From: Planctomycetota bacterium
GTDB lineage: Bacteria; Planctomycetota; Phycisphaerae; Sedimentisphaerales; Anaerobacaceae
Length of the DNA stretch: 52,754 nucleotides
Direction: 5' to 3'
Assembly: GCA_014384025.1 (NCBI GenBank)
Contig: JACNGQ010000186.1
Location: 1 to 52,754 of the forward strand
Shown here: positions 1-52,754 of the stretch, piece after piece
How positions within the stretch are numbered: the first letter of the stretch is position 1
Layout of the letters: every line of letters starts with the position of its first letter
The notes under the pieces: generated by a model
The model's database searches: none
The model's input: the letters and a program-made list of their open reading frames with translations, nothing else
What the model was told of the DNA's origin: nothing
Program-made: the position numbers and the translations under genes

Positions 1-233
1 AATGTGTTAACGGTCAATTTACCATCCTGGCACAAGATTCCGTTCCGTATGTTACAGGCAAGAACTATCAGGTTAAGATATCCGCCCAGGGCAGCTTATT
101 GAATGTCTCTATAGACGGCAGCCCGGTGTTCTCGGTAAATGACAGCACGTTTTCATCCGGGACAATAGCGCTGTATAGCTGGGGCAATGCGGGCGCTTAC
201 TTCGATGATATCTTAGTTGAGAGTTCACCCTAA
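1..233 (+). CDS. C-terminal end of a secreted concanavalin/LamG-like domain protein (5' truncated)
   Basis: The open frame runs from the window edge (codons in phase from base 3) to TAA at 231-233, giving about 76 residues. The sequence alternates short beta strands and turns, with a segment reading NVSIDGSPVFSV and an ending GAYFDDILVE. This is the usual last strand pattern of family-16/LamG-like jellyroll domains in planctomycete extracellular proteins. The start and any catalytic domain lie outside the window, so only a binding or structural C-terminal domain can be claimed. It lies upstream of, and is probably transcribed separately from, the pseudopilin gene at 522, which has its own promoter-like sequence. 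Confidence 0.7.
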   Translation, partial: CVNGQFTILAQDSVPYVTGKNYQVKISAQGSLLNVSIDGSPVFSVNDSTFSSGTIALYSWGNAGAYFDDILVESSP

Positions 234-432
234 TCATTAGGGATCCATGTTGGGCAGCAAAAGCCCATATTATCAACCTGTTCTATTCTGACGCAAATTA
301 TCTACGAAGGCGGCTTTGCATGATAATTGGGTGTTGAACTAATCGCATCATATTCGCGATAGAATGGGTGATTTCCTCTGGTCTGTATCAACTGTCTTAT
401 TTTCAGAGATAGCGCTTTAAGGGATTCCACTG

Positions 433-462
433 TTGCGGAATAGTATCCGGGTATGATATAAT
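433..462 (+). promoter_or_regulatory. Sigma70-type promoter of the pseudopilin gene
   Basis: A perfect -10 box TATAAT (457-462) is preceded at 18 bp by TTGCGG (433-438). Transcription would start near 469, giving a leader of about 50 nt before the start codon at 522, which carries a strong AAAGGAGG site. The call rests on consensus match only. Confidence 0.5.
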
Positions 463-521
463 TATGACCAGAGAGCATATTACTAAAAAAGATTATCTCT
501 CTGAAAGGAGGAATAAACGCT

Positions 522-1286
522 ATGCGCGAACGAAACGGTTTTACTTTAATAGAGCTTCTGGTTGTGATTGCTATTATTGCGCTGTTGCTTGCCATATTGA
601 TGCCGGCACTGCAACGTGTTAAGAGTCAGGCTCGGACGATAACCTGCCAGGGGAGTCTGCACCAATGGACACTTATCTGGTCTATGTTTACAACAGACAG
701 GGACGGTTATTTTCATCAGGGTCTTGGTGGTGAGAGCCAAACGAGCGAGGGCCGATGGCCTGTCGTGATGCGGACGGAGTACAAGGATCTGGATATGCGT
801 ACCTGCCCTTCGGCGACGAAACCTTTATCAGAAGGGGGTCAAAATCCATTTGCGGCATGGGGTATATTTGCGGACGGCTCTTTCGGAAGCTATGGTTTCA
901 ATGAGTGGCTGTGCAATCGAACCACGGGCAGCAATGCGAGCAATTACTACAGGCATGTAAATATCAAGCCTGCGGACAAGATACCGGTTTTCCTGGATTG
1001 TTTTTGGTACGATGTTTGGCCGTTTCACACCGATCAACCTCCGCTATATGACGCCGCGACGGAAAACCTTGCCGGCAGCAATGAAATGCGGCGGGTCTGT
1101 CTGAACCGGCACAGTGCGGCTGTCAACGGTGCATTTTTGGATTGGTCCATAAGGAAAATAGGGCTCAAAGAATTATGGACGCTGAATTGGCATAACAATT
1201 TCGATATCCGTGGTCCCTGGACCATTGCTGGCGATGTTCAGTCGAGCGACTGGCCGGAATGGATGAGAAACTTTCAGGACTACTGA
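522..1286 (+). CDS. Prepilin-type N-terminal cleavage/methylation domain protein (pseudopilin)
   Basis: 254 residues. A short basic leader is followed by GFTLIELLVVIAII (residues 6-19), the type IV prepilin peptidase site with Gly before Phe and Glu at +5, then one hydrophobic helix. The C-terminal part has HSAAVNGAFLDW, which resembles the H-X9-DG motif of planctomycete pseudopilins with Asp retained. Proteins of this group are very numerous in Planctomycetota and are thought to be type II secretion-like or surface pseudopilins; the individual role is unknown. The start is supported by GAAAGGAGG about 11 nt upstream. The gene converges with the isomerase gene at 1311. Confidence 0.9.
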   Translation: MRERNGFTLIELLVVIAIIALLLAILMPALQRVKSQARTITCQGSLHQWTLIWSMFTTDRDGYFHQGLGGESQTSEGRWPVVMRTEYKDLDMRTCPSATKPLSEGGQNPFAAWGIFADGSFGSYGFNEWLCNRTTGSNASNYYRHVNIKPADKIPVFLDCFWYDVWPFHTDQPPLYDAATENLAGSNEMRRVCLNRHSAAVNGAFLDWSIRKIGLKELWTLNWHNNFDIRGPWTIAGDVQSSDWPEWMRNFQDY

Positions 1287-1310
1287 TTAGCTTAACTCCG
1301 CAAGTATCTG

Positions 1311-2399
1311 CTAAGAGATGCGCCCCAGGATGCGATCCAGAGAGTCTGATGTCTGGTAGATAAGGGCCTCCGGGTAGTGCGGATAGGGATGAAAATATTC
1401 AAAGGTGGCATATCCTCTGTATCCGACTTTGTCTAACTCTTCCATTACAGCGGGCCAATTAGTAGTACCATCCAGCAACGGACGGAACGTTTCCAGTGAA
1501 TGATCGGTGCTCTTCTTTGAAAATTCCTTGAAATGGGTATTTTGAATGCGTTTACCCATCATCGGTATCCAATGCTCGGGATGCTGAAAAATGGAAATGT
1601 TTCCGGTGTCGAAATGAATCTTCACATGCTCACTTTGAAACGAGTCAACAAAATCGTTCATTTCCATTGGAGTCATCAGGTAGCCGCTGAAGAAAATGTT
1701 CTCAACGTTTAGGAAAACATTCAGCTTCTCGGCCTGGGGTATAAGTTTTTTGACGGCTTCTCTTGCACGGCGATCACAGACGTCGTTGGGTACCGGCTCA
1801 TAATCGTCTCGCCATGGAATATCAACAGCGCCCGGTACAAGCAGTACGTCTTGCACGCCAAGGTCGTGAGCGGCTTGTGCGATTTTTCCGGCTAATTCGA
1901 GACCTTTCTTCCTCTTGTCCGGGTCGTTGCTGCTCAATGGATAAGGCCAAAAGAGAAAGGAGCAAAGCCCGCTAATCCGGATGCCGATTTTTTCGGCCAA
2001 TCGTCGAATGGCCTGGTAATCTTTCGTACCTGATTTTGGCGAAAGGTCGTTCTCCAGGTCGTAGTTTAATTCGATGCCATCAAATCCTGCATCTTTGGCT
2101 AACTGCAGGCACTCCTTCAAATTCATTTGCTGTGGATAAGGAAAGGCCCACTGGTTGATGGATTTCTTCATAGCGTAACGTTTTGGTGAACCTTTTCGCG
2201 GATCGGGCTTTCGTTTCGTCTTCTTTGCGTGGGCTTCACTCGAAAATGCTGCTGCACCTGCAGAAGCCAACACGGCTTTGATTACACTGCGGCGGGTCAG
2301 ACAATTATGTCCCGGCGGCAAAATACCGGCTTTCGAGTCCTTTGTATTGTTATCCTTTGATTGATTTTTCGGACAAATAGAATCTTTCGAGTTGAACAT
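1311..2399 (-). CDS. Sugar-phosphate isomerase/epimerase-like TIM barrel with Tat signal
   Basis: 362 residues. A long polar lead-in precedes a twin-arginine motif and hydrophobic stretch (TRRSVIKAVLASAGAAAF, about residues 35-52) ending at an AHA-like cleavage site, so export by Tat is likely. The mature part is an AP-endonuclease-2/xylose-isomerase-like barrel: FDGIELNYDLE, a metal-ligand Glu in LNVENIFF, KIHFDTGN and a final GYATFEYF. These are the acidic and His ligands expected for a divalent metal. The substrate is unknown; family members isomerise or epimerise sugars and inositols. ATG at 2399 is preceded by AAGGTGAT, which overlaps the stop of the upstream esterase gene (4-bp gap), so the two are probably translationally linked. 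Confidence 0.88.
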   Translation of the reverse strand: MFNSKDSICPKNQSKDNNTKDSKAGILPPGHNCLTRRSVIKAVLASAGAAAFSSEAHAKKTKRKPDPRKGSPKRYAMKKSINQWAFPYPQQMNLKECLQLAKDAGFDGIELNYDLENDLSPKSGTKDYQAIRRLAEKIGIRISGLCSFLFWPYPLSSNDPDKRKKGLELAGKIAQAAHDLGVQDVLLVPGAVDIPWRDDYEPVPNDVCDRRAREAVKKLIPQAEKLNVFLNVENIFFSGYLMTPMEMNDFVDSFQSEHVKIHFDTGNISIFQHPEHWIPMMGKRIQNTHFKEFSKKSTDHSLETFRPLLDGTTNWPAVMEELDKVGYRGYATFEYFHPYPHYPEALIYQTSDSLDRILGRIS

Positions 2400-2403
2400 A
2401 GTA

Positions 2404-3474
2404 TCACCTTTTGGTTCTCATATCATAAATTTCCTGTTTCCAACGGTTTTCATATAGATGCTTGTCAAAGAAATATACCAATCCCGGCAAGTCTATGACG
2501 TGTCCCTCTCCATGGACATCCAGGATTACATTTTCAGGCCTGTCCAAATCTTTATATATCGTTTTGATTTCATCCATCGCACGGCGAGCTAAAGGAACAT
2601 AGAACTGACTGGCCGGTTCAAGCATACCGTTCTGACATTGCAGAGGTCTGGGGGCGATAAGAGAATAGACATCGGCAAAGTCAACGTGTTCTCTAAGCCC
2701 CTCGAATTTCCAGCACATGCAGTGATTCTGCTCCATTTGATCCATCGTGGTTAGGAAACCGGCACTTACTGTAGCTGCAATTCTTTCATCCATGGCTCCC
2801 AGCCACATTGCCATTTCCCCACCCAGTGACAGACCGCCGCAGCCAATCCTGCGCTTATCCACTTCTGACATGGATTGCAGGTAATCTACACATCGAATCA
2901 GGTCCCAAAGCCGTTCGGTCATAAGTAACCGGCCTTTTTCGTAAACTTTGTGCTGGCTCACAGTAGTGGAAATTGTTACGTATCCCGTTTCAGCTAAAAC
3001 AGTGCCGAATCCCTTATATATACTGTCTGATTTTTTTCTCGGGCCTTCTCCAGAAAAAGTTTTGGGATCATATGGGCTATAGAGGTCGCTCCCATGACCT
3101 CCTATGCAAACGACTGCCGGAACAGGTTTGGCCTTTGAGCTTGGTATGGTAACAACAACTCGTATGCGCCTGCTCGATGTGGAATTTATTTCGACTTCCA
3201 TGATGTGGTATGTTCCTCTGTCTGCACGGGAGAGTTCATTTGCACTGAAAGGAATTGAGTTTCTTCTCTGGAGTGAATTGTCCATTTTGAGCAGTAGAAA
3301 TAGCCTGGCTCTAACATCTTCTTGCCACGCTTTGGCATCGTCTGCTGACCTTGATATATATCTCATAGAACGCTGTTGTGGGATGGCTTGGTCCTGTTTA
3401 GGTGCCGCGAGCAAAACAGAATTGCCGAAAAAAGCAAAAACTATCGCCATTATAATTCGTCTGTGAGTATACAT
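2404..3474 (-). CDS. Secreted dienelactone hydrolase/acetyl-xylan-esterase-like alpha/beta hydrolase
   Basis: 356 residues with an N-terminal signal peptide (RRIIMAIVFAFFGNSVLLAA). The fold is an alpha/beta hydrolase: oxyanion region VVCIGGHGSD, nucleophile elbow GGLSLGGE (Ser in a G-x-S-x-G context), acid near the PRPLQC segment and a late His in DVHGEGHVI. Family members cleave ester bonds on polysaccharides or dienelactones; an acetyl or acyl esterase acting on a glycan is the likeliest role here. It lies between a polysaccharide-lyase-like gene (46 bp upstream) and a TIM-barrel isomerase (4 bp downstream), which suggests a small glycan-processing operon. ATG at 3474 has GGAG 11 nt upstream. 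Confidence 0.87.
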   Translation of the reverse strand: MYTHRRIIMAIVFAFFGNSVLLAAPKQDQAIPQQRSMRYISRSADDAKAWQEDVRARLFLLLKMDNSLQRRNSIPFSANELSRADRGTYHIMEVEINSTSSRRIRVVVTIPSSKAKPVPAVVCIGGHGSDLYSPYDPKTFSGEGPRKKSDSIYKGFGTVLAETGYVTISTTVSQHKVYEKGRLLMTERLWDLIRCVDYLQSMSEVDKRRIGCGGLSLGGEMAMWLGAMDERIAATVSAGFLTTMDQMEQNHCMCWKFEGLREHVDFADVYSLIAPRPLQCQNGMLEPASQFYVPLARRAMDEIKTIYKDLDRPENVILDVHGEGHVIDLPGLVYFFDKHLYENRWKQEIYDMRTKR

Positions 3475-3520
3475 TTGTAACTCATCTCCTGAATATGGAA
3501 TTGTTTTATAAGAACACCGG

Positions 3521-4432
3521 CTACTTGTGGTTTGTCAAAGGCAGCATCGGGCCGATGTACTGCTTTGCTATAACAACATTGTCGATAAATAGATGGTCGT
3601 CACTATCTGCTGCCCACGTTCCGCCGTGGTAGATGTTTATCCAGATACGCTCTATCTTCAGGTCGGGCACATCGCGCATGCGTACATCTGTCTTCTCGAA
3701 TGCGAGCCTTCCATCGACCCAGCCGCGAAGGATGCCATCGTTCTTTCCCGGTGTGTTCATCCTCACGTACTGTTCGATACAGTACCAATGATTATTCTCA
3801 AGATAGCCCAGTTGATCCTTCTGCCAAATCCAGGCACTACCGTATCTGCCCCGCATATCAGCGTGATAGCAATAGAATCCTGTTGGCGTCTTTCCTTCTT
3901 TTTGCCCCTGGAACTGGCCCCGTGCCGACCATCCATTTCGACCATTGCTTGGTCTGCCGCCCCAGCCGCCCCGATTGTACGTACCGCCGATACCGGGCAG
4001 CTTGCCGCCCCTTCGAGGGTTCCAGTCGCTACCGAAGCGAAGATAATACCGAAAGTATATCTCTTCCGGCTCGCTCCCCGTTTTGTCCTTGAAATTATAT
4101 TCGATACTTGCACCGTAGTGGTCGCCCTTACGCACTTTGATTTGCAATGCCTTGTTCTGCAGAGGCTCAAAGCTCCGTTCTTTGTCCTCGTTTATCACAC
4201 GGACGGTCTTTCGTTTTCCGCCTGAGAAGTACTTGTGCCATTGATCGGACTCGAAATCAGTAAAGAGGATAACGTTTGAATCTTTTTCAATTCCTTTGTC
4301 ACCGGCATACTTAGCCGCCAATCCTCTTTCAACCGGCGTTTGTCCACCGAAAGAGATTATTGCCGGTGCAAAACAAATCGCAACAAGCCACGACATTAAT
4401 ATCCGTGTATTCTGTGCACTATATATGGTCAC
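3521..4432 (-). CDS. Polysaccharide lyase family 14-like secreted protein
   Basis: 303 residues, GTG start at 4432 with AAAGGA 6 nt upstream. An N-terminal hydrophobic signal (ILMSWLVAICFAPAIISFG) is followed by a jellyroll domain with an FRYYLRFGSDWNPRRGGKLP segment, then GIGGTYNRGGWGG, a SARGQF strand, GFYCYHADM, a YVRMNTPGKNDGILRGWVDG segment and a final HLFIDNVVIAKQY. The GGKLPG motif and the G-x-L-x-G-W-V-D-G strand are characteristic of PL14-like alginate/glucuronan lyases and relatives. Catalytic activity is not certain, because many bacterial members are uncharacterised. It is probably the first gene of the minus-strand operon 4432-1311. Confidence 0.75.
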   Translation of the reverse strand: MTIYSAQNTRILMSWLVAICFAPAIISFGGQTPVERGLAAKYAGDKGIEKDSNVILFTDFESDQWHKYFSGGKRKTVRVINEDKERSFEPLQNKALQIKVRKGDHYGASIEYNFKDKTGSEPEEIYFRYYLRFGSDWNPRRGGKLPGIGGTYNRGGWGGRPSNGRNGWSARGQFQGQKEGKTPTGFYCYHADMRGRYGSAWIWQKDQLGYLENNHWYCIEQYVRMNTPGKNDGILRGWVDGRLAFEKTDVRMRDVPDLKIERIWINIYHGGTWAADSDDHLFIDNVVIAKQYIGPMLPLTNHK

Positions 4433-4568
4433 GTCGAAATCCTTTCTTTGCTTTAGAGAATGCTCGATAGATTATAACGTCAAAGATGAATTGTTGCAAT
4501 TGATTCGGTGTATTTGTTACAATGCTCTATAAATTGTTGATGATATTGTTGTTAAAGGAGAAGTGGAT

Positions 4569-7500
4569 ATGAAGACCAATCGCTTTTTGTTTACGAAACC
4601 TGTATTTGTTTTGTGTGTATTGTGTATGGTCTCAGTTATCGCAGCTCAGTCAACGGTTTCTGAGCAGCAGGCCAGGCGGATTCTGGAGGCTACTAACATC
4701 AAAGGTGGTTTAATCGTTCACGTTGGTTGTGGAGACGGAAAGCTCACTGCGGCGTTGTGTGCAGGTGACAGTTATCTTGTTCAAGGGCTGGACACCGACG
4801 TTCAGGCAGTGCGAAGAGCGAGAGAGCACATCAGGGAGCTGGGAATTTACGGCGCGGTATCGGTTGACATCTTCGATGGGAAGCGGCTGCCGTATGCGGA
4901 CAACCTCGTGAACCTTGTTGTGGCTGAAGATGCAGGTGACGTCGCAGAGATTGAGCTTATACGCGTGCTGGCGCCAGGCGGCATATTGTATGAGAAGGAA
5001 GACGGCCGCTGGAGCAGTACCGTTAAACAGCGGCCTGAAAACATTGACGAATGGACACACTTTCTCCACGATGCAAGCGGGAATCCGGTGGCCCATGATG
5101 AGGTGGTCGGGCCGCCTCGTCACGTCCAGTGGATCGCTGAACCTCGACATACGCGGAGTCATGAACATATTCCGAGTATCTATGCGTTGGTCTCGACAAA
5201 TGGACGGATATTTTATATCGCGGACGAGGCTTCCGTTGCATCTATCCGACAGACTCCGCAATGGTATCTCGAAGCTCGCGATGCTTTCAACGGAATCCAG
5301 CTCTGGAAGAAACCGATCGGTACGTGGTTTCCTCATATCGTTAACTGGGGCCAAACGCCCCGTCAGCTTCAGAGAAAACTGGTTGCCGTTGGGAACCGAG
5401 TCTATGTTACTCTCGGCCTTCATTCGCCGCTGACTGCTGTGGATGCGGCCACCGGAGAGATTCTGAAAGTTTATGAGAACACCCGTGGTACCGAGGAAAT
5501 CGTTCTTCACAAGGGGACATTGCTTCTTGTCGTTCGAAGTGTTACTGATGAGCGAGTCAACGAGTTGTCGCAATGGGTACAGCTTGTCAGGAAGAAGTCC
5601 CCTTTAGATGCGCGAGAGACAGCCGAACCGCTGGTCAAACGCCTTCGTGCGACCGAAGCTAAGGGCGATAAAACTGTTCTTGCTCTCGATGCCGATACCG
5701 GGCGCTTGCTCTGGAAGAAGGATGGTGCGAATGTCTCCGGGCTTCGAACGCTCAGTCTGTGCGCTGATGGCGACCGGGTGTTCTATCAAAACGGGAGAGA
5801 CGTTGTCAGCCTCGACCTTGGAACGGGACGAGAGCTATGGTCCGAATCCTCTGCTCCTATGCGCATGGTGAGTAATGACAGCGTCTTCTGTGCTGATGGC
5901 AAGACCGTAACGGCTCTGTCGGCACAGACTGGAGAGACACAATGGGCCAAGGCAGCCTCACTCACTGAAATTCGAGACTTGTTTGTTGCCGGCGGCTCGC
6001 TCTGGGTGGGCGGCTTCAAGCCATTTCCGACAAAGAGGGGGCCTTCATGGGGCCCATACTTTGCGACGCAGCGGGATCTGACTACCGGCGAAATACTTAT
6101 GCACGTCGAACCCGAGAACCCGAGTCACCATCATCGATGCTACTCTAACAAGGCCACCGACCGCTACATCCTCGGAGGCAGGAGAGGTACTGAGTTCATC
6201 GATCTAAAGTCTGGCGATGTTCTGTGGCATAGCTGGGCCCGAGGTGTCTGCAAGTATGGCGTCATGCCGTGCAACGGACTCCTCTACACTCCGCCTCATC
6301 CCTGTGCATGCTATGTGGGAGTTAAGCTGTCGGGATTTCATGCCCTCGCCCCGGAAAGAAAAACCGGATTTGCGGTTAGAAAATCCGAAGAGGGCTGTGT
6401 TGAGCGCGGCCCCGCTTATGACAAAATCAACAATAGTCAATCGTCAATCAACAATAATTCGGACTGGCCTACATATCGCTTCGATGTCCAGCGAAGCGGC
6501 TCTACACCGGTCACTGTTCCTGCTGCGCTGCGCCGCAAATGGCAGATGAAAGCCGGTCGCAAGATTACGGCTCCTACCATTGCCGAGGGTAAGGTGTTCG
6601 CAGCCTCTATAGATGAGCACGAGATCTGTGCGATTGACGCTGATTCGGGTCGGCTTATGTGGCACTTCACTGCTGGCGCACGCGTCGATTCACCGCCTAC
6701 TCTATACCATGGCCGTGTGATCTTCGGCTCTCGCGACGGGTGCGTGTACAGCCTGCGGGCGTCGGATGGCGAACTGGATTGGCGTCTGCGAATAGCTCGC
6801 GATGGACGGCGCATATCGGTTTGCGGTCAGCTCGAATCTGCGTCGCCCGTACTCGGAAGCGTGTTGGTTCGAGATGGGGTGATATATTCTACGGCCGGCA
6901 GGTCATCTTATCTGGATGGCGGGATCGACCTCTATCGACTCGAACCCGAGACGGGCAGGGCATTATCAAAAACACCGATTTACAGCCCCGACCCTGAAAC
7001 AGGAAAACAGCCTCCGCAATTCGCACCATCATCCATGCCTGGTGCTCGTGCGGATATTTTAACGGGTGATGAAAGCTGCATCTACTTACGGGACATGGTT
7101 TTCGATAAGAGCGGCGCCGTATTGCCGGAGGGAAAGGCGCACTTGTTCACGCTGACCGATTTTTTGGATGACTCGTGGCCTCACCGCTCTTATTGGATAT
7201 TCGGTAAAAGCTGTTCCATCTCGACCGGTTGCAGCGGGCGTGACAGAAATCTCATCTTCGGCAGGCTGCTTGTTTTTGACGAGTCGATGATTTACGGATA
7301 TGGACGGAAGCAGGTCCACTGGTCGAACCAACTGCAGGACGGAACTTACCGGCTCTTCGCCGTCAAGCGGGACGATGGGAAAGCTCAGTGGACAAAATCT
7401 TTGACGATTCATGTCCGTGCAATGGTTCTGGCGGACAAGGTGCTGTTTGTTGCCGGGCCCCGCATGGAAACAGGTGATGGGCAGAAGGACCTTAACGAGA

Positions 7501-7661
7501 GCGGGGGGGCGGTGCTCATGGCCATATCGACCTCTGACGGGAGCGAGTTGGCACGGTACAAGCTCGATTCAACGCCTGTCTTTGATGGAATGGCAGCGGC
7601 TTATGGACGACTCTATGTTTCAATGGAAAATGGCAACCTGCTCTGCATGAGTGAAAAGTAG
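4569..7661 (+). CDS. Secreted SAM-methyltransferase-fold domain fused to a PQQ-type beta-propeller
   Basis: 1030 residues from ATG 4569. That ATG is chosen because AAAGGAG at 4554-4560 gives 8-nt spacing, whereas the GTG at 4563 is too close. A signal peptide (about residues 1-28) precedes a class I methyltransferase fold: LIVHVGCGDGKL as motif I, GLDTDVQAV as motif II and LAPGGILYEKEDGRW. The rest has repeated blades of the type VYVTLGLHSPLTAVDAATGE, LALDADTGRLLWKK and VYSLRASDGELDWRL, as in PQQ or BamB-like propellers. A Ser/Asn-rich linker near residue 620 separates two propeller halves. SAM is not expected outside the cytoplasm, so the first domain may be a repurposed fold. Proteins of this architecture occur in Planctomycetota; their substrate is unknown. 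Confidence 0.85.
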   Translation: MKTNRFLFTKPVFVLCVLCMVSVIAAQSTVSEQQARRILEATNIKGGLIVHVGCGDGKLTAALCAGDSYLVQGLDTDVQAVRRAREHIRELGIYGAVSVDIFDGKRLPYADNLVNLVVAEDAGDVAEIELIRVLAPGGILYEKEDGRWSSTVKQRPENIDEWTHFLHDASGNPVAHDEVVGPPRHVQWIAEPRHTRSHEHIPSIYALVSTNGRIFYIADEASVASIRQTPQWYLEARDAFNGIQLWKKPIGTWFPHIVNWGQTPRQLQRKLVAVGNRVYVTLGLHSPLTAVDAATGEILKVYENTRGTEEIVLHKGTLLLVVRSVTDERVNELSQWVQLVRKKSPLDARETAEPLVKRLRATEAKGDKTVLALDADTGRLLWKKDGANVSGLRTLSLCADGDRVFYQNGRDVVSLDLGTGRELWSESSAPMRMVSNDSVFCADGKTVTALSAQTGETQWAKAASLTEIRDLFVAGGSLWVGGFKPFPTKRGPSWGPYFATQRDLTTGEILMHVEPENPSHHHRCYSNKATDRYILGGRRGTEFIDLKSGDVLWHSWARGVCKYGVMPCNGLLYTPPHPCACYVGVKLSGFHALAPERKTGFAVRKSEEGCVERGPAYDKINNSQSSINNNSDWPTYRFDVQRSGSTPVTVPAALRRKWQMKAGRKITAPTIAEGKVFAASIDEHEICAIDADSGRLMWHFTAGARVDSPPTLYHGRVIFGSRDGCVYSLRASDGELDWRLRIARDGRRISVCGQLESASPVLGSVLVRDGVIYSTAGRSSYLDGGIDLYRLEPETGRALSKTPIYSPDPETGKQPPQFAPSSMPGARADILTGDESCIYLRDMVFDKSGAVLPEGKAHLFTLTDFLDDSWPHRSYWIFGKSCSISTGCSGRDRNLIFGRLLVFDESMIYGYGRKQVHWSNQLQDGTYRLFAVKRDDGKAQWTKSLTIHVRAMVLADKVLFVAGPRMETGDGQKDLNESGGAVLMAISTSDGSELARYKLDSTPVFDGMAAAYGRLYVSMENGNLLCMSEK

Positions 7662-7782
7662 CTCCGGTTTTGTTTTTTCAGTAGTATAAAAACCAATATT
7701 AGTTCCTGCCTTTAATAAGCAGCTTTCTAATTATATAGAGTCGCTTTTAATATGGTGACAGTGGTTTTCGCAAAGGAAAGAT

Positions 7783-8301
7783 ATGATTGAATTACTTAGA
7801 AACAGAAGAAGTATCAGAAAGTACACAGACAAGGTTATCGAGCCGGAGAAGATTGAAATACTGAAGGAGGCTGTTTTGAGGTCACCATCTTCGAGGGGTA
7901 TTGACCCGTGGGAATTTATTTTTGTGGACAATCGGGAACTTCTTAAGCAACTTGCTTTATGCAAACCACATGGCGCCAGTTTCCTTGAGGGTGCCGCACT
8001 TGGCATTGGTATTTGTGCTGAAGTGAAGAAAAGCGACGTATGGGTTGAGGATTGCTCTATTGCATCTATTCTCGTCCAGATGGTTGCTCAATCGATTGGC
8101 CTGGGCAGTTGTTGGATACAAATCAGGAACAGGAACTTTAATGAACAAATGAATTCGGAAGACTACATCAGGAAGTTATTGAATATTCCGGACGGTTTGA
8201 AGGTCGAATCAATAATCGCTCTCGGGTATCCGGCGGAGAAGAAAGAACCTGTTCCGCGAGAAAATCTCAAATACGAAAAGGTACGAATTAACTGTTACTG
8301 A
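7783..8301 (+). CDS. Nitroreductase family protein
   Basis: 172 residues, start ATG with GGAAAG just upstream. It opens with MIELLRNRRSIRKYTDKVIE, the FMN phosphate-binding R-R-S-x-R-x-Y signature. It continues with RSPSSRGIDPWEFIFVD and ends with a glycine-rich segment (SIGLGSCWIQI) and IIALGYPAEKKEP, both standard in the family. The enzyme is a cytoplasmic FMN flavoprotein that reduces nitro groups, quinones or related substrates with NAD(P)H. It is 2 bp upstream of the small secretion-type ATPase gene, so the two are probably co-transcribed, although no shared function is obvious. Confidence 0.93.
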   Translation: MIELLRNRRSIRKYTDKVIEPEKIEILKEAVLRSPSSRGIDPWEFIFVDNRELLKQLALCKPHGASFLEGAALGIGICAEVKKSDVWVEDCSIASILVQMVAQSIGLGSCWIQIRNRNFNEQMNSEDYIRKLLNIPDGLKVESIIALGYPAEKKEPVPRENLKYEKVRINCY

Positions 8302-8303
8302 AA

Positions 8304-9071
8304 ATGAATGATGCAATTGCAAGACACTGTGAAGAATTGAACCGCTGTAATCAGCGAGGGGGGCGGATGTTGTCTGTCTTTGATTTACTTGCGGCAAAAA
8401 CTTTAGACCTCGATTTGGCGGCTTATCTAATGGCCCGCATTAGCAGGGGGGCGTCTTTCATGGTTGGCTCTGTTCCGGGGGGAGCAGGCAAGACGACGGT
8501 TATGTGCGCTTTGCTTAATTTCGTGCCGGTGGATGTTCCGATGATTGCAGCAACACCGGAAGCGGTTTATCAGGCATCACAGGCAGCAACATCTCCGCCG
8601 GCTTGTTATATATGTCATGAAATAGGCTCCGGGTCGTATTTTGCGTATTTGTGGTCGGATACGTTGAGGACTTATTGCAGGTTGTCTGAAAACGGACACG
8701 TGCTGGCGACGAATCTGCACGCGGATGACATGGAAGAGGCAAGAGCTCAGGTATGCGGTGATAATGGTGTTCGACAAGAACTTTTTAATCGATTTGAGTT
8801 GCTCATATTTCTGCGCATCGAGGGTTCTTACCTTAAAACCCAACGCCGGATTGAAAAAGTTTACTCGAGTGACGGCTTGTCCGACCATGTATTGGTATTT
8901 GACGCAGGCAATAACAACAAGATTGAGCCGAAAGTAAATAACTATGTGGCGGAGCCGGATTATGTTAGCGCTTGCCGGGAGTTCTTAAAGAAAATGGCAC
9001 CCAAGACGTGTACCATCGAACAGACTCGTCATCAGGTAGTTGAGTTTCTTGCTCATAATCTTTCCTTGTAG
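8304..9071 (+). CDS. Small stand-alone GspE/PilT/TadA-like P-loop ATPase
   Basis: 255 residues. A short N-terminal helical region is followed by Walker A GSVPGGAGKTTV (residues 54-65), a Walker-B-like hydrophobic strand ending in Glu (ACYICHEIG), and NGHVLATNLHADDMEEA. The last matches the conserved G-H-x-x-x-T-x-H-A-x block of type II secretion and type IV pilus ATPases. The usual N-terminal N1/N2 domains and the tetracysteine zinc motif are absent, so this is only the RecA-like core. Its start follows the nitroreductase stop by 2 bp. No pilus assembly genes are adjacent and its function is unknown. It may be a solitary RecA-like ATPase, not a secretion motor. Confidence 0.75.
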   Translation: MNDAIARHCEELNRCNQRGGRMLSVFDLLAAKTLDLDLAAYLMARISRGASFMVGSVPGGAGKTTVMCALLNFVPVDVPMIAATPEAVYQASQAATSPPACYICHEIGSGSYFAYLWSDTLRTYCRLSENGHVLATNLHADDMEEARAQVCGDNGVRQELFNRFELLIFLRIEGSYLKTQRRIEKVYSSDGLSDHVLVFDAGNNNKIEPKVNNYVAEPDYVSACREFLKKMAPKTCTIEQTRHQVVEFLAHNLSL

Positions 9072-9120
9072 TACTATAGAAACTTATGGAATGACTAACT
9101 AAAAACAGGATGGAGTGAAC

Positions 9121-10038
9121 ATGAAATATCGACGGCTGGGAAAAACAGATATTCGTGTGTCGGTCATTGGAATCGGAACATGGCAGCTCGGGGGAGAATG
9201 GGGCAAGATATTCGAACAGGCCGCGGTTGATGCGATGCTTGAGAAAGCTGCTGAGCTGGGCGTTAACCTTATCGATACAGCGGAGTGCTATGGCGATCAC
9301 CTGTCGGAAAAACTGATTGGTCAGGCCCTCAAAGGTCGGCGGGAAAAGTGGATTATCGCTACCAAGTTCGGCCATAAATTCAAGCCGAATTTCGAGCGTG
9401 ATTGCTTATTTGAGCCGGCGCAGGTTCAAGAGCAACTTGAAGAATCATTGAGATCACTTAAAACCGACTATCTCGATCTTTACCAGTTCCATAGTGGAAA
9501 CGATGAGATGTTCGATGTGCCCGGATTATGGGAAATGCTGCGAAAGCAGGTCAAGGCCGGTAAGGTTCGGCATCTGGGTGTATCTATTAGCAGGAAGCAA
9601 GGTAGTATGTATCAGGTCGATAAGTCATCTACGGTGGGAGCAGAAGCAATCCAGGTCGTATATAACCGGATTGAGCGAAAGCCGGAGGGACAGATTTTTG
9701 ACTCCTGTATCCGGCAGAACCTGGGCGTGCTGGCAAGGGTTCCTCTGGCGAGTGGATTTCTAAGCGGTAAATACAGCAAAGATGCAAAGTTTACCGGCAG
9801 CGATGTTCGGAGCGTCTGGCCGGATAATGAAATGAATGAACATGTTGAAGAGGTCGCAAAAGTGCAGAGCGAAGTTCCACAAGGTACGCCCATGGCTCAA
9901 TGGGCTCTCGCATGGTGTTTGCGACACCCGGCTGTAACATGTGTGATTCCGGGCTGTAAGACTGTTGAACAGGTTGAGTTAAATGCGATGGCCACCGATC
10001 TGCCGGATATTAGAGACGACCATCCGCAAGCTGTATAA
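9121..10038 (+). CDS. Aldo/keto reductase
   Basis: 305 residues. ATG 9121 is preferred over GTG 9115 because GGAG at 9112-9115 sits 5 nt before it. The protein begins KYRRLGKTDIRVSVIGIGTWQLGG and carries the catalytic tetrad: Asp in NLIDTAE, Tyr in ECYGDH, Lys in IATKFGHK and His in YQFHSGND. The C-terminus has the NADPH-binding AWCLRHPAVTCVIPGCKT segment. It catalyses NAD(P)H-linked reduction or oxidation of aldehydes, ketones or sugars. It is followed after 41 bp by a Gfo/Idh/MocA oxidoreductase; this pairing is common in planctomycete sugar-oxidation clusters. Confidence 0.95.
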   Translation: MKYRRLGKTDIRVSVIGIGTWQLGGEWGKIFEQAAVDAMLEKAAELGVNLIDTAECYGDHLSEKLIGQALKGRREKWIIATKFGHKFKPNFERDCLFEPAQVQEQLEESLRSLKTDYLDLYQFHSGNDEMFDVPGLWEMLRKQVKAGKVRHLGVSISRKQGSMYQVDKSSTVGAEAIQVVYNRIERKPEGQIFDSCIRQNLGVLARVPLASGFLSGKYSKDAKFTGSDVRSVWPDNEMNEHVEEVAKVQSEVPQGTPMAQWALAWCLRHPAVTCVIPGCKTVEQVELNAMATDLPDIRDDHPQAV

Positions 10039-10079
10039 GCGTTCAAGTTTACTTAAACTAAAATGAAGGAGGTCATTCT

Positions 10080-11267
10080 ATGTCAAGTAACCCTATTTAT
10101 CGGCGTGAGTTTCTCGAAAAGCTGGGTAAAGTCTCATTGGGGGCAGTTATGGCCGGTGGCCTTCCTATCCAGGGAGTGAGTGCCCGAGAGCAGCAAGAGG
10201 GAAGAAAGTGGGAACCTGTCTCCGAACGAAAGGTACGTGTCGGAATAGTCGGTTATGGCGTATGTCGTTTTGGTGCGGCCTTTGGCTTTCAGGACCACCC
10301 GAATGTCGATATTGTTGCGGTCAGCGATTTAATTCCCGAGCGGCGGCAAGGGCTGATGAAGGCCTGCCGATGTGATAAGTCGTATGAATCTTTAGAAGTG
10401 TTGGTGAAGGACCCCGGGATCGAAGCTGTGTTCGTTGCAACCGATGCACCGAATCATGTAAGGCACTGCATTGAAGTTCTTAATCACGGTAAGCATGTTA
10501 TGACTGCTGTCCCGGCGGTATTCGGATCTATCGAACAAGCCGAACAGCTTCTGGAGACGGTGCAGAGGACTGGCTTGAAATACATGATGGCTGAAACGAG
10601 CTGCTTTCGGGCCGACTGTTATGGCATGCGCAAAATCTACGAGGCGGGAGGATTTGGCCGGCTTGTTTATTCGGAAGGAGAGTATTATCACTACCATTCA
10701 ACGCCGATCGATTCGTTCAAAGGCTGGAGGATTGGCATGCCGCCTCTTTGGTACCCCACACACTCGACGGCTTACTATGTGGGTGTAACGTCAAAGAGAT
10801 TCACCTCTGTATCCTGTATAGGCTTCAATGCGGGATTCCAGGCCTATCGGCCCGGGGCCAACAAGTACGACAATCGGTTCACAGACGAGGTCGCCCTGTT
10901 TAAGACCAGCGAAGGCGGCTCGTCTCGAATGCTGATGTGTAAAGGTATCCAAAGCCTCATTGTAGAAAGGGGGCGTGTCTTTGGCGAGCGGGGATGGATG
11001 GATGGCACAGAATATCACGGCATTGCGAAGAAGCTTCCGGATATCACTCGTCCGCCGCTTCCGCCCGGGATGCCTGCCGGCGGGCATGGCGGCTCACACG
11101 GACTTTTGGCAAATGAGTTTATAAACTCGATTCTCGAAAATAGAGAACCGTTGGTGAACGTCTATGAGGCACTTGCGATGACTGTGCCGGGTATTGTTGC
11201 TCATCAGTCTGCGCTAAGGGACGGAGAAACACTTAAGATACCGCAGTACGTCCGGCCCAAAGCTTAG
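10080..11267 (+). CDS. Gfo/Idh/MocA family oxidoreductase with Tat signal
   Basis: 395 residues. The N-terminus has YRREFLEKLGKVSLGAVMAG, a twin-arginine leader, so export is predicted. A Rossmann domain follows with VGIVGYGVCRFGA (G-x-G-x-x-x-x-G) and an acidic residue at VAVSDLIPER. The usual E-K-P catalytic-lysine motif is replaced by HVMTAVPAVFGS, so the standard lysine is missing. The C-terminal GFO_IDH alpha/beta domain includes EGEYYHYHSTPID. The start is supported by AAGGAGG. The protein probably binds NAD(P) and acts on a sugar or inositol derivative, but the missing lysine makes ordinary dehydrogenase chemistry uncertain. It is followed by a ceramidase-like gene. Confidence 0.92.
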   Translation: MSSNPIYRREFLEKLGKVSLGAVMAGGLPIQGVSAREQQEGRKWEPVSERKVRVGIVGYGVCRFGAAFGFQDHPNVDIVAVSDLIPERRQGLMKACRCDKSYESLEVLVKDPGIEAVFVATDAPNHVRHCIEVLNHGKHVMTAVPAVFGSIEQAEQLLETVQRTGLKYMMAETSCFRADCYGMRKIYEAGGFGRLVYSEGEYYHYHSTPIDSFKGWRIGMPPLWYPTHSTAYYVGVTSKRFTSVSCIGFNAGFQAYRPGANKYDNRFTDEVALFKTSEGGSSRMLMCKGIQSLIVERGRVFGERGWMDGTEYHGIAKKLPDITRPPLPPGMPAGGHGGSHGLLANEFINSILENREPLVNVYEALAMTVPGIVAHQSALRDGETLKIPQYVRPKA

Positions 11268-11330
11268 AGACCAAAAGTTAATAATCGGGACGCTGGGAAA
11301 CTTCCCCGAATAAACTGGAAAGGAAAAGCC

Positions 11331-12743
11331 ATGATTGGCAAAACGGCCGTTAGAATTCTTCTGTCCTTTTGTACTCTCTCTGTGTTTGTCTGCGTGAATA
11401 TGATGGGCGAGTCAACGGCAGAGGCAGCTCAGCAAGGAGCTGCTGCCTTGAATGAACAAGCAGCCGAGATGCCCCTCTATGTTGGATGGGCAAGTATAGA
11501 CATTACACCGCAGCAGCCTGTCGCATTAGTGGGGCAGTTGAGCAAGCGGATATCGAAGTCGGTGCGCGATCCTCTTACTGCAACCGTTTTAGCCCTGGAA
11601 ACGCGGAGACATAACGGCGAGAAAGAGCAGGCCATCATGATTTCCTGTGATATACTCTTTATCAGAAAGTCAATCCAGGCAAGACTAAGAAAGCTGGTAG
11701 AACCGAAGTTGCCTGATTTCGACGTGGACAAGCTTTTCATGAATGCAACTCATACGCATACCGCGCCAGGTTTTATTGATGAGGCATTCAAAGGTTTGTA
11801 TGATGTCAGTCAGGACGAAGGAGTAATGAAGGCCTCGGAGTATGCTTCATTTTTCCTGGAGCGTATTGCAAAGGCAGTGGTAGAGGCCTGGCAGAGCCGG
11901 CAGCCGGGTGGAATGAGCTGGGCTATGGGTCATGCCGTGGTTGGTTTGAATCGGCGGGCCCACTATTTTGATGGGTCAACCGTCATGTATGGCTCAACGC
12001 AGCAGGATAATTTTTCTCATATCGAAGGTTACGAAGATCATGCAGTGGAGATGCTTTTCTTTTGGGGGCAGGATCGAAAACTTACTGGTGTTGTGATAAA
12101 TCTGGCTTGTCCTTCTCAGGAGACGGAAGGACTGAGCGTTATCTCCGCAGACTTTTGGCACGACACAAGAAAGGAGATTCGCAGTCGCCTCTGCGATAAT
12201 CTAAACATCCTTGCTCAATGTTCCGCCGCAGGTGATATCTCTCCTCATAGAATGTTCCGCAAGCAGGCGGAAGACAAGATGCGGCAAAGCAGGGGACTGT
12301 CTTGGCGGCAGGAAATCGCACGCCGGATAGCCAACGCAGTTGAGGAAGGACTTGCCTGTGCAAAAAGTGAGATTCAAACAACAACAATTCTCAAGCATGT
12401 GGTGGTGCGAATTGACCTTCCTGCCCACGAACCTCCGTCTATACCTTTCTATGAAACAGATTCTGTACAGCCGATTGAATTCCATATTATACGGTTGGGA
12501 GATATTGCACTGGCTACGAATCCATTCGAGCTGTATCTCGATTATGGTATTCGCATCGAAGCACGAAGTCGTGCCGCTCTGACTTTTCTGGTCCAGTTGT
12601 CATGTCAGCACAGCGGCTATGTGCCGACAGAAAAGGCAATTCGAGGAGGCGGATATAGCGCCGACAAATTCGTAGTCGGGCCCCAGGGCGGCCAGGTGCT
12701 GGTGGATGAAACCGTCAGACGCATAGATGCCCTATGGGACTAA
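11331..12743 (+). CDS. Neutral/alkaline non-lysosomal ceramidase N-terminal domain protein
   Basis: 470 residues with an N-terminal signal peptide (RILLSFCTLSVFVCVNMMG). The domain begins LYVGWASIDITPQQPVALVG and includes DPLTATVLALE, IMISCDILF and the His-rich MNATHTHTAPGF zinc-site motif typical of this family. Length matches the N-terminal catalytic domain alone. In planctomycetes these proteins are frequent in carbohydrate gene clusters and may be amidases or hydrolases of unknown substrate rather than true ceramidases. The gene sits between two Gfo/Idh oxidoreductase genes. ATG 11331 is preceded by GGAAAGGAAAAG. Confidence 0.88.
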   Translation: MIGKTAVRILLSFCTLSVFVCVNMMGESTAEAAQQGAAALNEQAAEMPLYVGWASIDITPQQPVALVGQLSKRISKSVRDPLTATVLALETRRHNGEKEQAIMISCDILFIRKSIQARLRKLVEPKLPDFDVDKLFMNATHTHTAPGFIDEAFKGLYDVSQDEGVMKASEYASFFLERIAKAVVEAWQSRQPGGMSWAMGHAVVGLNRRAHYFDGSTVMYGSTQQDNFSHIEGYEDHAVEMLFFWGQDRKLTGVVINLACPSQETEGLSVISADFWHDTRKEIRSRLCDNLNILAQCSAAGDISPHRMFRKQAEDKMRQSRGLSWRQEIARRIANAVEEGLACAKSEIQTTTILKHVVVRIDLPAHEPPSIPFYETDSVQPIEFHIIRLGDIALATNPFELYLDYGIRIEARSRAALTFLVQLSCQHSGYVPTEKAIRGGGYSADKFVVGPQGGQVLVDETVRRIDALWD

Positions 12744-12810
12744 CAAGACCTTATATTTGTGGCGGATAATAAGAGTCGCCCTTTGCTGTTAATCCTGATA
12801 TTGATTATCC

Positions 12811-12839
12811 TTGACAATTGCAGAACATTTTGCTCTAAG
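12811..12839 (+). promoter_or_regulatory. Candidate promoter of the second Gfo/Idh gene
   Basis: TTGACA (12811-12816), 17 bp, then TCTAAG (12834-12839). The -35 is a perfect consensus and the -10 is weak. It lies about 75 bp before the ATG at 12912, in the 168-bp gap after the ceramidase-like gene. It suggests that this oxidoreductase can be transcribed independently. Confidence 0.4.
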
Positions 12840-12911
12840 TTGAATTGTGGAATTTATATAAATCCTTGGAAATAAACGAGGGGGAATTTTTTCAGGAGGC
12901 ACAGATTTGAA

Positions 12912-14426
12912 ATGAAATCTAAAAAAAACATGAATCGTCGTGAATTGCTGGGCTCTGCCGCAGTTTCTTCAATAGCTTTTGCAGTAGTCCCCAGGCACGT
13001 ATTAGGAGGCCGCAGTTATGTTGCTCCGAGTGATAAGGTGACCGTTGCAAATATCGGATGTGGCACGCAGGGCCTTCGTGAAATGCCGGGTATGCTTGAA
13101 AATCCGGACGTGCAGATAGTGGCCGTATGTGATCCGAATAAATTTACCACCAATTACGTTGATTGGTCATCGAACGGCATACGAAACGGCATCCGGAACA
13201 CGTTGGATGACCAGACCTGGGGCGCAGACCTGAAGGGTATTCCCGGAGGGCGTGACATAGGCCGGGAGTATGTTGAAAAGTATTACGCTAAAAACATGCC
13301 CTCAGGGAAATACAAGGGATGTAATTCTTATGAGGATTTCCGTGAATTGCTCGAAAAGGAAAAAGACCTGGACGCAATAAAAATTATGACGCCTGACCAT
13401 CTTCATGCGACAGTAGCTATTGCTGCGATGAAAAAAGGAACGCATGTCGTGACCCATAAGCCGATTGCCAACAGGATATCGGAAGGAAGGTTGACCATTG
13501 AAACGGCCCGGCGGAAAAGAGTCAAAACACATCTTCTGGCATGGAGCGACAGACGTGGAAATGAATTGACGAGGAAGTGGATCAGGGAAGGTGTAATTGG
13601 TAAACTCAGGGAAATACACAACTGGTCGCACAGGCCCGTGTGGCCTCAATGGACGTCAAATCCTACGGACACGCCTCCAATACCGAAAGGATTTAACTGG
13701 AATCTGTGGCTCGGACCTGTACCGGACCGTCCCTATCATCCAAATTATACACATAACGTTTTTCGCGGCTGGTATGATTTCGGTGGCGGCAGTATCGCAG
13801 ACATGGGACATTACAGCCTGTTTCCCTTATTCCGGACCCTTGGCATAGAAACTCCGCCGACCAGTGCTGAAGCCTACGGAGCAACTACCCGGATTATCGT
13901 AAACCAAGTCAGCCAGGCGGTGAACAATGATGTAGCCTTCCCTTACTCCTGTATGATCCGGTTCAAGTTCCCGAAGCAGAAGGATTTGCCTGCTTTTGAT
14001 CTCTTTTGGTACGATGGGGGCATGAAGCCTTTTCCTCCGGAAGAGCTTGAGGTGGATAATAAATCAATACCGGGTGAGGGCATGATGTTTGTCGGTGATA
14101 AAGGTAAAATCCTGGCGAGTTTCCACGGTGACAATCCGCAGATTATCCCGGAAAAGAAAATGCGGTCTTATGCCGGCGAAAAAGAGGTTCAGGAAGAAGA
14201 CCGGTCAAGAAGATCGAACACCTGGGTAAATTCCATTAAAAACAATGAAGAATCACCCGGCAGCTTTCTGTTTGCAGATTGTGTTACTGAAACCATCAAC
14301 CTCGGTGCTGTGGCATTAAGGGCGGGAAGAAAAGTGGATTATGATACTGCAAGCATGAAAATAACCAACTTCGAGAGAGCAAATAAATATCTGACCCGTG
14401 AATACAGGAAGGGTTGGGAGCTTTGA
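12912..14426 (+). CDS. Gfo/Idh/MocA family oxidoreductase with Tat signal
   Basis: 504 residues. Leader NRRELLGSAAVSSIAFAVVP has a twin-arginine motif. The Rossmann domain shows VANIGCGTQGLREM and VAVCDPNKF. The catalytic E-K-P position reads HVVTHKPIANR, with the Lys kept. The C-terminal domain is rich in aromatic residues (GFNWNLWLGPVPDRPY, GWYDFGGGSIADMGHY), characteristic of the larger planctomycete subfamily that is often annotated as inositol 2-dehydrogenase-like. The substrate is unknown and is likely a secreted or periplasmic sugar. AGGAGG lies 12 nt upstream of ATG. The gene converges with the glycosidase gene at 14498 and there is no clear terminator in the 71-bp gap. Confidence 0.93.
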   Translation: MKSKKNMNRRELLGSAAVSSIAFAVVPRHVLGGRSYVAPSDKVTVANIGCGTQGLREMPGMLENPDVQIVAVCDPNKFTTNYVDWSSNGIRNGIRNTLDDQTWGADLKGIPGGRDIGREYVEKYYAKNMPSGKYKGCNSYEDFRELLEKEKDLDAIKIMTPDHLHATVAIAAMKKGTHVVTHKPIANRISEGRLTIETARRKRVKTHLLAWSDRRGNELTRKWIREGVIGKLREIHNWSHRPVWPQWTSNPTDTPPIPKGFNWNLWLGPVPDRPYHPNYTHNVFRGWYDFGGGSIADMGHYSLFPLFRTLGIETPPTSAEAYGATTRIIVNQVSQAVNNDVAFPYSCMIRFKFPKQKDLPAFDLFWYDGGMKPFPPEELEVDNKSIPGEGMMFVGDKGKILASFHGDNPQIIPEKKMRSYAGEKEVQEEDRSRRSNTWVNSIKNNEESPGSFLFADCVTETINLGAVALRAGRKVDYDTASMKITNFERANKYLTREYRKGWEL

Positions 14427-14497
14427 GAATATATCTGATTAGGTCCTTGTAATAAAAGATATAAAGGATTAAATTTTCAAATAATTATGGATTGGAT

Positions 14498-16933
14498 TCA
14501 CTTTTTTACGGGGATCAGCCATATCTCTGCCACTTGAGCACCCCTTTCGCCTTCTGAGCACGTCCATGTCAGTTTTAATTTGCTGTCCATGGTTGCCTCT
14601 TTCGGAACAGGGAATTTATTAACAGGTGTCTTTCCGGTCTTTATCATTTCGTGGATTTGAAATTTATCGTCAGCCGTTAACTGAATTTTTGACTGGAAGC
14701 GTCCGGTGTATGCCACTTTCAAAATATAACTTGAGTGGGGGTCCAAATTTTCATAGACGACATTTAAGGGTGTTTCATACAGGGTGGTTATTTGATTCAT
14801 CCATTCCAAAGGTATGGCACTTCCATCGAATCCTCTCGCTTGTACCGTATGGATCCATTCCCGGCCTTTCAATCCTGCGCCAAAACTTACTCGGGGCGAT
14901 CGCAAGCTGCCCGGGTCTTCTTCCCACACCGGATAATCGCCGAGTCGCGGGGTGTTTATAGATTTTCCCAAATTATCGTAAAAACCGCCCAGCCCGGGAT
15001 TGCTCCGATTAAGCAGTGCGTCCAAAGAAGCTAACCTTGCTTGTTCATCTGTAATCTTCCGGATTCTTTCGAATTGTGATAACAGCCAAATGGCATTATT
15101 TAATGGGGTATCAATATAATCCATAAAATCACCCCGTCCGGGCTTGGCTTTATGTTTTTTCACCGAGGTTTGTGAACCGATTATTTCGAATAAATAATCG
15201 GCAATCTCCCAGCAACGTTCTTTGTAATCCTGAGCAACCGGTTTCTCCCACTTTTGATTTAAGATGGATTCGGCCTGTTCCATTTTTTCCTGACTATTAA
15301 TGATAGTGACGTTTCGTAAAATCCCTCTGGCTTCTGATTCCAATGCTGTTTCATGAATCAGCCGCTCTCTGGTATATGCATCATAGTAAGCTCGCAGCAG
15401 CCCCATTTGGAAGCGGTAATTTTTAACAACCTCACGCGGAAACTGTTTTTCCATATTTTTCCATTGGTTTAGTGTTACCTCAACAGAATTGTTGGCTATC
15501 AGAGGCCCTTGCCAATTTTCTTCCTGTGCTAATATTCCCTGGGCAATATCTTCCGAAAAATCAGGGTGAATAAATAACCGGCTGTATTCTCTCAAGGTTT
15601 CGATGACCGGTGTCTCCGGGTTCCAGTCCTGGCCGCTCCAGATGAATTTATTAACGTCATCATTAATCCCTTCGGAATAACTTATACTTCCACTGGCAAA
15701 CTCATCCAGGGCATTATGAATCACTTTTTCAGCGGCTGGACGCGGATTGTAACATTCCCGTCCCAGTGTCATCGCGAAAGACAAATCCCAGTCTTTTACC
15801 GGATACTGGCAACTGATACTGTGAGTGATATCCGGGTAACGGCGGATGGGAATCTTTGGATCTACGATTTTACGAATTTCAGGCAGAGGCGTTTTAATCC
15901 AGGGCCCAAACACAACCCCGCCAAACCAGGGGAATCTCAGATTAACGTTATTGTAAAAAGCATCCAACCACTTTTTAGTTGGACGAAACGCCTGAGGAGA
16001 CACCCAGATTTTCGCCTTTGGATGATATTTATTAAGGACTTTAGCCACTTTTTCCAGCCATACGAAAAGAATGTCGGGATGTAAGTCACCGGGGTCACCA
16101 CCGGGAACAAAGACAACGTCAATGCGTTTCAATTTCTTAAAAATCTCCTCTCTCTCCTCTAATTCTTCTCGAATGGCGTCCGTGTGCGTATAATCTTCTC
16201 CGATATTGGGATACCATATCCAGACATCCATTCCATAAGAATCGATGATTTCGGCCTGTTTAATCATCATTTCTATGGGTGCAAGTTTCATGTGCGGACT
16301 CGTCAGAGTATCGTCACTTCTTGGCGGAATAATTTCGATGCAGTTGGCACCGAAAATCCCCAGTTCCCGGATATACTGATCAAACTGTGCAGGGTCCCAT
16401 GCATCATAGGCGTTTGTCTTTGGCCGGTATCCCAGTTGGTGCCCGCGAATAGCGTATCGAGGGGAGGTGGTGATGTCTATTTTTTTGGGAGCTATAATCG
16501 AACCGGTTTTCATATATAAGTCGCGGAGCAATCTTCCAACACCATAAAAGACTCCCCTCGGATCATTTCCTACCACTAATATTGCATTTCCCTTAATTAA
16601 AAGTTGAAATCCTTCTTTATTAGGAGTTTGACCATTTTCGAAAATGTCTGAATATGGACCTGCGAAAAACTTTATTTGTTCTTTTTGTCCGATAGCGATG
16701 ACCGGCTGTTTATTCCCTGGCCATCTTGTTACAGTGTTCAGTTGAATACCTGTTCTTTTCTGTATCTCTTCCCGCAGTACCGTTAAAGCTTTCTGCTCTA
16801 ATTTTTCCAGTTTTCGTGATGTAACGATAACGCTATTGGTGAAGTCAAGATTTGCATCTGATGCCGGTAGATTTAAAGGGGATATGAGAATTGAAAATAA
16901 TAGTACAAGGATGTAATGACTTCTGAATTGCAT
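14498..16933 (-). CDS. Secreted glycoside hydrolase with GH20/GH67-type N-terminal domain
   Basis: 811 residues with a signal peptide (YILVLLFSILISPLNLPASD). Residues about 30-150 form the alpha/beta domain found before GH20 and GH67 barrels: VLREEIQKRTGIQL, EGFQLLIKGNAILVVGNDPRGVFYGVGRLLRDL. A TIM-barrel-like region follows (SPRYAIRGHQLGYRPK, ANCIEIIPPRSDD, GMDVWIWYPNIGED, VVFVPGGDPGD). The last 350 residues are mostly helical and end in a beta domain. It resembles beta-N-acetylhexosaminidase- or alpha-glucuronidase-type enzymes acting on the exterior, but I cannot fix the family number or catalytic acids. The downstream aldolase gene is 34 bp before it in transcription order, so the pair is probably an operon. 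Confidence 0.7.
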   Translation of the reverse strand: MQFRSHYILVLLFSILISPLNLPASDANLDFTNSVIVTSRKLEKLEQKALTVLREEIQKRTGIQLNTVTRWPGNKQPVIAIGQKEQIKFFAGPYSDIFENGQTPNKEGFQLLIKGNAILVVGNDPRGVFYGVGRLLRDLYMKTGSIIAPKKIDITTSPRYAIRGHQLGYRPKTNAYDAWDPAQFDQYIRELGIFGANCIEIIPPRSDDTLTSPHMKLAPIEMMIKQAEIIDSYGMDVWIWYPNIGEDYTHTDAIREELEEREEIFKKLKRIDVVFVPGGDPGDLHPDILFVWLEKVAKVLNKYHPKAKIWVSPQAFRPTKKWLDAFYNNVNLRFPWFGGVVFGPWIKTPLPEIRKIVDPKIPIRRYPDITHSISCQYPVKDWDLSFAMTLGRECYNPRPAAEKVIHNALDEFASGSISYSEGINDDVNKFIWSGQDWNPETPVIETLREYSRLFIHPDFSEDIAQGILAQEENWQGPLIANNSVEVTLNQWKNMEKQFPREVVKNYRFQMGLLRAYYDAYTRERLIHETALESEARGILRNVTIINSQEKMEQAESILNQKWEKPVAQDYKERCWEIADYLFEIIGSQTSVKKHKAKPGRGDFMDYIDTPLNNAIWLLSQFERIRKITDEQARLASLDALLNRSNPGLGGFYDNLGKSINTPRLGDYPVWEEDPGSLRSPRVSFGAGLKGREWIHTVQARGFDGSAIPLEWMNQITTLYETPLNVVYENLDPHSSYILKVAYTGRFQSKIQLTADDKFQIHEMIKTGKTPVNKFPVPKEATMDSKLKLTWTCSEGERGAQVAEIWLIPVKK

Positions 16934-16966
16934 ACAAACCTCCTCAATTTTTTTATAGATATTTTG

Positions 16967-17785
16967 TTACATTATTATGTCCTTTTCCTCTTGTATTTCA
17001 CTATCTTCCTCCCCCAAAGCTCGACGGATCTCTGTGATATCTTCTTTTAATCTTTGTTGAAACAGGGCGATATCTGAACTGTGTATGATAATATTTGCAC
17101 CCGCTTTGGCCCATTTAATTTGTAATTGGGCCCCTTCAGAGAAATGGATACCTACACTTAATCCTTTTTCTCTGACTTTAGAAATTATTTTTGTAACGAC
17201 ATCCTCGAATCGGGGGTAATGATATTTTTCAGGCAGCCCAAGGCTTACAGATAGATCGTGTGGACCTATGATAACTCCATCAAGGCCTGGTTCTGCTAAA
17301 ATTTGCTCCAGTCTTTCTACGGCCGGAACGCTTTCTATATTTATTATTAAAAAGTTGTCTTTATTCCAGTCTCTCAGATAATCTTTAAGTTCCGGTTCAA
17401 GAGAATCTTGATTGTGCAAAGCCTCTTTCAATTGCTCGCCTTTTAACGGACGCAATTTTACAGCACCAACCAGTTCTCTCACCTGCTCTGGAGATTCAAT
17501 ATAAGGTGCAAGGATTCCCGATGCTCCTCCATCAAGGACTTTATATACTTCTTGCGGATCAGGAGTAGGAATACGGACAAGCGGAGGTAATCCGTACCCC
17601 TTGTAAACCTGACACATCTGGGCAAGAGTGCTTCGGTCAATAGGAATGTGTTCGGTATCTATAAATACAAAATCCACACCTGTTCTCTTTACAGCCAAAG
17701 GCCATAGAGGAGAAGCCGAAAGAATCGCGGTTCCATAAAGGCGTTTACCTTTTTTGAGACGGTTTAAGAATTCTGTGCCATCCAT
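16967..17785 (-). CDS. HpcH/HpaI aldolase/citrate lyase family protein
   Basis: 272 residues, cytoplasmic. It has VDFVFIDTEHIPIDR, LPPLVRIPTPDP (substrate Arg), GASGILAPYIESPEQVRELV, IINIESVPAVERL (Glu metal ligand) and LDGVIIGPHDLSVSLG (Asp metal ligand). These are the signatures of class II pyruvate aldolases such as 2-keto-3-deoxy-L-rhamnonate or 4-hydroxy-2-oxoheptanedioate aldolase. The reaction is divalent-metal-dependent retro-aldol cleavage to pyruvate and an aldehyde. It precedes the glycosidase gene in the same operon, which suggests breakdown of a deoxy-keto sugar acid derived from an external glycan. The acidic extension EEDSEIQEEKDIIM is unusual. Confidence 0.9.
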   Translation of the reverse strand: MDGTEFLNRLKKGKRLYGTAILSASPLWPLAVKRTGVDFVFIDTEHIPIDRSTLAQMCQVYKGYGLPPLVRIPTPDPQEVYKVLDGGASGILAPYIESPEQVRELVGAVKLRPLKGEQLKEALHNQDSLEPELKDYLRDWNKDNFLIINIESVPAVERLEQILAEPGLDGVIIGPHDLSVSLGLPEKYHYPRFEDVVTKIISKVREKGLSVGIHFSEGAQLQIKWAKAGANIIIHSSDIALFQQRLKEDITEIRRALGEEDSEIQEEKDIIM

Positions 17786-17835
17786 TTACTTATCCTAATC
17801 TTATATATAGGTAATAATTTCTAACAAGTGGGATT

Positions 17836-17942
17836 TTATCATATAGATCTTTTGGGAGCAAAGATAGCATTTTTGAAACAATTTCAGTACTGGCTGCCTG
17901 GAATTATCGTAAATTCTTGATTTGTTATCAGCTATATGATAA
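17836..17942. promoter_or_regulatory. Pair of inverted 11-bp operator-like sites between divergent genes
   Basis: TTATCATATAG (17836-17846) and its perfect reverse complement CTATATGATAA (17932-17942) flank 85 bp in the intergenic region between the aldolase operon and the ferredoxin/AOR operon. The right copy also forms a shorter palindrome TTATCA-6-TGATAA (17925-17942). Spacing of about 8-9 helical turns between centres would suit looping by a dimeric regulator. The sequence is AT-rich, so a chance origin is possible. Confidence 0.35.
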
Positions 17943-18012
17943 GGTGTTAGTGTAATCCAGGGCATTTATGTGCTTGTGTGCTCTGCGTTTATTGGTCTTG
18001 AAGGAGTAATTT

Positions 18013-18576
18013 ATGCGACGCAAAATAGCAGTAGTGCCGGAAAAATGTTCCGGCTGTCGGATTTGTGAGATTGCCTGTGCCATTCACAGGCAAAAGATAA
18101 ATAATCCCAAAAAAGCCAGGATACGAGTGACGACTATATACCCGCATCCGGTTGTTCGTATGCCGGTGGTGTGCAATCAGTGTAAGGATGCCAAGTGTCT
18201 TTCTGCGTGTCCGACCGATGTGATATACCGACAGAACGGTGTTGTTAAGATACATGAGGATGGCTGCATCGGATGTCACGCGTGTGTGGACGCCTGTCCT
18301 TTTGGAGCTATGTATGTTCATACTGATATTGACGTACCTTTGAAATGCGACTTGTGCGCCGACAGCGGCCAGCCGCAATGCGTTAAGATGTGTCCGACTG
18401 GTGCGATATTGTTTATGCCGGAGCACGTATTCGGACAGGCTCATCGGCTCAATAATGTCCTTTCTTATACCCACATGAAGGAGATAGAGTACATTGAGCA
18501 TGGCGAACCGAAACGTCTGCACTATGCCGACAACAACGCCGCCGAAGGTCGCGACAGAACAGGGGGCGAAGAATGA
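18013..18576 (+). CDS. 4Fe-4S polyferredoxin, electron-transfer partner of aldehyde oxidoreductase
   Basis: 187 residues, four cysteine clusters: CSGCRICEIAC near the N-terminus, CNQCKDAKCLSAC, CIGCHACVDAC and CDLCADSGQPQCVKMC. This matches the HycB/DmsB-like four-cluster ferredoxins found beside tungsten aldehyde:ferredoxin oxidoreductases. It should carry four [4Fe-4S] clusters and pass electrons from the AOR to other acceptors. It overlaps the AOR start by 4 nt (ATGA at 18573-18576), which implies translational coupling. AAGGAG lies shortly before ATG. No Tat or Sec signal is present, so it is cytoplasmic. Confidence 0.94.
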   Translation: MRRKIAVVPEKCSGCRICEIACAIHRQKINNPKKARIRVTTIYPHPVVRMPVVCNQCKDAKCLSACPTDVIYRQNGVVKIHEDGCIGCHACVDACPFGAMYVHTDIDVPLKCDLCADSGQPQCVKMCPTGAILFMPEHVFGQAHRLNNVLSYTHMKEIEYIEHGEPKRLHYADNNAAEGRDRTGGEE

Positions 18577-20387
18577 AACAGCATAACGGCGGATATTTCA
18601 GAAAGATACTGCATATTGACATGACAACCGGCTCAAGCAGGACCGAAGCTGTAGATGATGAGTTTATTGAGAGCTTCATAGGTGGAAGAGGTTTTGCGAT
18701 AAAGCTCTTGTGGGACAACCTTGCAAAAAATAATGGCCGGGTGGATCCGCTCGGGCCGGAGAACATGCTCGTAGTCGCCGCAGGGCCGCTGACCGGTGTT
18801 TACCTGCCGAGTTCGGGAAAGAATTCCTTTGCGTCGATTTCGCCGGCTACCGGATTGTTCGGAGACTCGAGCATGGGTGGTGGTTTTGGTGTCGAATTGA
18901 GGCAGGCCGGCTACGATGCCGTCACGATTGTTGGAAAGGCCCCGGAGCTGAGCTATGTGTTTATTGATGATAATCTCGTTTCGATAGTGCCGTGTCCGGA
19001 ACTCAAGGGCAAAGGAAACCTGGAAACCGAGGGCAGGATTCGAGACAATCTTGGCGATCACGATGTCAAGGTGGCGTCTATCGGCATAGCAGGTGAGAAC
19101 CTTGTGCGGTTTGCTTGTGTGACCAGTGACTGGAGCAGGAACGCCGGCCGAACCGGAATTGGGGCGGTCATGGGCAGTAAGAATATCAAGGCAATCGCAG
19201 TGAGGGGACAACAGGATTTGCCCGTGGCTAATGTTGATAAAGTAATAGAAATTTCCGAGCAGGCGTACAAGGAGCTTGGCGCTCATAATATGATGGGCCA
19301 CTGGCAAAAGCAGGGGCTGATGGGTGTGGTCGATTATGCCAATATGATGGGTATTCTTCCGACGTATAATTTCCGCGATACGCATTGGGAAAAGTCAAAA
19401 AATATCAACGGCAAAACGATGCTCGCGAGCCATAAGATTGGTAATACCGCCTGCTTCGGGTGTCCGATGTGCTGCGGCAATATCAATCTTGTCAAAGAAG
19501 GTAAATGGGCGGGCACTGTCACCGAAGGGCCCGAGTATGAAACAGCGGCTATGCTGGGCTCTAATCTCGGTGTAGATAACTTTGCAAGTATTTTAAGGGG
19601 AAATCATCTTTGTGATGAACTGGGTATCGATACGATATCCACAGGAAATTTGATAGCTGTTGTGATAGAAGGTTATGAAAAGGACCTTTTAACACTTGAC
19701 GATCTGGACGGCAAGCCGGTCACGTGGGGCGATGATGACCGAATAATGGAGCTTATCGAGCAGATTGCCAAATGCGAGTCTATAGGCGCGACCCTTGCCC
19801 TTGGAGCCAAAGGCGTGCTTGAACGCTGGCCTCAACTGAAGGATATTGTGCTGCACGTCAAGGGTCTTGAGCAGTCGGCTTACGATTGCAGGGGCGCAAG
19901 CTCTATGGCACTTGCTTACGGCACAAGCGATATCGGTGCTCATCACACTCGGGCATGGACTGTAGGCAAGGAGCTTGAGATGGGTGCCGACTGGGGTATT
20001 GAAGAAAAGGTCGATCTGGTAATATATCATCAACACATCCGTTCACTGTTCGATATGTTCGGTGTATGCCGGCTGCCCTGGATTGAGCTGGGTTTCCACG
20101 AAGATTTCTACGCCGAACTCTACAGCGAAGTCGTAGGCCGGCAATACAGCCTTGATGATTTGCTGGTCAAATCACAGAATCTATATAATATGACCCGTGC
20201 TATCAATGTTAAGCTTGGTGCTTCCAAATCCGACGACTATCCGCCGGCACGAACGTTTATTCCCATCCATAGCGGCCCGTTGGCCGGTAAGGTCTGTGAC
20301 AAAGACGAATACGAAAAAATGCTGGCGCTGTACTACGAAAAACGCGGCTGGGATGAGCAAGGTAATCCCCAAATAGCCTGTGATTGA
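18573..20387 (+). CDS. Aldehyde:ferredoxin oxidoreductase, tungsten-pterin family
   Basis: 604 residues, usual length for the family. It has GFAIKLLWD and GPLTGVYLPSSGKNSF at the N-terminus and the cluster ligands C294-x2-C297-x3-C301 (CFGCPMCCG). A fourth Cys lies near residue 508 (MFGVCRLPW). The pterin-binding block is YDCRGASSMALAYGTSDIGAHHTRAW, which matches the D-x-R-G-x4-A-L-x-Y signature. The enzyme oxidises aldehydes to carboxylic acids, with W and one [4Fe-4S], donating electrons to ferredoxin. The coupled ferredoxin gene directly upstream supports the assignment. Family members vary in substrate (general aldehyde, formaldehyde, glyceraldehyde-3-phosphate), which the sequence does not settle. 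It points to anaerobic metabolism. Confidence 0.95.
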   Translation: MKQHNGGYFRKILHIDMTTGSSRTEAVDDEFIESFIGGRGFAIKLLWDNLAKNNGRVDPLGPENMLVVAAGPLTGVYLPSSGKNSFASISPATGLFGDSSMGGGFGVELRQAGYDAVTIVGKAPELSYVFIDDNLVSIVPCPELKGKGNLETEGRIRDNLGDHDVKVASIGIAGENLVRFACVTSDWSRNAGRTGIGAVMGSKNIKAIAVRGQQDLPVANVDKVIEISEQAYKELGAHNMMGHWQKQGLMGVVDYANMMGILPTYNFRDTHWEKSKNINGKTMLASHKIGNTACFGCPMCCGNINLVKEGKWAGTVTEGPEYETAAMLGSNLGVDNFASILRGNHLCDELGIDTISTGNLIAVVIEGYEKDLLTLDDLDGKPVTWGDDDRIMELIEQIAKCESIGATLALGAKGVLERWPQLKDIVLHVKGLEQSAYDCRGASSMALAYGTSDIGAHHTRAWTVGKELEMGADWGIEEKVDLVIYHQHIRSLFDMFGVCRLPWIELGFHEDFYAELYSEVVGRQYSLDDLLVKSQNLYNMTRAINVKLGASKSDDYPPARTFIPIHSGPLAGKVCDKDEYEKMLALYYEKRGWDEQGNPQIACD

Positions 20388-20434
20388 TGCCTTTGATGAT
20401 GATCAGAATCTTTCATTAGGTGTTGTTATATTCG

Positions 20435-22417
20435 TTACGGTTTGAGATGGGCTGTGAAGCCTCCGTGTTTTGGCAGGGTGATTTTGAGCTTATCAGTGGC
20501 GGTTAAGGATTGGTTGTATGTTTTGAAAGAGCGGGGCTTTGCGCCGTCGCAGATGATGGTTGCTTTATATACGCCATCATCAAGGAAACTAAGGTCAAGG
20601 TTGAATTCTTGAGGGGTTTCCTCTCCTGTCAGACCGCCAAGAAACCATTGATTACCCTTACGACGGGCGATGAAAATGTGTTTGCCCGGGAAACCATCGA
20701 TGAATTTAGTCTCGTCCCATGCCGCCGGTACATCTTTCAGGAACTGTTTGGGTACATCAGGCAGTTCAAGGTATGCTTTTGTACCGTCGGCGAAGTGGGT
20801 CCAGCCTGATTCATAAACAACAGCTTGGGCGAGTTCATGGGCGTAGGTCGTCAAGTGGGGATAGACGTTGTCCCAGAACATTACGGGGGTGTAGTCCATA
20901 GGGCCGACAACATTGCGGGTGAAAGGGATAATTGTATTATGAGAAAGCGCCATTTTGGGATATAGTTTGTCGAAGCTGTAGCATTCCTCGCCTCTCATTG
21001 CTTCCATACTCATCAGGTGGGGATAGGTGCGTGACCAGCCGCGGGGCAGGGTACAGCCGTGGAAATTTACCATAATCTGGTAGTCGGCTGCATCTTTGAG
21101 AATATCGTGGTAAAGCTGGATGACGTTTTGCTTGTCGGACTGGAAAAAATCGACCTTCACACCCTTAATGCCCCATTTTTTCAGCATGGCAAATTCGAAG
21201 CGGCGGACGTCTTTTAGGAACATAGTGCCGCGGGGCTTTTCAGTGACGATATTATGTGGACCGCCGGAATTATACCAGAGGAGCAAACCGACACCTTTGG
21301 CGTTGGCATAGGATATGAGATCGTGGATAGTACCGTTTTTCATAATCGTCCAGTTGGCATCGATGAGCGAGTATTCCCATCCCATTTCGGCGGCAAGGTC
21401 GATCCACAGGCGGAGCTTGTCGTGGTCCTGTGGGCTGTCGTGGTCGAAGAGCCAGCTCCAGGAAGCACGGCCGGGCTTGACCCAGGAAGTATCTTTTATG
21501 ATAGAGGGCGGATTAAGGTTGGTAACGAGGGTGGTTTCAACGATAGGGGCAAGGCTGTCACCGAGAATGATAACGCGCCAGGGCGTAGCCCATGGCAATT
21601 TCGAGGATGGGTTGATTTGGCCGGTGTCGTTTCCTTCACCTTCATTGGGGAAGCGGATGCGGTAGAGACCCTTAGGAGCATTTTGCTCTAACCGGCAGCC
21701 GCAGTAGGTTGGATCGAGGGCGGCTTCGGTAATTAGGCCCCAGCGGGAAGTGTCCGCATTTCGGAAAAGAACCGGAAATGCCCAGCCTTCCTTATTTGGT
21801 GAAGGTGTACCGACGGATATGCCGTCGTGGTAGTAAGTTTCGTAAGCGGGGCTGTACTTGGTGGCTTTATCGTAAGGATGAATCCAGACTTTACCACCGG
21901 CCGGTAGCTGGAAGCCTGTGAGCTCTTTTGTGACGGTATAGGTCTTGTCGCCGCTTTCAGGGAAGCGATATCGCAAGGCTGCTCCATCATTATATGCTCG
22001 GATTATAACTTCAAGCCGGGCGCCGTTATTGTTTAGGAGTTTAATTGTTGATTCAGAATAATAGTTGCGACAAATACGACGTTTACCATGCGGCATAGTG
22101 TAGGTTTCGTCGATCACAGGACTACTCACCGTATCTATTAATTTCAGATTATTGGCGAACTTTTCGTCGGCACGATTGATACCAAGGGGTGAGTAAGAAA
22201 TTACCTCTTTGCCGGCGTAATCTACTTTGTATTCCAGTTGTGCTTTATTGTTGGGATTTCTTGCCGGTCCGGAGCCGGATAAACGCACGGTTGCAGTTAT
22301 TTTTTTGTCGGGTGATTGAACTTTTATTATTTGCGTTTTCCCTGAATCAGCGGCGAGATTACATCCGGTAAGAATCAGAATTATACTAATAATCGTCTGT
22401 TTGCGTTGGCGGGTCAT
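20435..22417 (-). CDS. Glycoside hydrolase family 97 lipoprotein
   Basis: 660 residues from ATG 22417, chosen because AGGAGG lies 7 nt upstream and a lipoprotein signal with lipobox LTGC follows at once (residues 2-19). The longer frame from 22495 lacks both. The N-terminal beta-sandwich (VQSPDKKITATVRL, LEYKVDYAGKEVI) and a TIM barrel are typical of GH97. The barrel has GRASWSWLFDHDSP, WEYSLIDANW, GVKVDFFQSDKQ and VNFHGCTLPRGW. An Asp at the KVDFF position suggests the retaining alpha-galactosidase-type subgroup rather than the inverting glucosidase type, which uses Glu. Calcium-dependent and anchored in the periplasm or outer membrane. Residue assignments are by eye. Confidence 0.92.
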   Translation of the reverse strand: MTRQRKQTIISIILILTGCNLAADSGKTQIIKVQSPDKKITATVRLSGSGPARNPNNKAQLEYKVDYAGKEVISYSPLGINRADEKFANNLKLIDTVSSPVIDETYTMPHGKRRICRNYYSESTIKLLNNNGARLEVIIRAYNDGAALRYRFPESGDKTYTVTKELTGFQLPAGGKVWIHPYDKATKYSPAYETYYHDGISVGTPSPNKEGWAFPVLFRNADTSRWGLITEAALDPTYCGCRLEQNAPKGLYRIRFPNEGEGNDTGQINPSSKLPWATPWRVIILGDSLAPIVETTLVTNLNPPSIIKDTSWVKPGRASWSWLFDHDSPQDHDKLRLWIDLAAEMGWEYSLIDANWTIMKNGTIHDLISYANAKGVGLLLWYNSGGPHNIVTEKPRGTMFLKDVRRFEFAMLKKWGIKGVKVDFFQSDKQNVIQLYHDILKDAADYQIMVNFHGCTLPRGWSRTYPHLMSMEAMRGEECYSFDKLYPKMALSHNTIIPFTRNVVGPMDYTPVMFWDNVYPHLTTYAHELAQAVVYESGWTHFADGTKAYLELPDVPKQFLKDVPAAWDETKFIDGFPGKHIFIARRKGNQWFLGGLTGEETPQEFNLDLSFLDDGVYKATIICDGAKPRSFKTYNQSLTATDKLKITLPKHGGFTAHLKP

Positions 22418-22661
22418 GGGCTGGCCTCCTGTAAAATTAATTCGAAGCTTCTCGTTTCTTGATACTAAAAACCTGATTACATCTGAATTAGACAACGATG
22501 AATCAGTTATCTATCAAGATACCAATTTTAAATTGATTTTACTACTATGTTTCTTTTTTATACGGACTGAAGAGAACTTAATTTACAATCGATGCGTATA
22601 TATTTATAATATAACTCTTAAGCTTATAGAGTAATTGGACTGTATTTTGGGAGAAAAGGAA

Positions 22662-23606
22662 TTGACTGCTACACAAATTGAGAATCCACTATTGGCGCCG
22701 TTAAATGAGAATCTTCAAAGTGTTATCTACGGTAAAAGCGATTGTATAGATGTAATGATTGTGTCCCTGTTGGCAGGAGGCTCTGTCTTAATCGAAGATG
22801 TACCGGGTGTCGGGAAGACGACGCTGGCCAAAGCATTGGCCAAAAGCATTGATGCTAAATTTAGCCGGATACAATTCACCCCCGATCTATTGCCTGCGGA
22901 TATTCTCGGCTCTTCTATCTACAATCCGATTAACGGGGACTTCAAGTTCAGTCCCGGCCCAATTTTCTGCAATATACTTCTTGCAGATGAGATCAACCGC
23001 GCTTCACCCAGAACCCAGTCGGCCCTTCTGGAGGCAATGAATGAGAACCAGGCTACGATTGAAGGCCAGTGTTACCCACTAACTAAGCCGTTTATGGTCA
23101 TTGCCACGGAGAATCCCATTGAGTTCCACGGTACTTATCCATTGCCTGAGGCCCAGCTTGACCGCTTCTTGGTTCGTCTTGCGATAGGTTATCCGTCTGT
23201 TGAAGTCGAGATTGATATTCTCAAGTCGCATGCCCATGACGAACCACTCGAAAGAATAAAGCCTGTACTTCAGCTTGAGCAGGTCCGGCAGATACAGAAA
23301 GAGGTGGCCGATGTTCACATCGATGATAGTATTCTGGAGTATATCGTTGAAATCGTGCACGCTACCCGCAATGATAATCGCCTTCGATTAGGTATCAGCA
23401 CCCGCGGGACCTTGATGATGTCACGGGCGGCCCGTGCCCGAGCATATTTCCAAAAACGGGATTTTGTCATTCCCGACGATGTATTGTGGCTTGTTCCGCA
23501 CGTATTGCCGCATCGCATTATTTTGACCTCTAAAACACTCCACGGCGGTATTACTGCCAGGCAGATTGTAACGGATATTGTCGGCCGTATCAAAGTACCT
23601 GTTTGA
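22662..23606 (+). CDS. MoxR family AAA+ ATPase
   Basis: 314 residues if translation starts at TTG 22662, which has GGGAG 8 nt upstream. The frame is open from TTG 22635, but no ribosome site precedes it. Signatures: IYGKSDCIDVMIVSLLAGGS, Walker A EDVPGVGKTTLAKA, Walker B ILLADEINRA, sensor ATENPIEFHGTYPLPEAQLDRFL. MoxR ATPases act as chaperones that insert metals or activate protein complexes, commonly together with DUF58 and transglutaminase proteins. This gene begins exactly such an operon: DUF58 starts 17 bp after its stop and TgpA-like overlaps that. It is the cytoplasmic partner of the three. Confidence 0.94.
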   Translation: MTATQIENPLLAPLNENLQSVIYGKSDCIDVMIVSLLAGGSVLIEDVPGVGKTTLAKALAKSIDAKFSRIQFTPDLLPADILGSSIYNPINGDFKFSPGPIFCNILLADEINRASPRTQSALLEAMNENQATIEGQCYPLTKPFMVIATENPIEFHGTYPLPEAQLDRFLVRLAIGYPSVEVEIDILKSHAHDEPLERIKPVLQLEQVRQIQKEVADVHIDDSILEYIVEIVHATRNDNRLRLGISTRGTLMMSRAARARAYFQKRDFVIPDDVLWLVPHVLPHRIILTSKTLHGGITARQIVTDIVGRIKVPV

Positions 23607-23622
23607 AGAGGTGACTGCCACG

Positions 23623-24837
23623 ATGAAAGAAAACGACGGTAGATTACATCTTGGTTTTACGGATACCGGCAAGGTAATTCTGAGAGGTACTTGCTTTGTG
23701 GCTTTAGCGGCTCTGATTGTACCTGCCTTTGGGATACTTTCGGCCCTGGTAGCGATTATGCTAATGGCTTTAGTAGTCGGTTTTGTTCTACGGCCCAAAA
23801 TCCGCATAACCGGTAATCTGCCTGAACGTGTCATCGTAGGACAGATAACAAGGTTCAGTTATATTCTCAAGAATACCTCGCACCTGCCTGCCTATAATCT
23901 CTGTGTGGTTTTGAGTGCTTTGCCTGATGCGATTAAACAGCTCTCAGGTGCACAGATGATTCCCCGGCTTGGTCCCGGCGAGACTATCGAAGTGACTGTT
24001 GAGATACGACCGGCCCGGCGTGGCCATTACAAAATCAAAAGACCGATTTGCCAGTCCGGATTTCCTTTTAACTTGTTTAATTTTGGCACGTCCTGTGATG
24101 GAGAAGAGACCCTTATCGTTCTTCCCGTTTTTTACCGGCTCCAATTCTCCACCATAGGCATGAGTCAAAATGTTTGTGCTGGCGCCGCAAGACTCGCCGG
24201 CCAAAGGAGTGCTTTCCCTGAATATGCCGGGAACCGTCCTTTTTTACCGGGTGATTCCCCTCGAAGAATCGACGCCCGTGCATGGGCACGCCTTTCTGTG
24301 CCGGCCACAAAAGAGTACCACGATAATTTTGACAAGCGTACTTTACTGATATTGGATACCTGCGTTTCCGAATTCCCGTTATTGTCAGGTTCAAACGAAA
24401 GCAGACAGCTCGAAGCAGCAGTATCTCTTTGTGCTTCGGTGGCTTTCACAATCAACAATGATTGTCTTATTGATGTCCTTCTTGCCGGGAATGAAATTTA
24501 TCAGCTCACCGCCTTGCCCAAAATGGTGTGCCTTGATAAGATACAGGATATTTTAGCGGGAGTCCAACCATCTAAGGGATATTCACTCGAAAAGATATCA
24601 CCGGTATTAATAAGTCAGTTCCCTCAAATCTCTGAAGTATTTTTCATTTTATTGAGGCTGAACAAGGCATACCGGCATTTGCTTGAGTTGGCCAATCAGG
24701 CCGGCTGCCATTGTAATGTTCTGCTGATAGGCGAGCCAGAACAAATGCATGTGGATGATGACGATATGAGATGGAATGGAAATGTCCGATACCTGTCTCC
24801 TGATGAGATATTAACGGGACAAATAAAAAGTTTATGA
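23623..24837 (+). CDS. DUF58 (VWA-like) membrane protein of the MoxR operon
   Basis: 404 residues from ATG 23623, which has GAAGAGG 11 nt upstream; the longer frame from TTG 23578 overlaps moxR. Two adjacent hydrophobic helices (FVALAALIVPAFGILSALVAIMLMAL) sit near the N-terminus. A beta-rich periplasmic part then leads to the DUF58 motif (FLPGDSPRRIDARAWARLSV and KRTLLILDTC), with a VWA-like fold at the C-terminus. The family is found with MoxR and transglutaminase proteins, where it probably acts as the assembly target or adaptor. The ATGA overlap with the next gene (24834-24837) implies translational coupling. Confidence 0.9.
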   Translation: MKENDGRLHLGFTDTGKVILRGTCFVALAALIVPAFGILSALVAIMLMALVVGFVLRPKIRITGNLPERVIVGQITRFSYILKNTSHLPAYNLCVVLSALPDAIKQLSGAQMIPRLGPGETIEVTVEIRPARRGHYKIKRPICQSGFPFNLFNFGTSCDGEETLIVLPVFYRLQFSTIGMSQNVCAGAARLAGQRSAFPEYAGNRPFLPGDSPRRIDARAWARLSVPATKEYHDNFDKRTLLILDTCVSEFPLLSGSNESRQLEAAVSLCASVAFTINNDCLIDVLLAGNEIYQLTALPKMVCLDKIQDILAGVQPSKGYSLEKISPVLISQFPQISEVFFILLRLNKAYRHLLELANQAGCHCNVLLIGEPEQMHVDDDDMRWNGNVRYLSPDEILTGQIKSL

Positions 24838-26882
24838 AGACGCAAAAAGCCATCGCTATAATTATAGTGCTGACAAGCTCGCTGCTCACCGGGCTGGTAT
24901 CTGGTGATATTGCGTATCCGACTATACTTTGTATGCTGGGACTGCTGGGTTTACAACGGCGATTTACATGGGATATAAGGCCGGAAAGACGCGTTATTAC
25001 GTCATTACTTCTGCTGTTTTTGGCGGTTATGTTTTCGATTCACTACCGATATGCCAACTCATTTCACCGTGTAACTTCCGTACAAGCTGAGGTTGTCGCC
25101 TGGCAGACAATAGCCCGCTATTTCCTGGCTTCAATGATTCTCATACTGTTTCTTGGGAGACCCGACCAGTTCCCTTCTTCGCTGGGATTGTTTCATGTAG
25201 CCGTCACGATATCCGCCGGACAAGTTCTTTTGCTTAATGATATGCACATCACATTTCGGCTCTCAGAGCTGCTGTCGGTTATTCTTGTTGTGCTTTATGC
25301 AGCGTCCGCCCACGGTTCGATGGACAGGCGCATTCCCGGACGCCTATGGCGCATGTCCCGCTGGCTTGCTTTTACCCTGATAGTGGTTGTTACAGTTAAT
25401 GGCGGCTGGATTGTGAGTTCGATACTCTATCGCCATGTAGAGGTTCTCAATCTTCCGGTTTTGTTCTGGGGCAAAGCCACCGCGCTGGAGAGTACATCGG
25501 GGAGTATGGCACGTGTGGGCTTTTCCACCAGCGGCAAGCTGTCGAGTGTGCTTTTAATCAAGGGAGAGCTGGATCCGACGCCCGCGTTGAGCATCTCGAG
25601 CGACATAAGTCCGGGTTACTTGAGGGCCAGATCGTTTGATGTCTATCTTCAATCCGAATGGCACGATCTGTCGACCCAGGAGGCGATCCTTCCCGAAAAA
25701 CATATGACAATCGGAATGTATTTCGTAGGCAGAACAAACGTCTTCAGCCTGGACAAGGTAGAAGCTTCCCGGTGTCAGTTTATGACCATCCGGCATGAAT
25801 CCCGGTTCGATGACACTATGTTCACCCCGCTGGGAACTTCTTTTATCGAGGCACCGGTCAAGGTGCTGATGCGGGATGGCGATGATATTGTTTATAATCC
25901 GATATCTCATAGCGGTCTGAGTTACAGGATTGCCTACACGAAATCAGCTTCTCAAAAATCCCCGACCGGGATGATGAATATCCCGAATGAGCTTGATCCG
26001 CGTGTACATGAGCTGGCAGGCAGAATTTTCACAGGATGCACCACCACGGACGAGAAAATCAAAGCTGTCATTAGCTATTTTCGCACTAACTACACCTATG
26101 TACTCGGGCTGAACATCCCGCCAGGCAGGGACAAGCTGACCCACTTTCTGTTAGAGGAATCCACCGGCTATTGCGAGTATTTTGCCTCCGGTGCTGCTAT
26201 TCTGCTGCGTCTTGCCGACGTACCGACGCGATACGTTACGGGTTTCTTAGTAACTGCCAAAGATGAGCAGAGTGAATCGTGGATTGCGCGGAATATGGAT
26301 GCCCATGCCTGGGTCGAAGCGTGGGATGAGCAGCAGAACAAGTGGACTATTGTCGAAGCTACACAGGGGGAGGATTTGGATGCTGCGCCGGCCTTGGAAG
26401 AGCTGGATCGCATGGGTGGCGGTATTGGTTCTCTTGGTCAGCTCCTGCAGGCCTTGTATCAATATGGACTTGTTGGTGTGCTTGGCTGGTTGGTTGATTC
26501 CTTTGGCGTACTTAAAAGCTTGGTTCTGCTGTTGAGCCTTCTTGGCGGTGGATTGTCCCTGGCCCTGTTACGGTATAGCAGGAAGAGGTCGAAATATAAA
26601 ACAAACTTGAAGCAGCCGCAAAACCTGGAGATTTTGACTTTGCACAAGATGCTGACCGGGATGGATCGCAAAGTTAAAGCAGCAGGTTCACAGCGTCACT
26701 TTAATGAACCATTACACGCTTTCTCTCAGCAGCTTCGGCGGCGAGACTCCGGCAGTGGATTCTGGACAAGGATATCAGACTGGTATTTCGAATACGCTAA
26801 CCTCCGCTACTGCAGAAAAATCAGCTCTGAGAGAGTGCAAAAGCTGCAACAGCTTTATAAAGGGCTGCGGGATTCTTTTTAA
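24834..26882 (+). CDS. TgpA-like transglutaminase-domain membrane protein
   Basis: 682 residues. About six N-terminal transmembrane helices (residues 5-215) precede a periplasmic transglutaminase core. Catalytic Cys lies in STGYCEYFASGAA, His in NMDAHAWVEAW, and the third position reads WTIVEATQGE, where Asp is more usual. A C-terminal helix (GVLKSLVLLLSLLGGGLSL) and a DUF4129-like cytoplasmic tail follow. The family pairs with MoxR and DUF58 proteins. Known TgpA members are essential or envelope-associated, but the substrate is not established. The Glu in place of Asp may weaken or alter activity. It overlaps the DUF58 gene by 4 nt and converges with the esterase gene at 26909. Confidence 0.9.
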   Translation: MKTQKAIAIIIVLTSSLLTGLVSGDIAYPTILCMLGLLGLQRRFTWDIRPERRVITSLLLLFLAVMFSIHYRYANSFHRVTSVQAEVVAWQTIARYFLASMILILFLGRPDQFPSSLGLFHVAVTISAGQVLLLNDMHITFRLSELLSVILVVLYAASAHGSMDRRIPGRLWRMSRWLAFTLIVVVTVNGGWIVSSILYRHVEVLNLPVLFWGKATALESTSGSMARVGFSTSGKLSSVLLIKGELDPTPALSISSDISPGYLRARSFDVYLQSEWHDLSTQEAILPEKHMTIGMYFVGRTNVFSLDKVEASRCQFMTIRHESRFDDTMFTPLGTSFIEAPVKVLMRDGDDIVYNPISHSGLSYRIAYTKSASQKSPTGMMNIPNELDPRVHELAGRIFTGCTTTDEKIKAVISYFRTNYTYVLGLNIPPGRDKLTHFLLEESTGYCEYFASGAAILLRLADVPTRYVTGFLVTAKDEQSESWIARNMDAHAWVEAWDEQQNKWTIVEATQGEDLDAAPALEELDRMGGGIGSLGQLLQALYQYGLVGVLGWLVDSFGVLKSLVLLLSLLGGGLSLALLRYSRKRSKYKTNLKQPQNLEILTLHKMLTGMDRKVKAAGSQRHFNEPLHAFSQQLRRRDSGSGFWTRISDWYFEYANLRYCRKISSERVQKLQQLYKGLRDSF

Positions 26883-26908
26883 ACAGCTTCTAAGATAAAA
26901 GGAGCGAG

Positions 26909-28519
26909 TTATTTCTTCAAGTGCCTGTTGAAAAACTCCTTAACCATACGGTCAACTTGCGCATCTCTAAAGCCGTGACCGCCGCCTTTGACTGTGTGGA
27001 ATTTAACATCAACATCCGCCTTCTTTAGTGCCTCATACAGAAGCTCGCTCTGATTGTGCGGAACAAGCGGGTCTTTGTCTCCGTGCACAATCAAAATCGG
27101 CGGGTCATTCCTGCTGACGTATGTAATAGGATTCGCTCGCTTGCAAGCCTCTTTGTTTTTCTGAATAGGACCTCCAACGAGTATCGACTCAGGCGAGTCA
27201 GCGGCGTCATGATCCATCGTGCTCTCAAAGTCGCTCATCCGGGTAAAATCCGTAGGCCCGAAGAAATCGCACACAGCCTGGACCTTGCTTGAAACATGAA
27301 GATTGGGACCCTTATCGAAACCTTTAATATCACTGGTTGTCCCTAAAAGCGCCACAAGATGCCCTCCGGCAGACGAGCCCCAGACACCGATACGGTCCGG
27401 ATCGAGGTTATACTTTTTTGCATTGGCACGAAGATAGCGAATTGCGGCTTTGCAATCTTCAATCTGCGCCGGGAATGTAGCGTGCTGACTGAGACGATAG
27501 TTGATGCTCGCAGCCGCATAGCCGTCTTTGAGGAACACTTTCGAACGGCAATTCTCTTTACTGCCGGCGCGCCATGCCCCGCCGTGTATCCAGACAACTA
27601 CAGGCAAAGGCCCCGTATCTGTTCCCTGTTCGGGCAGGTAAATATCCAGCTTTTGCCGTTCGTGTCCGCCCGGCACATACTCCACGTTGAGATATGTCCG
27701 CTTTCCCTCGGATTCTATGCCGTGTTCGGCCAACGATTTGGTCAGCTCTGGATTAAATGCTTTTTTAACTATGGGCTTGAGTGTTCTGGTCCACACATCG
27801 TAACCTTTACTGTTCAGGTGCAGATTGTCTTTTAGGAAATATTGTTCGTCTGGCTTGCCGTCACTTCCAAGTAACGGAGTTGCAGAATCAAAAACAAACA
27901 GGCGTTCATCTTTGTCGGAGAATTTCTTTATCATCGAATTAGCTTCATTCATCAGCGGCCAAAGTGACCACCGGCTCAGGCTCGGCTTAATGCCCACAAA
28001 TATAATCCGTGTTGCCGGAAGCTCTTTGTGGACAAGATTGACAAATTTCCGGTAGTCATCGAATACTCGCTGTGGAGTTTTCTTCCCTGAGATGTCATTG
28101 TCACCTGCGTAAAACACTATCACCCTTGGCTTATAAGGCAATACAATTCGATGAGCAAAGTAATTAACATTTGAAATATGGCTGCCTCCAAAGCCCCGAT
28201 TTATCACTGGAAATTCCGGAAAGCGTTCGCGTGTAGGCCAAAGTCGAATGCTGGAGCTGCCGACAAACAATACCCCATCGAGCGGAAATGAATTCTTGCT
28301 GTCCCAATCCTCAAAACTCTGGATTGTTTGTTCCCAGCGTTCATTCTCGGCCTTGGTTGTCTTTGAATCCTCACTTCCGGAATCACTGCCTGTGGACATT
28401 GCCTCACGTCGAATCTTCGGCTTATTCTCACCAGAGCTAACACCGCACCTTTCGCTCAAAATCAACGTTGACATAATGAAAAGTATTAACAGCTTAATCG
28501 TCTTTTTTCCTGGTTGCAT
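26909..28519 (-). CDS. Secreted bifunctional esterase: SGNH hydrolase fused to alpha/beta hydrolase
   Basis: About 536 residues from ATG 28519, preferred because AAAGG lies 7 nt upstream; GTG/ATG starts at 28537 and 28534 lack a site. A signal peptide leads to an SGNH domain: nucleophile VLFVGSSSIRLW, oxyanion INRGFGGSHISN and YAGDND, and catalytic DNLHLN. The second domain is a BD-FAE-like alpha/beta hydrolase: VVVWIHGGAWRAGSKE (HGG oxyanion), GVWGSSAGGHL (Ser), IVHGDKDPLV (Asp) and VKGGGHGF (His). Both active sites look complete. Likely role: removal of acyl or feruloyl-like esters from plant or algal polysaccharide. The fusion would let one protein remove two ester types. Confidence 0.88.
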   Translation of the reverse strand: MQPGKKTIKLLILFIMSTLILSERCGVSSGENKPKIRREAMSTGSDSGSEDSKTTKAENERWEQTIQSFEDWDSKNSFPLDGVLFVGSSSIRLWPTRERFPEFPVINRGFGGSHISNVNYFAHRIVLPYKPRVIVFYAGDNDISGKKTPQRVFDDYRKFVNLVHKELPATRIIFVGIKPSLSRWSLWPLMNEANSMIKKFSDKDERLFVFDSATPLLGSDGKPDEQYFLKDNLHLNSKGYDVWTRTLKPIVKKAFNPELTKSLAEHGIESEGKRTYLNVEYVPGGHERQKLDIYLPEQGTDTGPLPVVVWIHGGAWRAGSKENCRSKVFLKDGYAAASINYRLSQHATFPAQIEDCKAAIRYLRANAKKYNLDPDRIGVWGSSAGGHLVALLGTTSDIKGFDKGPNLHVSSKVQAVCDFFGPTDFTRMSDFESTMDHDAADSPESILVGGPIQKNKEACKRANPITYVSRNDPPILIVHGDKDPLVPHNQSELLYEALKKADVDVKFHTVKGGGHGFRDAQVDRMVKEFFNRHLKK

Positions 28520-29041
28520 AATTTTGCCTTTCATCACAATTCATTTTACATTTCTTATCTTGAATACTATGTAAGACTGCTGAACCTCTGTATGGCACTA
28601 AGATACACAATATGCCGAACAAACGCAATCGCAATGGATAGAATGTTTACCTGCGTTTTTTCATCACTCTTATCGTACCAATGCATAATGAGCTATACTC
28701 CTCTGTACTTTTTATCTTTATCTGGGTATGCATGCGGTAAAAAATTTCCTTGACCTGAAGGTATATAATTTGGTATAGATAGTATTAGTTCAAGCTTGTG
28801 CCTGCGTAGTCGGGTATATGTGGTATTTGAGTTCGTACAGCGGGTGCATTTTTTTTGTTTTTCGACAGAGGAGGGATTATTTTGCAAGATACGGAGTTGC
28901 GAGTGGGCACTTTGTGCTTCGCGACGAATATGTTTTTTACATTTCAATGAGCAATTCTTATATTGAAAATGATATATAGTATGTATTCTGGTTCGTAGCC
29001 GCAATGCGGTTATTTTTAATTCTTTTTGAAGGAGGATTATT
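28520..29041. other. Intergenic region between divergent esterase and LamG genes
   Basis: No credible gene is seen in these 522 bases. The frame open on the minus strand from 29325 is a shadow with no ribosome site. The right part contains AT-rich promoter-like stretches (around 28960-28990) and a small CCGC-AAT-GCGG hairpin followed by TTATTTTT (28999-29016), just before the AGGAGG of the LamG gene. This could be a leader terminator or chance. No riboswitch fold is recognised. Confidence 0.4.
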
Positions 29042-31210
29042 ATGTATAAGAGATTGATTTGTTTAGTTTCTTTTGTTTTGGTGGTCTCACAGGCCTGCAA
29101 CGCCATCGAGGTTGCGAGATGGGATTTTGAAGAAACCAGCGGGACCACGGCAATGGACCAAAGTGGTCTGTATGTTGCCACGTTGGGAGGCAGCGATACT
29201 CTTGACGTTGACGGAAAATTCGGATCCGGTATTGATTTTGCCGGGGATGGCGGTACGACTGTCGACGCTACCAGCAGTGAAGCCTTTCGATTCGCCGAAG
29301 ATTTTACGATTTTGCTCTGGATCAACTCAGATGTGGCATTCGGTGATTACACTCGATTTGTTGACATTTCGGCTGCAGATGGAGGTCTACAGGACAGTTA
29401 TCGTCTGTTTACGGGCAGTGGTGACAGTGCAGACAACTTCCGGTTTATGTCCAGACAGGATGGCTCAAATACCCAAAATCTCCACACCAGAGATATGGCC
29501 GTGGGAACCTGGATCCTTCTTGTTTTGCGTCACGATCTCGACGGTGATGTCACCATGAACGTTCTCCAGGATGGTGACAGCGTGGACGCGGCCTTTGTGG
29601 CAGCCAACAGCGAAAGCTGGCCGACTGTGGGCCCTATTGTTTATGCCGTAGGTGAGTTGAAGTTTGGTCGGCTGATTGGAGGGGGCAGAAAATTTGATGG
29701 TAAGATGGATGGTGTTGCTTTCTATGACGAGGTGCTGACCGATGACCAGGTCGCCACGATGTTCTATACTGCTGGTTCTTCTGAGTATCCACTTGCCTCA
29801 CGCCCCAAGCCTGCAGACGGGAACATGCTTACCGACACGTGGGTGAACCTTTCCTGGAGGCCCGGAGATTTTGCGGTATCGCATGATGTGTATATCGGTA
29901 ACAATTTTGAAGATGTGAACAATGGAGCTGAAGGCACCTTTCTTGGTAATCAGGCCACAACTACTTTAACTCTAGGCTTTCCCGGATTCGCATATCCGGA
30001 TGGCCTTGTTCCGGGTACTACTTACTACTGGCGGATTGATGAGGTTAATGAAACTGAGCCGAATAGTCCCTGGAAGGGCAAGGTCTGGAGCTTTAGTATT
30101 GCGCCAAAAACTGCATACTTCCCCAATCCTGCCGATGGTGCTGAGTCTATAAGTGTGAATGCACAGCTTAGCTGGACACCGGGATTAGGCTCTAAATTGC
30201 ATCACGTGTACTTCGGCGACAATTTTGACGATGTCAGCAATGTCGAAGGTGGACTCCCGCAGGGTAGTGCTACATATACTCCCGGCACACTGAAAATGGC
30301 CAGGACTTACTACTGGCGAGTCGATGAATTTGACATTGTCGAAACTTACAAAGGCGATGTCTGGAGCTTCACGACTGAAGGTGCTGTTGCAGCACTTGAT
30401 CCGGCCAATGGTGCTGTGGACATAATACAAACGCCTGTTCTTACATGGGCTTCGGGCTTAGGTGCTGCATATGAAATTTATTTAGGAACCGATGCAGGCA
30501 CACTTGAGAAAAAAGGCAGTGGAAGCCTTGGTTCAGAAAGCTATGAGCCCGGACAGCTTGAGTGGAACACCACCTACTATTGGAGGATTGACGAGGCTAA
30601 CAGCGATAACGCTGACAGCCCATGGACTGGTCCGCTCTGGAACTTCACTACGGCCAACTTCCTTACCATTGAAGATTTTGAGTCTTACAATGACCTTGAT
30701 GAAGGCCAAGCTGGAAGCAACAGGATATATCTTGCCTGGATAGACGGATTCGACAATCCGGCTACAAACGGCTCTGTCGTTGGTAACTTTGATCCTCCTT
30801 TTGCCGAGCAGACTATCGTTCACAGTGGTAATCAGTCGATGCCGATGGCCTATGATAATGCTGTCGGAAAATCCGAAGCTACTTTGACATTGGCTTCAAA
30901 TCGCGACTGGACGGTGAATGGTGTCAACTCATTGACGATTTGGTTCAGAGGCAATTTGTCTAATGCTGCCGAGCAGATGTATGTTGCTCTCAATAATAGT
31001 GCTGTTGTCGCTAATGACAATCCTGATGCGGCACTGAGAACTTCCTGGACCCGATGGAATATTGACCTACAGGCCTTTGCCGACCAGGGCGTGAATCTCG
31101 CCAATGTCAGTTCGATTACTCTTGGCCTTGGCAACAGAAGCAATCCGGTTGTCGGCGGTTCAGGCATGATGTACTTCGACGATATCCGTCTGTATTCGGC
31201 TGCACCTTAA
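29042..31210 (+). CDS. Secreted LamG-domain protein with FN3-like repeats and C-terminal binding domain
   Basis: 722 residues, strong AAGGAGG upstream, signal peptide (RLICLVSFVLVVSQACNAIE). Residues about 23-250 form a LamG jellyroll: VARWDFEETSGTTAMDQSG, FTILLWINSD, GKMDGVAFYDEVLTDDQV. Then come three repeats of roughly 90 residues, each with a P-x-x-G opening, a D-VY-G strand and TYYWRIDE, followed by a W-x-F-x-T end. They resemble fibronectin type III folds. The C-terminal 180 residues (IEDFESYND to MYFDDIRLY) look like a carbohydrate-binding-type beta-sandwich. No enzymatic motif or PEP-CTERM tail is seen. Likely an extracellular adhesion or glycan-binding protein. Confidence 0.9.
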   Translation: MYKRLICLVSFVLVVSQACNAIEVARWDFEETSGTTAMDQSGLYVATLGGSDTLDVDGKFGSGIDFAGDGGTTVDATSSEAFRFAEDFTILLWINSDVAFGDYTRFVDISAADGGLQDSYRLFTGSGDSADNFRFMSRQDGSNTQNLHTRDMAVGTWILLVLRHDLDGDVTMNVLQDGDSVDAAFVAANSESWPTVGPIVYAVGELKFGRLIGGGRKFDGKMDGVAFYDEVLTDDQVATMFYTAGSSEYPLASRPKPADGNMLTDTWVNLSWRPGDFAVSHDVYIGNNFEDVNNGAEGTFLGNQATTTLTLGFPGFAYPDGLVPGTTYYWRIDEVNETEPNSPWKGKVWSFSIAPKTAYFPNPADGAESISVNAQLSWTPGLGSKLHHVYFGDNFDDVSNVEGGLPQGSATYTPGTLKMARTYYWRVDEFDIVETYKGDVWSFTTEGAVAALDPANGAVDIIQTPVLTWASGLGAAYEIYLGTDAGTLEKKGSGSLGSESYEPGQLEWNTTYYWRIDEANSDNADSPWTGPLWNFTTANFLTIEDFESYNDLDEGQAGSNRIYLAWIDGFDNPATNGSVVGNFDPPFAEQTIVHSGNQSMPMAYDNAVGKSEATLTLASNRDWTVNGVNSLTIWFRGNLSNAAEQMYVALNNSAVVANDNPDAALRTSWTRWNIDLQAFADQGVNLANVSSITLGLGNRSNPVVGGSGMMYFDDIRLYSAAP

Positions 31211-31266
31211 ACCGGTATTTCAATGGCAATTGATTGAGTGGTTGACATTGCAGATATGTATTAATT

Positions 31267-31301
31267 CGGAGCTTATACTGAATCATTCAGTATAGGCTCC
31301 G
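31267..31301 (+). terminator. Strong hairpin downstream of the LamG gene
   Basis: A 16-bp stem (31267-31282 with 31286-31301) with one G.U wobble and a 3-nt loop TCA, 57 bp after the stop. No U-run follows, so it is not a canonical intrinsic terminator. It may still end transcription or protect the 3' end of mRNA. Confidence 0.55.
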
Positions 31302-31349
31302 TTCGTAGCGAAAATTGAGCTTTGAAACAGCTTTGAACAACGCCCGGCC

Positions 31350-31727
31350 TTAACCAATCCCCAGCGACTTCATTTGTTCGATCAATTGAAAGTATGTATT
31401 CACTATGAGATAACCAAATAAAATGCTAACGCCGATGACGATGAGCGACACTACGAGCTTGGAAGCTGTTTTGTAACGTGGATTTATCCATACAAGCGGC
31501 AAAGCAAGCGGACCCAGACATAAAAGTGCAATTACAATCGTTGATCTGGTATAGTACCATTTTGTTTTTGCACCGTAAGATGGCCCCGAGCCAGTGCCAA
31601 CGGGCTTATCGAGAAACTCACCGCAATAACGGCATTTTACAGCTTCATTCTGGATTTGCTCGGCGCAAAAAGGACATTTTTTAGTCACTTCTGTCTGCTC
31701 ATCTACTTCCATTAACATACTTTCCAT
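31350..31727 (-). CDS. Small zinc-ribbon membrane protein
   Basis: 125 residues, ATG with AGGAG 8 nt upstream. A zinc ribbon CPFCAEQIQNEAVKCRYCGE (residues 18-37) has two C-x2-C knuckles, the UPF0547-like type seen at termini of many membrane proteins. After a short linker, two hydrophobic helices follow (IVIALLCLGPLALPLVWI and LVVSLIVIGVSILFGYLIV). Likely a cytoplasmic-side Zn domain on an inner-membrane protein. The function is unknown. Confidence 0.8.
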   Translation of the reverse strand: MESMLMEVDEQTEVTKKCPFCAEQIQNEAVKCRYCGEFLDKPVGTGSGPSYGAKTKWYYTRSTIVIALLCLGPLALPLVWINPRYKTASKLVVSLIVIGVSILFGYLIVNTYFQLIEQMKSLGIG

Positions 31728-31968
31728 TATAATATCTCCTTTTGAGGAATATCGTCAAACAATTCTCAGGAACTTCAGTCGCACAATAAGATTTTTTACA
31801 GTAATCAATATGCTGATTCCCATATATCGTCATAATCCATAGAGACATTAACAATAGAACTCCAAGAGAATGTGCATAAAAAGCTCAATAAAGATGGAAA
31901 TATGGCGAATTAAGCTATTTACCGGACATCAAGAGCTCGGGAAATATCTGGACTTGAGGACGAGAGTG

Positions 31969-32199
31969 TTAAATTACCGCAGCAATAAACAGCAGTAAAG
32001 CACACACAACTGCGGCGATGAAAGTGATTCTTGACCATCTTAAATAATTTGCATAGTCCGGATGCTGGTCTTCGAACTCATAATAATAGTCCTCTAAATC
32101 TGAGTTCTCTTTTGGACGCAGGCGGATTTTAATATAGAAATGTGCAGCTATGGATATGAGAAAAAGCGGGCAGGCAATTATATAAATAAGAGTGTCCAA
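31969..32199 (-). CDS. Small two-helix membrane protein
   Basis: 76 residues. It would start at TTG 32199 with a weak AGGGA 6 nt upstream. A hydrophobic helix (LIYIIACPLFLISIAAHFYI) lies at the N-terminus, a charged, Tyr-rich middle (DLEDYYYEFEDQHPDYANYL) follows, and a second helix (ITFIAAVVCALLLFIAAVI) ends the protein. I do not recognise a family. The composition looks like a real protein rather than a shadow, but the start is uncertain. It sits 36 bp downstream of the DUF6941-like gene in transcription order. Confidence 0.55.
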   Translation of the reverse strand: MDTLIYIIACPLFLISIAAHFYIKIRLRPKENSDLEDYYYEFEDQHPDYANYLRWSRITFIAAVVCALLLFIAAVI

Positions 32200-32235
32200 A
32201 GGTTTCCCTGGTTAAAAAACTTGATGATGATAATT

Positions 32236-32670
32236 TCAGTTTTCCCGGCGGTCGTCAGGTTCGGTCTTTGGCGGCAGGTTAATCTTTCGACAAACAATTC
32301 GTCTTTCTCCGAGTAGATTTCCACCGGCAAATAGCTGAAAACGATACTCTCCCGGACTGGGAAAGACAACGCCGTGTAAATCCATCGCTAAGGTAACGAT
32401 TTGCTTAACATCCTTAAACTGCACGGCTCCTTCTTTTTCAAATATATATTTATCTTCTTCCTGAGTATCAACGAGTCTTATTTTCATTTTCGTTGTGCCA
32501 TGCCCGTTTGTAAGCTCACAAAAAAAGAAGATTTGCGGATGTCTTGCCGGAAATTGTTGAGCATTGATAGTTTGAACAATATCTATAATACTCGGCATCC
32601 CGGAAACTTTGTCAAAAAGGACTCTGCCGCAGGTAATTGCAGATAATAGAATTGGCTGTATTTCAGTCAT
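32236..32670 (-). CDS. DUF6941-like hypothetical protein
   Basis: 144 residues. Features: an N-terminal ITCGRVLFDKVSGMPSIIDIVQTI strand, INAQQFPARHPQIFFFCEL, a middle beta region with MKIRLVDTQEED, and VVFPSPGEYRFQLFAGGNLLGERRI at the C-terminus. This pattern of an immunoglobulin-like sandwich with the F-P-x-x-G-x-Y-x-F ending is what I recall for DUF6941, a bacterial family without known function. It is likely cytosolic. ATG 32670 has GGAG 13 nt upstream, which is rather far. The gene diverges from the topoisomerase VI operon. Confidence 0.7.
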   Translation of the reverse strand: MTEIQPILLSAITCGRVLFDKVSGMPSIIDIVQTINAQQFPARHPQIFFFCELTNGHGTTKMKIRLVDTQEEDKYIFEKEGAVQFKDVKQIVTLAMDLHGVVFPSPGEYRFQLFAGGNLLGERRIVCRKINLPPKTEPDDRREN

Positions 32671-32831
32671 GTGGTTAATTAGGCTCCTTCAGGGATTATT
32701 TCTCATAAAAGAAAAGTTCCAACAAGTACTCATAGTAGTCTAACAAACAATTTCCTTCTAATCAAATATTTTGCCATTTTCTCTGATATTAGTTGTCTTC
32801 TGTGCCGTCATTTCTGTAGAAAGACTGTCAT

Positions 32832-32859
32832 TTGAGAAGGCCTGTCTATTATATACAAT
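32832..32859 (+). promoter_or_regulatory. Candidate promoter of the Topo VI operon
   Basis: TTGAGA (32832-32837), 16 bp, TACAAT (32854-32859). It lies about 147 bp before the chosen ATG at 33006, in a 335-bp region (32671-33005) that otherwise shows no gene. The leader would be about 140 nt. Prediction is by consensus only. Confidence 0.4.
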
Positions 32860-33005
32860 CTATCCGGTAATGCGAACTTGACGTAGTTGCTCCTGACCGT
32901 TATCATCATAAGCTGCTAAGAATGGCCGATCTGCACATGTTCGTAGTCCGATATGTTGCTGTGTTGTCCGGCCCAGCCCAAACATATGAGGAAGGAGTCG
33001 AGCCT

Positions 33006-34721
33006 ATGGCAAAAGTCACGAAGACGCGGGCAAAGTCGAAAAAAAAAGCCCCTAAAAAGGCTGCAAAAAAAACTGTGAAGAAAAAACGCTGTGTCTCGAT
33101 AAAGACCAAATCTAAAGTAATAAAAGCAGCTACGAACGCCCATGAAGAAGCTCCCGGAAAGGAATCTCCACGTCACTCCACTGCCGAAGATATGGCGCTG
33201 CAGCAAAGAGAGATTTCCGTCGCAGAATTTTTCACAAAGAACCGCCACCTTCTTGGATTCGATAATCCTCGAAAGGCGCTGCTGACGACCATCAAAGAAG
33301 GAGTCGATAATTCACTGGATGCATGCGAAGAAGCGGGAATACTGCCGGATGTGAAGGTCTTCATCGCTCCCGGTACGGAGGAAGATCGCTTTCGAGTGAC
33401 CATTGAAGACAATGGTCCGGGCATTCTTAAGACGCAGATTCCTATGATTTTCGCCAAGCTTCTTTACGGCTCGAAGTTTCATCGGCTCAAGATGTCTCGA
33501 GGCCAGCAGGGCATAGGTATATCTGCGGCAGGTATGTACGGGCAGCTCACGACCGGCAAACCCATATCTATCACATCGAAGACCTCGCAAAACAAACCTG
33601 CACATCACTACGAGCTTGAGATTGATACCAAGAAGAACGAGCCTCGCATCATTCTGGATGAGACTATAGACTGGCCGGTCTCGAGGGGTACCAAAGTTGA
33701 GATAGAGCTGGAGGCCAAATTTCAAAAAGGCCGCCAGTCGGTACAGGAATATCTCGAACAGACAGCAATCGCCAATCCTCACGTCTCGCTTGAGTTCGCT
33801 ACGCCGGATGGAGAGAAACAGGTGTTTAAGCGGGCCTCGAAGCAGTTGCCCGTTCACACAAGAGAAATCAAGCCCCATCCCTATGGTGTGGAGTTGGGAG
33901 TGCTTATTAAGATGCTCCACGATACCCAGGCACGCACCCTTCAATCGTTCTTGCATTCCGACTTCTCCCGTATCAGCAGCCGGGTTGCGAGGATGATCTG
34001 TGAACAAGCGAAGGTCTCCGAGCGGTCTCGACCATCTCGTATTGCAAGGCAGGAGGCCGACAATTTATATAAGGCCATCAATCAGACAAAGATTATGAAT
34101 CCACAAACGGACTGCCTCAGCCCGATTGGCGAAGAGTTGATTCTGGCTGGCTTGAAGAAGCAGATCGAAGCCGACTTATATACTGCTGTAACCCGGCCGC
34201 CTTCCGTTTATCGCGGTAATCCCTTCCAGATAGAAGCGGGGCTGGCGTACGGTGGTTCTTTACCTGTTGAAGGTCTTGCACGCGTGTTGCGATATGCCAA
34301 TAGAGTGCCCCTGCTTTATCAGCAGTCGGCCTGTGCGATGACGCGTTCAGTCCTCAATACCGCCTGGCGCAACTATGCGCTCCAGCAGTCTGCCGGCGCC
34401 CTGCCGTCGGGTCCGCTCATCATAATGGTCCACATGGCCTCTGTATGGGTTCCTTTTACATCTGAGAGCAAAGAGGCGGTTGCCCACTATCCCGAAATTA
34501 TCAAAGAGGTCCGTCTCGCACTGCAGGAATGTGGGCGGCGGTTGTCCTTATTTATTCGTCGCAGGCGTAAGGCCGCCGAATCAGAAAGGAAAAAGGCCTA
34601 CATCGAGCAATACATTCCACATATCGCCATTGCATTGCGGGAGATGCTGGAGCTTAACGAGCGCCAGGAGCACACAATGGTAAGACAGTTGACTGACGTC
34701 CTTCAAAGGAGCCGATCATGA
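33006..34721 (+). CDS. top6B: DNA topoisomerase VI subunit B
   Basis: 571 residues from ATG 33006 (AAGGAG 9 nt upstream); an upstream ATG at 32922 would add 28 residues without a site. A Lys-rich tail (about residues 4-45) precedes a GHKL ATPase domain: [12 protein letters not shown] (N-box Glu/Asn), VTIEDNGPG (G1) and [16 protein letters not shown] (G2). A H2TH-like and transducer region follow, as in archaeal Topo VI-B. ATP-driven dimerisation of the B subunits opens and closes the DNA gate for strand passage by subunit A. Its stop overlaps the start of subunit A by ATGA (34718-34721), supporting equimolar synthesis. Topo VI is characteristic of archaea and plants and is patchy in bacteria. 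Confidence 0.93.
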
Positions 34722-35806
34722 GCAAGGTTAAGGTTGCAAATCAAATCAAAGAAACTGCAAACTCAGTTAGAAACAAAATCCAGCGAAAGAGCAAGCCCAC
34801 TCTCTCGTTTCCCCTGCGCTCGCTGAGCAATGTGACGTACCACCCGAAGAAAGGCTTCCTTGAGCTTAAAGGCAAAAAAAAGATACGAACGCTCACGGTC
34901 GCCACGGTCAAGACCTTTGCCCAAACCCTGCGAATGATGTCCCAGGCCAAGACTCTCGTTGAAGATGACGAAATCATGACTAAGCGAGAGGCGTACTATG
35001 TATCCAAAAACTGGGACGATGCCCGCTTTGACGAACAGCCCGAATCGGACACCGTAATCGACGACATAGAAGGCCTGTTCGAGGTCAACCGCGAACAGCT
35101 CGGATTCATCCCGGAGGAAAAAGGCGGCGAAATTGCCGGCAAGCTTATTGTCATCGACCGTGATTCGGACGGGGGTAAGCCCTTGCGCATCGACTGCACA
35201 AAATTCGGCTCCGGTGCCTACTCGATACCAAGCTCCGTCGAGCATCTGAAATTCGAAACAAAAGCAAAATTCGTGCTCGCCATTGAGACCGCTGGTATGT
35301 TTCAGCGCCTGGTCAAACACAACTACTGGCGCAAAGCCAACTGCATCCTCATATCTATGGGCGGTGTACCCACGCGTGCCTGTCGCCGCTTCATTCGACG
35401 GATTGCTGACGAGTTGAAGCTCCCTGTATATGCATTTGTGGATTGTGACCCATACGGCATGTTCAACATCTACCGCACGCTGAAGGTCGGCTCCGGCAAC
35501 GCCGCGCACATCAATCGCTACTTTTGCGTACCCAATGCCAGGTTCCTCGGTGTTACACCCCAGGACATCGTAAACTACAAGCTGCCCACTCATCCGCTCA
35601 AGGATGTGGACATCAAACGCGCCAAAGACGCTCTAAAGAACGATCCGTTTGTGCAGCACTATAAGCCCTGGCAGGATGCGATTAAGCAGTTACTCGATAT
35701 GGGAGTCAGGGCCGAGCAGCAGGCCTTTGCCGTTCACAACCTCAACTACGTTATCGAACACTACCTCCCTGAGAAACTCGCCGCACGCAAGACTTTCTTA
35801 CCGTAA
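34718..35806 (+). CDS. top6A: DNA topoisomerase VI subunit A (Spo11-like)
   Basis: 362 residues. The winged-helix part carries the active-site Tyr pair in [11 protein letters not shown] (Y93/Y94). The Toprim domain has the Glu of [13 protein letters not shown] and the DxD motif AFVDCDPYG for Mg2+. Length is typical of archaeal Topo VI-A. The subunit makes the double-strand break through 5'-phosphotyrosine links and works with subunit B, encoded immediately upstream with a 4-nt overlap. Together they relax supercoils and decatenate DNA. The eukaryotic relative is Spo11. All key motifs seem intact, so the enzyme is probably active. Confidence 0.93.
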
Positions 35807-35896
35807 GACCAGATGCTTGCGGTTCGGCTAATCTATCAATGAAACGTCGGTGAACAGCGTGGAACTTCCTGTATTCTATTGAACTGCGCGTAATGA

Positions 35897-36274
35897 TCAA
35901 CTCTGCGGCGGCCCGTTAGGGACATCAGCAGAAGTGCCATGTTGGCACTGTTCCTTTTCTATCCCACGATTGGATCTAAACAGTAACCCAATCAACATAA
36001 TAGGAACATTCCATACTATCATTATGACTCTGAATAATCGGCCTGGAATAGAAACATCGCGAGACCATATTTGACGCCAGGCCTGCCCCCAAACGCTCGC
36101 TTGCCAGCGAACGCTTTCAAGTGGAAGATAATGCGTAAATTGACCAGTTGCACTGCCGCAATTGGGGCAATAGTGAGCAAGAGGATCAACTGGCTTGAAG
36201 CACTTTATACAAACGGGTGTTCCATCGCCTTCTTCTTCAGGTATTTCTTTTGGTTCCATGGTCGATAATTCCAT
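35897..36274 (-). CDS. Zinc-ribbon membrane-associated small protein
   Basis: 125 residues. The start at 36274 has AGGGA 6 nt upstream. After an acidic N-terminus there is a zinc ribbon CIKCFKPVDPLAHYCPNCG (residues 22-40) with two C-x2-C knuckles, a polar aromatic stretch and one hydrophobic helix (VIMIVWNVPIMLIGLLF). A hydrophilic tail follows. No family is recognised. It lies immediately after the attC-like hairpin in the direction of transcription, so it might itself be an inserted cassette or simply resident chromosomal sequence; no attC-like site follows it. Confidence 0.7.
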   Translation of the reverse strand: MELSTMEPKEIPEEEGDGTPVCIKCFKPVDPLAHYCPNCGSATGQFTHYLPLESVRWQASVWGQAWRQIWSRDVSIPGRLFRVIMIVWNVPIMLIGLLFRSNRGIEKEQCQHGTSADVPNGPPQS

Positions 36275-36285
36275 TTTGATTCCCT

Positions 36286-36365
36286 GCCAACGTCAGTCTT
36301 GACCAGCTTCGGATGCCGCGTTCGGCGCGGTATTCGAAGTCGTGTTCGAAAACTTTGTTAGATGC
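36286..36365 (-). other. attC-like recombination site of an integron cassette
   Basis: On the minus strand this begins at CATCTAAC, matching R-Y-Y-Y-A-A-C, with the DUF5661 stop TAA inside it, and ends GACGTTGG. The plus strand folds as follows. The central stem 36306-36320/36326-36340 has 12 Watson-Crick pairs and 3 G.T wobbles around loop TTCGG. The L boxes are AGTCTT (36295-36300) and AAAACT (36349-36354). The R boxes are CCAAC (36287-36291) and GTTAG (36357-36361). Unpaired spacers of 5 and 8 nt interrupt the stem. Wobbles rather than mismatches in the plus-strand central stem fit the known folding of the attC bottom strand, the strand used by IntI. Confidence 0.6.
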
Positions 36366-36832
36366 GCTCCTTCAATTGACTTGCAACGGCTTGATTCAGG
36401 GCGTTCTGAGCTTCGATAAGTTTTTTATACTTCGACTCTATTTTCTCGATTTTTCGAGACAATATAGCCTTCAATAAGTCGCCTTCCATTTCAGCAACAT
36501 CAATTCTGCGATAGTAATCTATAGTTTCTTTAAGATGGGCTATGACAATCTTACCCGTTAAGATTGGATGATTGTTCGTCACATTTGCATCATCAAATCG
36601 GGTGCCGTGCTCAAGCTCGACCTCCAAACCTTTTCTGAAATCCTCAAGAGGAATCTCCATTGATTTCGTGTTTACAATTTTAAGGATCGTGGATGCTTCT
36701 TCCTCCGAAACAGTTGGGTCAGCTTTTTCAGACCAATCACTCAATCCGATTGTTCTGCAGACGGTTTTTACCTCTTCAGTAGTAACGTATTCAGGCAGTT
36801 TCATAATTTTCTCCTTTTTTGAGGCATCTAAC
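36291..36832 (-). mobile_element. Probable integron gene cassette carrying the DUF5661 gene
   Basis: The 5' edge is GTTAGATGC on the minus strand (GCATCTAAC at 36824-36832), 20 bp before the ATG; the 3' edge is the attC-like hairpin. The cassette is about 541 bp with one gene. Its 5' core GTTAGATGC is a perfect 9-nt complement of the GCATCTAAC at the gene's 3' end, as expected if the circular cassette attC were reconstituted. No integrase gene is in the window and no second convincing attC was found, so this resembles a single orphan cassette (SALIN type). Confidence 0.55.
36358..36804 (-). CDS. DUF5661 family protein
   Basis: 148 residues, AAAAAAGGAG upstream of ATG. The conserved block GLEVELEHGTRFDDANVTNNHPILTGKIVIAHLKE matches what I know of DUF5661, followed by DYYRRIDVAEMEGDLL and a C-terminal coiled-coil-like helix (SRKIEKIESKYKKLIEAQN). 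Family function is unknown; related genes occur in mobile contexts and phages. The stop codon TAA is embedded in the attC-like site. A promoter (TTGACA-16-TATTTT on the minus strand) sits about 130 bp upstream. Confidence 0.85.
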   Translation of the reverse strand: MKLPEYVTTEEVKTVCRTIGLSDWSEKADPTVSEEEASTILKIVNTKSMEIPLEDFRKGLEVELEHGTRFDDANVTNNHPILTGKIVIAHLKETIDYYRRIDVAEMEGDLLKAILSRKIEKIESKYKKLIEAQNALNQAVASQLKERI

Positions 36833-36909
36833 TATGTATATACGGTTTCCGTACAACATCCCGAACTTCTCGCCATTCAAAGTAATCCCAGCCGCTGTTG
36901 TACCCTCAT

Positions 36910-36937
36910 AAAATACAAACACTCTTTAGTCTGTCAA
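36910..36937 (-). promoter_or_regulatory. Promoter for the DUF5661 cassette gene
   Basis: On the minus strand TTGACA (36932-36937), 16 bp, TATTTT (36910-36915). It lies outside the cassette edge at 36832, in the position an integron Pc promoter would have. An inverted repeat GTACAACA/TGTTGTAC (36851-36858 and 36896-36903) lies between the promoter and the cassette. Confidence 0.5.
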
Positions 36938-36993
36938 GAGAAAATAACAAACAAATACTATTGATGTCGGCTTAATGAGCTTGAAAAAATCCT

Positions 36994-37113
36994 TTATTTT
37001 TTAGTCTTGAGGAATTGCGCATGGATTTTGGTGATTGCCCCTGGATGTGTATTGACAAACACAGGGATGTTCGCCGCTCGGTCGGACGCCGTAAGATGCT
37101 CCAGAAGCATAGG
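36994..37113 (-). pseudogene. Remnant of a second TolB-like propeller gene (C-terminal 39 codons)
   Basis: The minus strand encodes LLEHLTASDRAANIPVFVNT followed by an HPGAITKIHAQFLKTKK-like end and TAA at 36996-36994. This is almost the same as the C-terminus of the TolB-like gene at 48671. DNA similarity continues into the flank (about 36948-37113 against 48628-48792) and then ends abruptly. The remnant has no start codon or upstream gene body, so it is a truncated duplicate. Confidence 0.85.
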
Positions 37114-37162
37114 CGCACACATTTTCGCGTTATCATTTGATCTGTGAATCTTTTCTATAACT

Positions 37163-37187
37163 CTGCCTGAATCATTGATTTAGGCAG
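37163..37187 (-). terminator. Hairpin downstream of the RidA gene
   Basis: A 10-bp stem (37163-37172 with 37178-37187, one wobble) and a 5-nt loop, about 100 nt beyond the RidA stop. No U-run, so weak evidence for a terminator. The region 37114-37246 has nothing else that I recognise. Confidence 0.35.
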
Positions 37188-37245
37188 TATTCTTCCCGCT
37201 TCTTATGGCCGTAAAGGTGATGATTTTCTTAAAGGTACATAAGCT

Positions 37246-37297
37246 GTTAATTCATTCTTGTCTTCCACATTAAATCCTCTCAATTTAATTAACAATA
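37246..37297. repeat. 52-bp repeat shared with the start region of the DUF3795 gene
   Basis: This segment matches 39701-39752 with only a few differences. At 39701 it spans the end of the condensation gene and the first codons of DUF3795; here it spans the end of RidA and 10 or so orphan DUF3795 codons that run into unrelated sequence. It marks the edge of a duplicated and then disrupted unit. Confidence 0.8.
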
Positions 37298-37788
37298 GTA
37301 GCTTCAATCTCTACAACACAATCAGGGTGGAATAATGAATTAACACCAATTAATGAAGTCGCTGGTTTGCAGCCTGCCTTTTCTAATCGCTCAATGAGTA
37401 CGTGTGCTGCTCTTCCAAAAGCCTGAACATCAGTTGTATAATATGTAAATCTAACGACATCAGAAAGCTTAAAATTCGCTTGCTCAAGTATTGATTCCAG
37501 ATTGTCAATAATCCGATTGATTTGTTTCTCCATATCACCTTTATGAAGTAGATTTCCTTCTCTATCTACTGATACTATACCAGCAGTAAAAAGCATACGT
37601 TGGGCATCTGTAATTTCATTCGCTTGAACAAAGCCAAATTTGTCTTGCCATGTCCATGGATTAATGATCCTTTTTTTCATAGTAGTAATCTTCTTATTTT
37701 GATCGGCATGTTGACTATCTCCACAACCGATTAGGCTCGCAAATAGTAAACATATTAGAACGCTTAGTAGCGAGTATTTCTTTTTCAT
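37285..37788 (-). CDS. RidA/YjgF family protein with lipoprotein signal
   Basis: 167 residues, AAAGGAG upstream. A lipoprotein signal ends in LIGC (Cys22), so anchoring in the envelope is predicted, followed by a Rid domain (RMLFTAGIVSVDREGN, MEKQINRIIDNLESILEQAN, DVVRFTYYTTDV, VVEIEATIVN). The catalytic Arg found in true RidA in P-A-R-S is replaced by PATSLIG, so 2-aminoacrylate deaminase activity is unlikely; this resembles Rid subgroups without that Arg. An internal ATG (residue 37) could give a cytosolic form. The gene is flanked on both sides by pieces of DUF3795 and condensation sequence, so it sits within a disrupted duplicate. Confidence 0.88.
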   Translation of the reverse strand: MKKKYSLLSVLICLLFASLIGCGDSQHADQNKKITTMKKRIINPWTWQDKFGFVQANEITDAQRMLFTAGIVSVDREGNLLHKGDMEKQINRIIDNLESILEQANFKLSDVVRFTYYTTDVQAFGRAAHVLIERLEKAGCKPATSLIGVNSLFHPDCVVEIEATIVN

Positions 37789-37819
37789 AATATTTCTCCT
37801 TTCAAATTATGGGGGTATT

Positions 37820-38031
37820 TTGCGGGCACATCTTCAGCGACATACGAACCGGCCCCGTCGTCATTGATTTACACGCGAACTCACAAAAATCGATGGCATG
37901 ATCTGAACTTCTCCAGTGCCGCCGCAATTCCTGAACGATCCACGGTACCTCTAATGCGGCCAACCATTACCACATTGAGCGGCAGCATTAATAGAATACG
38001 CTCACTTCCGATCTTGCGTCTGAAATTTATG
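37820..38031 (-). pseudogene. Remnant of a second condensation-domain gene (N-terminal part)
   Basis: About 210 bp match 40866-41079 at high identity. The minus frame reads NFRRKIGSERILLMLPLNVV, MVGRIRGTVDRS and ALEKFRSCHRFL, then a stop where the intact gene has HPFLGVRVQ. It has no start codon and is cut at GCGG, where the sequence switches to a 25-bp match with the middle of DUF3795 (37801-37825 against 39413-39437). It is clearly a decayed chimeric duplicate. Confidence 0.88.
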
Positions 38032-38041
38032 TCATGCCTGC

Positions 38042-39295
38042 TTACCATGCGTTCTTCTTAAACAATTCATCCAACCAATCAAATATCACTCGGTTGGCAC
38101 TCGTTCGGTTATCAAGCTGACAATGATCATCTGAACCGTCATTTTTCATAGAAAAAATATAAAGTTGTTTCTTTTTTGAGGAGATTGTTTCATAAAAATC
38201 ACGAGCCTGATCAATTAGCTCTTTTCCTTCATTTTCTCCCACGAGGGCTAAAGTCGGACAGGTAATTTTGTGCATTATATCACGCAAACACCACTTGTCA
38301 GGATCTTCTGAGAGTACTGCATTAAATAACTCTCTCGCGGAATATTGGCCCGCATATCCACTGTTCCACATTGCTAAGTACATCATCGACTTCATCAAAG
38401 GTGATTTTTTCATTTTAATCTCTGTCAGCCACGCCAAAAGATTTAGTGGAATCTTTATTTTATTAAGCATTGCCCTCTGCGCTCTGTTTATATCAATCAA
38501 CGGACTACTTGGAATTACGGCCTTTACTCGCTTCTCAAAAATGGCCACGCGCGATACAACATAACCTCCAAAACTATGTCCCGCTAACGCAATCCGCTCA
38601 TCAACTTCTGGAAGTTTTTCAAGCACATCAAATGCCGCCGAAAACGGTTTCTCCATATCGTGTCGCTTCACACAATCAGGATACAAGTGAACCGTGCCGC
38701 GATGCCCGGGAAACTCAAAAGTGAAAAAGTTATATCCTCGATCAACTGCCGCTTGCGCGCTCCAGTACCACACTTCCTCTCCACTCGAATCATTTCCTCC
38801 AACCGAAAACATCGTTGGACGTTTTTTCCCGGAATCATCTGGTGCCCAGAAGTATGCTGGCAATTGTTTCCCCTCAAATGGCACCTCAATAATCTGAATC
38901 GCCGGCTCAAACAACGGGCAAGCTTTGTGAAAACAATCACGGCTTCGTTTCCATAAATCATGAAACTTCGGGTGATAAGGAACTGCCGCATATTCACTCG
39001 CTCGGTAATAGTTCGATGCGCGCAAATACGCATCACGAGCACTTATTTTGTGACCTCTTTTCAGCGAATCTTGCGCTTCTTTTTCAACTCGCTTACCCAA
39101 CTCTTCCCACGCGTCAATCCATGTTTCAATATCACGTTCTTTAATTTTATCAACTACGCTCAAACAATCTCCGATGTCCGCTCCACCAGAATTGGCATAC
39201 TCTAAAGTTCGTTTAAAGAACCAATCCATTTCGACATCTTTGAATGTCCCTAGATTATTTGAGGAACGTGCAATTTTAAACTTTGCTTTTTTCAT
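38042..39295 (-). CDS. Alpha/beta hydrolase (FrsA/dipeptidyl-peptidase-like)
   Basis: 417 residues. A helical N-terminal part (about 150 residues: TLEYANSGGADIGDC, RDAYLRASNYYRASEYA) precedes the hydrolase core: RPTMFSVGGNDSSGEEVW, FEFPGHRGT, nucleophile AGHSFGGYV, acid near LVGENEGKEL and a His in GSDDHCQLDN. There is no signal peptide, so it is cytoplasmic. Family members are carboxylesterases or peptidases; the substrate is unknown. Its ATG overlaps the DUF3795 stop by ATGA (39292-39295), indicating coupled translation. It is followed downstream by the condensation remnant. Confidence 0.88.
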   Translation of the reverse strand: MKKAKFKIARSSNNLGTFKDVEMDWFFKRTLEYANSGGADIGDCLSVVDKIKERDIETWIDAWEELGKRVEKEAQDSLKRGHKISARDAYLRASNYYRASEYAAVPYHPKFHDLWKRSRDCFHKACPLFEPAIQIIEVPFEGKQLPAYFWAPDDSGKKRPTMFSVGGNDSSGEEVWYWSAQAAVDRGYNFFTFEFPGHRGTVHLYPDCVKRHDMEKPFSAAFDVLEKLPEVDERIALAGHSFGGYVVSRVAIFEKRVKAVIPSSPLIDINRAQRAMLNKIKIPLNLLAWLTEIKMKKSPLMKSMMYLAMWNSGYAGQYSARELFNAVLSEDPDKWCLRDIMHKITCPTLALVGENEGKELIDQARDFYETISSKKKQLYIFSMKNDGSDDHCQLDNRTSANRVIFDWLDELFKKNAW

Positions 39296-39723
39296 TCTAA
39301 CTGTCCTTTCCCTACAACAAATTGCCCTGTGTAATATTTTTTCCGAATGTCCCCGGCTTCTTCAATCCAGTTCTCAAGCCCAACCTTCTTAATCCGGCAG
39401 AGATTATAGATTTTCAGGTTATGAGGGTATTTTGCGGCTCCGTCAGCAACGGGAGCAAGAAGAGCGCATGGGAAATCATCACAATTGCAGCACAAGTCCA
39501 CACCCTTTGCTTTCACACAATTCAATGTTGCACATCCATCTGAAGATAGATGAAAATGATTCCCATCCTTTTGCAGGCAGCCTTTACAGGATATTTGATC
39601 CTTTGGAACTCCCAGTTTCTCTTGAATCAATTGGGCAAGCTCATCTGATAAGTTCTCTTCCTGGATTCCACAATTAAAACAGTCGAGACCGCACGGAGCA
39701 GTTAACTCATTCTTGTTTTCCAC
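39292..39723 (-). CDS. DUF3795 cysteine-rich protein
   Basis: 143 residues from GTG 39723, which has GAGAGGA 6 nt upstream; the frame opens at TTG 39744. It starts APCGLDCFNCGIQEEN and has further cysteines in ISCKGCLQKDG, CATLNCVKAKGVDLCCNCDDFPC, about twelve in all. The C-G-L-D-C start and arrangement fit DUF3795, small probable metal- or Fe-S-binding proteins of unknown function. It is coupled to the hydrolase downstream by ATGA overlap and lies immediately after the condensation gene. A short copy of its first codons also occurs at 37246. Confidence 0.87.
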   Translation of the reverse strand: MENKNELTAPCGLDCFNCGIQEENLSDELAQLIQEKLGVPKDQISCKGCLQKDGNHFHLSSDGCATLNCVKAKGVDLCCNCDDFPCALLAPVADGAAKYPHNLKIYNLCRIKKVGLENWIEEAGDIRKKYYTGQFVVGKGQLE

Positions 39724-39744
39724 ATTAAATCCTCTCAATTTCAA

Positions 39745-41124
39745 TTAACAATACCGTTGTAAACCAGTTTCCAGATACCCCATGGCAGCTTCCTTGAGAC
39801 GAGTGACATCACCAACAACGGATTCATTACTGGCCAGAATGATTGATAATCTCCCGCCAACCGTAATTACACCCACCATCTTTTCTTCGACATCTGAATA
39901 GAACAAAGGTCCGTAAACTGCCTCCAGCCGGTACGGCCCATAGGTTGTAGGAATGTCGAATCGGCCAACGTTGGTGAGCGCATATCCATACGTGATCTTG
40001 TGCCAACCCATCTTACTCAATAATCTTTTCGGCATGGCCTCATCCAACAGGCTGTACTTACGGAAGTAGATCGAATCGAGAAGCGTTGGGTGAACCATTT
40101 CTGAGAAAAACATTCGGAATAGGTTGGTCTTGGAGAGTTCTTTCGTGATCCTCGAATGCACCGTTCTTGCGTTGTCCCAGAAGGATTTCCGCCGAGAGTA
40201 CGGTAGTTTCACTGTCAGAGAGGAAGCATAGAACCCGAATGCCTCTCCTACCGATACATTTAGTTTGTTGCGTGTACTCACAGCCAGCGCCGAGCGCTTG
40301 CGATATCGCCGCCTGTCGCCCTGAACATCATATTGTGCAGCAAGGAATGCCGTCCACAGAGCTGTGTTGACCGTCACATTCTCAGCACGGCATCGTTCCA
40401 CCAGGCCTGCGGTTGTCCTAGGATCCATATCCCACGCTATCACCTGTATCGCAGAATTGTGTTTCCAGAACTCCTCATGCATTCGGCACATTTCCGACTC
40501 GGAAAAACGTATGTTCTTTGCCGCCCATTTCTTGTTGATTCTGGTCATAATGAACCGCAGAAGCGGATTAGTGGATGGAGGACTTGGCACTGTAGTACGG
40601 TCGATGGGCGGAGGATAAATTGAGCCATCAAAATCCTGTGTCGGTTCGGCAATGTATTTCAGCAGGTCACGGATAAGGTATCCCAGTGACATTCCATCGC
40701 AGATGGCGTGATGTCCGCATAGTATGATCTCGGACACATCCTCCGATTGAATGAGTGAACATCGCACCAGCGGTCCTGTCTCAATCGGAAATGGTGTGCG
40801 AAATTCTTCCTTTAAACGATCAATCCACTGTTCCTCGCATTGCCTTGGCTCTACATGAATCACAATTGCGGGCACATCTTCAGCGACATACGAACCGGTC
40901 CCGTCGTCATCGATTTGCACACGAACGCCCAAAAATGGATGGCGCGATCTGAGCTTCTCCAGTGCCGCTGCAATTCTTGAACGATCCACAGTACCTCGAA
41001 TGCGGCCAACCATTACAATATTTAACGGCAGCATCAATAATATGCGTTCACTGCCGATCTTGCGCCTGAAATTGGTCCTGTCTCTATTGTTCATAAGTAA
41101 TTCCAGTACTGCTGGATTATTCAT
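39745..41124 (-). CDS. Condensation-domain/PapA-like acyltransferase
   Basis: 459 residues. The catalytic motif GHHAICDGMSL (HHxxxDG, residues 138-144) and the second-lobe segments ALAVSTRNKLNVSVGEAFGFYASSL and YALTNVGRFDIP are typical of condensation domains, chloramphenicol-acetyltransferase-like enzymes and PapA-type acyltransferases. Without a peptidyl carrier protein or adenylation domain nearby it is more likely a stand-alone O/N-acyltransferase of lipid or metabolite assembly. Its ATG overlaps the methyltransferase stop (ATGA, 41121-41124), so the pair is coupled. A decayed copy of its N-terminus lies at 37820. Confidence 0.85.
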   Translation of the reverse strand: MNNPAVLELLMNNRDRTNFRRKIGSERILLMLPLNIVMVGRIRGTVDRSRIAAALEKLRSRHPFLGVRVQIDDDGTGSYVAEDVPAIVIHVEPRQCEEQWIDRLKEEFRTPFPIETGPLVRCSLIQSEDVSEIILCGHHAICDGMSLGYLIRDLLKYIAEPTQDFDGSIYPPPIDRTTVPSPPSTNPLLRFIMTRINKKWAAKNIRFSESEMCRMHEEFWKHNSAIQVIAWDMDPRTTAGLVERCRAENVTVNTALWTAFLAAQYDVQGDRRRYRKRSALAVSTRNKLNVSVGEAFGFYASSLTVKLPYSRRKSFWDNARTVHSRITKELSKTNLFRMFFSEMVHPTLLDSIYFRKYSLLDEAMPKRLLSKMGWHKITYGYALTNVGRFDIPTTYGPYRLEAVYGPLFYSDVEEKMVGVITVGGRLSIILASNESVVGDVTRLKEAAMGYLETGLQRYC

Positions 41125-41960
41125 TGCTTCTTTGCCACAATAGCCAATTCTGCTGATTCGGATGTAAAGGCTTTTCCCGCAACATCTGAGTATAGCTCTT
41201 CTACCTTGAAACCATTTTCTTCAAATTCACGCCTAAGTGAATCTTCACAGTAACACTGAAACCAGTTGTATACGATGCGCTGTCGGGATTCTTCAATGAT
41301 TGTGTATTTATCAAGTACCACTTTCTCTTTCTCGTATTTGAATGTGTTAACAAAACAATAATAGTCGTCTGGCGACCAAAATCCATTCAACTGATTCAGT
41401 TCGTAGGTTGCTGATTCTTCTCTTTGCTCAAAAATGTTTAAGGAATGCACATCGAGCAGCACAGAGCCGCCCGGCTTTAGCAGCGAGCTGAATTTAGAGA
41501 GCAGCTTTTTTCTCTGTTCTGGACTTAACACACAGAAATCACACATGATCATGATGATAAGGTCGAAGTGACTTGTTGCCTCAAAATCCAAATAGTTTGC
41601 ATGAACATAGTTTACTTTTAATCCTTTTTCAGCAGCTACCTTTTGTGCATACTTAAGGGAATTTTCTGAGAAATTAATCCCCGTGACAGTAGCGCCCCGT
41701 TCTGCCAACATATTTGCGTATAGCCCCGGGCCGCAGCCAAAATCAGCAATTTCAGTATTACTGCCTACCTGAAAATGAGAAACAATCCACTCCACTGACT
41801 GTTCGATAAAACTCTTTTTCCGAGATGAAAGATCGACTGATTCATTTAAATGGTATTCAAGCATTTGCTTTGATGTATGCTCATCAGTCCATAGCTCATC
41901 TGCGGTGTAAAACTGAAATGGTGCAGGTCGTGAATTTATATCTTTTAGTTCATTAAACAT
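41121..41960 (-). CDS. Class I SAM-dependent methyltransferase (copy 1)
   Basis: 279 residues from the second ATG at 41960, which aligns with the start of its paralogue and is 5 nt after GGAG. Motif I EIADFGCGPGLYANML (about 71-86), motif II VTGINFSEN, post motifs FDLIIMIMCDFCVL and LLKPGGSVLLDVHS. The N-terminal RPAPFQFYTADELWTDEHTS block is shared with copy 2. Substrate unknown. It is about 80% identical at DNA level over its length to the gene at 47618. Coupled by overlap to the condensation gene, it may methylate the same metabolite. Confidence 0.92.
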   Translation of the reverse strand: MFNELKDINSRPAPFQFYTADELWTDEHTSKQMLEYHLNESVDLSSRKKSFIEQSVEWIVSHFQVGSNTEIADFGCGPGLYANMLAERGATVTGINFSENSLKYAQKVAAEKGLKVNYVHANYLDFEATSHFDLIIMIMCDFCVLSPEQRKKLLSKFSSLLKPGGSVLLDVHSLNIFEQREESATYELNQLNGFWSPDDYYCFVNTFKYEKEKVVLDKYTIIEESRQRIVYNWFQCYCEDSLRREFEENGFKVEELYSDVAGKAFTSESAELAIVAKKQ

Positions 41961-42094
41961 CATGGCTCCATTCTTTTATTTCACTAAGCTTTCAATGTGT
42001 TTCAGGATATTTCATTCCAACAAACTTGTTGGCAATCATAAGACTTTTGCAGCATTTTTACCAGTACACATGTTCTCTACATCATTTGACGTGA

Positions 42095-42637
42095 TTACCT
42101 CAGCATCTCCGCAATCCTGGGACGGGTCCTTTTAATCCGCTCATAGTCCAGTTTCAATCCCAGTGGCTTAAGGCCCTTTCCAATGCTGTCATAGATACCT
42201 TTGATATCATCAAAAGGACCTGCAACGGTCTCCAACGCAGTCCGTCCAGCCTTGTTTAGTGCATTTTTGTCAGCGCCTTTGTCCAGCAGCGCCTTGACAA
42301 TCTCGGTGCGGCAAAAGAAAGCAGCGATATGAAGCGGAGTTGAGCCTTCGTTGTTTGTGATTTGCATATCAGCCCCGGCCTCAATCAACGCCCTTGCAAC
42401 TTCTGTCTTGCCGAATGTCACCGCAACAATCAGGGGACTGGATCCATACGCATCTTTCTTATTCAGCTCAGAACCCGCATTTATATGCTGACGAATCGCA
42501 TCAAGATTCCCCTGAAGGGCTGCCGCGTGGAGGCTTACACGCGGAGGCCTTTGTTCCTTGTCTGAATTCTCCTGCTTTGGGCAACCGGTCACGGCAAGGA
42601 GTATGACCAGAAGCATTGCTGTCGTTACGGTTTTCAT
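42095..42637 (-). CDS. Internal start: ankyrin-repeat lipoprotein
   Basis: The ATG at 42637 has GGAG 8 nt upstream and starts a canonical lipoprotein signal with lipobox AVTGC (Cys19), followed by three to four ankyrin repeats and a C-terminal tail; 180 residues. It is in the same frame as the acyltransferase with no stop between them. If used, it makes an independent envelope-anchored protein-interaction module. Alternatively it is only the C-terminal part of the fused protein. Confidence 0.55.
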   Translation of the reverse strand: MKTVTTAMLLVILLAVTGCPKQENSDKEQRPPRVSLHAAALQGNLDAIRQHINAGSELNKKDAYGSSPLIVAVTFGKTEVARALIEAGADMQITNNEGSTPLHIAAFFCRTEIVKALLDKGADKNALNKAGRTALETVAGPFDDIKGIYDSIGKGLKPLGLKLDYERIKRTRPRIAEMLR

Positions 42638-43786
42638 TGTTGATTTCTCCATTCTATTATTTAATATTTTCGAGGTAATGATTTTTCTATATAAAGAAAT
42701 TATCAAATTACTTGCACCAAAGGTCGAGACTGTTAAAAGCAGGAATTTTAATAGTGAAGGAATTGCAGTATTAAGCATGATTAATGCTATACCACCCATA
42801 ACGATTACGTGAATGATATAAACATAATAGGAATTCCTGTTCAGCTCTTTACTGATTTTTCCTTGTTTATTCAGATAGTATCTGAAAGTATTTATCATTA
42901 CGTATAGCATGCATAGCAATGAAAGATGAAAGCTCAGCCACAGGATCAATTTGTGGGTGATCTCTGAAACAATATAGTTACCTGGCTTGAACCAGGGATA
43001 GAGCAGGAAAAAGATGTAAGCAGTGATTGGGATCCAGGCAATCGAGTTCGCGATGTGGTAAAGCAGCTTGCTTTCAACCTTCGCGTCAAATACCTTCAGC
43101 TTAAAGCATAGAGCCCCCAGCAGGAAAACCATGAAGTATATCAATAACCTTTCATTTTGAAAATCGAGAAATCCGATTTTTGTCCAGCCCCGAAGGCCGA
43201 ATATATCCATGCCGGCGCTATAAACAAATCCAATTAGAAAGGTTGCCCAAACAGCTCTCTTCAGGGTAATCTTTGGGATCCTGACCTTTACTTTTGAAAA
43301 CAGCAGATAAAGGATGTTGAACAAAAATAGGACAGGTAAAAACCATAGCCAATTTTGACTCCAAATTCCATTGCTCCAGTGAAAGTAAGTAGTCCAGCTT
43401 TCTTGTGGTAAGTTTCGAGAATATAAAAATATAATTTTGTAAAGTGGAATTAACGTCAAAACAGCGATAACCCAGGGAATTATAAGTCTCTTAAATTTAG
43501 ATTTTAGAAATACATAACCTTTCTTATTTTTCATAGATAAAGGAGTAAAAAAACCTGAAATGAAAAATATGGTTGGCATCATAAAAATATCCATTATTAA
43601 AAATAGAAGACCAGACAAATTGTTGGTTGAAGGGTCGTCAACAATCCAGAAAGAAGCCCAGGTGCCGCTGCTTTCAGAAACGCCACCGGCATGAACTAAT
43701 ACCACTAAAAAAAACATGAAAATTCTTAGATTGTCTAAAAAGTAAATTCTGTTTCCCATGATTGTGCCTTTTTCTTTATTAGCCAT
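42095..43786 (-). CDS. Membrane acyltransferase (acyltransferase_3) fused in frame to an ankyrin lipoprotein
   Basis: 563 residues from ATG 43786, with GGAG 6 nt upstream; the frame extends to 43837 without a site. Residues 1-380 are an OafA/YrhL-like acyltransferase with about ten helices, beginning YFLDNLRIFMFFLVVLVHAGG (His motif) and FISGFF. Without a stop codon the frame continues into MEKSTMKTVTTAMLLVILLA, then VTGCPKQ, a complete lipoprotein signal, and three ankyrin repeats (LHAAALQGNLDAI, SSPLIVAVTFGKTEVARALIEAGAD, STPLHIAAFFCRTEIVKALLDKGAD). The junction suggests a recent deletion fusing two neighbouring genes. Both parts may also be made separately. Confidence 0.85.
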   Translation of the reverse strand: MANKEKGTIMGNRIYFLDNLRIFMFFLVVLVHAGGVSESSGTWASFWIVDDPSTNNLSGLLFLIMDIFMMPTIFFISGFFTPLSMKNKKGYVFLKSKFKRLIIPWVIAVLTLIPLYKIIFLYSRNLPQESWTTYFHWSNGIWSQNWLWFLPVLFLFNILYLLFSKVKVRIPKITLKRAVWATFLIGFVYSAGMDIFGLRGWTKIGFLDFQNERLLIYFMVFLLGALCFKLKVFDAKVESKLLYHIANSIAWIPITAYIFFLLYPWFKPGNYIVSEITHKLILWLSFHLSLLCMLYVMINTFRYYLNKQGKISKELNRNSYYVYIIHVIVMGGIALIMLNTAIPSLLKFLLLTVSTFGASNLIISLYRKIITSKILNNRMEKSTMKTVTTAMLLVILLAVTGCPKQENSDKEQRPPRVSLHAAALQGNLDAIRQHINAGSELNKKDAYGSSPLIVAVTFGKTEVARALIEAGADMQITNNEGSTPLHIAAFFCRTEIVKALLDKGADKNALNKAGRTALETVAGPFDDIKGIYDSIGKGLKPLGLKLDYERIKRTRPRIAEMLR

Positions 43787-43827
43787 CGTATTCTCCTTAC
43801 TTGTTTTGATTAACAATTCAAATATCA

Positions 43828-44006
43828 CATGAATCAATTTCCAATTTAGGTTTCATTCACTTATTCCTGAAAGAAACACGCCGGCTGGTTACAGAAAAAA
43901 TTTACATGTTTCGATGATTTGTGAAAAAAGGCTTGGTAAGGTCCTGGACGTCGATCACTTAATATCCGCGGCTACGCATGAACTTATAGATGGGATACCA
44001 ATAAAC
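43828..44006 (-). pseudogene. Remnant of a duplicated sigma factor/kinase junction
   Basis: The segment 43907-44006 matches 47274-47373, inside the ECF sigma gene, with small indels that destroy the frame. The part 43828-43900 matches 46674-46755, the spacer and start codon of the kinase gene. An internal part of about 500 bp, the rest of the sigma gene, is missing. The order is the same as in the intact locus, so this is a deleted tandem copy. Confidence 0.85.
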
Positions 44007-44013
44007 TTACGAT

Positions 44014-46677
44014 TCAACGCCGCACTACCCAGGTGCCCGCCAACCGGTCATGCAGTCCGCGGTTGGGAACAATAACGCTGTAAACCGCTGCTCCGATCCA
44101 TAGGCCAGGCAATACCAGGGCGCAAATGAAAGCGATACCTTCGGCCCTGTTAATCAACAGAGCCGCGAACGACATTGGAACAAACAGTGGAAGCCAAACG
44201 ATCGCCCAGCGCCGCAGCAGCGTTACTCTGTTGGCCGGTTCTCCTTTGGCGTTGACCACCGCCAATCTAAAAGTAGCATGACTGGCGGTAGTACGGAACA
44301 ACAAAAGTGTCAGGAGTTGGATCAGGGCTATGGTGCCTAATACTACCATAGCAGAAATCATGACGAGCCCGCCCAGAGAGTCATTCCACTGCTGAACTCT
44401 TTCCGCTTGATAGTATCCGACAAAAACAGTGATCCAAACATAAAGACCCAGCATGAAGATTGACCCTGCTCGAATCCCCTTGCTAACCTCAGCGGGTTTG
44501 TCCAGGAGTCCACGCAGGATGCCGGTGAGGAAGCTGAGTTTCTCGAACTTCCCATCGGCAAGATTCTGCAGAACTCCCCTGGCATGAAGGGGCATACTGG
44601 TTGATTCGACGCAAGCAGCGACGGCGTTCAGGAAACGCTGTTGGCCGGCGAGGTCTCCAACGCCAATGCGTTCGGCACGGATTTTAACACCGGGCCAGGC
44701 TTCGTCGAGCAGAATGGCGTGTCCCTGTGTCGTGATCCAGACATGATCAAGGCTCAGTTCGGCGGGCAGGGTCTTGTCCCCTGTCGCGTCCCATAGCTCC
44801 GACGCCAGGTCATGCAGCCAATGTCGCAGACTTGACCAGGGCACACGTTTTCCGTCTTCGACCAGACTGGTAAACGGCACTCCTTCAGTCGCCTCAAAGG
44901 CATCCCAGGTGGCTTCGGTTGTCTCTGCCTTCTGCAGCCAACGTAAACGGCTGTGCCGGGAAAGATTTCGTCGAGCAAGAGAAAGTTCCGATGAATTCCG
45001 CCGCATTAACCAGACCTCGCGTCGCAGCACAGGATCGGTGCCGACAATCCATTTCCCGGGAACCATCTCTTTAATGATCCGATAAGGCCCAAGCGAATCC
45101 GCTCCCTCGGCGGGAATTTCCGGCTTAGCTGCAGGTTCGATCAATGGTCGCACCGTGCCCTTCGGCTTCACCACTACCCTTGTCCCGGAGGCGAGGTCCC
45201 AAACAGTGGCAAAACCGTTTTCGCGGCGCGCTCTCAATATCAACAAAACCGGAATCCAACCACAGACGATGGCGGCGACCACATACAATGCGGTCTGAAG
45301 CCCGGTCCAGTTGGCGTCAGAGATCAATGCCATCATAAGGGGCATTCGGATGCCTTCAACACAGGCAATGGGAATAAGGATCCGGATCAGCGCCCGTCCG
45401 ATGCCGGGCGGTCGGCCGTTTGTCCGGACTACGCGCAATCCTTTGAGCCGTTTGCCGAGGCCGCCTCCCCAGATCCCCTCTACGATACTAAAGTAGAGGA
45501 AACCGAAACTGAATAACGCAATGTAGTATCGCGCCGAATACAGGGTGCGTTCGACCAGAGGCCGAACAAGTAACTTATCCGCACCGATAAAGAGCATAAT
45601 AGTCACATAAGGAATCAAAAAGGCTATTAAGTAATCGATCCAGCCGACTGACGAACGGACCTTCATCGACGCAGGCTCCGGTTCTTTGGAACTGAAAGGC
45701 AATAGCACATTGCGCAGCGCCGTGTAGTCGGGATAACGCCCGCCCGGTTCTTTGGCCAGGCAGCGGGCCACAACCCGCTCAAGACCGGGCGGCACGTCTT
45801 GGCGCAATTCGGTCAGCGGTTTCGGTTTTTTGTTGACGGCGTTGGCAACCACCTGCACTGCGTTGTCTCCCTCGAAAGGCGCCCGGTTGGTCAGCAGGCT
45901 GAAAAGCGTTGCCCCAACCGAGTAAATATCGCTGCGCACGTCCAGGGCATCACCACGCAACTGTTCGGGCGACGCATAGGCTGGGGTGCCCATAATCTTG
46001 CCGTGGGCCGTGACAAAGGTATCGGTCCTGGCCAGAGTAGAGACCGAAAGGCCGAAGTCGCCCACCTTCACCGAACCTTCGGGTGAGACGAAGCAGTTGG
46101 AAGGCTTGATGTCACGGTGCAGCACCCCGCCCGCGAAGGCGGATTCGAGGCCGGAGATGACATCGAGGATCGCATCGACCGCTTCTGTCACCGGAAGCGG
46201 GCCGTTTTTCTTAAGTTTGTCCTTGAGAGTGCCGGCCCCCGCAATCTCCATCGTTATCACAGGCAGGCCCTCGATTTCCTCGCTGCCGAAAATATATAGA
46301 CTGTTCGGATGGTTGACGCCCGCGGCCAGGCGGCCTTCGCGGAGAAACCGCTTCCGCATGTCAGGCGAATCGAGTTGTTGCCCGAGCATTTTCAGGGCGA
46401 CGCGGCGACCAGTGGGGAGTTGTTCAGCTTCGTAAACCGTGCCCATTCCGCCACGCCCGAGCAATCCAAGCAGCCGGTAGCCGCCGAATTCACAGGGAAA
46501 TTCAGAGGGACCGTAAAGTGACAGTGATTCGCCCGGTGCCAGTGAGATGGTCTCGCCCTCGCCGCCGGGCGGCTCCAGGGCGCCCGACATGAGGCAGGCG
46601 GGGCAGAGCTTTTCCGTTGATTCGCGTCGAACCACCGCTCCACAACGTTTGCATTTGTTCTTTTCGGAAGCGTTCAT
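44014..46677 (-). CDS. Ser/Thr protein kinase with RDD domains and a second kinase-like domain
   Basis: 887 residues. A zinc ribbon (CKRC, CPAC, residues 9-28) precedes a Hanks-type kinase: LLGRGGMGTVYEAE, catalytic Lys in VALKML, HRDIKPSN, VGDFGLS and APE-like YASPEQL. An RDD membrane domain follows (SSVGWIDYLIAFLIPYVTIM, GLGKRLKGLRVV). Then comes a second kinase-like region (SLGPYRIIKEMVPGKWIV, RREVWLMRRN, LSLDHVWITTQGHAILLDEA) without HRD, and a second RDD domain ending NRGLHDRLAGTWVV. It is thus probably a membrane kinase with a pseudokinase. It lies 83 bp downstream of the sigma gene, suggesting kinase control of, or from, that regulator. Confidence 0.9.
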   Translation of the reverse strand: MNASEKNKCKRCGAVVRRESTEKLCPACLMSGALEPPGGEGETISLAPGESLSLYGPSEFPCEFGGYRLLGLLGRGGMGTVYEAEQLPTGRRVALKMLGQQLDSPDMRKRFLREGRLAAGVNHPNSLYIFGSEEIEGLPVITMEIAGAGTLKDKLKKNGPLPVTEAVDAILDVISGLESAFAGGVLHRDIKPSNCFVSPEGSVKVGDFGLSVSTLARTDTFVTAHGKIMGTPAYASPEQLRGDALDVRSDIYSVGATLFSLLTNRAPFEGDNAVQVVANAVNKKPKPLTELRQDVPPGLERVVARCLAKEPGGRYPDYTALRNVLLPFSSKEPEPASMKVRSSVGWIDYLIAFLIPYVTIMLFIGADKLLVRPLVERTLYSARYYIALFSFGFLYFSIVEGIWGGGLGKRLKGLRVVRTNGRPPGIGRALIRILIPIACVEGIRMPLMMALISDANWTGLQTALYVVAAIVCGWIPVLLILRARRENGFATVWDLASGTRVVVKPKGTVRPLIEPAAKPEIPAEGADSLGPYRIIKEMVPGKWIVGTDPVLRREVWLMRRNSSELSLARRNLSRHSRLRWLQKAETTEATWDAFEATEGVPFTSLVEDGKRVPWSSLRHWLHDLASELWDATGDKTLPAELSLDHVWITTQGHAILLDEAWPGVKIRAERIGVGDLAGQQRFLNAVAACVESTSMPLHARGVLQNLADGKFEKLSFLTGILRGLLDKPAEVSKGIRAGSIFMLGLYVWITVFVGYYQAERVQQWNDSLGGLVMISAMVVLGTIALIQLLTLLLFRTTASHATFRLAVVNAKGEPANRVTLLRRWAIVWLPLFVPMSFAALLINRAEGIAFICALVLPGLWIGAAVYSVIVPNRGLHDRLAGTWVVRR

Positions 46678-46760
46678 GAATCAATCTCCAAATTGTTAGG
46701 TGTTCTAAGTTCCATTCACTTCTTCCTGAAAGAAAAACACTGGCCGGTTACAGAAAAAAA

Positions 46761-47495
46761 TCACCGACTCCGTAAAACCGCGACCAGATAGCGCATTTCA
46801 TCATTAAGGTCTGCTTCATTGCTGACCGTCTCGGCGATAGCGGCCCGCAGCAGCTTACGGTAACGTTGCCGCAAACGGTGCACGGCAACCTTGACCGCCC
46901 CCTCGCTCATGCTCAGTCGCACCGCGATTTCCTCACGGGGCAACTCATCTTCCCCCGTGAGGCTGCCCTTGAGTGCGTCAAACTGTTCGCTCTTGCCGGC
47001 ATTTGCCATTTCGTCGCGCAGCCCTTGCAGGGCCCCGGCAATGGTCTCCAGCGCCCATTCGCGATCGAACAAATGCTCTGGATTATCCGACTGCTCCGAA
47101 GCTCCGGCGTATCGACCCTCCGGATTAAGAGCATCCCATTCGATGATTTGCACATGGCCGCCGCGCTTATGCCTTCGGGCCCGATGCCATTCATTAGCCA
47201 GGAAATGTTTCATCGCGCCCAGCAGGTAAGAGCGAAACCGGCCCCGCTCCCGATCCGCCGTGGCAAATCCGCCCGTTTCGATGATTCGTGCAAAAAAGGC
47301 TTGCGTAAGGTCTTGGGCGTCGTCCGCTGAATAGCCGCCGCTGCGCACGAAGGCGTAGAGGGGATACCAATAAGCCCGGCAAAGTTCCTCGAGCGCTTCT
47401 CGGGCACGCGTCTGGCTCACCTCGCCGGGCTTGGCCGCGCCCACCAGGCTCCAGTGTGTGGTGGCAAATTGTCGCTGACCGGGTGGATCTTTCAT
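46761..47495 (-). CDS. ECF-type RNA polymerase sigma factor
   Basis: 244 residues. Region 2 contains LEELCRAYWYPLYAFVRSGG, YSADDAQDLTQAFFARI (the D-A-x-D-L-x-Q motif) and GRFRSYLLGAMKHFLANEW. Region 4 is a helix-turn-helix (LPREEIAVRLSMSEGAVKVAVHRLRQRYRKLL). Length and the opening TTHWSLVGAA match the planctomycete/verrucomicrobial ECF group encoded next to Ser/Thr kinases. It lacks an obvious anti-sigma factor in the window, so control may depend on the adjacent kinase. ATG 47495 has no strong ribosome site. Part of the gene is duplicated as a remnant at 43907. Confidence 0.93.
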   Translation of the reverse strand: MKDPPGQRQFATTHWSLVGAAKPGEVSQTRAREALEELCRAYWYPLYAFVRSGGYSADDAQDLTQAFFARIIETGGFATADRERGRFRSYLLGAMKHFLANEWHRARRHKRGGHVQIIEWDALNPEGRYAGASEQSDNPEHLFDREWALETIAGALQGLRDEMANAGKSEQFDALKGSLTGEDELPREEIAVRLSMSEGAVKVAVHRLRQRYRKLLRAAIAETVSNEADLNDEMRYLVAVLRSR

Positions 47496-47617
47496 ATGCG
47501 TATCTTAACGCGGCGGCGCCGAATCACAAGCTGAAAAATCTCCGATGACCAGACCGGCACCACCGTAAAATGAAGGCAATACATGAGCAATTGGAATCAG
47601 ACAAAATCCTTCAGTCC

Positions 47618-48463
47618 CTATTGACAGCGCCAAGAAGCAGCTATAGCAATTTCTGTTGAGTCTGAAGTAAAGGCTTTACCTGCAACGTCTGAGTATAATG
47701 CTTCAACTTTAAAACCGTTTCCTTCAAATTCATTTCTCAGGGAATCTTTGTCGTAGCACTGAAACCAGTTGTATACAACACGTCGTCGGGATTCTTCTAT
47801 GATTGTGTATTTATCAAGTAGCACTTTCTCTTTCTCATACTTGAATGTGTTAACGAAACAATAATAGTCCTCTGGTGACCAAAAACCGTTCAACTGATTC
47901 AGTTCGTAGGTGGCGGATTCCTCCCTTTGGTTAAAATAGTTTAATGAATGCACATCAAGCAGCACCGAACCGCCGGGCTTTAGAAGTGAGATGAATGTGG
48001 AGAGCAGTTTTGTTCTCTGCTCTGGACGTAACACAGAGAAATCACACATGATCATAATGATCAGGTCAAAGCGTTTGGCTGTTTCAAACTCCAAGTAGTT
48101 GGCCAGGACATAGTTTGCTCTCAACTCTTTATCTGTCGCTACCTGCTGTGCATACTTAAGGGAATTGTCTGAGAAGTCAATTCCGGTCACAGATGCCCCT
48201 CGTTCTGCCAGCCGATTTGTGTATAGCCCCGGACCACACCCAAAATCACATATTGTAGTATGCTCTCCGACTGAGAAATGAGAAACGATCCAATCAATGG
48301 ATTTTTCAATAAAAGCCTTATTTCTCGACGCCAAATCAACATCTTCATTGAGATGATAAGACAGCATCTGTTCTGAGGTGTGAGGGTCTGTCCACAACGA
48401 ATCAGCAGTATAAAACTCAAAGGGCCTCGGTTTATGATTAATTTCTTTTAACTGTGCATACAT
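47618..48463 (-). CDS. Class I SAM-dependent methyltransferase (copy 2)
   Basis: 281 residues, paralogue of the gene at 41121: RPFEFYTADSLWTDPHTSE, motif I TTICDFGCGPGLYTNRL, VTGIDFSDN, FDLIIMIMCDFSVL, LLKPGGSVLLDVHS. The C-terminus differs slightly (IAASWRCQ against IVAKKQ). The promoter region upstream carries an inverted repeat overlapping a plausible -35 (48499-48551). Not coupled to a condensation gene here; it lies after the TolB-like gene in transcription order. Confidence 0.92.
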   Translation of the reverse strand: MYAQLKEINHKPRPFEFYTADSLWTDPHTSEQMLSYHLNEDVDLASRNKAFIEKSIDWIVSHFSVGEHTTICDFGCGPGLYTNRLAERGASVTGIDFSDNSLKYAQQVATDKELRANYVLANYLEFETAKRFDLIIMIMCDFSVLRPEQRTKLLSTFISLLKPGGSVLLDVHSLNYFNQREESATYELNQLNGFWSPEDYYCFVNTFKYEKEKVLLDKYTIIEESRRRVVYNWFQCYDKDSLRNEFEGNGFKVEALYSDVAGKAFTSDSTEIAIAASWRCQ

Positions 48464-48498
48464 GATATTTTGTCACCAAATAAATATTTAACTTCTAT

Positions 48499-48551
48499 TC
48501 AGTGACAATTATTTGTAAGGCTATAATGGCCCTGTTATTAATTGTCACTGA
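48499..48551. promoter_or_regulatory. 13-bp inverted repeat at the methyltransferase promoter
   Basis: TCAGTGACAATTA (48499-48511) and its exact reverse complement (48539-48551), spaced 27 bp. On the minus strand, the arm nearer the gene contains TTGTCA, a plausible -35, followed after 16 bp by TATTTA. A third half-site, TGTCAC, lies near 48470. It looks like a regulator operator at the promoter of the gene starting at 48463. Confidence 0.5.
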
Positions 48552-48670
48552 CACTATTATGGATTTTATCTAATAAGATTTCATGAATATTACTTACTCT
48601 TGTTATTAATTAGAATAAAAAACTGACGAACAAATAATTTTAATCCCGGCTTAAGTGCCTTACAAGTCCT

Positions 48671-50236
48671 TCATTTTTTAGCCTTGAGAAATTGCGCATG
48701 GATTTTGGTGATTGCCCCCGGATGAGTATTGACAAACTCGGGGATGTTCGCTGCTCGGTTGGGTGCCGTAAGATGTTCCAGAAGCACAGGTGAAGTGCTG
48801 CAGCCATCCTCGTCGATATGGGTCAGGCATAATTGCGTATAGTCTGAAAATGCCTTGGATGAAAACACAAGCCATTTGCCGTTTGGTGACCAGCTATGCC
48901 AGGAATTCATCCGGCTCGTGTTACAGCACAGCCTGCGTGCGTCACCCCCTTCTGCCGGTATGATGTACAGCTCGCTGTCGGGTTGAAGAAGCATATAGCT
49001 TTTCGCCCTGCAAAACACAATCCACCGGCCGTCTGGCGAATAGCGCGCAAAAAAGTTGCTCATTCCATTATTGGATGCTCCTTTAACGGGCTCGGTAGTA
49101 CCCCCTGCGCCATCATTAAAAGGAATTCTATACAAGTCAAACAGGAAGGGCTCATCTGCCGCAATGAAGTCTCTGCTTTCGGCCGGGGTTAGCCATACAG
49201 AGCCCTGGTGTTTGGTGTTTCGCAGATCGGGTGCTTTGGCTCTGGCAAAGACAATATACTTTCCGTCGGGGCTCCAGGTCGGATTGCTCTGCACAAAATT
49301 GGGGTCGTCTGCACCGGGCAGCTCACGAAAGCGGCCTGTCTCTCTATCGAACACGCATAGGATACCCTTGACGGGGAAGAACAGTTGTGAGAAGGCTAAT
49401 TCCGGCTTGGGTACGAAAACGGATATATCTTTAACGGTGCTGATGACATACCGGCCATCAGGCGATATCTGGGACAGCAGGCCATTGGCCTGTTCGGAAT
49501 TCTCCTGGTCAGCCCAGGTAATTATATCTTTATTGGCCAGTACCGTTTGTTCTTTGATTGTTGTGATAACATATGAGCCTTTGTTGCTGGCATAGTCCAC
49601 ATCCATTGCGAGTGTTGAGCCGTCCCGGCTGAACGAGTGACAGTTGCCGCAGACCGGCAGGTTCTGAAGGACAATTGGCGGCATCGGTGAATCGATGGAC
49701 CCAAAACGCCACCGGATGCCGGGCAGATCTTTGTCCGCGTCTAAAAACGGCAAATTGACCTCACGATAGAACAATGGAGCACCGACGGGGTCCTTTGAAG
49801 TTTTAAAGGATATCTTAGCTTGCGACAGCACCCTTATAGGTTCGCCGGTAGCAACGCCCAGTATGACGACTTTAGCCTCTTGCTCGAGAGATCTATTCTT
49901 TATGTTCTCCCAATCTTCCGGCCGGGGTGTCCAATGTTGCCGCGTTGCCATAAAGTTCATACATGGTTTGCCGTCTGTAAATTCAAACCGTATTAGCCAT
50001 GAACTTGATGCAGTGACGCCGTCATTCCAGCGATATAAGGGCGGAACCATCTCGGGTGGGAACAGCGTTTCATTAAGGGGATATTCGATAGTAATATCGT
50101 TGTAATCTTGGTGTCCCTGATAGACGGCAAGAATATCTTCAACACGGTATGTATTTGGCTGTAGAGTTCTGTAAAGAATTACTGCAGTGCCCACCATTAC
50201 TGCAGCAACAGCTAATCCTATGACTTTCTTACGCAT
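48671..50236 (-). CDS. TolB/WD40-like beta-propeller with a CxxCH heme-c motif
   Basis: 521 residues from ATG 50236 (GAGAG 5 nt upstream), with an N-terminal signal anchor (VIGLAVAAVMVGTAVILY). A beta-sandwich-like N-terminal part precedes NLPVCGNCHSFSRDG, with the heme-binding C-x-x-C-H at residues 196-200. PD40-type blades follow: QISPDGRYVI, TWSPDGKYIVFA, RYSPDGRWIVFC, SWSPNGKWLVFS. Likely a periplasmic protein with one covalently bound heme, or a remnant of a cytochrome fold in the propeller family. Function unknown. Its C-terminal coding end is duplicated at 36994. Confidence 0.87.
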   Translation of the reverse strand: MRKKVIGLAVAAVMVGTAVILYRTLQPNTYRVEDILAVYQGHQDYNDITIEYPLNETLFPPEMVPPLYRWNDGVTASSSWLIRFEFTDGKPCMNFMATRQHWTPRPEDWENIKNRSLEQEAKVVILGVATGEPIRVLSQAKISFKTSKDPVGAPLFYREVNLPFLDADKDLPGIRWRFGSIDSPMPPIVLQNLPVCGNCHSFSRDGSTLAMDVDYASNKGSYVITTIKEQTVLANKDIITWADQENSEQANGLLSQISPDGRYVISTVKDISVFVPKPELAFSQLFFPVKGILCVFDRETGRFRELPGADDPNFVQSNPTWSPDGKYIVFARAKAPDLRNTKHQGSVWLTPAESRDFIAADEPFLFDLYRIPFNDGAGGTTEPVKGASNNGMSNFFARYSPDGRWIVFCRAKSYMLLQPDSELYIIPAEGGDARRLCCNTSRMNSWHSWSPNGKWLVFSSKAFSDYTQLCLTHIDEDGCSTSPVLLEHLTAPNRAANIPEFVNTHPGAITKIHAQFLKAKK

Positions 50237-50501
50237 CAGAACTCTCTTATTCAAAACGATATCGGCCTTAAGGCCGGTATTTGCTATACAATCACACATA
50301 TTCTTACTTAGCTACTTTGCCGAACCTCTTTTATATAATGCTACCAAGTCTTCCCTTATGGTTCAAGATTTCTGATTTCTTCCCGAAGGTATTTCGGTGA
50401 GAGAAGCTGAAAATCCTCTCGAAAATCAGCGAAGGATTTGGTAATCTAACAGAGACTAAAGTCTTTGTAGTTTACTGTATCGTATATATGGAGGATTCCG
50501 G

Positions 50502-52709
50502 ATGAAGTATTATCTTCGAATGTGTGTTTTACTACTATTGTGTTTTCTCTGCCATCAAAGCTATGCCGGTGACTATATCTTCGCTGTCAAGGGCGATAAA
50601 ACTTATCTCAACGGCCAGGAATTTCTCGTCAAAGGCCTGCGCTGTTCCAATGCGCTCATTTCCGACCGGACCACTGATGAGCTCATTGCCAATCTTGATA
50701 CATTTGCACGATACGGCGTCAATACTGTCAGCGTTTTTTTCATGGGGTCCAGGTTTGGTGACGTCAAAGGCTATCGAGAAGATGCCAGTTTGAATCCGGT
50801 TTATTCGAAGCGAATGGGCAGGATTATCGAAGCAGCCGACAAAAGGGGAATGGTTGTCTTGGTCGGATGCCTTTATTGGAGCACATCAAAGGCCAAATGG
50901 GAAAGCTGGACACAAACCCAGGCGAATCTGGCGGTTGCCAATACGGTACGCTGGCTTAAAGAGCACGACTATCGAAATGTTTTTATTGACGTTGACAACG
51001 AAGGCATGGCTCGCAGTGCAAAAAGTTTCGACAATCGCAAGATGGTCATAGCAGGCAAGGCCCTGGACCCAACTTTTGTCATCGCCACGAATTTTCGAGG
51101 GCTACCGCCGCCTGAAGCCGACCTGGGTATCCACCATTCCGAAAAAGCCGCAGGTAAGCCATATATCGAAAGCGAGGCCACACCCTCCAACGCACCGGGA
51201 AACTATTGGGGAAAATACAGCAAGGTAGATGGCTACTACAACTACATAAACATCGGTCTCTACAATGAGGACATGAAAGCCAGCCAGATTCAAAAAACCA
51301 ATGATCATCTCTCGAATGGAATGGGATACATGCTGGCCGGCACATGGCTCCAGTGTGTCCCACCCTACGGCCCGAACAATAATCCCGGCGGCTACGGCAC
51401 AAAAGATGATCCCGGCATTCGATGGTGGCTCGACTATCTGCGAGAGTATTATGGTCCATATGAGCCACCACAATCTCGGCCAAAAACCGTCGGCCGATGG
51501 GAGCGATTTGAAACCACTCTGACCAACACAAAGAGCTATAGAGACCCGTACCGTGATGTCACGCTGGCCGTGACATACACAAGACCCGATGGAAAGAAAG
51601 TGGAGTTTTGGGGATTCTATGATGGCCGTTCCCGCTGGATTATCCGTTTTATGCCCGACCGGCCGGGACTCTGGCGATACGAAGCCCGGTTCTCCGACGG
51701 CGCCCCCGGAATTTCAGGCAATTTCCAATGCGTCGAATCAGAAATTCCCGGGATGATATCAAAGGATGAGTCGAACCCTCTATGGTTTGGGTATAAAGGT
51801 GGAAAACATCTGCTCATGAGGAGTTTGCATGTGGGAGACCGTTTCTTCGCGGCCAATTGGCCCGAAAAAGACAGGAAGCGTTTCCTTCAATGGTTTCAAC
51901 AGCAGGGCTATAACATGCTCTCTATCGCCAGCCATTATTTGAACCGCGATTCCGAGGGCAGGGGTAAAGGTTGGCAGACGCCTGACCTCTGGGACGAGGA
52001 AAGCCAAACGCCCAATCCTCGCCAATATCAGAAGACAGAGGCAATCCTTGATTCACTCGCCGCCCGAAAAATATTGGTATTTCCTTTTGCCGGCTTTTTC
52101 GGCAGGGATTCCGACTATCCCGCTAATCCTGCCGACCAAAGCCTGTATATCAAATATACACTGGCTCGCATCGCCTCGTATTGGAATCTTCTTTTCAACC
52201 TCGCCGGCCCGGAACCACGCTTGAAAGGCAGGCCTTTTCTTAACAACGACCTTGACCGCCTGGGAGCGGAGATACAGCAACTGGACGTGTTTGGCCACCT
52301 GCTCTCGGTTCACAATCGAACCGGTGATGATGAATTCAAAGACAAGGATTATACTAACTATGGCACGCTGCAGGGTCCGAAGACGCTCGACAGGAAAAAA
52401 CTCAGCCGCGATATTCTAAGAAATCATCACCCCCGTAAACCTCTTTATGCTCAGGAGACCCTCTGGGCGGGTAACAAATATCACCCGAAATATACGTATG
52501 ACGACCTGCGCAAGAATGCCTACGTTCTAATGATGTCTGCCGCAGCAATTAATTTCGCGGATATGGATGGCAACTCATCTTCAGGTTTCAGTGGAACAAT
52601 GGATATGGTTCAAAAGGATCAGAAATGTCACGATATTATCAAAAACGTATGGGATTTCTTCGAGACGATTCCGTTCTGGCGATTGGGCCCAAGGCAGGAT
52701 TTAGTTTAA
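50502..52709 (+). CDS. Secreted two-barrel glycosidase-like protein with DUF5060
   Basis: 735 residues, GGAGG upstream, signal peptide (YYLRMCVLLLLCFLCHQSYAG). Residues about 22-330 form a GH5-like TIM barrel: FLVKGLRCSNAL, GVNTVSVFFMG, NVFIDVDNEG with an Asn-Glu pair, and a later Glu in YIESEA. After a linker, residues about 345-425 match DUF5060 (VGRWERFETTLT, GRSRWIIRFMPDRPGLWRYEARF). The C-terminal part is a second barrel of the DUF4038/apiosidase-like type (LWFGYKGGKHLLMRSLHVGD, YNMLSIASHY, NLLFNLAGPEPR, HPRKPLYAQETLW). It is probably a plant or algal glycan hydrolase; catalytic residues are only inferred. Confidence 0.85.
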   Translation: MKYYLRMCVLLLLCFLCHQSYAGDYIFAVKGDKTYLNGQEFLVKGLRCSNALISDRTTDELIANLDTFARYGVNTVSVFFMGSRFGDVKGYREDASLNPVYSKRMGRIIEAADKRGMVVLVGCLYWSTSKAKWESWTQTQANLAVANTVRWLKEHDYRNVFIDVDNEGMARSAKSFDNRKMVIAGKALDPTFVIATNFRGLPPPEADLGIHHSEKAAGKPYIESEATPSNAPGNYWGKYSKVDGYYNYINIGLYNEDMKASQIQKTNDHLSNGMGYMLAGTWLQCVPPYGPNNNPGGYGTKDDPGIRWWLDYLREYYGPYEPPQSRPKTVGRWERFETTLTNTKSYRDPYRDVTLAVTYTRPDGKKVEFWGFYDGRSRWIIRFMPDRPGLWRYEARFSDGAPGISGNFQCVESEIPGMISKDESNPLWFGYKGGKHLLMRSLHVGDRFFAANWPEKDRKRFLQWFQQQGYNMLSIASHYLNRDSEGRGKGWQTPDLWDEESQTPNPRQYQKTEAILDSLAARKILVFPFAGFFGRDSDYPANPADQSLYIKYTLARIASYWNLLFNLAGPEPRLKGRPFLNNDLDRLGAEIQQLDVFGHLLSVHNRTGDDEFKDKDYTNYGTLQGPKTLDRKKLSRDILRNHHPRKPLYAQETLWAGNKYHPKYTYDDLRKNAYVLMMSAAAINFADMDGNSSSGFSGTMDMVQKDQKCHDIIKNVWDFFETIPFWRLGPRQDLV

Positions 52710-52718
52710 TGTGTAAAC

Positions 52719-52737
52719 CCTCCGTCTTTGACGGAGG
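52719..52737 (+). terminator. Hairpin after the DUF5060 gene
   Basis: A perfect 8-bp GC-rich stem CCTCCGTC/GACGGAGG around TTT, 10 bp past the stop. There is no U-run. It could be a terminator or a dispersed palindrome. Confidence 0.5.
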
Positions 52738-52754
52738 TCATGGTTAATAGGCTT

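Follow-up and report, generated by a model that had tools for sequence, protein, structure and literature searches.

In the textbook integron, a single attI site lies beside its integrase, and good expression is restricted to the cassettes near this one attI and its promoter; only a limited number of captured genes is therefore usable at a time. In published descriptions attI directly borders intI (PMC9668308). Cassettes that have no integrase in their vicinity, the CALINs, are considered mobilisable in trans (PMC9668308; PMC12444791), off-target cassette insertions use attG or secondary sites (PMC12444791; PMC10127599), and pieces of attI that replace attC behind an ORF are mobile and functional for IntI1 (PMC12901181).

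The window, i.e. the whole stretch of 52,754 nucleotides of planctomycete DNA analysed here, very probably carries an integron platform with two cassettes and no integrase. It would be one of many attI-promoter landing pads that are scattered over the genome and probably filled in trans. The platform is composed of a leader with a putative promoter and attI, two cassettes and a 3' segment. It shares with the chromosomal integrons of two other planctomycetes, G031 and G058, the same attI sequence, the same G^TT point and cassettes with attC sites; in those integrons attI is beside intI, whereas in the window a putative promoter replaces intI, and copies of the site are dispersed over the genome. 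As in a CALIN, the cassettes lack a nearby integrase, but CALINs are defined by clusters of attC sites (at least two above threshold, with no intI nearby), while the window presents a conserved leader and the attC sites of both its cassettes remained under detection with our home-made covariance model. The scattering of cassettes over the chromosome, outside an integron, recalls attG insertion. However, attG targets are distinct from both attI and attC and are found at numerous unrelated loci, whereas the targets here, including that of the window, are copies of one conserved attI. Finally, the delta-attI cassettes of class 1 and 2 integrons also contain attI pieces that travel and are functional for IntI1 (PMC12901181), but they remain in mobile integron arrays, whereas the leaders are found with putative promoters at many chromosomal loci. 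No description of multiple, duplicated or scattered attI sites was found in the open-licence papers searched, and we file the multi-copy dispersed attI with promoters as a previously undescribed form of integron.

The repeated leader and the integrase genes

The short form of the leader (36,832..36,955, minus strand) lies immediately upstream of cassette 1 and ends with ...GGAAACCGTATATACATA|G^TTAGATGC, the G of G^TT being at 36,832. At the DNA level, the leader recurs many times in the source genome and in its genus, with a shared part of about 120-250 bp. The leader contains a sigma70-like promoter, TTGACA-16-TATTTT (36,910..36,937, minus strand; one found in the scan for 0.7 expected by chance), and TTGACA-like and TATTTT-like hexamers occur at a constant position in most of 29 leader copies. 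This promoter is a possible candidate for the cassette promoter Pc, which would read into the array. At the 3' end of the leader is the attI core repeat TGTACGGAAACCGTATATACATAGTT (36,830..36,855, minus strand). Using the pattern TATACGGAAACCATATATACATNGTT with up to 3 mismatches, we found 19 core sites in the source genome, 20 in G005, which belongs to the same genus, and 18 in G058, while the reversed core, used as a control, gave 0 in 148 genomes. The core is present in 31 of the 89 genomes of the source family (the source genome counted) and absent from all 59 genomes that represent the order's other families. An exact scan of 84,980 named species genomes returned 36 stretches, all but two of them in planctomycete MAGs (Phycisphaerae, Sedimentisphaerales). 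The core was also seen on contigs labelled Aminicenantes and Omnitrophota (L265 and L266, the latter with two leader-cassettes with matching ends), for which transfer and misbinning are both possible. The short form looks as if it had arisen from the long form by a deletion between two TTATACGGAAACCATATA copies. In another genome (G009:C29, approximately 250-760, L141), a zinc-ribbon homologue lies between two near-identical copies of another promoter-like leader, ending with TATAATCATTGTTGGGAG, which may represent a second family of leaders.

The long form of the leader was found immediately after a full-length integron integrase gene in G031 (476.7 bits for a cut-off of 265), and the sequence adjacent to this intI is matched by 63 of the 74 dispersed leader copies, in 19 cases over 120 bp or more, with up to 86% identity. 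In the same way, G058 (= G480, the B3_Pla MAG) encodes an IntI of 478 bits that shares 52% identity with IntI1, and its gene is followed by a diverged form of the leader site. In both genomes intI and the cassettes are read in the same direction. Considering that the leader directly follows a full-length intI in two relatives, and that the leader of the window matches both intI-adjacent sites, the leader is, as judged from its sequence, attI. Among the genomes tested, intI beside a leader-type attI was found only in genus g27, to which G031 and G058 belong.

The sequence-only reading had seen no integrase, and indeed none was matched on the window's contig, so that no intI accompanies the leader there. 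No full-length intI was found in the genomes G000 (the source genome) to G005. Of the genome-wide search that had been proposed for intI and attC, the attC part was positive (11 sites, see below) and the intI part yielded only fragments, on contigs C280, C248 and C48 of the source genome; these fragments adjoin other attI sequences and are oriented away from their cassettes. Nearly all the genomes compared are MAGs, many of them fragmented, and therefore an absent intI may be an assembly gap. The full-length IntI of G017 was rejected as the cognate integrase, having no leader around it and lying on a contig that may be foreign. The tyrosine recombinases on C229, C231 and C385, which score far under the IntI cut-off, were taken for Xer- or transposon-type enzymes. 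Contig C48 (L286) carries, at 176-6,800, a separate integron with several cassettes with good attC sites, the N-terminal intI fragment pointing away from the cassette array. Full integron integrases above the cut-off were present in 49 of 294 planctomycete genomes, just one of them in the window's class.

The two cassettes, their attC sites and their neighbours

Cassette 1 (36,291..36,831, minus strand, 541 bp) extends from TTAGATGC through the G preceding TTGGCA, and exhibits G^TT at each end together with an exact 9-base complementarity between its own ends. It encodes a DUF5661 protein of 148 aa (36,358..36,804, minus strand; PF18905, E 1.7e-9), the ATG of which is preceded by AGGAG. As originally read, the gene ends inside an R-Y-Y-Y-A-A-C motif, within GCATCTAAC (36,365-36,357, minus strand), and starts just past the complement of this 3' core, about 20 bp beyond GTTAGATGC (36,832-36,824), an exact 9-base match. 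As GTTAGATGC occurs just 15 times in the 6.69-Mb source genome (24 for the reversed control), the presence of such an inverted pair within about 480 bp is unlikely to be due to chance, roughly 1 in 1000 by our own estimate. These counts display no enrichment that would indicate more copies of the cassette 1 end. No homologue of the DUF5661 gene was recognised in another cassette: there was none among viral contigs, and those of two other genomes, G065 (its contig breaks off within the gene) and G112, have no visible cassette boundary. The proposal that the gene is an integron cassette in the chromosome of a planctomycete nevertheless survived testing, with a correction: the cassette had been called an orphan, which it is not, since its position coincides with the G^TT point of the leader.

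The attC site of cassette 1 (36,285..36,363, minus strand) is composed of R'' ATCTAAC, a 14-bp bottom-strand stem and a degenerate R', GTTGGCA. Hairpins of attC are expected to be more stable on the bottom strand. Folding each strand, as had been suggested, gave z values of -2.05 for the bottom (+) strand and -0.61 for the top strand, and in the re-circularised form of the cassette the R arms pair, with a z of -4.2. The L boxes are just partly complementary, 230 of 5000 shuffles scoring equally well, and the in-situ R' is not GTTRRRY, because GTTGGCA belongs to cassette 2. The attC covariance model was home-made rather than that of IntegronFinder, with rough E-values, and was trained on 19 independent attC sites from class 1 integrons and other planctomycetes, three misaligned sequences being left out of the alignment. 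With its filters off and E up to 10, it did not report the site, and a low covariance score was one of the outcomes that the sequence-only reading had named as counting against it. Rfam and tRNA scans of the window gave no matches. Of the claimed attC-like hairpin, R'' and the stem are upheld; the L boxes are weak, the R' departs from the consensus and the model does not recover it. Taken alone the site would be a doubtful attC, and it is its surroundings that decide.

The next gene, as first noted, starts near the attC end, 17 bp beyond the site. It is more than a neighbour: it encodes a zinc-ribbon protein of 125 aa (35,897..36,274, minus strand; relatives, and a weak PF12773 match under the cut-off) and constitutes a second cassette (35,894..36,290, minus strand, 397 bp), from TTGGCA through a mutated base preceding TTACGC. 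Cassette 2 starts with G^TTGGCA (36,291), and its R'', TGCCAAC (35,947-35,941), is the exact complement of GTTGGCA. Its attC (35,888..35,947, minus strand) presents canonical L boxes, ACT-T-CTGC / GCAG-AGT, with a score matched by only 3 of 5000 shuffles. The R' is mutated to ATTACGC, with ATT for GTT, whereas a paralogue on contig C4 has GTTACGC. In G009 and G001, the homology of relatives of the zinc-ribbon gene ends at the cassette boundary. Both cassette genes lie between G^TT points, each with an R'' complementary to its own start. Behind cassette 2 lies a degenerate version of a 3' segment that is conserved elsewhere (35,855..35,893, minus strand; partial local match, E 6.6e-5). Intact copies of this segment (TTACGCGCGGTTCAACGGAATTCAATAG...) cap other arrays exactly at G|TT after the last attC in 12 of the 16 matching loci, and the segment is probably the right half of an ancestral attI site. 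No empty leader fused directly to the 3' segment was found among the loci examined.

The genes behind leaders in general are likewise cassettes. Out of 64 distinct leader-borne ORFs, at sites that include related lineages, 27 have a start (GTTNNNN) whose exact 7-base complement recurs within 60 bp of the stop codon, compared to 1.57 ± 1.19 (maximum 8 in 5000) when the starts were shuffled among genes. An earlier set of 36 ORFs had given 14, compared to 0.99. The sequence-only reading would have been weakened by a lack of similar attC sites elsewhere; the covariance model matched 11 in the source genome and was positive in all six genomes of the genus, with few sites in other families of the order. 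Many of these sites fall in leader loci, one example being that of G005:C152 (41.9 bits), and several of those behind leaders are truncated. The cargo is diverse and includes a NucS-like endonuclease, a signal peptidase, DUF805 and DUF3800 proteins and a carbon-nitrogen hydrolase, and the leader copies of the source genome and genus usually have different cassettes or short arrays behind them.

In the window, the platform has a beta-propeller-like gene on one side and the topoisomerase VI genes on the other. On the promoter side, homology identifies a C-terminal remnant of the beta-propeller-like gene (36,985..37,136, minus strand), of which 36,985-37,109 is homologous to the terminal part of the gene that is intact in G003 and G005, two sister species of the same genus. 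G003 has no insert at the orthologous locus. G005 has two leader copies there, with other genes behind each, and its homology with the window breaks at the insertion point G-T-T, so that one orthologous site, between a topoisomerase VI gene and the beta-propeller-like gene, holds different cassettes in the source genome and in G005. The topoisomerase VI genes of the window (32,922-35,806, plus strand) make up a full pair of subunits, B and A, here in a planctomycete; subunit A was found in 23 of 41 relatives searched. Further along, a truncated duplicate of the start of a condensation-domain gene (39,745-41,124), FRRKIGSERILLMLPLN..., lies downstream of an esterase gene (37,881-38,048 and 40,990-41,124, minus strand).

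Proposed filling of the dispersed sites

The mechanism that we propose is as follows. The leader would provide a promoter and an attI site, at which circular cassettes would be inserted, attC recombining with attI at G^TT. The integron integrase responsible would be encoded at another place, either formerly in the lineage or in a donor. Each new cassette would then be expressed from the leader promoter, about 20 attI copies scattered per genome replacing one integron. Considering this number of sites per genome and a leader-adjacent integrase in g27 only, dispersed attI copies probably filled in trans appear to be the best explanation. The sequence-only reading had suggested mobilisation in trans, and capture in trans, with no integrase nearby, is likewise the reading that we favour. 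With no more than fragments of intI found in the source genome, present activity there is doubtful.

The leader sites could instead be fossils, each a once-complete integron that lost its intI independently rather than a pad filled in trans. The intI fragments on C280, C248 and C48, the degenerate attC sites of the window and the truncated ones behind several leaders are in line with such losses. However, those fragments adjoin other attI sequences and face away from their cassettes, G058 has 18 core sites with an intact IntI, and most leader copies have the same putative promoter where intI would be, which would place the spread of the leader after the loss of intI; we consider independent fossils improbable. 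Much less probable still is a lone cassette at an unspecific secondary site of the attG type, with the leader as a local promoter region only. Integrases are known to insert at attG (PMC12444791) and the in-situ R' of cassette 1 departs from GTTRRRY, but this unusual R' is part of cassette 2, the insertion took place in a conserved repeat whose layout is identical to that of intI-adjacent attI, and the G031 leader beside intI already contradicts this explanation.

The leader is, in addition, short, dispersed and promoter-bearing, as would be expected of an unrelated promoter repeat or a small transposable element, the complementary ends then being due to chance or to termination. Against this stand its direct contact with intI in G031 and G058, the own-end complementarity of 27 of 64 ORFs versus 1.6 after shuffling, and the attC sites in leader loci, and we regard this reading as highly unlikely, to the same degree as attG insertion. 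As to the spread of attI itself, composite junctions such as that of G003 (C724), where a 3' segment runs into a leader, recall delta-attI cassettes and suggest a possible route. The evidence is evenly balanced on a broader proposal, that of a distributed integron in which one integrase, or those of passing donors, would serve about 20 attI-promoter pads, attI multiplying as a mobile unit and the captured genes being expressed in parallel.

If the platform is what we propose, such sites may escape standard scans, in which intI and clustered attC sites of good quality are sought, since the window scores nothing in the home-made covariance model. The system offers a direct test of the multiplication of attI and of the natural use in trans of sites without intI. 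For the organism, many dispersed attI-promoter copies would lift the expression limit and spread the captured genes over the chromosome.
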